Of a stretch of DNA of 35,000 nucleotides, positions 1 to 35,000 are shown in pieces. The DNA comes from Gemmatimonadota bacterium. GTDB taxonomy: Bacteria > Gemmatimonadota > Gemmatimonadetes > Gemmatimonadales > GWC2-71-9. Each line of letters begins with the position of its first letter. Position 1 is the stretch's first letter. The translations under genes and the position numbers were made by a program. The stretch spans positions 1-35,000 of the forward strand of contig JAABRY010000025.1 of the NCBI GenBank assembly GCA_011390645.1, in the 5' to 3' direction. The notes under the pieces were generated by a model that ran no database searches, was not told the origin of the DNA, and saw only the letters and a list, made by a program, of their open reading frames with translations.

Positions 1-2
1 CC

Positions 3-530
3 GGTACGCCGGTGGTCGCGGTGCGGCCGGGTGCGTATCCCGCGCTGCAGGCTGGCAAGGCCGGCAGTGTGGAACCGCTCGCGGCAACTGCCGCCACGCC
101 GCGCTTGACGGTGACTGGCATCACCACGCCCGAGAAGGCGGCGCTCGATGTCGCCGAGGCGCGTGTGGTGGTCGCTGGAGGTCGCGGATTGGGTGATCCG
201 AAGCACTTCGGGTTGCTTGAAGATCTTGCCGCTGCGTTCGGTGGCGAGGCCGCGGTTGGTGCATCGCGTGCGGTGGTCGACGCCGGCTGGGTCGAGCACG
301 GCGCGCAGGTGGGCCAGACCGGCAAGACCGTGTCGCCCGACCTCTACTTCGCGATCGGTGTGAGCGGCGCGATTCAGCACCTGGCCGGGATGCGTACCGC
401 GCGCACGATCGTCGCGATCAACCGCGACAAGGACGCGCCGATCTTCAAGGTGGCTGACTACGGCATTGTGGGTGACTTGTTCGAAGTGGTGCCGGCGCTG
501 ACGGACGCGATCAAGAAAGCGCGGAGCTAG
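3..530 (+). CDS. etfA: Electron transfer flavoprotein alpha subunit, C-terminal part (5' end outside window)
   Basis: The reading frame is open from the window edge, so the true start lies upstream. What remains (about 175 residues) is the FAD-binding C-terminal domain of EtfA. It has the [10 protein letters not shown] segment, [11 protein letters not shown], the [14 protein letters not shown] loop, [23 protein letters not shown] and the closing [15 protein letters not shown], all in the usual order. EtfA with EtfB passes electrons from acyl-CoA and related dehydrogenases to ETF-quinone oxidoreductase, which is encoded nearby at 6478. etfB is expected just upstream, outside the window. The gene ends in TAG and a heptamer array starts one base later. 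Identification is near certain; only the 5' end is missing. Confidence 0.97.
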
Positions 531-531
531 C

Positions 532-600
532 GGCGAACGGCGAACGGCGAACAGCGAACAGACTGCCCGTCATCCCGAGCGCAGCGAAGGACCCCCTATC
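532..600. repeat. Heptamer array (GGCGAAC x3, AGCGAAC) plus one GTCATCCCGA core arm
   Basis: Four 7-bp units run at 532-559 immediately after the etfA stop. They are followed at about 569-592 by an arm starting GTCATCCCGAGCG and continuing into GCGAAGGAC. The same arm occurs inside the cassettes at 29771-29888 and 33658-33682. No inverted copy of the heptamers follows before nadB, so this looks like a half cassette. It fills almost the whole etfA-nadB gap, ending 8 bp before the nadB start. Confidence 0.85.
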
Positions 601-607
601 TTTCAGC

Positions 608-2116
608 GTGTCCTCAGCTCGCGCGCGCCCCCTCGTCGTTGGTACCGGTATCGCCGGTTTGTGGGCCGCATGGCGCCTCGCCTCGGAGGGGCATGACGTC
701 CTCCTCGTCACCAAGGCGACGCTGCAGGATTCCAACACCGCATGGGCACAGGGCGGCATCGCTGTCGCCCTCGACGCCGCGGACTCTCCCGCACAACACG
801 CTGCTGATACCATTGCCGCGAGTGACGGCCTGGCCGATCCGATCGCGGTGGAGGTCCTGACCCGCGAGGGCCCCGACCGCGTGCGCGAACTCCTCGAGCT
901 TGGCGCGGTCTTCGATCGTGACGCCGATGGCGAGCTGCGCTTCGGCCTGGAGGCCGCACACTCGCGCGCCCGCATCCTGCACGCCGAAGGCGACCGCACC
1001 GGTGCGATGCTCGTGGCCGCGCTCTCCAAGGTGGTGCTCGGCAATCCACGCATCGAGGTGCGGCAGCATTGCCGCGTGCGACGCCTCCTGCGGCGAGGGG
1101 ATCGCGTGGTCGGGGCGATCCTCCTCAACGACGCGGGCGAACCCGAGGCCGTCGCTGCACCCGCGGTGATCCTCGCAACCGGGGGCTGCGGACAACTCTT
1201 CGAGATCACCACCAATCCACCTGTCGCCACCGCCGATGGCTGGGCCCTCGCGCATTCCGCGGGTGCGGTGCTCTCGCATCTCGAGTTTCTGCAGTTCCAC
1301 CCGACCGCGCTGCACGTTCCCGGCGTGAACCCCGCGCCGCTGCTCACTGAAGCACTCCGTGGGGCAGGGGCGTGGTTGGTGGATGCCAAAGGGGAACGCT
1401 TCGTCTTCGACGCCGACCCGCGCGGTGAGATGGCCCCACGTGACATCGTGGCGCGTGCGGTGGCGCATCGGGCCTATCGTGGCGGCGCCTTCCTCGACGC
1501 ACGCCACCTGCCCAACGTGGAACAGGCCTTCCCAGGAGTCGCAGCCCTCGTCGCGGCGCACGGCCTCTCGCTCGCGCACGACCTCTTGCCGGTTGCGCCC
1601 GCGATGCACTACGCGATGGGTGGGATCCGAACCGACCTGGCCGGGGGTAGTACCGTCGCGGGGCTCTGGGCCGTGGGCGAGTGTGCCAACACCGGTGTGC
1701 ATGGTGCCAATCGGTTGGCGTCCAATTCGCTGCTCGAGGGGCTCGTCTTTGCGGATCGGGCCGGGCGTGCGGTCGGGGAGCTCCTCGCCGGAAGCCCGAA
1801 GGTGCCATCTTTCGCACCGGCACCGACCGACTGGGATGCCGGCACCGATGCCGGGCCGATCGCCACCGCTTTCCGGGCGCGCATGCGGAGCTTCCTCACG
1901 CGCGAGGTGGGGCTGGTGCGCACCGAGCCCGGACTCGCCGAGGCGGAGTTGGCGATTGCCGACCTGCGTCGGCGCGTGCCATCTGGTGCGTGGCACACGG
2001 CGGATCAGCTCCGGATTGCCGCCGAGATTGCACGGGCGGCCCGGGGCCGCCGCGAATCGCGTGGTGGACATCGCCGCGCAGACTTTCCGAACCCGAAGCC
2101 AAGGATCACCGCGTGA
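608..2116 (+). CDS. nadB: L-aspartate oxidase
   Basis: FAD enzyme that oxidises L-aspartate to iminoaspartate, the first step of de novo NAD synthesis. The 502-residue product has the N-terminal dinucleotide fold (VGTGIAGLWAAW), the NTAWAQGGIAVAL substrate-loop region, LQFHPTALH, the HYAMGGIRTD motif and the C-terminal FAD contact NRLASNSLLEGLVF. These are the landmarks that separate NadB and its succinate dehydrogenase relatives from other flavoproteins. The C-terminal helical part is slightly short. The start is a GTG with no strong Shine-Dalgarno sequence, since the upstream gap is filled by repeat. The stop overlaps the nadA start by 4 bp (GTGA), which implies translational coupling in a nadB-nadA-nadC operon. 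Confidence 0.96.
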   Translation: MSSARARPLVVGTGIAGLWAAWRLASEGHDVLLVTKATLQDSNTAWAQGGIAVALDAADSPAQHAADTIAASDGLADPIAVEVLTREGPDRVRELLELGAVFDRDADGELRFGLEAAHSRARILHAEGDRTGAMLVAALSKVVLGNPRIEVRQHCRVRRLLRRGDRVVGAILLNDAGEPEAVAAPAVILATGGCGQLFEITTNPPVATADGWALAHSAGAVLSHLEFLQFHPTALHVPGVNPAPLLTEALRGAGAWLVDAKGERFVFDADPRGEMAPRDIVARAVAHRAYRGGAFLDARHLPNVEQAFPGVAALVAAHGLSLAHDLLPVAPAMHYAMGGIRTDLAGGSTVAGLWAVGECANTGVHGANRLASNSLLEGLVFADRAGRAVGELLAGSPKVPSFAPAPTDWDAGTDAGPIATAFRARMRSFLTREVGLVRTEPGLAEAELAIADLRRRVPSGAWHTADQLRIAAEIARAARGRRESRGGHRRADFPNPKPRITA

Positions 2117-3108
2117 CGCTGCACCTGCCCGTGATTGATGCGCTGCCATACAACGATCATGAAATCGCCACGCTCCAGGCAGAGATCCGTGCGCTCGCCG
2201 CGGAACGCAATGCCGTGATCCTCGCACACAACTACCAGCGCGCCGAGGTGCAGGATGTCGCGCACTTCGTGGGCGACTCGCTGGGGCTGTCACGCAAGGC
2301 GGCGGCGGCAACGGAAGACATCATCGTCTTCTGCGGTGTGCATTTCATGGCCGAGACTGCGAAGGTGCTCGCACCCACCAAGACGGTGCTGTTGCCTGAC
2401 CTGGAAGCCGGCTGCTCGCTTGCCGACACCATCACCGCAGAAGAGGTGCGCGGCTGGCGCAAGCAGTTCCCCGACTACGTGGCGGTGGGCTACGTCAACA
2501 CGACGGCCGCGGTGAAGGCCGAGCTCGACTACTGCTGCACCAGCGGCAATGTGCTTGAGGTGATCGACGCGATCCCCGCCGACAAGGGCATTCTCTTCTT
2601 GCCCGACATGTTCCTCGGCGCGCACGTGCGACGGATGCGGCCCGACCGCAACGTCGAGGTCTGGATGGGCGAGTGCCACGTGCACGCAGGGATCGACATT
2701 GACACGCTGCAGGCCGCCCGCGACGCCAATCCGGGCTCCGAGGTGCTGGTGCACCCGGAGTGCGGCTGCGCATCGCGCTTGCTCTACCGGATGGCCGATG
2801 GCGATCTCCCTCCCGAGGGGATCCACATCGCCTCGACCGAGGGGATGATCAACCTCACCCGTGAGCTCGACGCCGACACCTTCATCGTCGCGACCGAGAC
2901 GGGGATCATCCACCGGATGCAGCAGATGGCCCCCGAGAAGCGCTTTGTACCGGCCGATCGCGCGGCAGAGTGCGCCTACATGAAGACGATCACGCTGGTG
3001 GATGTACGCGACGCGCTGCGACTCAACCAGTTCGAGATCGACGTGCCGACGGAAGTGCGCGAACGCGCGAAGCTCGCGATTGACCGCATGGTGGCGCTCG
3101 GTGCATGA
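2113..3108 (+). CDS. nadA: Quinolinate synthase
   Basis: [4Fe-4S] enzyme that condenses iminoaspartate with dihydroxyacetone phosphate to quinolinate. The 331-residue product shows the AHNYQRAEVQDVAHFVGDS N-terminal signature, CGVHFMAETAK, the TSGN segment, LFLPDMFLG, HPECGC and the final AECAYMKTITL. The three cluster cysteines of the family can be placed in CGVHFMAE, the ECGC region and AECAYMK. Translation is taken to start at the GTG overlapping the nadB stop. A longer open frame upstream lies inside nadB and is not needed. The 3' end overlaps nadC by 8 bp. Confidence 0.97.
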   Translation: MTLHLPVIDALPYNDHEIATLQAEIRALAAERNAVILAHNYQRAEVQDVAHFVGDSLGLSRKAAAATEDIIVFCGVHFMAETAKVLAPTKTVLLPDLEAGCSLADTITAEEVRGWRKQFPDYVAVGYVNTTAAVKAELDYCCTSGNVLEVIDAIPADKGILFLPDMFLGAHVRRMRPDRNVEVWMGECHVHAGIDIDTLQAARDANPGSEVLVHPECGCASRLLYRMADGDLPPEGIHIASTEGMINLTRELDADTFIVATETGIIHRMQQMAPEKRFVPADRAAECAYMKTITLVDVRDALRLNQFEIDVPTEVRERAKLAIDRMVALGA

Positions 3109-3964
3109 GGTCGTCTCAGCGGCGGTGATCGCCGACGATGCCTCGCGTGTGGCAGAGCTTGCGCTCGCGGAAGACGGTGCGCGCGATGTCACCTCCGCAG
3201 TGACGATTCCCGCTGACGCCCACGGCGTGGCGCAGCTCGAGGCGCGTGAGGTGATGGTGATCGCGGGGACGGCCTGGGCCGATGCCGTGGTCGCCGCATG
3301 CGGGCTGCCGCCGGTGAAGTGGTCGGCGCGCGATGGCGATCGCATCGCGGCCGACACGGTTGTCGGTGAGGTGCACGGCGACCTGCGCGCCCTGCTGCGT
3401 GCGGAGCGTCCCTTGCTCAACATCCTGCAACGTGCCTGCGGTGTGGCGACGATGACGCGGCGCTATACGGACGCTGTCGCGGGGACATCGTGCCGCATCC
3501 TCCACACGCGGAAGACGACGCCGGGCCTGCGCTTGATGGAAGTCGCCGCCGTGGTCGCCGGTGGCGGGGAGCTCCACCGCCTGGACCTCGCCCACGCGGT
3601 GATGGTGAAGGACAACCATTGGCAGGGGCTCACGGCGGCCGGACGCTCGCTTGGCGATGCACTTGACGCCGCTCGCAGCATCGGTGTCAACGCGTTGTAT
3701 GTGGAGGTGGAGTCCGAGGCACAGCTGCGCGAGGCGTGCGCTGCCGGTGCGACGCGGTTGCTGATCGACAACCAGCGCGTGGAGACCGTGGCGGCGTGGA
3801 CCACCCTCGCCCGTACCCTCGCTCTGGGCATCGAGATCGAGGCGACCGGCGGGATCACGCTCGAGACGCTGCGTCAGTACGCCGACGCCGGTGTGGACTA
3901 CATCAGCACCGGCGCGCTCACCCACTCGGTTCGGGCGGTGGATCTGGGGCTGGAGGTGCGCTAA
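3101..3964 (+). CDS. nadC: Nicotinate-nucleotide pyrophosphorylase (carboxylating)
   Basis: Converts quinolinate and PRPP to nicotinate mononucleotide, closing the NadB-NadA-NadC route. The 287-residue length is typical. Visible family motifs are LALAEDGARDVTS at the N terminus, LLNILQRACGVAT, RILHTRKTTPGLR (PRPP/quinolinate-binding Arg and Lys), the MVKDNH motif, VEVES, LLIDNQ, EIEATGGITLE and YISTGALTHS. The GTG at 3101, inside the nadA 3' end, gives the family-length product, so the longer open frame from 3002 is rejected. The last 47 bp overlap the convergent yigZ-like gene. Confidence 0.96.
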   Translation: MHEVVSAAVIADDASRVAELALAEDGARDVTSAVTIPADAHGVAQLEAREVMVIAGTAWADAVVAACGLPPVKWSARDGDRIAADTVVGEVHGDLRALLRAERPLLNILQRACGVATMTRRYTDAVAGTSCRILHTRKTTPGLRLMEVAAVVAGGGELHRLDLAHAVMVKDNHWQGLTAAGRSLGDALDAARSIGVNALYVEVESEAQLREACAAGATRLLIDNQRVETVAAWTTLARTLALGIEIEATGGITLETLRQYADAGVDYISTGALTHSVRAVDLGLEVR

Positions 3965-4559
3965 CCACCGCCTCCCCGCGCGTGGCATCAGCCAACGCGC
4001 GCAGCAGCGCCTCCACCCCTGGCGCGGGCACCTGAATCCGGTACTCGACCTGCTCGCCGTAATCCTCTGCGAGGATCGTCGCCTCGTGACCAGGTAGCAG
4101 ATGCTGCACCGCGCTGATGTGCGCATACCCCACCGTCACCTCGACCTCGCTCCATGCCACCCGTTCGGCGCGCTGCAGCGTCTGCAGCGCCAACTCCACC
4201 GTGCCTGAGTACGCGCGCGCCAACCCGCCGGTCCCGAGCTTCACGCCACCATACCAGCGCGTCACCACCGCGACAACCTCGCCCACGTCAGCATGCAGCA
4301 ACACGTTCAGCATCGGCCGGCCAGCGGTGCCGTGCGGCTCGCCGTCGTCGCTCATCCCGACCTGCGCGGTGCTCCCCGGTGGTCCCGCGACCCACGCGGT
4401 GCAGTGATGCGTCGCGTCCGGCCACTCTGCCCGCACCGCCGCGATCACTGCCTGTGCCTCAGCCGCCGTCGCCGCGTGCGCGAGCGTGCAGGTGAAGCGG
4501 CTGCGTTCGATGACCTGCTCTGCGCGGTGCTGCGAGGCGGGGATGGGGTAGCGGGACAT
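3918..4559 (-). CDS. yigZ: YigZ/IMPACT family protein
   Basis: A 213-residue member of the UPF0029/IMPACT family. The N-terminal domain (about 15-125) holds HHCTAWVAG, the diagnostic DDGEPHGTAGRPMLNVL and VVTRWYGGVKLGTGGLARAY. The C-terminal part (about 140-200) resembles the DUF1949 domain. The family has been linked to ribosome- or translation-associated functions and its biochemical role is not settled. No Shine-Dalgarno sequence is visible: the bases before the ATG are a C run. The 3' end overlaps nadC on the opposite strand by 47 bp, and the Pro-rich tail (PAPDPPPEPSG) is encoded in that overlap. Confidence 0.92.
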   Translation of the reverse strand: MSRYPIPASQHRAEQVIERSRFTCTLAHAATAAEAQAVIAAVRAEWPDATHHCTAWVAGPPGSTAQVGMSDDGEPHGTAGRPMLNVLLHADVGEVVAVVTRWYGGVKLGTGGLARAYSGTVELALQTLQRAERVAWSEVEVTVGYAHISAVQHLLPGHEATILAEDYGEQVEYRIQVPAPGVEALLRALADATRGEAVVSAPPAPDPPPEPSG

Positions 4560-4576
4560 GGGGGGAAGCTAGACAC

Positions 4577-4750
4577 CCCAGCCGGCGACGTCAGTCGCCG
4601 GGGGGCGCGGCTCCGCCGCGCGGGGGCGGCGCCAGGCGCCGCGGGGTGAAAGGGGTCGGAATCCCAGCCCCTTTCACCTTTCACCCTGCGCGGCGCAGCC
4701 GCGCCCCGGGCTGGGTCGGGGCCCGGCGGTTGACACCGCCGGCTGGGATG
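4577..4750. repeat. Composite inverted repeat: outer REP palindromes, inner GTGAAAG hairpin
   Basis: The outer pair is CCCAGCCGGCGAC-GTCA-GTCGCCGG on the left and CCGGCGGT-TGAC-ACCGCCGG followed by CTGGGA on the right. Each is a perfect 8-bp stem with a 4-base loop, in inverted orientation to the other. Inside are three more GC hairpins: CGCGGC-TCC-GCCGCG, GCGGCGCC-A-GGCGCCGC and GCGCGGC-GCA-GCCGCGC. There is also a heptamer-type hairpin at 4645-4685 (GGTGAAAGGGG facing CCCCTTTCACC with an extra CTTTCAC). The whole lies 7 bp beyond the stop of the minus-strand glutamate-synthase-like gene and just upstream of yigZ. Confidence 0.85.
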
Positions 4751-4756
4751 GCTCGA

Positions 4757-6277
4757 TCACCTTGCCGGCGCCGAGATCCCGTTCCCCCCCATCGGATGGA
4801 TCTCGTCGTAGCGGCGAATCTCGTCAGGACCCAGCCGCTTCCAGATGCGCGTGCGGTCGAGTTGGTCAAGGTCAGTGATCCCTGCTGCGGCGACCAGCTC
4901 GAGGAAGTCCTCCACCGTCTCGTGATGGTAGTTGCGGACGCGCACCCACTTGTCGGCCACCACGAGGCCGCGGGTCAGGCCCGGCTTGTCGGTGGCGACC
5001 CCGGTGGGGCAGGTGTTGCGATGACACTCGAGCGCCTGAATGCACCCGAGGGCCAGCATCATCCCGCGCGCGGAATAGCAGATGTCGGCGCCGATGCAGA
5101 GGGTGCGGTAGATGTCGAACGCGGTGATCACCTTGCCGGCCGCGATGATCCGGATGCGATCCTTGATGCCGTGCTTGTGGAGCATGTCGGCGACGAAGGT
5201 GAGGCTCTCCTCGAGTGGGAGCCCGACATGATTCGAGAAATCGATCGGGGCGGCGCCGGTGCCGCCCTCCGCACCATCCACTGCGATGAAGTCGGGGGTG
5301 AGTCCTGTCTCCGCCATCAAGACACAGAGCGCCTCAAACTCGCGCCGCTCGCCGATGCACAGCTTGAAGCCGACCGGCTTGCCATCGGCCAGCTCGCGCA
5401 ACTGGTGCACGAAGCGCAGCAGTCCTTCCGCGCCCTCGTATGCCGTGTGGTGGGGAGGGGAGTCGATGCGGATGTTGGGTGACACGCCGCGAATCTTCGA
5501 GACTTCCAGGTTGTTCTTGGCGGCGGGGAGGATCCCGCCATGCCCCGGCTTCGCACCCTGCGAGAGCTTGAGCTCGATCATCTTCACTTCAGGGCGGAGC
5601 GCGTTCTCCCGGAAGCGTTCCGGCGAGAAGGCACCCTCGGGCGTGCGGGCGCCGAAGTAGCCCGTCCCGATCTGGAAACAGAGATCACCGCCCATCAAGT
5701 GCCAGGGCGAGATGCCGCCCTCACCGGTGCAGTGGAAGAAGCCCCCTTCCCTGGCGCCGACATTGAGCGCCTCGATCGCTGGCTTGCTCAAAGAACCGAA
5801 CGACATTCCGGCGATGTTGAAGACGCTGGCGTCGTACGGTTGGGTGCAGTGGGGCCCACCGATCCGGATCCGGGGCGGCGGATGCAGGTGGGCCACCGGG
5901 AACATCGAATGCGCCATGAAGGCGTAGCCCACTTCGGTGAGGTCGAGCTCGGTGCCGAACGGATGGACCTGGTGTTCGAGCTTGGCACGCGAGTACACGT
6001 ACGTTCGCTTGGTCCGGTCGATCGGGGTCCCGTCGGTCGCGTTCTCGATGAAGTACTGGTGCAGCTCCGGTCCGATGCTCTCCAGCAGGTAGCGGAAGTG
6101 CCCGACCACGGGGAAGTTGCGTCGGATCGCGTGCCGGGTCTGGAGCGAATCCCAGACCCCCAGGGCCACGATCGGCACCAGAAAGAGGTAGATCCACCAG
6201 GCGGGGGACCAGACCAGGCCGGCCAACGCCACGGTGAGGATGAGCAGGGCAGCTGTCTGAAGGAAGCGCGTCCGCAT
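4757..6277 (-). CDS. Membrane-anchored FMN/[3Fe-4S] glutamate-synthase-like protein
   Basis: A 506-residue protein with two N-terminal hydrophobic segments (about residues 6-45), then the FMN-binding central domain of glutamate synthase. It shows GMSFGSLSKPAIEALN, GEGGISPWH, IELKLSQGAKPGHGGILP, the ISPP-type PNIRIDSPPHH loop, FIAVDGAEGGTGAAP and AAGKVITAFD. The [3Fe-4S] cysteines are intact with the GltB spacing, C-x5-C-x4-C in CIQALECHRNTCPTGVAT. There is no glutaminase domain, so this is the stand-alone 'FMN-binding glutamate synthase family' and its substrate is unknown. The ATG at 6277 is chosen because the upstream extension is repeat sequence and lies outside the conserved protein. It is divergent from ETF-QO and has a REP element at each end. 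Confidence 0.9.
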   Translation of the reverse strand: MRTRFLQTAALLILTVALAGLVWSPAWWIYLFLVPIVALGVWDSLQTRHAIRRNFPVVGHFRYLLESIGPELHQYFIENATDGTPIDRTKRTYVYSRAKLEHQVHPFGTELDLTEVGYAFMAHSMFPVAHLHPPPRIRIGGPHCTQPYDASVFNIAGMSFGSLSKPAIEALNVGAREGGFFHCTGEGGISPWHLMGGDLCFQIGTGYFGARTPEGAFSPERFRENALRPEVKMIELKLSQGAKPGHGGILPAAKNNLEVSKIRGVSPNIRIDSPPHHTAYEGAEGLLRFVHQLRELADGKPVGFKLCIGERREFEALCVLMAETGLTPDFIAVDGAEGGTGAAPIDFSNHVGLPLEESLTFVADMLHKHGIKDRIRIIAAGKVITAFDIYRTLCIGADICYSARGMMLALGCIQALECHRNTCPTGVATDKPGLTRGLVVADKWVRVRNYHHETVEDFLELVAAAGITDLDQLDRTRIWKRLGPDEIRRYDEIHPMGGNGISAPAR

Positions 6278-6326
6278 CCGGTGGTGTCCTGTCGTTGGAG
6301 GAGTCTCCAAAGGTAGGGGGGCGGCG

Positions 6327-6403
6327 CCATCCCAGCCGGCGACGTCAGTCGCCGGAGGGGGCCCGGCCGCGAATCCGGCGGTTGACACCGCCGGCTGGGA
6401 TGG
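6327..6403. repeat. Compact inverted pair of REP palindromes
   Basis: CCATCCCAGCCGGCGAC-GTCA-GTCGCCGG is followed after about 20 bp by CCGGCGGT-TGAC-ACCGCCGG and CTGGGATGG. The outer 15 bases of the two halves are exact reverse complements. This is the stripped-down form of the 4577-4750 element, and the two bracket the same gene. It lies in a divergent intergenic region, so unlike most repeats here it is at the 5' ends of both neighbours. Confidence 0.85.
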
Positions 6404-6441
6404 CTCGGGATGACGGCGCACAGCCCCCTCCCCCCTCCCCC

Positions 6442-6447
6442 TATATT
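6442..6447 (+). promoter_or_regulatory. Possible -10 box (TATATT) for the ETF-QO gene
   Basis: TATATT follows a long C-rich tract and lies about 30 bp upstream of the GTG start. No convincing -35 hexamer is present at normal spacing. The same arrangement of C-rich tract plus TATATT occurs on the minus strand at 12435-12440, ahead of the Mn riboswitch. Confidence 0.3.
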
Positions 6448-6477
6448 TGATGGTTCCCCTTTTCCTGGAGTCCCCGC

Positions 6478-8103
6478 GTGTCCGTCGTCCTACCCGTCCG
6501 CCACCAGCCCGCCCTCCCTGCCTCGCTGATCCGCGAGGAGGCCCCATCCGAGGAGGCGATCGAGCTCGATGTGCTGATCGTCGGTGGTGGGCCCGCCGGG
6601 CTGGCCTGCGCGATTCGGCTGGCGAAGGACGCCCCGGACCTGGCGATCGGGGTGCTGGAGAAGGCCGGCGCGCTCGGCGAGCACGTCCTCTCGGGCGCCG
6701 TCATGAACCCGATCGCGATCCGCTCGCTCTTCCCCGACCTCTCCGATGCCGACTTCCCCTTCCGGCAACCGGTCGAGGGTGAGGCGGTCTACTACCTCAC
6801 CGAACAGAAGGCGCAGCGCATCCCGACCCCGCCGACGATGAAGAACCACGGCAACGTGGTCGTCTCGCTCTGCGAGGTGGTCCGCTGGCTGGGCGAGCAG
6901 GCGGAGGCCCTCGGCGTGAACATCTTCCCGGGCTTCCCGGCCGAGTCGCTGTTGGTGGACGGCGAGCGGGTGATTGGTGTGCGGACGGTGCCGAGCGGGC
7001 TCGACCGTGCCGGCCAGCCGACTGACAGCTATCAGGAACCGACCGACCTCACCGCGAAGGTGGTCATTCTCGCTGAAGGGACGCGTGGCCCGCTGGCGCA
7101 GGCGTGGCGCACCTGGCGCGGCGTGGGCAGCGACAATCCGCAGATCTTCGCGCTGGGCGTGAAGGAAGTCTGGGAGGTCAAGAAGCCACTCGACCGCGTG
7201 ATTCATACGCTGGGCTGGCCGCTGCCGCGCGATGCATTCGGCGGCTCGTGGTGCTATCCGATGGGACCCAATCAGGTCTCGATCGGACTGGTGGTGGGGC
7301 TCGACTATCACGACGCCGCTCTCGACGTGCACGAATCGATGCAGCGGATGAAGCTGCACCCGCTCTTCCGTGAGATCCTCGAGGGCGGGACGATGCTCGA
7401 GTGGGGCGCGAAGACGATCCCCGAGGGTGGGTATCACGCGATTCCGCACCGCCTGAGCGGCGATGGCCTCGTGATGATCGGTGACACCGTCGGCTTCGTG
7501 GACGTGCCGTCGCTCAAGGGCATTCACTACGCGATGGAGTCGGGCATCCTCGCCGCGCAGACGGTCGCGACCGCACTCGCTGGGGGGGGGACGGGTGCGG
7601 GGACGGAGCTTGTCGGCTACGACGGTGCGGTGCGCGCCTCCCGAATCGTCAAGGACATGCACGGGACCCGCAACATGCGGCTCGCCTTCAAGGACGGCTT
7701 CGTGATGGGCGGGCTCAAGGCCGGCCTGATGACCCTGACCGGCGGGGCGTTCCCCGGTGGGCGCATCGAGATGGGGGAGGACGCCTCTGCCCCCCGTCAT
7801 CCGGGCCGTGCGGCACCGTTTGTGCCGGACAACGTCCTGACCTTCAGCAAGGTGGACGCCGTCTTCAAGTCAGGGAATGCCACGCGGGATGCCATTCCGT
7901 CGCACCTCGTTGTCGGACAGGATGTCCCGGCCGACGTGGCCGATTTCTACGCCCGGATGTGTCCGGCCGGCGTCTATGAGCGCGAGGGAGAGAACCTCGT
8001 GGTCAACGCGCCGAATTGCGTGGATTGCAAGGCCACGGATGTCCTTGGCCCCCGCTGGACCCCCCGCGAGGGGGGGAGCGGCCCCCGGTACCGGTTGATG
8101 TAG
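6478..8103 (+). CDS. Electron transfer flavoprotein-ubiquinone oxidoreductase
   Basis: Membrane-associated FAD/[4Fe-4S] enzyme that moves electrons from reduced ETF to the quinone pool; etfA is at the left edge of the window. The 541-residue product shows the FAD fold (VLIVGGGPAGLACAIRLA), LSGAVMNP, the FGGSWCYPM region, MIGDTVGFVDVPSLKGIHYAM and the C-terminal cluster domain CPAGVYE...NCVDCKATD. In well-studied members the last motif is NCxxCKTCD. Here the fourth cluster cysteine is Thr520 (C495, C514 and C517 remain). A GGAG sequence lies 8 bp before the GTG start. A nine-G run at 7582-7590 encodes three glycines. Confidence 0.95.
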   Translation: MSVVLPVRHQPALPASLIREEAPSEEAIELDVLIVGGGPAGLACAIRLAKDAPDLAIGVLEKAGALGEHVLSGAVMNPIAIRSLFPDLSDADFPFRQPVEGEAVYYLTEQKAQRIPTPPTMKNHGNVVVSLCEVVRWLGEQAEALGVNIFPGFPAESLLVDGERVIGVRTVPSGLDRAGQPTDSYQEPTDLTAKVVILAEGTRGPLAQAWRTWRGVGSDNPQIFALGVKEVWEVKKPLDRVIHTLGWPLPRDAFGGSWCYPMGPNQVSIGLVVGLDYHDAALDVHESMQRMKLHPLFREILEGGTMLEWGAKTIPEGGYHAIPHRLSGDGLVMIGDTVGFVDVPSLKGIHYAMESGILAAQTVATALAGGGTGAGTELVGYDGAVRASRIVKDMHGTRNMRLAFKDGFVMGGLKAGLMTLTGGAFPGGRIEMGEDASAPRHPGRAAPFVPDNVLTFSKVDAVFKSGNATRDAIPSHLVVGQDVPADVADFYARMCPAGVYEREGENLVVNAPNCVDCKATDVLGPRWTPREGGSGPRYRLM

Positions 8104-8106
8104 CCC

Positions 8107-9252
8107 GTGACCGCCCCGACAACATTGCAGCGCTTCTGGGCGTGGCTGATCGCACCGCCCGACGAGGTGATCGCCGACGCTGCCCGCGACGGCGAGCTGC
8201 TGGTCGCCCGCGTGCGTAGCTGGCTGACATTGTTGTTGCTGGCCATTCCGCTCTTCTCCATCGCGTTGAACCCGATCGCCGCCAAGCATTGGCTCGGCCT
8301 GACCGTGGCCGGGACCGCCTTCGTGGCGGCGGTGATCATCGAGAAGGCCGTGCAACGCGGATTACACCGTCCGGGCCTGCCGTTCGCCACCACGATCGCC
8401 GACGTCAGCATCATCTCGCTGGGCTTGCTGGCCTTCTGGTTCATCGACTTGCCGATTGTCGCGACCAATTCCCGCGTGATCTTCGAGGCGTACTTTGTCG
8501 CGATCGCCGCGAGTGCGCTGCGCTATTCCCCCCCGGTCTGTCTCGTCGCGGGTGGCACCGCGATCACGCAGTACGCGATCCTGTCGATGTTGACGCCGGT
8601 GGTGTTCACCGAGGAGGCGCTCGCCAACGGCGTGTCGTCCTACGGAGGGTTCGAGCCCGCGACGCAGGCCGCACGGTTGATCCTGCTCCTCGCGATGACC
8701 GTCATGGCGCTGACGATCGTCGATCGGACGATTCGCCTGCGGCGGCAGGGCACCTTCGATCGGCTGACCGGGCTCTTCAACCGTGCCTACGCCGAGGAGT
8801 ATCTCGGACCGGAGCTGGCGCGCAGTGCGCGCATGGGTGATTCGGTCGTCATCGCGATGCTCGACGTGGACAAGTTCAAGCCGTTCAACGACACGCACGG
8901 CCATGCCGCCGGCGATGCGGCATTGCGGGAGATGGCGAAATTGCTGCGCGGCACCTTGCGCCGCAGCGACGTGATCGCACGGTTCGGTGGCGAGGAAATC
9001 CTGATCGTGATGCCCGGGACACGGCTCCAGGCGGCACTGGAGAAACTCGACGAGGTGCGGGTGGCCATCGGCTTGAAGGAGATTCCGCTGCCGCGCGGGG
9101 GGACCGGGCAGATCACCGTGTCGATCGGCGTCGCGGCGTACCCGGAGGATGGGACCGAGCCGGACGAGCTGCTGGATGTCGCCGATGCGCGATTGTACGT
9201 GGCGAAGGAGGATGGTCGCAACCGGATCGTGGCGGTGGCCGCTCAGGCGTAG
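8107..9252 (+). CDS. Membrane diguanylate cyclase (GGDEF domain)
   Basis: A 381-residue protein with about five to six hydrophobic segments in residues 35-205, then a GGDEF domain from about 218 to 375. The active-site motif is GGEEI (residues 294-298), a catalytically acceptable variant. An RxxD product-inhibition site (RRSD) lies five residues before it. The expected DRLTGLFNRAY, DVDKFKPFNDTHGHAAGD and SIGVAAYPEDG segments are present. It should make cyclic di-GMP in response to an unknown signal sensed by the membrane region, which resembles no sensor domain I can name. It starts 3 bp after the ETF-QO stop, so it is probably cotranscribed with it. The 3' end overlaps asd by 10 bp. Confidence 0.93.
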   Translation: MTAPTTLQRFWAWLIAPPDEVIADAARDGELLVARVRSWLTLLLLAIPLFSIALNPIAAKHWLGLTVAGTAFVAAVIIEKAVQRGLHRPGLPFATTIADVSIISLGLLAFWFIDLPIVATNSRVIFEAYFVAIAASALRYSPPVCLVAGGTAITQYAILSMLTPVVFTEEALANGVSSYGGFEPATQAARLILLLAMTVMALTIVDRTIRLRRQGTFDRLTGLFNRAYAEEYLGPELARSARMGDSVVIAMLDVDKFKPFNDTHGHAAGDAALREMAKLLRGTLRRSDVIARFGGEEILIVMPGTRLQAALEKLDEVRVAIGLKEIPLPRGGTGQITVSIGVAAYPEDGTEPDELLDVADARLYVAKEDGRNRIVAVAAQA

Positions 9253-10289
9253 CCAGCCGCCACGAGCAGCTCGGCATTCTGCACCGCGGCACCCGCCGCT
9301 CCGCGCACCAGGTTGTGCCCGAGCGCCGTGAAGCGCAGGTGTCCCACGGGACACGGCCGCACCCGTCCCACCGTCACGGCCATCCCCATGCCACGATCGC
9401 GATCGAGTCGCGTTTGCGGACGATCGTCTCGCATCTCCACCTCGATCGGCGGCAGCGGCGAGGTCGGCAGTCCGGCCACTCGCTCGCTCCCTCGGAAGGC
9501 GCGCAGCGCCTGCAGCGCGTCGTCCACTGATGGCGCGGTCTGGAACTCCACCGACGCACTCACCATATGCCCGTCGGTCACGGGGACGCGATGCACCATC
9601 ACGCTCGCGGTGATCGGCGCAGCACGCACCACCGTCTCCTCCAGCGTGCCGAGGAGCTTGCGCGTTTCTTCCGCGAGCTTTTCTTCCTCGCCACCGATCC
9701 ACGGGATCACGTTGTCGAGCAGGTCCAGTGAGGGGACACCGGGATAGCCCGCACCGCTCGCGGCCTGCAGGGTGGCGACCGTGAGGCGTCGCACCCCGAA
9801 GGCGCGATGGAGGGGGGCGAGGGCGGTGATCAGGATCGCCGTCGAGCAGTTGGGGTTGGCAATGATCCCCCCGCTCCACCCGCGGACCCGGCGCTGGGTA
9901 TCGAGCAGCGCGAGATGATCCGCATTCACCTCCGGGATCAACAGGGGGACATCGGCCGCCATCCGGAACGCCGAGGCGTTGCTCACCACCAACGCGCCCG
10001 CACGCGCGAAGGCGGGTTCCACCTCGCGCGCCACTGCGGCATCAAGGGCGGAGAAGGCGAGGCGTGCTGCACCGGTGGGAACCGCCTCGGTCATCACGAT
10101 GCGCGCCAACTCCGGCGGCAGTGGCGTCGTCTCGCGCCAGCGCACCACGTCGCCGTAGCGTCGTCCGACGCGATCCGCCGACGCCGACAACTGCACGATC
10201 TCGAACCACGGATGCTCGGCGAGCAGGGCCACGAATTTCTGGCCGACGGCGCCGGTGGCACCGAGAATGGCGACGGGGAGGCGAGGCAT
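9243..10289 (-). CDS. asd: Aspartate-semialdehyde dehydrogenase
   Basis: NADPH-dependent reduction of aspartyl phosphate to aspartate semialdehyde, feeding lysine/diaminopimelate, threonine and methionine synthesis. The 348-residue product has the Rossmann start VAILGATGAVGQKF, the VSNASAFRM segment, catalytic Cys148 in NPNCST, ASGAGYPG and the RVPVTDGH substrate-binding segment. The sequence is of the archaeal/fungal-type Asd subfamily rather than the E. coli type. The ATG start is followed upstream (from 10298) by a GTGAAAC heptamer cassette that occupies the promoter region. Confidence 0.95.
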   Translation of the reverse strand: MPRLPVAILGATGAVGQKFVALLAEHPWFEIVQLSASADRVGRRYGDVVRWRETTPLPPELARIVMTEAVPTGAARLAFSALDAAVAREVEPAFARAGALVVSNASAFRMAADVPLLIPEVNADHLALLDTQRRVRGWSGGIIANPNCSTAILITALAPLHRAFGVRRLTVATLQAASGAGYPGVPSLDLLDNVIPWIGGEEEKLAEETRKLLGTLEETVVRAAPITASVMVHRVPVTDGHMVSASVEFQTAPSVDDALQALRAFRGSERVAGLPTSPLPPIEVEMRDDRPQTRLDRDRGMGMAVTVGRVRPCPVGHLRFTALGHNLVRGAAGAAVQNAELLVAAGYA

Positions 10290-10297
10290 GGGGAAAG

Positions 10298-10434
10298 GTT
10301 AAAGGTGAATGGTGAAACGTGAAAGGGACGGAGGGTGAAACGTGAAAGGTGAAACGGGGGTTTGTAGCGAAGCCCTGTGTGCCATGCACCGCAATGGTGC
10401 TCCAGCACCCCCTTTCACCTTTCACCTTTCACCA
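10298..10434. repeat. GTGAAAC/G heptamer cassette with inverted right array
   Basis: The left array at about 10298-10356 contains degenerate units (GGTTAAA, GGTGAAT, GGTGAAA, CGTGAAA and a second run). The right array at 10411-10434 is CTTTCAC repeated three times. The core of about 50 bp begins with a G run and ends with a C run, which extends the pairing. The cassette lies 21 bp past the terC stop (minus strand) and directly upstream of asd. Confidence 0.85.
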
Positions 10435-10455
10435 GTCAACCCACTTGCCCTGCCG

Positions 10456-11403
10456 TCAGCCGATCCCCTCCGCCGCCTCCAGCCTGGCCTTCCGGATCGA
10501 CAGCAGCACCGCCACGGTCAGCGTCCCCACGATCACGCCGAGGGAGAGCAGGATCGGAAGGTGCATGTAGCCACTGATCACCATCTTGATGCCGACGAAG
10601 ACGAGGATCAGCGCCACGCCGGGCTTGAGGTAGTAGAACTTGTCGAGCATGCCCGCGAGCAGGAAGAAGAGCGCGCGCAGGCCGAGGATCGCGAAGATGT
10701 TCGACGAATAGACGATGAAGGGATCGCGGGTCACCGCGAAGATCGCCGGAATCGAGTCGATCGCGAAGACGAGGTCGGTCCATTCCACCACGAGCAGCAC
10801 GAGCAGGAGTGGCGTCGCCATCGTCCGGGTGCGGGTGCGGTGGAAGAACTTGTCGCCGTGGTAGGTCTTCGAGAACGGGAAGATCTTGCGGGCGAGCCGC
10901 ACCATCGGATTCTTCTCGGGTTCGATCCGGTGCGCCTCGTCGGCGCGCATCATGTTGATCCCGGTGATGATCAGGATCCCGCCGAACACCCAGATGATCC
11001 AGTGGAAGCGCGCCAGCAGCAGGGCGCCCAGTCCGATCATGATGCCGCGCATGATGATCGCGCCGAAGATCCCCCACTTGAGGACCTTGGGCTGCAGGAT
11101 CGCCGGCACGCCGAAGTACTGGAAGACCAGGATGAAGACGAACAGGTTGTCCACCGACAGCGACAACTCGATCAGGTAGCCCGTGAGGAACTCGAGCCCG
11201 GTGCGCGACCCCTGCGTGATCCAGAGAAACGCACAGAACGACATCGCCAACGCAACGAGGCCGCTGCACCAGGCAGCGGCCTCCTTGGGGGTCAGGATGT
11301 GGGAGCGCTTGTTGAGCACGCCCAGGTCCACGTACAGCAGCAGGGCGATGACAGCGGTGAAACCCAGCCAGAGTGCCATCGGTGTCTCGCCGGACAGCTC
11401 CAC
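10456..11403 (-). CDS. TerC/Alx family membrane protein, probable manganese exporter
   Basis: A 315-residue integral membrane protein of the TerC family with about eight to nine hydrophobic segments. It contains the conserved acidic membrane motifs SLSVDNLFVFILVF and VEWTDLVFAIDSIPAIFA, where the aspartates are thought to bind metal. Members such as E. coli Alx handle Mn2+. It lies 3 bp downstream of htpX, and the transcript begins with a yybP-ykoY riboswitch, the element that classically controls this family, so a manganese role is well supported by context. The start is taken as GTG 11403; ATG 11379 (MALWLG) is a reasonable alternative. Confidence 0.93.
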   Translation of the reverse strand: MELSGETPMALWLGFTAVIALLLYVDLGVLNKRSHILTPKEAAAWCSGLVALAMSFCAFLWITQGSRTGLEFLTGYLIELSLSVDNLFVFILVFQYFGVPAILQPKVLKWGIFGAIIMRGIMIGLGALLLARFHWIIWVFGGILIITGINMMRADEAHRIEPEKNPMVRLARKIFPFSKTYHGDKFFHRTRTRTMATPLLLVLLVVEWTDLVFAIDSIPAIFAVTRDPFIVYSSNIFAILGLRALFFLLAGMLDKFYYLKPGVALILVFVGIKMVISGYMHLPILLSLGVIVGTLTVAVLLSIRKARLEAAEGIG

Positions 11404-11406
11404 GCC

Positions 11407-12243
11407 TTACCGGGCCGCGTCGAGGGCGAGGAGCGCGCGCACGCGGTCTTCGGTGGCCGGGTGCGTGCTGAAGAGCTTCATCATCCCCCCCCCACGCAGC
11501 GGGTTCACCTGCGCCAGCGGGGCGAAGGCGGGCGCCACGTCCATCGGGATCTGGCGCGCCATCGCATCGAGACGGGTGAGGGCCTGCGCCAGCGGCTTGG
11601 CCTGACCCAGGATTTCCGCGCCGGTGCGATCGGCAATGAACTCGCGCTGGCGTGAGATCGCGAACTGCATGATCATCGCGGCGATCGGGCCGAGGATCGC
11701 GATGGCGATCTGCGCGAACGGGTGGCCCCCCTCGTCCCGGCGTCCGCCCGAGAACATGAGCACGTACGGGAGGTAGGACAGCATCGCGGCGATGCCCGCA
11801 GCCACGGTGCTGATCAGCATGTCGCGATTCTTGATGTGTGCCAGCTCGTGCGCGATCACGCCTGCCAGCTCGTCCCTCGGGAGCGAGCGGAGCAGCCCTT
11901 CGGTGACGGCGACCACCGCCTTGTCGTAGGAGCGACCGGTCGCGAAGGCATTCGGCTGCGGCGACGGCACGATGGCCACGCGCGGCATCGGCAAGCCGGC
12001 CCGCTGGCGCAGTTCGTCCACCATCGCATAGAGCTCTGGCGCCTGCTCCGCCGTGATCACGCGTGCCTTGTAGCCCTTCAGCACCATGCTGTCGGAGAAC
12101 CAGAACGACACGAACGCCATGATGAAGCCGATCGATCCGCCGATCAGCAGCCCGCTCGCCCCACCGAAGATCTGGCCGGCGAGCAAGCAGAGCGACAGGA
12201 GCCCGGCGAGCAGCACGAACGTCTTGATACTGTTGACCATCAT
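11407..12243 (-). CDS. htpX: Membrane zinc metalloprotease HtpX
   Basis: M48-family protease of the inner membrane that degrades damaged membrane proteins. The 278-residue product has two N-terminal transmembrane segments, FATGRSYDKAVVAVTEGLL, the zinc motif HELAH (residues 132-136), two further hydrophobic segments and the third-ligand region REFIADRTGA. The end FSTHPATEDRVRAL is typical. Two ATG codons are adjacent. GGAGG sits only one base before the first, so the second (12240) has the better ribosome-binding spacing. It is the first gene of a transcript headed by a Mn riboswitch. A nine-C run at 11485-11493 encodes Gly-Gly-Gly. Confidence 0.95.
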   Translation of the reverse strand: MMVNSIKTFVLLAGLLSLCLLAGQIFGGASGLLIGGSIGFIMAFVSFWFSDSMVLKGYKARVITAEQAPELYAMVDELRQRAGLPMPRVAIVPSPQPNAFATGRSYDKAVVAVTEGLLRSLPRDELAGVIAHELAHIKNRDMLISTVAAGIAAMLSYLPYVLMFSGGRRDEGGHPFAQIAIAILGPIAAMIMQFAISRQREFIADRTGAEILGQAKPLAQALTRLDAMARQIPMDVAPAFAPLAQVNPLRGGGMMKLFSTHPATEDRVRALLALDAAR

Positions 12244-12292
12244 TCCTCCGAAATACAGTGAAGGCGAGCCCTCGCCGCCCGTCAGGGTGTTA

Positions 12293-12431
12293 CCCCGAAG
12301 GTGCCAGCGAAGGTCTCGCCTGAAACGCCATCCTGGCGCCTCGCGGGTACCGTGCCCGCGCGAGGCGGACAGTGTTGACGATACCGGCGGCCACCCTGAC
12401 TCCGGTGGCTGGGCTACTCCCCTTCAAGGGG
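12293..12431 (-). promoter_or_regulatory. yybP-ykoY manganese riboswitch
   Basis: Read on the minus strand, the leader contains the three hallmark conserved blocks in order: AAGGGGAGTAGC (12424-12413), TCGTCAACA (12381-12373) and GGCGAGACCTTCGC (12320-12307). A GC-rich hairpin (CCTCGCG facing CGCGAGG) lies between the second and third. The first strand CCCCTTGAAGG can pair with CCTTCGGGG at 12301-12293 to close P1. Downstream, GGCGAG facing CTCGCC forms a hairpin shortly before the GGAGG of htpX, suggesting control of translation initiation. It precedes htpX-terC; TerC/Alx genes are classical targets of this Mn2+-sensing class. This is a motif match by eye, not a covariance-model search. Confidence 0.9.
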
Positions 12432-12434
12432 GGG

Positions 12435-12440
12435 AATATA
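12435..12440 (-). promoter_or_regulatory. Probable -10 box (TATATT) for the riboswitch-htpX-terC transcript
   Basis: On the minus strand TATATT lies just upstream of the P1 strand of the riboswitch, placing the likely transcription start at about 12428, where the aptamer should begin. It is set in a C-rich context, like the box at 6442. No clear -35 box is visible. The agreement with the aptamer boundary is the main support. Confidence 0.45.
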
Positions 12441-12460
12441 ATGGGATTGGGGGGGCAGGA

Positions 12461-12593
12461 AGGTGAAACGTGAAAGGTGAAACGTGAAACGTGAAAGGTG
12501 AAAGGTGAAACGGGTGTAGGTGGGCCATCGCCCGGCACGGCACGCGGTGGTTCGCGTCGGGCCCCCTTTCACCTTTCACGTTTCACCTTTCAC
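12461..12593. repeat. GTGAAAC/G heptamer cassette, 7 units facing 4
   Basis: Seven 7-bp units (AGGTGAA/ACGTGAA in mixed order) run from 12461 to 12509. Four inverted units (CTTTCAC, CTTTCAC, GTTTCAC, CTTTCAC) run from 12566 to 12593. The core of about 55 bp ends in a C run. The last right-hand unit contains the TGA stop codon of moeA (12592-12590, minus strand). Together with the riboswitch this accounts for the whole 12244-12589 gap. Confidence 0.9.
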
Positions 12594-13825
12594 CCAAGCA
12601 CCACCGCCCGCATCACAGATCCCCCTGCGGCCACTCCCTCCCCAGCAGGCACCACCAGCAAGGCGTCGGCGAGGGCCATCGAGGTCAGCAACTGGGAGCC
12701 CTGCGGCCCCGTGAGCGAGGCGAGCGGCCGCCGCCCGGGGCGCGTGGTGAGGGTGCAGCGCTGGTAGAGCTCCAGCGTCGCGTCGCGGGCAACCTCCTCC
12801 GCCACTTCCACGTCGATCGTAGTGGGCTGGACGTCCTGGTGCCCCAGCAGCCGACGGATCGCTGGGCGGACAAAGAGCTGGAAAGTCACCATCGTGCTGA
12901 CCGGGTTGCCCGGGAGACCGAACCACGGCGTGCCCGAGGGGAAGCGTCCGAAGACGGTGGGGCCACCGGGCCGGAGCCGCACCCGATGGAACGCTTCGGT
13001 CACCCCGAGGGCGGCGAGGGCAGGGCGCACGAGGTCGCGATCGCCGACACTCACCCCGCCGGTGGTGATCAGGACGTCGAGCGATTCGCGCTGTGAAAGC
13101 ACCGCCTCCTGGATCGCCATGACGTCATCCACCGCCGGACCGAGCAGGATCGGGATGCCACCCGCTGATCGCACCGAGGCGGCCAGCGACACCGCGTTGG
13201 AGTTGCCGAGTCGTACACCCTGCCGGACGAGGGCGGCCTCTCCCGGTCGGGCCAACTCATCGCCGGTAGCCAGGATGCCGACGCGTGGGGGGGGGATGAC
13301 GGCAACGGACTCCGCACCGAGCGAGGCGAGCACCCCCAACCGAGCCGGCGTGAGCACCGAACCCACGGGGACCGGGACCACCCCTGCACGCACATCACCG
13401 CCCGCGGGACGCACATTCCGCAGGGCATCTCGGATGGAGGTGATGGCGACCGTGTCGCGTCCGAGATCGGTGTCCTCCTGGCGCACGACCGAATCTGTGC
13501 CCACCGGGACGATACCGCCGGTGTAGATGCGCATCGCCGCGCCCGGGGGCAGCGGTGCGGGTATCCCCCCCCCAGCTGCGGCCGTCCCGAGGACCGGCAT
13601 GCGAACGGGGGACGCCGCGGTCGCACCGGCAATCTCCGCGGCACGGACCGCATAGCCATCCATGGCAGCGTTGGGATGCGGTGGTACATCACACGGCGCC
13701 GCGATCGCTTCCATGAGGATCAGCCCGAGCGCCTCGTCAAGCGCCATCCGCCGCTCGGCACCCGGGGGGATGTGGGCGAGTAGCTGCGCCTGCGCCTCGG
13801 CGACGGTGGGTCGGAGGTCAGGCAT
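12590..13825 (-). CDS. moeA: Molybdopterin molybdenumtransferase
   Basis: Inserts molybdenum into adenylylated molybdopterin, the last general step of Mo-cofactor synthesis. The 411-residue product shows PHPNAAMDGYAVRA, IYTGGIVPVGTDSVVRQED, VGILATGDEL, the MoaB/Mog-like domain with TTGGVSVGDRDLV, RLRPGGPTVFG and WFGLPGNPVSTMVTF, then the C-terminal domain. The stop TGA is provided by the first GTGAAAG unit of the downstream repeat. Two nine-base runs of a single base (13287-13295 and 13565-13573) encode Pro-Pro-Pro and Gly-Gly-Gly. It is probably the last gene of the operon that begins with gpmI, 7 bp after its neighbour. Confidence 0.95.
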   Translation of the reverse strand: MPDLRPTVAEAQAQLLAHIPPGAERRMALDEALGLILMEAIAAPCDVPPHPNAAMDGYAVRAAEIAGATAASPVRMPVLGTAAAGGGIPAPLPPGAAMRIYTGGIVPVGTDSVVRQEDTDLGRDTVAITSIRDALRNVRPAGGDVRAGVVPVPVGSVLTPARLGVLASLGAESVAVIPPPRVGILATGDELARPGEAALVRQGVRLGNSNAVSLAASVRSAGGIPILLGPAVDDVMAIQEAVLSQRESLDVLITTGGVSVGDRDLVRPALAALGVTEAFHRVRLRPGGPTVFGRFPSGTPWFGLPGNPVSTMVTFQLFVRPAIRRLLGHQDVQPTTIDVEVAEEVARDATLELYQRCTLTTRPGRRPLASLTGPQGSQLLTSMALADALLVVPAGEGVAAGGSVMRAVVLG

Positions 13826-13832
13826 CGGGCGG

Positions 13833-14627
13833 TCAGTACCGGCGGCCGCGCCGCTTCTCCAGCACGATGTCGAATCCGATCATGACCGTCGGCACCATGA
13901 TCCAGCGCGTCGAGTTGGGCGGGACCAGGCCCTCACGTGCGGACGGGCCGTCCACCACCGACAACCGCGTCCAGGTACCGCGAGCCTCGATCCGGAACTG
14001 GGTCCCGGCATTGGGCGATGTCGCCAGGCCGATCGCCAGCGCGCCCGCCGGCTTCACCTCGGCCTCGTTCTCGGTCTCGTAGATGCGCAGGGCGGTGTTC
14101 TGCAACTCGCCGAACACAGGAGCAAGCTCTATCGTACTGCGGGGCGCGAGCACAATGCCGCCGAGGACACGCGCGTAGGGCTGGATCGCGCCGCGCGAGA
14201 AGGCCCGCAGGGTGATCCCACCGAGCACGTTGACCGCCGACGCGGAGCGTTCCAGAAGGTTGACGGCCTGGCAGGCGGCCTCGTTGGTGAAGTCGCCGGT
14301 GTTGGTCAGCAACTGGCAACTGTCCGCGGTGCCGAGGCCGAGATAGCCAACCTCGCCCGTGATGCCGAGGTGATTCCGCGGGAAGAAGGTGACCTGCCCG
14401 CTCATGGCAATGTTGCTGCGCAGTCGCCGCTGCAGCGCGAAGCGATCGTTCGTCTGGCCAATCGCGGTGATCGGTTGCTCAGGAACCGACCACAGATCGG
14501 TGCCGCCAGTCCAACCAGCCGAGATACCGACGACCAGCCGAGATTGGTCGCCGGTCTGGGCGGCGAGGGGCGAGACGAGCACGAGGGCTGTAGCAAGGAT
14601 CGCGAAGCGCATGGGCATCAGACTCAC
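13833..14627 (-). CDS. Exported beta-barrel-like protein of unknown function
   Basis: A 264-residue protein with a clear signal peptide (MRFAILATALVLVSPLAAQ, cleavage probably after AA or AQ). It then has alternating polar and hydrophobic stretches rich in Gly and aromatic residues, such as ITGEVGYLGLG, IQPYARVLGGIVLA and MVPTVMIGFDIVL, which look like outer-membrane beta strands. Two cysteines in the mature part (DSCQLL and AACQAV) could form a disulfide. I do not recognise a named family. The GTG at 14627 opens the frame; ATG 14618 or 14612 gives a more compact signal peptide and is likely the real start. It sits 17 bp after the QueD-like gene and 7 bp before moeA. Confidence 0.75.
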   Translation of the reverse strand: MSLMPMRFAILATALVLVSPLAAQTGDQSRLVVGISAGWTGGTDLWSVPEQPITAIGQTNDRFALQRRLRSNIAMSGQVTFFPRNHLGITGEVGYLGLGTADSCQLLTNTGDFTNEAACQAVNLLERSASAVNVLGGITLRAFSRGAIQPYARVLGGIVLAPRSTIELAPVFGELQNTALRIYETENEAEVKPAGALAIGLATSPNAGTQFRIEARGTWTRLSVVDGPSAREGLVPPNSTRWIMVPTVMIGFDIVLEKRRGRRY

Positions 14628-14644
14628 GGGCTACGGGGAACGTA

Positions 14645-15073
14645 TCAGACCGGACCGAGGCAGTCGGCCCAGAGGGTGGCATCCTCGGCAACACGGACAC
14701 GGGAGATGGTCACATCTGAAGGGAGACGCTCAGCGATGCGTGTGAAACACCATGCAGCGAGTACTTCGCAGGACGGCTGCGTGGTGCCGTCCGCCACCTC
14801 GGGGAGCACCGCATTCAGGTGCTGCCCGCCGAGTGGTGCGACGATGGTGTCCGCCAGAATCTGGTCGAGCTCGCCCAGATCCATGATCATCCCCGTCACG
14901 GGACGGAGCGGGCCGGCAATCGTCGCCTCCACCCGGTAGAGGTGGCCGTGCCCAGGCGGCGTGGTGGTCCATCCGAAAACGCGCTGGTTCTCCTCATCAC
15001 TCCACGCCGCGACATGATAGCGGTGTGTCGCGTGGAAGGTCACCACGCGCGTCAGCGTGTGACGCACCGTCAT
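14645..15073 (-). CDS. 6-pyruvoyl/6-carboxy-tetrahydropterin synthase-like protein, catalytic residues replaced
   Basis: A 142-residue member of the PTPS/QueD fold family. The zinc ligands are all present (H17 in FHATH, H42 and H44 in GHGH), as are the SDEENQRVFG segment, the TGMIMDLGELD segment and the glutamate in RVAED. Residues I expect to be catalytic are not: where PTPS has FGKCNNPNGHGH this protein has FGWTTTPPGHGH (Cys to Thr36), and the LDH motif is LGG (81-83). It may therefore be an inactive or re-purposed pterin-binding homologue. No other queuosine genes are nearby; moeA two genes downstream is the only other pterin-related gene. Family assignment is firm, activity is uncertain. 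Confidence 0.85.
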   Translation of the reverse strand: MTVRHTLTRVVTFHATHRYHVAAWSDEENQRVFGWTTTPPGHGHLYRVEATIAGPLRPVTGMIMDLGELDQILADTIVAPLGGQHLNAVLPEVADGTTQPSCEVLAAWCFTRIAERLPSDVTISRVRVAEDATLWADCLGPV

Positions 15074-15077
15074 CCGG

Positions 15078-15785
15078 TCAGAAACCCCATCCGATGCCGA
15101 GCGTGAGTTGCGGCATCGTCACGTACTGACCACGTCGGCCAGTCGGGTTGACAGCATTCGGATTCTCCTCGGTGCCAGGGTCGAGCGACGGTTCCTGACT
15201 GTACGACACCGGATACTTGATGTTCCAGAAGGCGAGTCGACCCTCGAGCTTGAGGTAGGTCCGCGATCCGAGAATCACGCGCGTGCCCGCCATCGGGGCG
15301 AAAAAGAACTTCGTGCCGAAGGAGTAGCCACTGGTGTCTGCTGCGGGCGTGGATTGCCCGTTGGCCATCCCGACGTTGACGCCAGTGAACGGTGCCAGAC
15401 CCCGCCAGTGCTTGCCACCCGTCAGGTTGAACTGGACGGTGAGCTCGCCCGCGATGAGTCGGTGATCGATGGGCCCGCTGATGCGAGAGGCGACGGGCGC
15501 GTTGGCATCCACGATGGATCGCTGCGTGGTGGCGGCCCAGGCACCGAGACCGATCGACAGCGTGTTCTTCGCGCGGAGCATCACGCGCACTCCACCCACC
15601 TGACCGTCGCGCGGGGCAACCGGGATCGGACCGCCCGACCCGAAGGCTTGCCCGGCATAGAACTCCAACGCGGAGGACGTGCGAATGTCGCCAAACGGTG
15701 AACGGGCGGGATCGTAGCCGACCTGTCCGACAAGCGGCACGAGGGGCAGGGCGAGGGTCGCGGCAAGCAGCAGGCGTCGGGTCAC
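15078..15785 (-). CDS. Exported outer-membrane beta-barrel-like protein of unknown function
   Basis: A 235-residue protein with a short signal peptide (RRLLLAATLALPLVPLVGQ) and strand-like segments such as VGGVRVMLRA, LSIGLGAWAAT and YLKLEGRLAFWNI. The C-terminal stretch LTLGIGWGF ends in phenylalanine, as is typical of outer-membrane barrels recognised by BAM. There is no named-family motif I can identify. The GTG start lies 4 bp after the gpmI stop and the gene ends 4 bp before the QueD-like gene, so it is embedded in a five-gene operon. It shares general style, but no obvious sequence identity, with the second barrel-like gene at 13833. Confidence 0.75.
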   Translation of the reverse strand: MTRRLLLAATLALPLVPLVGQVGYDPARSPFGDIRTSSALEFYAGQAFGSGGPIPVAPRDGQVGGVRVMLRAKNTLSIGLGAWAATTQRSIVDANAPVASRISGPIDHRLIAGELTVQFNLTGGKHWRGLAPFTGVNVGMANGQSTPAADTSGYSFGTKFFFAPMAGTRVILGSRTYLKLEGRLAFWNIKYPVSYSQEPSLDPGTEENPNAVNPTGRRGQYVTMPQLTLGIGWGF

Positions 15786-15789
15786 GCGG

Positions 15790-17346
15790 TCATCCGGGAA
15801 GGAGGGAACGGCCGGTCATCTCATCGGGCAGCGGCAGCCCGAGAAGCTGGAGAATGGTTGGGGCGACATCGCAGAGTGCCCCCCCCTGATGCAGCGGGCG
15901 GGCGTCGGGGCCCACCGTCAGGAACGGCACCGGATTGGTGGTGTGGGCGGTGTGCGGCCCTCCGGTGATCGGGTCAAGCATCTGTTCGGCATTGCCATGG
16001 TCGGCCGTGATGAGCAGTCTGGCACCGGTGCGCTCGGCCGCGGTGATGATGCGCGCCAAGGCGGAGTCCACGGTCTCGACGGCGCGAATCACGGCGGGCA
16101 TGACGCCGGTGTGGCCAACCATGTCGGCGTTCGCGAAGTTGGCGAGGAAGAAGTCGTGGTCCCCACGGTCCAGCGCGCGCACCAGCGTGTCGGTGATCCC
16201 GCCCGCGCTCATTTCCGGGGCGAGGTCGTACGTCGCCACCTGTTGTGAGGCGACCAGATCACGCTCCTCGCCTGGCCACGGTACCTCGTTGCCGCCGTTG
16301 AAGAAGTACGTCACGTGCGGGTACTTCTCCGTCTCCGCGGTCCGAAACTGGGTGCGCCCGGTCTCGCTCAGCACCTCGGCCAGGATCCGCGCCATCGAAA
16401 ACGGCGGGAACGCCACCGGATACGGGAAGGTCTGGTCATACTGCGTCAGTGTGGCGGTGCGGAGCGTCGGGCGGTCGCGCACATCGAATCCGTCGAACCC
16501 CTCGCCGGCCAGCGCGGCGGTGATCTGCCGCATCCGGTCTGACCGATAGTTGACGCAGAAGAGCGCATCCCCCGCACGCATCGGGGCAACCGGCACCCCG
16601 ATGTCATCGGTCACCACGATCGGGCGGATGAATTCGTCCGTCTCGCCACGCTCGTACGCGTCACGAATGGCAGCGACCGGCGCGGTGGTCGGCGCACCGA
16701 CCCCGTGGACCATCAGCTCCCACGCGAGTTGCGTGCGGTCCCAGCGCCGGTCCCGGTCCATCGCGTAATACCGACCGATCATCGAGGCGAGGAACGTTCT
16801 CCCCCCCCCAACGCGTGCGATGTCCGCTTCGAGCGCCGCGACCACCTCGGCCCCGGACGTCGGTGCCGAGTCGCGGCCGTCGAGGAAGCCGTGGACTGCG
16901 ATCCGCGGCACATCGAGCGCCACGAAGGCGGCAATCGTCGCGGCGAGATGGGTGTCGATGGCGTGGACACCACCGTGGCCGAGCAGGCCGGCCAGGTGCA
17001 CCGTGCCGCCCGTGGCGCGGACGTGGGTGGCGAGGTCGGTCAGGGCGGGGAGTCGGGCATAGTCGCCGCGGCGGATGCTCTCGTTGATGCGGACCAGATC
17101 CTGGGGGACGACGCGACCGGCGCCGAGGTTGAGGTGGCCCACCTCGCTGTTGCCCATCTGGCCCTCGGGAAGCCCCACGGCGAGCCCGCTGGCATCGAGC
17201 AGGGTTCGCGGCGCGGAGGCGACCAGACGGTCCCATGTGGGGGTCCGGGCCATCGCGATCGCGTTGCCTTCGGTCTCGGTGCGCCAGCCCCACCCGTCCA
17301 GAACCAACAGGATCACCGGTGCGGCGCGCGTTACGGCGTTTGACAT
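15790..17346 (-). CDS. gpmI: 2,3-bisphosphoglycerate-independent phosphoglycerate mutase
   Basis: Mn2+-dependent alkaline-phosphatase-superfamily enzyme that interconverts 3- and 2-phosphoglycerate in glycolysis. The 518-residue length is typical. Motifs seen are LLVLDGWG (first metal Asp), the phosphoserine nucleophile Ser67 in GQMGNSEVGHLNLG, GGVHAIDTH, HGFLDGRD, NYRSDRMRQ, NFANADMVGHTG and TADHGNAEQM. A GGAGGAG ribosome-binding site ends one base before the ATG. It is the first gene of the minus-strand run gpmI - barrel - QueD-like - barrel - moeA and is divergent from the SH3-like gene, 30 bp away. C runs of eight occur at 15879-15886 and 16801-16808. Confidence 0.97.
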   Translation of the reverse strand: MSNAVTRAAPVILLVLDGWGWRTETEGNAIAMARTPTWDRLVASAPRTLLDASGLAVGLPEGQMGNSEVGHLNLGAGRVVPQDLVRINESIRRGDYARLPALTDLATHVRATGGTVHLAGLLGHGGVHAIDTHLAATIAAFVALDVPRIAVHGFLDGRDSAPTSGAEVVAALEADIARVGGGRTFLASMIGRYYAMDRDRRWDRTQLAWELMVHGVGAPTTAPVAAIRDAYERGETDEFIRPIVVTDDIGVPVAPMRAGDALFCVNYRSDRMRQITAALAGEGFDGFDVRDRPTLRTATLTQYDQTFPYPVAFPPFSMARILAEVLSETGRTQFRTAETEKYPHVTYFFNGGNEVPWPGEERDLVASQQVATYDLAPEMSAGGITDTLVRALDRGDHDFFLANFANADMVGHTGVMPAVIRAVETVDSALARIITAAERTGARLLITADHGNAEQMLDPITGGPHTAHTTNPVPFLTVGPDARPLHQGGALCDVAPTILQLLGLPLPDEMTGRSLLPG

Positions 17347-17376
17347 GCTCCTCCGCGACGTCTACACTCTCAAGTC

Positions 17377-18414
17377 GTGATCCGCGCGACGCAATCTATC
17401 CTTGGCCGTTCCTCGCTTCCAACCTGCCTGCTGGCCGGTTGCCTCGGCGTGGCTGTCCTCCTCCCAGATGCGCGAGTGGCCGCCCAGGCCGCACCTCATA
17501 CCGTCAGCGTCGAAACCGACCTCGTCAAGGAACCCGGTGGGGTCGTCCTCGTGCGGCTGGCCAAGGGGGCAGCCATCACTCCGGGTGCGGTCCGCGGGAC
17601 GTGGCAGGAGGCCACGCTGGACGGGTGGATCCCCCTCTCGGCGCTTCGCAATGACAGCCGCGATGGCTTTGATGTCGCCGTGAATCTCTCGGCGGGGGTG
17701 CCGATACGAGCGGCGGCGCCGAACGGAGCGGTTCGCGGCACGGCCCGCGCCGGCGCCCTCTTCGACCGAGTCGCCACCCAGAACCAGTGGGTCCACGTTC
17801 GCCGGAAGGCGTGGGTGGCGCGCTCGGCGGTGCAGGCAGCGGCTTCCGGTCCGACCGCCCAGCAGACCCCCGCCCAGCCACCTGCCGCGGCCCCGACCCC
17901 GACTGGCACCGCCGACTCCAGTGCGTGGGTGACGGTCCCGGGTGGTACGACCCTCGCCGCGCAACCCAGCGGTGGGCAGGTCGGCGCACTCGAATCCTCG
18001 CTGCGCGGCGAGGTGGTCGAGCGGCGTGACGGTTGGAGCAAGGTGCGCATGGAGTTCTGGGTCCGCGATGGCAACCTCGGCGTCGGGCCCCCGCCGGATC
18101 AGATCACCGCCGAAGAGATCCGAACCAATCCCGAGCGGTACATCGGCCAGACCGTCGAGTGGACGATTCAAGTCCTCGCCGTGCAGAAGGCCGACGAACT
18201 TCGCCCGGAAATCCCGCTTGGGCAGCCGTACGTGCTCGCCCGGGGTCCGTTGCCCGAAACCGGATTCGTCTATCTCCTCGTACAGGCGGAGGAGGCGGAG
18301 CGCTTCCGCGGCCTCGAGCCCCTGGCCGAGGTTCGTGTGCGCGCCACCGTGCGATCCGGTCGGACTCGATTCCTTCCCACACCGGTCCTGACGTTCGTGC
18401 GCCGCCTCGACTGA
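17377..18414 (+). CDS. Exported protein with bacterial SH3-like domains
   Basis: A 345-residue protein with an N-terminal hydrophobic export signal (about residues 15-37, ending AAQAA). Two SH3b-like modules follow: one at about 42-150, with GTWQEATLDGWIPLSAL and NQWVHVRRKAWVARSAV, and one at about 185-235, with RRDGWSKVRMEFWVRDGNL. They are joined by a Pro/Ala/Thr-rich linker (about 152-180). The C-terminal 100 residues (TAEEIRTNPERYIGQTVEWTIQVLAVQKA) resemble an OB-like domain. The likely role is periplasmic or cell-surface, perhaps peptidoglycan binding; this is inference from the SH3 pattern only. The start is a GTG. Only 30 bp separates it from divergent gpmI, so promoters must reach into coding sequence. 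Confidence 0.75.
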   Translation: MIRATQSILGRSSLPTCLLAGCLGVAVLLPDARVAAQAAPHTVSVETDLVKEPGGVVLVRLAKGAAITPGAVRGTWQEATLDGWIPLSALRNDSRDGFDVAVNLSAGVPIRAAAPNGAVRGTARAGALFDRVATQNQWVHVRRKAWVARSAVQAAASGPTAQQTPAQPPAAAPTPTGTADSSAWVTVPGGTTLAAQPSGGQVGALESSLRGEVVERRDGWSKVRMEFWVRDGNLGVGPPPDQITAEEIRTNPERYIGQTVEWTIQVLAVQKADELRPEIPLGQPYVLARGPLPETGFVYLLVQAEEAERFRGLEPLAEVRVRATVRSGRTRFLPTPVLTFVRRLD

Positions 18415-18436
18415 CCCGAACCCGCTGGAGGGGATC

Positions 18437-18813
18437 GTGAACGAACACCTGAAGGACCGGATCCTCCGCCGACTCGAGGCCCTCCCCGATGATCGGGGGT
18501 ATCAGATCCTCGACTACGTCGAATTTCTCGAGAGCAAGTACGCCGAGCGCACCACGCCCGACAATTTCTTCACGAAGATCACCGAGAAGGTCGAAGACAC
18601 GATGCGGGCCGGGAAGGTGCCGATTGACGCCATCACCGGGACGGTCGGCTTCTTCGATGGTGCCTCGAAGGTGATGCGCGGGATGGCCGCTGCGGCGCAG
18701 GCCGCCGTCGATGAGGCCTCCAAGACCGCGCAGGAGCTCACCACCAAGCCCGCCGGCACCCCAACGGCGCCGGCCACGACGGCCCCCGAACCGCCACCCG
18801 GCGAGCCGACGGG

Positions 18814-18817
<4 letters not shown>
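18437..18817 (+). CDS. Small DUF2281-like protein with disordered tail
   Basis: A 126-residue protein. The first 35 residues (ILRRLEALPDDRGYQILDYVEFLESKY) fit the pattern of DUF2281-type domains, an LP-x-x-x-x-x-x-hydrophobic-D-Y/F-x-x-FL motif often found in small chromosomal proteins. The middle is helical (VEDTMRAGKVPIDAITGTVGFFDGASKVM) and the last 30 residues are Pro/Thr/Ala-rich and probably disordered. GGAGG lies 7 bp before the GTG start. It lies 22 bp after the SH3-like gene and 75 bp before guaB. No function can be assigned. Confidence 0.75.
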
Positions 18818-20350
<1,533 letters not shown>

Positions 20351-20361
20351 GCAGGATCGTT

Positions 20362-20381
20362 CGCGCGGCACCCGCCGCGCG
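20362..20381 (+). terminator. GC hairpin after guaB
   Basis: CGCGCGGC-ACCC-GCCGCGCG is a perfect 8-bp stem with a 4-base loop, 11 bp after the guaB stop. There is no T tract, so it is not a classical intrinsic terminator. It may protect the 3' end or attenuate read-through into the symporter gene 52 bp further on. Confidence 0.4.
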
Positions 20382-20433
20382 GACGTCGCAGGACCAATCG
20401 ATTCATTCGTCTCAACTCATGCCAGGACCAGAC

Positions 20434-22017
20434 ATGTCTCGTCCCACGCTCCTCGCGCGCTTCCGGCGCGCCGTCGCACCCCTCGCCGTGCTGCTGCTGG
20501 GTAGCGCGACCACTCTCGTCGCGCAGGCGGCAGACACCGTCACCATGGTCGAGGAGGCGGCACCCGGGGGCATCATGGCCACGGTGGATCGCGCGGCCGG
20601 TGTCCTCAACGGCTGGATCGGTGCCTTCTTCTTCTACGACGTGATCTTCTGGGACGAAACGATCGTCCTGCCATTCGTCGTGCTCTGGCTGGTCATGGGC
20701 TCGGTCTTCCTGACGATCCGGATGGGCTTCATCAACTTCCGCGCGTTCAAGCACGCGATCAACGTGACGCGCGGGAAATACTCCGATCCGAACGACGCGG
20801 GTGAGGTCTCGCACTTTCAGGCGCTCGCGGCCGCGCTCTCCGCGACGGTCGGTCTCGGCAACATCGCCGGCGTGGCGATCGCCGTCTCGCTCGGCGGCCC
20901 GGGTGCGACCTTCTGGATGATCATCGCGGGTCTGATCGGGATGAGCGCCAAGTTCGCAGAATGTACGCTGGGCCAGAAATATCGTGAGGTGCGCCCCGAC
21001 GGTCGCGTGATGGGCGGCGCGATGTTCTACCTCTCGAAGGGACTCGGCGAGATGGGCATGGGCGGACTCGGCAAGGTGCTCGCCGTGATCTTCGCCGTGC
21101 TCTGCGTCGGGGGTTCGCTCGCCGGCGGCAACTCGTTCCAAGTGTCGCAGTCGATGAATGCGGTGCAGGAGTCGATGCCGTTCCTCGTGGCATATCCGTG
21201 GGCCTACGGCCTGATCATGGCGGCGCTGGTCGGCGTGGTGATCATCGGTGGCATCAAGCGCATCGCCGAGGTGGCCGAGAAGATCGTCCCCTCGATGGTC
21301 GGCATCTATGTCGCGGCGGCCATCTACATCATCATCGACAACGCGGCGATGATCCCCACCGCGTTTGGCTCGATCTTCACCGGCGCCTTCACCCCCGAAG
21401 CCGGCTACGGTGGCTTCATCGGCGTGCTGGTGATGGGCTTCCGTCGCGCGGCCTTCTCGAACGAGGCCGGCGCGGGTTCTGCCGCCATCGCCCACTCGGC
21501 AGCACGGACGCCGTACCCTGCGCGCGAGGGGATCGTCGCACTGCTCGAGCCGTTCATCGACACCGTGGTCGTCTGCACGATGACCGCGCTGGTGATCATC
21601 ATCACCGGGGCGTACAACGACCCGGCCAACGCGGCCTTGATCACCGGCAATCAGGGCGCCGCGCTCACCTCGCGCGCCTTCGGACAGCACATCTCGTGGT
21701 TCCCGTACATCCTCGGCATCTGCGTGATCCTCTTCGCCTTCAGCACGATGATCTCCTGGTCGTACTACGGCGAGCGGTGCTGGGCGTACCTGTTCGGCGA
21801 TGGCCAGTCACGGTCGTTCCAGATCCTCTTCGTCACCTTCACCTTCCTGGGCTCGATCGTCTCGGCACAGAACGTTCTCGAGTTCGGTGACCTGATGATC
21901 CTCGGTCTGGCCCTCCCGAACCTGCTTGGCGTCCTCTTGCTGAGCGGTCGTGTGCGCCAGGATCTCGATGCCTATTGGGGGATGTACAAGCGGGGCGAAT
22001 TCAAGGTGTACAAGTAG
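20434..22017 (+). CDS. Amino-acid:Na+ symporter, AGCS (alanine or glycine:cation) family
   Basis: A 527-residue transporter with about 10-11 transmembrane segments. Family landmarks are VGLGNIAGVAIAVSLGGPGATFWM, GMSAKFAECTLGQKYRE, GGAMFYLSKGLG, RRAAFSNEAGAGSAAIAHSAA, EGIVALLEPFIDT and FAFSTMISWSYYGERCW. It should import alanine or glycine with sodium. An N-terminal signal-like segment (about residues 9-31, LAVLLLGSATTLVAQ) precedes the usual core, which is a little longer than in most members. The ATG at 20434 is preceded by AGGA at good spacing; ATG 20419 is an alternative. The open frame extending back into guaB is not used. Confidence 0.93.
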   Translation: MSRPTLLARFRRAVAPLAVLLLGSATTLVAQAADTVTMVEEAAPGGIMATVDRAAGVLNGWIGAFFFYDVIFWDETIVLPFVVLWLVMGSVFLTIRMGFINFRAFKHAINVTRGKYSDPNDAGEVSHFQALAAALSATVGLGNIAGVAIAVSLGGPGATFWMIIAGLIGMSAKFAECTLGQKYREVRPDGRVMGGAMFYLSKGLGEMGMGGLGKVLAVIFAVLCVGGSLAGGNSFQVSQSMNAVQESMPFLVAYPWAYGLIMAALVGVVIIGGIKRIAEVAEKIVPSMVGIYVAAAIYIIIDNAAMIPTAFGSIFTGAFTPEAGYGGFIGVLVMGFRRAAFSNEAGAGSAAIAHSAARTPYPAREGIVALLEPFIDTVVVCTMTALVIIITGAYNDPANAALITGNQGAALTSRAFGQHISWFPYILGICVILFAFSTMISWSYYGERCWAYLFGDGQSRSFQILFVTFTFLGSIVSAQNVLEFGDLMILGLALPNLLGVLLLSGRVRQDLDAYWGMYKRGEFKVYK

Positions 22018-22038
22018 CAGGGAGATTATCTTCTCCGC

Positions 22039-23094
22039 ATGACGATTGTACCGACTGAAACGATGAGCGCCGCTGCCCGGGAGGTGGCGGCGCTTGTCCG
22101 TCCCGGCCAGCGGGTCTGCCTCACCACGCACGTGAATCCCGACGGCGACGGACTCGGCAGCGAAGTGGCGATGGTGCACCTCCTCCGTGGCATCGGCGTG
22201 CAGGCGGTGATCACCAACCCGACAGACACCCCCGACCGGTTCGCGTTTCTCTTCGCTGACCTCCCGGGTGTGGACCAGAGCCGCCAGGCGATCAAGGAAC
22301 TCCGACGCGCTGATCTGGTCATCGTGCTCGACATTGCCGACCTCTCCCGCCTGGGCAACCTGGGCGAGACGGTGCGCGAACGCGGGGTGCCGGTGATCTG
22401 CATCGACCACCACGTCGGGCCGGGCGATCTCCCTGACGGGCCGCGCTTCGTGGATGTGGCCGCTGCAGCCACTGGCGAGCTGATCTACCTGCTCGCGCTG
22501 GCACTCGGGTGGACCGTGACACCTGCCGTGGCGCGAGCGCTCTACGTGGCGCTGATGACCGACACCGGCGGCTTCCGCTTCTCGAACACCAAGCCACGCA
22601 CGCTGCATGTGGCCGCGGAGCTGGTCGCTGCCGGCGTCGATACCGAGCAGACCTACCTCGACGTCTATGCCAACGCGCCGATCGGTCGGCCGCGTCTCCT
22701 CGCTGAGGTGCTGCAGACGCTGGTCGTCGAGGAGGATTGCGGGCTCGCGTGGGTGACCGTGGCGCCTGGGGCGGTCGAGCGGCACGGCGTGGACACCGAT
22801 GATCTCGATGGGGTCGTGGAACACGCCCGGTCGGTGCGGGGTGTTCGACTGGCACTGTTGTTCCGGCCGATGTCCGCCGGGCGGGTCAAGGTGTCGTTCC
22901 GCAGCGTGGGCAAGGTGGATGTCTCCGCGCTGGCCCGCAATTTTGGCGGTGGCGGGCACACCAAGGCCTCCGGGGCCGCCATCACCGGCACCCTGGACGA
23001 CGTACAGCACGCCGTGCTTGAGGCCTCCAGGCAGTACCTCACGACCGGCGAGGTCCCGGTCCCTTCACCCGCCCACTCGGCGAGTGTAGCTTGA
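22039..23094 (+). CDS. DHH-family phosphoesterase (NrnA-like)
   Basis: A 351-residue protein with the DHH domain (HVNPDGDGLGSEVA at about 31-44, VLDIADLSRLG, IDHHVGPGD, LMTDTGGFRFSNT) and the C-terminal DHHA1 domain with FGGGGHTKASGAAI. This arrangement is that of NrnA enzymes, which degrade nano-RNA/oligoribonucleotides and may dephosphorylate pAp. The metal ligands in HxxPDxD and DHH are intact. The ATG lies 21 bp after the symporter stop. The intervening bases include GGAGA-N6-TCTCC, a small hairpin that could cover the weak ribosome-binding site. Confidence 0.92.
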   Translation: MTIVPTETMSAAAREVAALVRPGQRVCLTTHVNPDGDGLGSEVAMVHLLRGIGVQAVITNPTDTPDRFAFLFADLPGVDQSRQAIKELRRADLVIVLDIADLSRLGNLGETVRERGVPVICIDHHVGPGDLPDGPRFVDVAAAATGELIYLLALALGWTVTPAVARALYVALMTDTGGFRFSNTKPRTLHVAAELVAAGVDTEQTYLDVYANAPIGRPRLLAEVLQTLVVEEDCGLAWVTVAPGAVERHGVDTDDLDGVVEHARSVRGVRLALLFRPMSAGRVKVSFRSVGKVDVSALARNFGGGGHTKASGAAITGTLDDVQHAVLEASRQYLTTGEVPVPSPAHSASVA

Positions 23095-23099
23095 GATAG

Positions 23100-23116
23100 C
23101 CGACAATTTCTGTCGG
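23100..23116. promoter_or_regulatory. Palindrome CCGACA-N5-TGTCGG upstream of the NifU-Mrp pair
   Basis: A perfect 6-bp inverted repeat with a 5-bp AT-rich centre (ATTTC), 5 bp after the DHH gene stop and 18 bp before the NifU-domain start. It has the shape of a dimeric repressor site; it could equally be a short RNA hairpin ending the upstream transcript. No T tract follows. Confidence 0.4.
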
Positions 23117-23134
23117 AATTGACGTCTGGAGTAG

Positions 23135-23371
23135 ATGACTGTGGATGTGATGGATCGTATCGAGAGTGCCCTCGACGGGTTGCGTCCCTACATCGCCTCG
23201 CACAAGGGGCGGGTGGAGGTCGTGGATTTCGACCCCGATGTCGGCACTCTGCTGGTCCGCTTGGGCGGCACGTGTCAGGGTTGTTCTGCCGCGACCGTCA
23301 CCCTGAAGCATGGCATTGAACGCCGCCTCCGCGAGTCCGTACCTGAGGTCCGGGCCGTCGAGGCGGTTTGA
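23135..23371 (+). CDS. NifU C-terminal-domain iron-sulfur protein
   Basis: A 78-residue stand-alone NifU C-terminal (Nfu) domain. The cluster-binding CxxC is C47-Q-G-C50 in LGGTCQGCSAATVTLKHGIE, the family signature. Such proteins carry a [4Fe-4S] cluster between subunits and deliver it to apo-proteins. GGAG lies 3 bp before the ATG; an in-frame ATG at 23150 is a possible alternative start. The stop codon overlaps the ribosome-binding site of mrp, so the two are coupled and likely work together in Fe-S cluster delivery. Confidence 0.93.
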   Translation: MTVDVMDRIESALDGLRPYIASHKGRVEVVDFDPDVGTLLVRLGGTCQGCSAATVTLKHGIERRLRESVPEVRAVEAV

Positions 23372-23381
23372 GGATATTGCG

Positions 23382-24482
23382 ATGAGCAGCTCCCGTTTCG
23401 CCCAGGTCGAGGCCGCGCTGGATGGCGTGGTCAATCCGCGCACCAGTCAGGGCCTCGTGGTCTCGGGGATGGTGCAGGAACTCACCGTCGACGAGGCGAC
23501 TGGCGATACCTCGTTCGTCTTCCTGCTGCGCCGCGAGGACCCGGCCACCCTGGTGCGTCACGCGCGCCAGGCGCTCGCGGCGATCGGCATCACCACACCG
23601 AAGGTGCGCGTGGTGGACCCGGCCGGCCCCGCGACCGCCACGCATGCCCCCCCCCAAAGTGGGGTGGCACAGGTCCCCGCACCGGGTCCGATGACGGTAC
23701 CGGGCATCGAGCGCGTCATCGCGATCTCGTCAGGAAAGGGTGGCGTCGGGAAGAGCACGGTCTCCTGCAACGTCGCCGTGGCCCTCGCGTCGCGCGGCTT
23801 CCGCGTCGGCCTCATGGACGCTGACTTCTACGGCCCGAACATCCCGCGCATGCTGGGCGTCTACGAGCGCCCCGGCATCGACGCCAACAAGCGGATCATC
23901 CCGCTCGAGGCATTCGGCGTGAAGCTGATGTCGATCGGTTTCCTCGTGGACCGTGATGCCCCGGCGATCTGGCGCGGTCCGATCATCACCAAGGTGATCC
24001 AGCAGTTCCTGCACGACGTCGCGTGGGGCGAGCTCGACTTCCTGTTGGTGGACATGCCGCCGGGCACCGGTGACGCGCAACTCTCGCTCGTGCAGCAAGT
24101 GGTGGTCAATGGGGCCGTCGTGGTCACCACACCGCAGGAAGTCGCCGTCGGCGACGCGCTCCGTGGCGCGAAGATGTTCGAGCGCGTGAACGTGCCCGTG
24201 CTGGGAATCGTCGAGAACATGAGCGGCTTCCTCGATCCGGTCACCGGGATGCGCCATGATCTCTTCGGCAGTGGCGGCGGTCAGCGCCTGGCAGAGGAAC
24301 TCGGCGTGCCGTTGCTTGGCGAGGTGCCGTTGCAGCCCGGTCTCGTGGACGCCGCCGATGCGGGGCGCCCGATCGTGATCGAAGCCCCCGACAGCGCGGC
24401 GGCAGCGATGCTGCGCGATGTGGCCACGCGGATGGTCGAACGCGCTGGCGCCGTCGGCGTGGTGATGCCGACGCTCGAGTAG
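23382..24482 (+). CDS. mrp: Mrp/ApbC/NBP35-type P-loop ATPase for iron-sulfur cluster carriage
   Basis: A 366-residue protein. Residues 5-80 form an MIP18/DUF59-like domain, followed by a Pro/Ala linker and the ParA-like ATPase with Walker A SGKGGVGKS (117-125), DADFYGPNIPRMLG, DMPPGTGDAQL and VENMSGF. In E. coli Mrp and ApbC, VENMS is followed by a CxxC that holds the cluster. Here the sequence is LDPVTGMRHDLFG with no cysteine, so cluster binding by the usual dimer site is doubtful. The adjacent NifU-domain protein may supply that function (inference). The ATG at 23382 is preceded by GAGG at 8 bp. A nine-C run at 23647-23655 lies in the linker. Its TAG directly abuts the stop of the convergent gene. 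Confidence 0.93.
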   Translation: MSSSRFAQVEAALDGVVNPRTSQGLVVSGMVQELTVDEATGDTSFVFLLRREDPATLVRHARQALAAIGITTPKVRVVDPAGPATATHAPPQSGVAQVPAPGPMTVPGIERVIAISSGKGGVGKSTVSCNVAVALASRGFRVGLMDADFYGPNIPRMLGVYERPGIDANKRIIPLEAFGVKLMSIGFLVDRDAPAIWRGPIITKVIQQFLHDVAWGELDFLLVDMPPGTGDAQLSLVQQVVVNGAVVVTTPQEVAVGDALRGAKMFERVNVPVLGIVENMSGFLDPVTGMRHDLFGSGGGQRLAEELGVPLLGEVPLQPGLVDAADAGRPIVIEAPDSAAAAMLRDVATRMVERAGAVGVVMPTLE

Positions 24483-25283
24483 CTACGGCTTCGGCGGTCG
24501 CTTGACGGCCGGCACCCCGAACTGCGGTGTCGCCCAGAGGTACTCGTCGGTCATCATTGGTGGCGAGAGGAAGCGGCCGCTGAATTCCTCGTGAATTCCG
24601 CCGCGCGAGAGCAGCGCGGCGCCGAATCCAACGGTGGCGACGACCCACGTTACCACGGACGCCATCGCGAAGAGCAACGCCCCCGCCACCGGCACCCAGC
24701 CGAACGCCACCCAGCACAGCCACGTCAGGGCGAGTGCTGCGAGTCCCGTCATCAGATAGCGGTAGGAATTGGGCGAGAGGGCGGCCCCTTGGGCCATCCG
24801 GCGCCGGGTGAAGCGTTCGCCCATCGCGTGCGCCACCGCGAGTAGTCCGCCGAGCACGCCCACGAGCGCCAGAAAGACGGCCACGACCACCGCGAAGGGG
24901 ACGAGCAGCAGGCCGGCAACGGTGAGCGCCAAGGCGACCACCACGATGCCGAGGGTCGGGATCAGGAGGAGTTGCCCCAGCAATCCGGCCATGAACGAGC
25001 GGCCGAAGGTGTGGGTGACGGTATCGGATACGATTTCCAGGTTCGGGCGGCCGAAGGCGATCAAGCCACCACCCAGGATCATGAATCCGAGGAAGACGCC
25101 GAGGACCCCGGCACCGCGCGAGGCGATGATGGTCGGGAGGGCAGGGGGGGCCTGGCGCTCCGTCGCGGCCTGCACCACCGCCACCTCAGGCGCTGCGGCA
25201 ACGACCTCGATGGTCGGCGTCGCCAGCAGCGCGAGGGGGAGAAGGAGTGCGACGACCGCCGAGGCGCGACTACCCGCGCGCAT
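24483..25283 (-). CDS. Integral membrane protein of unknown function, third gene of the sigma/anti-sigma operon
   Basis: A 266-residue protein with an N-terminal signal-like segment (about 8-30), then four to six hydrophobic segments between about 55 and 235. Several are Gly/Val/Ala-rich (GVLGVFLGFMILGGGLIAFG, IVVVALALTVAGLLLVPFAV). The C-terminal tail is soluble and Pro-rich. I do not recognise the family. It overlaps the anti-sigma gene by 14 bp, so it is co-expressed with it and may be the sensor partner or a target of the sigma factor. Its stop codon is back-to-back with that of mrp (TAGCTA). Confidence 0.75.
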   Translation of the reverse strand: MRAGSRASAVVALLLPLALLATPTIEVVAAAPEVAVVQAATERQAPPALPTIIASRGAGVLGVFLGFMILGGGLIAFGRPNLEIVSDTVTHTFGRSFMAGLLGQLLLIPTLGIVVVALALTVAGLLLVPFAVVVAVFLALVGVLGGLLAVAHAMGERFTRRRMAQGAALSPNSYRYLMTGLAALALTWLCWVAFGWVPVAGALLFAMASVVTWVVATVGFGAALLSRGGIHEEFSGRFLSPPMMTDEYLWATPQFGVPAVKRPPKP

Positions 25284-25857
25284 GGTGCGCGGGCTCGGTC
25301 AGCAGGTGGCGCATCCCGGTCAGCGCGAGCGCGTAGGCACCCGCCGCACCAACGAGGATGGGAATCGCGCGCATCGGCGCCGCGACCATGTCGGTGACCC
25401 ACGCGAGAACCGGCTGGTCCACCGCGGAGGAGAGGCCGACCTGCATTCCTGCCCAGAGCGCATGCCCACCTTGCTGCAGTGCGGGCGATGCGAACCCGAG
25501 CGCTGCTGCCGGATTGAGGATCGCCCACCCGAATGCACCTGCGACCGCTGCGCCCGTCAACCCACCAGCCACCAGCACTCGGCGTCGCGCGGCCAGGGCA
25601 CGTGGGGTGGCCGGCACGACCACCGGGGCACTGACAGGGTGGCCCACCGTGACCCGCGCCATCACCCCATCAGCGAACCGGTACGAAGGGACGTGCTCCG
25701 GGAGCGCCCCAAGGTGGTAGACCACCTCGCGATCGAGCGTGACCATCATCTGGCACTCAGCGCACGTCGCAAGATGCGACGTTGCGCGCGGTGTCGGATG
25801 ATCCTCGAGGAAGGCGTCGAGTTCGTCGGTGGTGAGGTGTGCAGCAGTGGTCATCAT
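25270..25857 (-). CDS. Zinc-finger anti-sigma factor
   Basis: A 195-residue protein. The N-terminal part carries the HxxxCxxC zinc motif of the anti-sigma domain (HLATCAEC, about residues 28-35), preceded by the helix TTDELDAFLEDH. A hydrophobic segment at about 88-112 (VLVAGGLTGAAVAGAFGWAIL) would anchor it in the membrane, and further hydrophobic stretches follow. It should hold the ECF sigma factor encoded 37 bp upstream inactive until a signal arrives. The start at 25857 is chosen by AGGA at 8 bp; the longer open frame runs into the sigma gene. Confidence 0.88.
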   Translation of the reverse strand: MMTTAAHLTTDELDAFLEDHPTPRATSHLATCAECQMMVTLDREVVYHLGALPEHVPSYRFADGVMARVTVGHPVSAPVVVPATPRALAARRRVLVAGGLTGAAVAGAFGWAILNPAAALGFASPALQQGGHALWAGMQVGLSSAVDQPVLAWVTDMVAAPMRAIPILVGAAGAYALALTGMRHLLTEPAHHARG

Positions 25858-25894
25858 ATCAGGCGTCCTGTACGGCAGGTTGACACAGCGGGTT

Positions 25895-26506
25895 TCACTC
25901 GTCGCGGACGGCGGCAAGCAGGATGCGCAATTCGTTGCGGGCGCGGTGGATGTAGGTCTTGACGGTGCCCAAGGGGAGGTCAAGGATCTCGGCGATTTCC
26001 TCGTACGGGCGGCCCTCGACGTGGCGGAGCAGGATGCAGTTGCGGTATTCCGGGCGGAGTTGGCCGATCGCCTCCTCGATCATCGCGCCGAGTTCGCGAT
26101 TGGCGACCTCGTCGAGCTGCGACTCGCGATCATCGCCAACTTGCAACGTCGTCGCCTCGATCGCCTCCGCACTCTCGGCGTGGGGCGACCCGTCGAGCGA
26201 GAGGGTGTCGAGGGAGCGGCGCCGGAGCTGATCGATCGCCGCATTGTTCGCAATCTTGAAGATCCAGCTCGAGAACTTGTACTCCGGCCGATACGAATCG
26301 ATCGCGTTGAGGACCTTGATGAAGGTCTCCTGCGCGAGGTCCTCGGCGAGTTCGCGGTCGCGCACCATGCGGTAGATCAGCGAGAAGACCGGGCGCTCAT
26401 AGCGGCGGATCAGCTCGCGGTACGCGGCCTCGTGGCCCAATGCGGCGAGGCGAACGACGTCCTGATCGACCAGCTCGCGCCAGTCGGTGACCGGGCGTTC
26501 GCTCAC
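25895..26506 (-). CDS. ECF RNA polymerase sigma factor (RpoE-like)
   Basis: A 203-residue group-4 sigma factor. Region 2 is at about 30-95 (FSLIYRMVRDRELAEDLAQETFIKV, then SSWIFKIANNAAIDQLRRR) and region 4 at about 145-195 (LRPEYRNCILLRHVEGRPYEEIAEIL, LGTVKTYIHRARNELR). Sigma-1.1 and sigma-3 regions are absent, as expected. It is followed by its zinc-finger anti-sigma gene and a membrane protein, the standard partner-switch arrangement. The GTG start has no clear Shine-Dalgarno sequence. It is divergent from ubiE, 45 bp away. Confidence 0.95.
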   Translation of the reverse strand: MSERPVTDWRELVDQDVVRLAALGHEAAYRELIRRYERPVFSLIYRMVRDRELAEDLAQETFIKVLNAIDSYRPEYKFSSWIFKIANNAAIDQLRRRSLDTLSLDGSPHAESAEAIEATTLQVGDDRESQLDEVANRELGAMIEEAIGQLRPEYRNCILLRHVEGRPYEEIAEILDLPLGTVKTYIHRARNELRILLAAVRDE

Positions 26507-26551
26507 TGGTGCGTTGCCCCGGTGTTCCGGTCGCCGGTAGCTTTGGCCGTG

Positions 26552-27286
26552 ATGACTGCCACCAAGCCCGACCTACCGGTCACGGGAGGAGACTCCAAGC
26601 GCGCCTACGTGCGGGAGATCTTCACGTCGATTGCGCCGCGCTACGACACCCTGAATCATCTCCTGTCGCTCAACGCGGACAAGCGCTGGCGCCGCCACGC
26701 GGTGGATGCCCTGGGATGGGAGGCGGCCCCTGATGGCACCTATCTGGATCTCTGTGCCGGCACCCAGGACCTGGCGGCCGAACTGGGCAATCGGGCGGCC
26801 TTCACCGGCCGGGTGATCGCTGCCGATTTCGTCCCGGCGATGCTGGTACGGGGTGCGGGCAAGAGTGCCAAGGTCCGTCCGGCGGCGGCCGATGCGCTTC
26901 GCCTCCCCTTCGAAGACGGGGTCTTCGATGGGGCGACAGTGGGCTTCGGGGTGCGGAACCTGATGGACCTGGATGCGGGTCTCCGGGAAGCGGCGCGCGT
27001 GCTGAAGCCCGGCGCGCGGTTCGTGGTGCTCGAATTCTCGACGCCGCGGTGGCAGCCGCTGCGGGCCCTCTACCTCTTCTACTTCCGGCACCTGCTCCCG
27101 CGGATCGGGCGCCTCGTGTCGAAACATAGGAGCGCTTACGACTGGCTTCCAGCGTCGGTGCTCGCCTTCCCCGAACCACCGGCCCTCGCCGAGCGCTTCC
27201 GGAACGCCGGATTCTCCTCGGTGACGTGGGCGACCCGGTGGGGCGGGATCGTCGCCATCCATGTCGGGGTACGGAGTGCATCATGA
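26552..27286 (+). CDS. ubiE: Demethylmenaquinone (or ubiquinone) C-methyltransferase
   Basis: SAM-dependent methyltransferase that adds the ring methyl group in the last step of menaquinone synthesis. The 244-residue product has the UbiE/MenG pattern: VREIFTSIAPRYDTLNHLLS, the SAM loop YLDLCAGTQDLA (a variant of the more usual D-x-ACGTGD), ADALRLPFEDGVFDGATVGFGVRN, REAARVLKPGARFVVLEFS and YFRHLLPRIGRLVS. ATG 26552 is used, with GTG one codon earlier as an alternative. The long open frame upstream is antisense to the sigma gene. It overlaps ubiD by 4 bp (ATGA), starting a quinone operon. The menaquinone assignment is inferred from neighbours. Confidence 0.94.
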   Translation: MTATKPDLPVTGGDSKRAYVREIFTSIAPRYDTLNHLLSLNADKRWRRHAVDALGWEAAPDGTYLDLCAGTQDLAAELGNRAAFTGRVIAADFVPAMLVRGAGKSAKVRPAAADALRLPFEDGVFDGATVGFGVRNLMDLDAGLREAARVLKPGARFVVLEFSTPRWQPLRALYLFYFRHLLPRIGRLVSKHRSAYDWLPASVLAFPEPPALAERFRNAGFSSVTWATRWGGIVAIHVGVRSAS

Positions 27287-28776
27287 GTCTTGATTCCCTC
27301 GCGGACTTCATTGCCGCCATCGAAAAAGCCGGCGAACTCGTCCGGATCACCCGTCCCGTCCGTACCCATCTGGAGATGGCGGAGATCGCCGATCGCACCA
27401 TGAAGCTCCCCGACGGCGGCCCCGCGCTGCTGTTCGAGAAGCCCCTGATGCCAGATGGTTCGATCTCGCCGATCCCGGTGGGGATCAACCTCTATGGCTC
27501 GCGCAAGCGGATGTGCCTCGCGCTCGGCGTCGAGCGCCTCGATGAAGTCGGCGATCGCATCGCCGAAATGATTCAGCTCAAGGTGCCGGATGGGCTGATG
27601 GGGAAGCTCTCGATGCTCCCCAAGCTGGCCGAGATGGCGAAGTATCCGCCGCGCGTGCGGTCGGGCAAGCCGGCGTGCCAGGAGGTGGTGTATCAGGGGG
27701 ACGACATCAACCTCGACACGCTGCCGATCCTGCAGACCTGGCCGCAGGATGGTGGGCGCTACCTCACCTTGCCGATGGTGATCACGCGCGATCCGAAGAC
27801 CGGTGGCAGGAACGTCGGGATGTATCGCGTGCAGGTGCAGGGGAAGCGCGAGCTGGCGATGCACTGGCAGCGGCACAAGAGCGGGGCCGCGCATTGGCGT
27901 GAGATGGCCGATCGCGGCGAAAAGATGCCGGTGGTGATCGCGCTGGGTGGTGATCCGGCGTCGCTCTACTCGGGCTCCGCGCCATTGCCGCCGATGATCG
28001 ACGAATTCTTGTTCTCGGGTTTCCTGCGGAAGAATCCGGTCGAACTCGCGAAGGCGCTGACGTGTGACCTCGATGTCCCGGCCGAAGCCGACATTGTGAT
28101 CGAAGGCTACGTGGACCCGAGCGAGGATTTGGTGATGGAGGGGCCGTTCGGCGATCACACCGGCTTCTACTCGCTCGCCGACTTGTATCCGCGGATGCAC
28201 ATCACCGCGGTCACAATGAAGAAGAAGCCGATCTATCCGGCCACGCTGGTCGGACGGCCGCCGATGGAGGACTTCTGGCTCGGCCACGCCACCGAGCGGA
28301 TCTTCCTGCCACTGCTGCGCATCACGGTGCCAGAGATCGTGGACTACCACATGCCGGCGGCGGGGATCTTCCACAACCTCGTCTTCGCGAGCATCGACAA
28401 GCAGTATCCGGGGCAGGCCTACAAGGTGATGCACGCGATGTGGGGCACCGGACTGATGTCGCTTTCGAAGGTGCTGGTGATCGTGGACAAGGACGTGAAC
28501 GTGCAGGACGAGCAGGAAGTGTGGTGGGTCGCGCTCAACAACATCGACCCGAAGCGCGACGTCGAGTTCGCGCGTGGCCCGGTGGATGTGCTCGACCACG
28601 CATCGCAGCATTTCTCGTTCGGCAGCAAGATGGGAATTGATGCGACACGGAAGTGGCCCGAGGAAGGGTTCACGCGCGAGTGGCCCGAGAAGATCGTGAT
28701 GGATGATGCGACGAAGGACGCGGTGGACAAGATGTGGGGGGAGTTGGGGATCGGGGCGGTGAAACGTGAGAGGTGA
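27283..28776 (+). CDS. ubiD: UbiD-family prenylated-FMN decarboxylase (probably menaquinone pathway)
   Basis: A 497-residue UbiD decarboxylase, which uses the prenylated FMN made by UbiX, encoded downstream. It shows the N-terminal SLADFIAAIEKAGELVRI, the prFMN/metal region GRYLTLPMVITRDPKTGGRNVGMYRVQVQ, MHWQRHKSGAAHWRE, DPSEDLVMEGPFGDHTGFYS and PPMEDFWLG. With UbiA, UbiX and UbiE it most likely acts in late menaquinone synthesis of the futalosine type (MqnL-like). The final residues VKRER and the stop TGA are encoded by repeat heptamers (28759-28776), so the original C terminus was probably a few residues different. Confidence 0.94.
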   Translation: MSLDSLADFIAAIEKAGELVRITRPVRTHLEMAEIADRTMKLPDGGPALLFEKPLMPDGSISPIPVGINLYGSRKRMCLALGVERLDEVGDRIAEMIQLKVPDGLMGKLSMLPKLAEMAKYPPRVRSGKPACQEVVYQGDDINLDTLPILQTWPQDGGRYLTLPMVITRDPKTGGRNVGMYRVQVQGKRELAMHWQRHKSGAAHWREMADRGEKMPVVIALGGDPASLYSGSAPLPPMIDEFLFSGFLRKNPVELAKALTCDLDVPAEADIVIEGYVDPSEDLVMEGPFGDHTGFYSLADLYPRMHITAVTMKKKPIYPATLVGRPPMEDFWLGHATERIFLPLLRITVPEIVDYHMPAAGIFHNLVFASIDKQYPGQAYKVMHAMWGTGLMSLSKVLVIVDKDVNVQDEQEVWWVALNNIDPKRDVEFARGPVDVLDHASQHFSFGSKMGIDATRKWPEEGFTREWPEKIVMDDATKDAVDKMWGELGIGAVKRER

Positions 28777-28826
28777 AACGGGTGGGGAGGGTGGCAGCAC
28801 GCCCCCTTTCACGTTTCACGTTTCAC
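28759..28826. repeat. GTGAAAC heptamer cassette bridging ubiD and ubiA
   Basis: Left units are GTGAAAC, GTGAGAG, GTGAAAC (28759-28779); right units are CTTTCAC, GTTTCAC, GTTTCAC (28806-28826). The core is 26 bp, starting with Gs and ending with Cs. The left array contains the ubiD stop and the ubiA GTG start, and the whole cassette is read as ubiA codons. Confidence 0.9.
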
Positions 28827-29719
28827 CCGGCACCCCCGAAGGCCAAACCTTCACCGGCGCCTCGGCCCTCTCCCGCTGGGCGAGCTTCGTCAAGCTCCCC
28901 CACACCCTCTTTGCGCTGCCGTTTGCGATGCTGGGTGTGCTGGCCGCGAGCATGGTCGCACCGGTGACCTGGCGCGTGGTGTTGTGGGTAGCGGTGGCGT
29001 TCAGCGCGGCGCGCTTCGCCGCGATGGGCTTCAACCGGATTGTGGACCGCGGCTTCGACGCCGCCAACCCGCGCACCGCCGCGCGCGAGCTGCCGCGCGG
29101 CGCAATCGGAGTAGGTCAGGCCAAGGTTGCCGTTGTGCTCGCGAGCATCCTGTTTGTGGTCGCAAGCTGGCAGTTGAATCCGCTTTGTCTGGTGCTCTCG
29201 CCCGTCGCACTCGCGTGGGTGTTGGGGTACTCGTATGCGAAGCGCTTCACCTCGTGGCCGCACCTCTGGCTCGGGATGTCGCTCGCGATCGCCCCGGTTG
29301 GTGGTTGGTTGGCAGTCACGGGCGCATGGAGCGAGCCTTGGTGGCTGCTGCTGGTGATCACGCTGGCGGTGATGACCTGGGTGGCAGGCTTCGATGTGTT
29401 CTACGCGCTGCCTGATGAAGGCTTTGATCGTGACCAGGGCTTGCGCAGCGCGGTGGTGCGCCTAGGGCAGCGGAAGGCGATTCTGTTCGGCAAGCTGCTG
29501 CACGGGGTGACGATCCCCGCGTTGGCACTCTTCGGCTGGGGCGCGGGATTCGGTCTCTGGTATTTCATCGGGGTTGGCGCAGCGGCCGCGATTCTGGCGT
29601 ATGAGCACCAATTGGTGCAACCAGGTGATCTTTCCAAGCTCGATGCCGCGTTCTTCACGATGAACGGCGTGATGAGCGTGACGGTGTTTGGGTTCGCGGT
29701 GGTGGATAGGCTGGTGTAG
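28766..29719 (+). CDS. ubiA: UbiA-family prenyltransferase (probably MqnP-like), with repeat-encoded N terminus
   Basis: Integral membrane prenyltransferase that attaches the polyprenyl tail to the quinone ring precursor. The core begins at about residue 35 with SRWASFVKLPHTLFALPFAMLG. The two Asp-rich motifs are NRIVDRGFDAANPRTAAREL and DVFYALPDEGFDRDQGLRS, and eight to nine hydrophobic segments follow. The only start available is GTG 28766: an in-frame TGA lies at 28760-28762, and no ATG, GTG or TTG follows before the conserved core. The first 20 residues or so (MRGETGG... PFTFHVSP) are therefore translated heptamer repeat. The start lies 11 bp inside the ubiD end, so translation is probably coupled. 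Confidence 0.9.
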   Translation: MRGETGGEGGSTPPFTFHVSPGTPEGQTFTGASALSRWASFVKLPHTLFALPFAMLGVLAASMVAPVTWRVVLWVAVAFSAARFAAMGFNRIVDRGFDAANPRTAARELPRGAIGVGQAKVAVVLASILFVVASWQLNPLCLVLSPVALAWVLGYSYAKRFTSWPHLWLGMSLAIAPVGGWLAVTGAWSEPWWLLLVITLAVMTWVAGFDVFYALPDEGFDRDQGLRSAVVRLGQRKAILFGKLLHGVTIPALALFGWGAGFGLWYFIGVGAAAAILAYEHQLVQPGDLSKLDAAFFTMNGVMSVTVFGFAVVDRLV

Positions 29720-29722
29720 CTG

Positions 29723-29926
29723 GGTGAACGGTGAACGGTGAACGGTGAACGGGGGGTGAGGCCACAGGATGTCATCCCGACCGGAGCGGCGGCGAAGCCG
29801 TCGCGCAGCGGAGGGATCTGCACGTTGCCGGGCCCAGTGAAGTACAGATCCCTCGACTCCGGCGCTACGCGCCTTCGCTCGGGATGACGGGGTCAGGCAC
29901 CCCCCGTTCACCGTTCACCGTTCACC
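29723..29926. repeat. Full cassette: GTGAACG heptamers around paired GTCATCCCGA arms
   Basis: Four GGTGAAC units (29723-29750) begin 4 bp after the ubiA stop, and three GTTCACC units (29906-29926) close the cassette. Between them lie two imperfect inverted arms: 29771-29820 starts GTCATCCCGACCGGAGC and ends GAGGGATCTG, and 29845-29888 starts CAGATCCCTCGA and ends TCGGGATGAC. This is the most complete cassette in the window and accounts for the ubiA-ubiX gap. Confidence 0.9.
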
Positions 29927-29948
29927 GTAACAGGAGTCCTGAATAACG

Positions 29949-30536
29949 ATGCCCTCCCAGCTCCCCGTCGTCCTTGCCATCACCGGCGCCTCTGGCGCCC
30001 CCTACGCCGTGCGGCTGCTCGACGTGCTCGCGCGCGCGCAGGTACCGGTGGACCTGATCATCTCCTCTCATGGCTGGCGATTGCTGGAGACGGAATCTGG
30101 CGTGCGCGACGATCGCGAGTTGCGCGAGGCGACGGGGGGTGATTGGTCGAGCATCACCGTGCACCCCGACAACGATCGCGGCGCGCGGCCGGCGTCGGGT
30201 TCCTACCGTACGCGCGGGATGGTGATCTGTCCATGCTCGATGGGAACGGTGGCGGCGATTGCGGGTGGGACGTCACGCTCATTGGTCGAGCGCGCGGCCG
30301 ACGTGATGCTCAAGGAGCGGCGCACGCTGATACTGGTACCGCGCGAGACGCCGTTCTCGCTGGTGCACCTGCGCAACCTCACGGCGGTCACCGAAGCGGG
30401 CGCCACCGTGATGCCGGCGGCGCCGGGATTCTATCACAGGCCGGAGCGGATCGAGCAGTTGGTGGACTTCGTGGTGCAGCGCATTGTGGACCACCTCCAA
30501 CTTGATATCGACATCGCCCCGCGCTGGGAGGGCTGA
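29949..30536 (+). CDS. ubiX: UbiX-family flavin prenyltransferase
   Basis: Joins dimethylallyl phosphate to FMN, making the prenyl-FMN cofactor needed by UbiD upstream. The 195-residue length is typical. It shows the flavin-binding start VVLAITGASGAPYAVRLLDVL, DLIISSHGWRLL, the ICPCSMGTVAAIAGGTSRSL segment, AADVMLKERRTLILVPRETPFSLVHLRNL and PAAPGFYHRP. An AGGAG lies 12 bp before the ATG, directly after the last repeat unit. It is 3 bp from the downstream phosphoesterase gene. Confidence 0.95.
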   Translation: MPSQLPVVLAITGASGAPYAVRLLDVLARAQVPVDLIISSHGWRLLETESGVRDDRELREATGGDWSSITVHPDNDRGARPASGSYRTRGMVICPCSMGTVAAIAGGTSRSLVERAADVMLKERRTLILVPRETPFSLVHLRNLTAVTEAGATVMPAAPGFYHRPERIEQLVDFVVQRIVDHLQLDIDIAPRWEG

Positions 30537-30539
30537 CCC

Positions 30540-31034
30540 ATGCGACTCGGCGTCATTGCTGACACCCACGGGTTGCTGCGCCCCGAAGTGTTCGACGTCT
30601 TCAAGGAAGTGGATCACATCATTCATGCGGGCGATGTCGGCCCGCTCGACATCATCACCGAGCTCGAGGCGATCGCTCCCGTCACGGCAGTGTTCGGCAA
30701 CACCGATGGCTTCGACGTACGCGCGAAACTGCCGCGCGTCGCCAAGGTGCGCCTCGATGGTTTCGACATCGTGGTCACGCACGGAGATCAGTTCGGCCGC
30801 GGTGTGCCGAACGAGGAGTTTCACGCGGCTTTCCCCGAGGCTGACATCCTGATCCACGGTCACACCCACATCCCGAAGCTCGAACTGGTGGATGTGGTGG
30901 TCACCGTGATGAATCCAGGTGGAGCGGGCGCGCGGCGCTTCGATATTCCGGCGTCGGTGGGGATTCTCGAGCTGGAGGCAGGGATTCCGCCGCGGGGACG
31001 GTTGGTGCCGTTGACGGGGGCGGATGAGGAGTGA
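30540..31034 (+). CDS. YfcE/MJ0936-type metallophosphoesterase
   Basis: A 164-residue calcineurin-like phosphoesterase. The metal-binding motifs are in order: ADTHG (residues 7-11), AGDVG, GNTD, THGD and GHTH. The short form without extra domains corresponds to the YfcE/MJ0936 group, which hydrolyses phosphodiesters in vitro; natural substrates are not established. It lies 3 bp after ubiX, so it is probably the last gene of the quinone operon by transcription rather than by pathway. A REP palindrome follows its stop codon by about 6 bp. Confidence 0.93.
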   Translation: MRLGVIADTHGLLRPEVFDVFKEVDHIIHAGDVGPLDIITELEAIAPVTAVFGNTDGFDVRAKLPRVAKVRLDGFDIVVTHGDQFGRGVPNEEFHAAFPEADILIHGHTHIPKLELVDVVVTVMNPGGAGARRFDIPASVGILELEAGIPPRGRLVPLTGADEE

Positions 31035-31040
31035 GGCGTG

Positions 31041-31081
31041 CATCCCAGCCGGCGGTGTCAGCCGCCGGTCGTAGGTCGTAC
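31041..31081. repeat. Single REP palindrome followed by two GTCGTA heptamers
   Basis: CATCCCAGCCGGCGGT-GTCA-GCCGCCGG (31041-31068) matches the left half of the elements at 4577 and 6327, with one mismatch in the stem. It runs directly into GTCGTAG and GTCGTAC, heptamers of the family found at 31878 and 32979. There is no inverted partner. It begins 7 bp after the phosphoesterase stop. Confidence 0.75.
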
Positions 31082-31158
31082 ATCGCTGGCTTCGGGGCGG
31101 TGGCAGAACGTTGAGGGGAATTCCGCTGTTGGAGTAACCCTCTTCAGCGAAGGCTTCC

Positions 31159-31800
31159 GTGCACGCACCCCGCATTCTTGTTGCCGCTTCCCTCCTGCTC
31201 GCACCGGCGGCCGTTGCCGCCCAGTTCCAGTCGGGTGCCTCCTCGTGGATCACCTCCCCGACCGGCGAGATCACCTTCGCCGGGCTCGCCGACGAGGTGG
31301 TGATCACCGATCAGTATCTGGCCAGTGACGGCGTCCTCTTCACCAACCTCGAGGGCAACACCGCGACGAGCTCGGTGTTCACCGCACCGTACGCCCTCAA
31401 CTGGCTCGGGTCGCAGCCGTGGCAACCAATTGGCATCACCTTCTCGTCACCGATCGCCAGTCTGGCGTTCCTGGGGCGAGCCAATACCGGCTCGGCGTTT
31501 TTCGAGGCCTTCCTCGCCGACGCCCCGGTATTCTCCGGCTTCCTGGATATCGAGCCGCAAGCGCTCCGATGGTTCGGCTTCGAGGGCGCCAACGTCGACC
31601 GCATCCGGATGACGGCGCCGAGCGGCACCAACGGATTGATCGCGATCGACAACGTGCAGTGGCTCAACGCGAGCCTCATCGATGACGACCCGCCGGTCGG
31701 CGGCGATGTGGTGCCGGAGCCGGCGACGATGACGCTGCTCGCGACGGGGATGGCAGGGCTGCTGGCGGCACGGCGGCGGAAGCGGGGTCGTGAGTCGTGA
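31159..31800 (+). CDS. PEP-CTERM sorting-domain protein 1
   Basis: A 213-residue exported protein. It has an N-terminal signal peptide (ILVAASLLLAPAAVAAQ), a mature domain of about 165 residues with Ser/Thr/Gly-rich, beta-like sequence, and a C-terminal PEP-CTERM signal: VPEP (about 188), a hydrophobic segment LLATGMAGLLAARR and a basic end. Such proteins are processed and anchored by an exosortase, which is not in this window. The sequence ends RGRES followed by TGA, all read from GTCGTGA heptamers. AAGG lies about 5 bp before the GTG start. The mature domain is not one I recognise. Confidence 0.85.
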   Translation: MHAPRILVAASLLLAPAAVAAQFQSGASSWITSPTGEITFAGLADEVVITDQYLASDGVLFTNLEGNTATSSVFTAPYALNWLGSQPWQPIGITFSSPIASLAFLGRANTGSAFFEAFLADAPVFSGFLDIEPQALRWFGFEGANVDRIRMTAPSGTNGLIAIDNVQWLNASLIDDDPPVGGDVVPEPATMTLLATGMAGLLAARRRKRGRES

Positions 31801-31919
31801 GAAGAAGCGTGAAAGGTGAAACGTGAAAGGGGATGTATCCCTTCCTCCCGTTTCACCTTTCACCTTTTGCGTTTCACGACCTACGACCTACGACCCACGA
31901 CCCACGACGAGTCACGACA
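31787..31919. repeat. Nested cassette: GTCGTGA, GTGAAAG, core, CTTTCAC, GACCTAC/GACCCAC
   Basis: Two GTCGTGA units (31787-31800) contain the PEP-CTERM 1 stop. Then come GTGAAAG, GTGAAAC, GTGAAAG (31809-31829), a core GGGATGTATCCCTTCCTCC, inverted units GTTTCAC, CTTTCAC, a degenerate CTTTTGC and GTTTCAC (31850-31877), and then GACCTAC twice and GACCCAC twice (31878-31905), ending in a GAGTCACGAC remnant. The inner part is nearly identical to 32918-32978. Confidence 0.9.
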
Positions 31920-32181
31920 GCGAACCACGGACTGTCGCATCAATGGCACAACGTGTGAAGCCACCGCTACAGATTCCTTCGGTGTGCATTGTCTGCGGCA
32001 ATCGGTAACAGACTCCTTGGCAACACCTTGCAGGGTTCTTCTCGCGCTGTCACGTCGCGGAACGAATCGTGCTTCAATGAGGGTGTTCCCAGCCAGCTCC
32101 GCGCTCGATACGCCCCCTCGACGGGATTGTCACACCCTCAGGTGATGATTCCGGTCACACATCCCTTCCAGGAGTTCTCTC
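31920..32181. other. Gene-free leader of PEP-CTERM protein 2
   Basis: About 260 bp, less GC-rich than the rest, with no convincing gene. AGGAG at about 32169 is the ribosome-binding site of the next gene. TGGCA-N5-TTGCA at 32018-32032 resembles a sigma-54 promoter but is one base too short between its two blocks. Nothing else recognisable is seen. Confidence 0.5.
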
Positions 32182-32877
32182 GTGAAGCTGTTCCGCTACC
32201 GTGCGCTCGTTCCCATGTTCTTGGTGGCATTCGCCGCCCCGCTCGCTGCACAGGTTGGTGTTGGTCCGAATGGCACCTTCGGCTCGATCGACACCGAGTT
32301 CGGGGGCGATGGCATTCCCAATGACGCCGTGATGACGAGCCTGTATGACGGAGTGACGATCGGCATCACCGCCACCGAGCGCTACGCCAGTCCCGCTGTG
32401 ACGAACAATGGGGCCGGGATCTTCTACGCCGGAGCTGGGGAGAGCGACCCGGGATTCTCACTGTGGAACTTCAGCTATTACATCGGCGGCACCAACGCGA
32501 ACGACTACGTCTACCGCCTCTTCTATGACTTCGACCCGGCCGCCGGCAACGGTGGTCATGGTGTCCTCGAGACACCAACCCTCGCGATCCTCGGGTTCGA
32601 GGAATCGCAGAACCTGGGCTTCAGCTACCTCGGAACTTCTATCGCCGGGTTCCTGACTGCCCCGACCTACGCCGGTTTCAACCCCAATGCCAGTGGCAGT
32701 TACACCTTCGGGCTGCACCAGTACAACAGCGCGCAGGAACTGGTCGGGCTTGTCGGGATGGAAGTCATCGTCGGCGATGGCCCAGGTGAGGTCGTCCCCG
32801 AACCCGCCACGATGACGTTGCTCGCCACCGGCCTGGCTGGCATGGTCGCGGCACGGCGTCGGCGGAAGGCTGTGTAG
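32182..32877 (+). CDS. PEP-CTERM sorting-domain protein 2
   Basis: A 231-residue exported protein with a signal peptide (LVPMFLVAFAAPLAAQ), a mature domain rich in Gly, Asn, Tyr and Phe (for example SLWNFSYYIGGTNANDYVYRLFY without its flanks), and a C-terminal PEP-CTERM signal with VPEPATMTLLATGLAG and a basic RRRRK end. This signal is almost the same as in the gene at 31159, so the two proteins should share an exosortase. The mature domains are different and neither is a family I can name. AGGAG lies 9 bp before the GTG start. The stop is followed after 3 bp by GTCGTGA heptamers. Confidence 0.85.
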   Translation: MKLFRYRALVPMFLVAFAAPLAAQVGVGPNGTFGSIDTEFGGDGIPNDAVMTSLYDGVTIGITATERYASPAVTNNGAGIFYAGAGESDPGFSLWNFSYYIGGTNANDYVYRLFYDFDPAAGNGGHGVLETPTLAILGFEESQNLGFSYLGTSIAGFLTAPTYAGFNPNASGSYTFGLHQYNSAQELVGLVGMEVIVGDGPGEVVPEPATMTLLATGLAGMVAARRRRKAV

Positions 32878-32880
32878 TCA

Positions 32881-33045
32881 GTCGTGAGTCGTGAGACGTT
32901 AGACGCTGGGGAAAACATGAAAGGTGAAACGTGAAAGGGGATGTATCCCTTCCTCCCGTTTCACCTTTCACGTTTCACGACCTACGACCTACGACCTACG
33001 ACCTACGACCTACGACCTACGACCTACGACCTACGACCTACGACC
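32881..33045. repeat. Nested cassette with nine GACCTAC units between convergent genes
   Basis: The left side has GTCGTGA twice, then decayed GACGTTA and GACGCTG (32881-32908), then ATGAAAG, GTGAAAC, GTGAAAG. The core is GGGATGTATCCCTTCCTCC. The right side has GTTTCAC, CTTTCAC, GTTTCAC (32958-32978), then nine perfect GACCTAC units (32979-33041). It starts 3 bp after the PEP-CTERM 2 stop and ends 2 bp before the stop of the convergent minus-strand gene, so it is the whole intergenic region. Confidence 0.92.
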
Positions 33046-33047
33046 CT

Positions 33048-33527
33048 TCATCCATCCGCCGGCGCCCCGCCCTTCGGCCCCATCCCCGCACCCACCAACT
33101 GTCCCTCCTCATTGAACAGCCACCGCAGCACCAGCGCGCCATCAACGTACTCGGCGAATTCCGCCTCGAACCAGAACTGCGCCACCCCGTTCCGGCGCGT
33201 CATCTTTTCGTCCACCACCCGGATCACCGCCCCGGCACGCATGCCGAAGCGCTCCATCTGCATCTCGATCCCCTCGATCCCGCCCATGCCCGCGCGCGCG
33301 GAGGAGTCTGCGATGGCGAAGATCGAGTCGGCCTGCCCCTCGAAGAACCAGGTGTTGACCTTCTTGCCGAGCGCCATGTAGCGCGCATGCTCCTCCGCCG
33401 TGAACGGCTTCGGCGGCTGAGGGGCCTCGGGTGGGGTGCGGGGAGGAGCTGGAGGCGTTGCTTGAGCCGCCAACGGGCCGGAAGACAACGCAATGGCAAC
33501 GAACGGCAAAATCAGCGAGCGAGACAT
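33048..33527 (-). CDS. Small exported protein of unknown function, possibly NTF2/DUF3887-like
   Basis: A 159-residue protein with a signal peptide (LILPFVAIALSSGPLAAQ), a Pro-rich stretch (about 23-40) and one compact domain (about 42-150). The domain includes NTWFFEGQADSIFAIAD, MEMQ-like helices and strand-like segments AQFWFEAEFAEYVDGALVLRW; this layout suggests a cystatin/NTF2-like fold such as DUF3887, but the match is weak. A GAGG ribosome-binding site precedes the ATG and is buried in an inverted repeat at 33529-33557. Confidence 0.7.
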   Translation of the reverse strand: MSRSLILPFVAIALSSGPLAAQATPPAPPRTPPEAPQPPKPFTAEEHARYMALGKKVNTWFFEGQADSIFAIADSSARAGMGGIEGIEMQMERFGMRAGAVIRVVDEKMTRRNGVAQFWFEAEFAEYVDGALVLRWLFNEEGQLVGAGMGPKGGAPADG

Positions 33528-33528
33528 C

Positions 33529-33557
33529 AGGACCTCGTGAGAATGGTGTGAGGTCCT
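33529..33557 (-). promoter_or_regulatory. Inverted repeat covering the ribosome-binding site of the 33527 gene
   Basis: On the minus strand AGGACCTC, 13 bases, GAGGTCCT, one base, ATG. The two 8-base arms are perfectly complementary. The second arm contains the GAGG expected to pair with 16S rRNA, so the hairpin would hide it. It could instead be a protein operator. Confidence 0.5.
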
Positions 33558-33621
33558 GACGGAGGGAGGCGGCCATCTGTTTCACCTCGCAACGTTTCGC
33601 TGCTGAAACGTGGGGTCGGGG

Positions 33622-33729
33622 ATGTTGGATATTGGATATTGGATGTTGGAACTAATTGTCATCCCGAGCGACGCGAGGGATCGGGGTGAGAAGGTCTCGC
33701 GTCCTTCTCCAACATCCAACATCCAACAT
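33622..33729. repeat. ATGTTGG/ATATTGG heptamer cassette with GTCATCCCGA core
   Basis: Left units are ATGTTGG, ATATTGG, ATATTGG, ATGTTGG (33622-33649); right units are CCAACAT three times (33709-33729). The core includes GTCATCCCGAGCGACGCGAG (33658-33677), the same arm as at 569 and 29771, although the surrounding heptamers are completely different. The right array ends 3 bp from the stop of the UvrC-like gene. Confidence 0.9.
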
Positions 33730-33732
33730 CTC

Positions 33733-34815
33733 CTAGCCGCTAGCAGGCGTCACCCGCCGCCACGCCTCCGGCCGATTCCTGAACCAGCTCATCACCAGCA
33801 TCCGCTGATGCAACCGTTCCGGCGGCACCCTTCCGGGCGGCTCGATCGGCTTGGCCATCTCCTCCGCCACCACCGCGTTGAACGCCTCGCGCTCGATCGG
33901 GGACACCGGGTCTGGATAGCAGGCGCGGATCTCGCCGCGGACGATCAGGTAGGCGCGGGCGTCGCCACGGGCTCCCGGGTCGCGATACACGAAGGTCAGC
34001 GCGTCGAGGGCGCTGCGATGCCGCGCCACGGCCGCCAGGAGCCACTCGAGCGCCTCGAACTTGTCGCGCCAGTGCGCGGCGCGCTCGAAGTCCCCCGCTG
34101 CGGCACGCTCGCTCATCTCGCGGATGATCCGCTCGAACGGGGCAACACTCCGCCCCTCGCAGAAGGCGGCGGCGAGGTCGGCCCGTGCCCGGTACGCTGC
34201 CTCGGTAATCGCCCCGGCGCACGGCGCGCCGCAGGTGCCGAAGTCGAGCCGCGGGCAGGCCGCGCGCATCGGGGCCGCGAAGAGGTCCTGCTGCTCGGCG
34301 TAGTGGATCGGCATGTCCACGCGGCAATCGCGGATACCGAGCTGGTCCATCAGCACCCGCGCGGCCCGGTGCGTGGCACCACGTGAGGGAAAGGGGCCGT
34401 AGATCCGCCCGCGGAGCCGGTCGGGGTTGGCGGTGGCGACGAGCCGAGGGGCGCGATCGTCGGTGACCACGAGGAAGCCGTGCTTCCGGTTCCGGTTCAT
34501 CGCCACGTTGTAGGGAGGGCGGTGCTTCCGGATCAGCTCCAGCTCCTGCAGCGCCGCCGCGAACTCGCTCGGCGCGGGACTGATCTCGATGTTGCTCGCC
34601 GCATGCAGGATCCGGGCGGCCTTGTCCTCGGGGAACGAGGCCCGGAAGTACGAGAGGAGCCGGGTCCGGAGCGCCTTGGCCTTGCCGACGTAGAGCACGC
34701 GGCCAGCCGCATCGACCATCCGGTAGGTGCCGGGGCGGTCATCGGCGAGCTTGCGCACCCGGAAGCGGAGCGCTTCGAGGTCGGTGGCAGGGAGGGCGAG
34801 CGCGAGGGAGCGCAT
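33733..34815 (-). CDS. UvrC-like GIY-YIG protein lacking the C-terminal nuclease half
   Basis: A 360-residue protein matching the N-terminal part of UvrC. The GIY-YIG nuclease domain is at about 28-110 (PGTYRMVD, VLYVGKAKALRTRLLSYF, ELELIRKHRPPYN). Four cysteines at 164, 187, 195 and 199 have the spacing of the UvrC [4Fe-4S] ligands, and the UVR coiled-coil motif is at about 231-265 (AAGDFERAAHWRDKFEAL). The UvrC C-terminal RNase H-like nuclease and helix-hairpin-helix domains are missing. It resembles the UvrC-like halves found in some DnaQ fusions or Cho-type proteins. The ATG at 34815 is used because the upstream extension is repeat. The stop touches the ATGTTGG array. Confidence 0.87.
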   Translation of the reverse strand: MRSLALALPATDLEALRFRVRKLADDRPGTYRMVDAAGRVLYVGKAKALRTRLLSYFRASFPEDKAARILHAASNIEISPAPSEFAAALQELELIRKHRPPYNVAMNRNRKHGFLVVTDDRAPRLVATANPDRLRGRIYGPFPSRGATHRAARVLMDQLGIRDCRVDMPIHYAEQQDLFAAPMRAACPRLDFGTCGAPCAGAITEAAYRARADLAAAFCEGRSVAPFERIIREMSERAAAGDFERAAHWRDKFEALEWLLAAVARHRSALDALTFVYRDPGARGDARAYLIVRGEIRACYPDPVSPIEREAFNAVVAEEMAKPIEPPGRVPPERLHQRMLVMSWFRNRPEAWRRVTPASG

Positions 34816-34853
34816 GTGGGAAGATAGTGGCGGCGGGCGGGGTGCCCGCTGGG

Positions 34854-34946
34854 ATGTTGGATATTGGATGTTGGATGTTGGAGGGGGCTGTCGTGGTGGA
34901 CGGCCCCTACTCCCGTGACGAACTTCCAACATCCAACATCCAACAT
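34854..34946. repeat. ATGTTGG heptamer cassette, second copy
   Basis: Left units are ATGTTGG, ATATTGG, ATGTTGG, ATGTTGG (34854-34881); right units are CCAACAT three times (34926-34946). The core of about 44 bp is unrelated to the GTCATCCCGA core. The T of the last unit is the first base of the TCA (TGA on the minus strand) that ends the partial gene on the right. Confidence 0.9.
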
Positions 34947-35000
34947 CACAACTGCAACTGCGCGCCGAGCTCCACCACCCTATTCGGCGGCAGCCCGAAG
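34946..35000 (-). CDS. C-terminal end of a probable outer-membrane (TonB-receptor-like) protein
   Basis: Only 17 codons are inside the window, ending FGLPPNRVVELGAQLQL and TGA. The pattern 'aromatic-G-x-P-x-x-R-x-x-x-x-G-x-x-x-hydrophobic' is typical of the last strand of TonB-dependent receptors and related large barrels. The body of the gene lies to the right of the window. The stop codon merges with the first heptamer of the repeat. Too short for firm naming. Confidence 0.5.
   Translation of the reverse strand, partial: FGLPPNRVVELGAQLQL

Follow-up and report, generated by a model that had tools for sequence, protein, structure and literature searches.

A heptamer-repeat cassette at the ubiD-ubiA junction of a Gemmatimonadota genome and the predicted repeat-derived N terminus of UbiA

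In a Gemmatimonadota genome, the junction between ubiD and ubiA is occupied by a cassette formed of a 25-nt inverted repeat of heptamers (positions 28758-28827 of the window, the whole 35,000-nt stretch of DNA that was analysed). A sequence-only reading of the window had claimed that the repeat supplies the UbiD stop codon, the UbiA start codon and the UbiA N terminus. This is seen directly in the sequence of the cassette, and the coordinates, the codons and the residue count (~20) given by that reading were found to be correct. The cassette, whose sequence now encodes the end of UbiD together with the start codon and roughly the first 20 residues of UbiA, is probably a hairpin of a genome-wide heptamer class that was tolerated in an already coupled junction.

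The junction cassette and the start of UbiA

The window comes from a metagenome-assembled genome (MAG) that is 86% complete, coded G000 below. The features of the region are collected in Table 1. The two arms of the cassette are 88% complementary, and the left arm is imperfect, with one unit reading GTGAGAG. The last codons of UbiD, GTG AAA CGT GAG AGG TGA (28759-28776, VKRER*), are encoded by the cassette. In the UbiA frame, a TGA (28760-28762) and an AAC precede the GTG at 28766. The cassette-encoded part of UbiA comprises residues 1 to 20/21, and the peptide predicted from the translated repeat begins with RGETGGEGGSTPPFTFHVSPGTPEGQTF...

Table 1. Positions of genes and repeat features around the ubiD-ubiA junction
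Feature	Position in window	Strand	Sequence, score or remark
UbiD-family menaquinone decarboxylase	27283..28776	+	TIGR03701, 626 bits (cut-off 496)
Purine-rich 5' arm	28758..28782	+	GTGAAAC, GTGAGAG, GTGAAAC, then GGG (GGTGAAACGTGAGAGGTGAAACGGG); inverted-repeat search, TRF
UbiA GTG start	28766..28768	+	Within second heptamer; 11-nt overlap with ubiD
UbiA/MqnP-like prenyltransferase	28766..29719	+	TIGR01475, 281 bits (cut-off 181); conserved part from EGQTF (28838)
ubiD TGA stop	28774..28776	+	Within third heptamer
Cassette loop, 20 nt	28783..28802	+	Differs among cassettes within its own genome
Pyrimidine-rich 3' arm	28803..28827	+	CTTTCAC, GTTTCAC, GTTTCAC, then C (CCCCTTTCACGTTTCACGTTTCACC); TRF; open in all three frames
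Second heptamer cassette	29723..29928	+	GGTGAAC x4 ... CCGTTCA x3.6; 3 nt past ubiA stop; TRF, inverted-repeat search
UbiX-family flavin prenyltransferase	29949..30536	+	TIGR00421, 182 bits (cut-off 109)

The matches to TIGR03701 and to TIGR01475, a UbiA-like polyprenyltransferase model, together with the UbiE/MenG and UbiX family matches found upstream and downstream of ubiD-ubiA by family-model search, make it likely that these genes belong to a futalosine-type menaquinone operon and not to a ubiquinone operon. The MqnP models also match UbiA but score below their own cut-offs. Upstream of the cassette, a 4-nt overlap of ubiE and ubiD (ATGA, 27283-27286) gives the operon the appearance of coupling there as well. 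Within the GGTGAAC cassette that follows ubiA, a palindrome of GTCATCCCGA / TCGGGATGAC type is found at 29771-29888.

After the GTG at 28766, the next ATG, GTG or TTG in the UbiA frame is the ATG at 28928 (residue 55). Among the near-cognate codons checked between these two positions, only ACG is found, at 28778, 28799 and 28811, and all three lie in the cassette. When 48 UbiA proteins of the family and order are aligned, Q27, G31, V42, H46, T47, F49, A50, P52 and F53 are invariant, and E25, G26 and T28 are nearly so. Initiation at one of the ACG codons or at ATG 28928, which would leave the repeat untranslated or translate less of it, is thus very improbable: the ATG is excluded because all of these residues would be lost, and an ACG start would still be inside the cassette. 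As no usable start among the codons checked lies outside the cassette, part of the repeat must be translated if the assembly is correct, and by this reading GTG 28766 is the only usable start. That the cassette is itself an assembly artefact is hardly credible. The source is a MAG and repeats collapse easily, but the reading frame is open, the cassette is short with unique sequence on its flanks, and similar junctions are present in the independently assembled genomes G005, G009, G028 and G083. The AlphaFold2 confidence (pLDDT) for UbiA is 52, 60 and 67 in the first three ten-residue blocks, 89 in the fourth and 88-99 thereafter, and the repeat-derived N terminus is therefore probably disordered.

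UbiA was searched for in 61 and later in 102 genomes. The sequence-only reading had proposed an alignment of UbiD-UbiA junctions from relatives, and had named conservation of the same N-terminal residues where the repeat is missing as the result that would count against it. The cassette-free relatives show an empty junction, and in 39 of these 64 the stop and the start overlap by 4 nt (NTGA). What follows is mostly a short stretch of residues without conservation, ahead of (R)EGQTF; the N-terminal residues of the cassette are not conserved in them. Since these relatives have a short overlap and a short, variable N terminus, the cassette and the long UbiA N terminus of the window are, by this comparison, the derived state.

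Heptamer arrays in relatives and across the genome

Arrays of period 7 have been found at the ubiD-ubiA junction in 10 genomes, against 0.35 expected from shuffles of 89 junctions. Besides the window, the genus contributes four species with other sequences, with the units GACGAGA/GACGCGA (G003), GGATGAT (G004), GGGAACA (G005) and GTGAGAC/GTGAAAC (G009). Outside the genus, the units are GGTGAAC (G018), GTGGGAA (G023) and GCACCAC (G028 and G083). The tenth genome, G053, has a weak GGGTGAG-like unit. Junction arrays of period 8 are present in five genomes (expected 0.1) and of period 10 in six (expected 0.05). Arrays of period 8 or 10 are found in other clades of the family (L098, L091 = G096, G098; L129, L132, L140 = G061, G072, G084), and period 8 is also dominant in small samples of G096, G098 and G101. 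None of the periods 7, 8 and 10 is divisible by three. The junctions of G001 and G097 hold other palindromes. The one in G001 (L004; GTCATCCTGAGCGGAGC...) is similar to the palindrome at 29771-29888, and its end supplies an ATG.

Translation of the repeat is predicted to recur in these relatives, so the finding is slightly larger than first stated. G005 retains the GTGA overlap, and the added stretch accounts for 36 UbiA residues (VREQGTGNGRARGDSHPDLDNGAAVPFPVPRSPVSR). For G009, UbiA starts either within a heptamer or 18 nt downstream of one, leaving 32 or 26 residues before EGQTF. In both genomes UbiA can start only with at least 26 cassette-derived residues. G028 and G083 also retain the overlap, and their GCACCAC array is read as translated. 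The UbiA tree places G000, G005, G003 and G004 in one clade (100/83), and G009 groups with G001, which has no heptamer array at this junction. As a result, more than one gain, or losses, would be needed within the genus.

The heptamers are not confined to the junction. Array rates were taken from stretch samples (206 kb of G000 and 400 kb of G009). In G000, 42 runs of period 7 (20.3 per 100 kb) are found, mainly of GTGAAAC/G, GTCGTAG, GGATGTT and GGTGAAC; for each remaining period in the range 3-15 the count is 0 to 2 (at most 1 per 100 kb), the multiple 14 excepted. The G009 sample holds 27 period-7 runs with units other than those of G000. The pattern GTGAAACGTGAAASGTGAAA, with one mismatch allowed, has 255 matches in the G000 genome vs 0 for the reversed control, and the window cassette unit is matched 28 times in G009 but not at all in the remaining eight genomes of the genus. 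Because period 7 alone is enriched and the control gives no match, the junction cassette is not a chance feature. No period-7 runs were found in 40 kb each of the same-genus G001 (L212-L213) and G007 (L217-L218), although such runs abound in close relatives; at ubiA-ubiX, G001 does carry one array.

Dozens of cassettes in G000 are built alike, with three heptamers and GGG before a loop and CCC and three heptamers behind it, and the copies have only the arms in common, the loops being different. Some are nested, with GTCGTAG arms outside and GTGAAAG arms inside. The purine arm comes first in 21 inverted pairs vs 1 the other way. The arms are not exact copies of each other: the C/G agreement of matching units is 16/34, and shuffled pairing scores as high in 124 of 500 trials. 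With genes called by a simple codon-usage caller, 63% of the arrays in G000 and 84% in G009 lie within 12 nt of a stop codon (random placement 44% and 57%), and the array extends into the stop codon or beyond it at 20% and 56% of stop-facing ends, respectively. The stop-adjacent arm is purine-rich in the gene sense in 45 of 55 cases.

Further sites in the window belong beside these observations. The stop of a moeA-like gene on the minus strand (12565-12594) is the TGA of a GTGAAAG heptamer, and that cassette is absent from nine same-genus relatives. At 31787-31908 and 32880-33045, two nested cassettes with GTCGTGA/GTCGTAG-type outer arms, GTGAAAG inner arms and a common loop (GGGGATGTATCCCTTCCTCCC) each follow a PEP-CTERM-like gene, and are likely to represent a duplicated cassette plus gene.

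Tolerance, origin and possible function of the array

Any run of GTGA units has both a TGA and a GTG in each frame, and its reverse arm is stop-free. Three units suffice for a TGA in every frame because the period of 7 equals 1 mod 3. All 17 distinct GTGA-type cassettes provide stops in 3/3 frames on both strands (34/34 readings; shuffles 4%). Open starts in all three frames are found in 8/34 cassette readings vs 15% of shuffles, and typically about two of the three frames have an open start in cassettes and shuffles alike, so start supply was rejected as a special property of the cassette. The supply of stops is thus a real property of the GTGA unit, and the supply of starts is what would be expected of a GC-rich insert anyway.

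The hairpin of the window cassette has a stability z of -3.2, that of G009 -4.0, and two other cassettes reach -6.8 and -7.9. The G005 junction is not extra-stable (z = +2.2), the folded part being without the 5' arm of the array. A stem over the start is predicted for G000 and G009 only. The UbiA start, in the 5' arm of the stem, has a predicted unpaired probability of at most 0.001. When a ribosome footprint is held open at the UbiD stop in the folding model, the other arm is on average 43% unpaired vs 6%. The stop and start of ubiD and ubiA overlap, as is looked for in translational coupling. Based on these predictions, the coupling of the two genes through the repeat is plausible, and tight coupling is probable because the UbiA start sits in the 5' hairpin stem. 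No intrinsic terminator (a GC-rich stem with a T run) was found at the junction, and Rfam 15 gave no match at the gathering score in the window.

In the sequence of events that we consider probable, a heptamer-armed hairpin cassette would arrive, as an insertion or an expansion, at a short stop/start overlap. It would be tolerated there for three reasons. Ahead of EGQTF, neither the length nor the sequence of UbiA is conserved, and this part is probably disordered; the TGA in every frame would end ubiD while the stop-free TTTCAC arm keeps ubiA open; and a GC-rich, GTG-bearing insert would give an in-frame start about two thirds of the time. Ribosomes terminating on ubiD may then open the stem, and ubiA would be translated by reinitiation. 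Prior coupling, a dispensable N terminus and an all-frame stop are enough for the operon to survive, and usefulness of the cassette is not required. The interpretation given by the sequence-only reading is supported in part: the supply of stop, start and N terminus stands, coupling is plausible, and the domestication and the essential role of the operon that it claimed are conjectural.

Growth in place is another possible origin of the array: slippage would have extended an ancestral GTGA stop/start, and template switching would have produced the second arm. Many relatives have GTGA as their ancestral overlap, the unit begins with GTGA, and G005 and G009 retain the 4-nt overlap beside or inside the array. 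On the other hand, the unit is present at many other G000 loci (the 255 matches), so that spreading of the unit is needed anyway, and the junction units of G003 and G028 have no GTGA. We regard this origin as doubtful, though worth serious consideration. A function for the array appears somewhat less probable and is, in our judgement, unlikely: a selected regulatory element (an attenuator, an mRNA stability element or a coupling hairpin) that tunes the prenyltransferase would lie behind the recurrence of arrays on both sides of ubiA. Such recurrence is found. Arrays are present at ubiD-ubiA and ubiA-ubiX in 8/14 same-genus comparisons, vs 1/25 at three further window sites that carry arrays, where the low count rejects a general sharing of array sites between species. 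A strict count is 7/14, dropping the ubiA-ubiX array of G001, which was found by one search and missed by a shorter-reach search. The Fisher p-values against 1/25 (0.0004 for 8/14, 0.0014 for 7/14) are rough because the species are not independent. However, both ubiA-flanking junctions are array-free in G006 and G007, the units and predicted folds vary by species, and the junction has no terminator-like site. In a further reading, one clade of the genus would hold both ubiA-flanking arrays by descent, with the units rewritten in each species by genome-wide copying of its own current heptamer, so that the sites persist while the repeat sequence, together with the UbiA N terminus, is replaced; this we think quite improbable.

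Known repeat systems and meaning for the family

The closest likeness is to the heptameric GGGNATC repeats of Xanthomonas and Nostoc, which are found genome-wide and are mostly intergenic (Rehm et al. 2015, PMC4692102). Their G-rich strand lies in the sense direction, 0-50 bp from stop codons, and some overlap the stop; Xanthomonas has 70-75 convergent inverted pairs per genome (PMC4692102). The repeats described here likewise have a 7-nt tandem unit present genome-wide, lie beside or over stops with the G-rich strand in sense, and form convergent inverted pairs. They differ in having several unit types per genome, which are species-specific and form nested pairs, and in that the array also provides the start codon and the N-terminal residues of a protein. 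The G-quadruplex potential of the GGGNATC unit is not matched either, since the main units here lack a GGG tract in each unit. The class described here looks like the Rehm type and probably shares its behaviour, with other, changing units.

Other systems are more distant. The TAACTGA repeats of marine Beggiatoaceae (MacGregor 2015, PMC4679880) are also intergenic heptamer direct repeats, some in ribosomal operons, but they have a single unit, lie just upstream of start codons and are almost never inverted (PMC4679880). The palindromic elements of Rickettsia are similarly translated in frame within metabolic proteins, but are ~150 bp long and fall into defined families, unlike the 70-bp cassette with heptamer arms at a gene junction (reviewed in PMC10969869). 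Borg tandem repeats evolve fast and yield disordered, sometimes N-terminal, protein segments, but their units in ORFs are divisible by three (PMC9879509), in contrast to 7, 8 or 10 here. Copies of MITEs or REPINs have a conserved body in common, and here only the arms are shared. A literature search, with most subscription papers outside its reach, found nothing linking Gemmatimonadota with heptamer repeats and no report of a heptamer array that provides a start codon and an N terminus.

This case shows how a closely packed operon can take up a 7-nt repeat (1 mod 3) between two genes: both survive because one arm of the repeat places a stop in each frame and the opposite arm contains none. The heptamer units turn over between species of one genus. 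Several species with different repeats at one junction form a natural replicate series, in which one can test how repeat DNA gives rise to a new N terminus and what this does to coupling.
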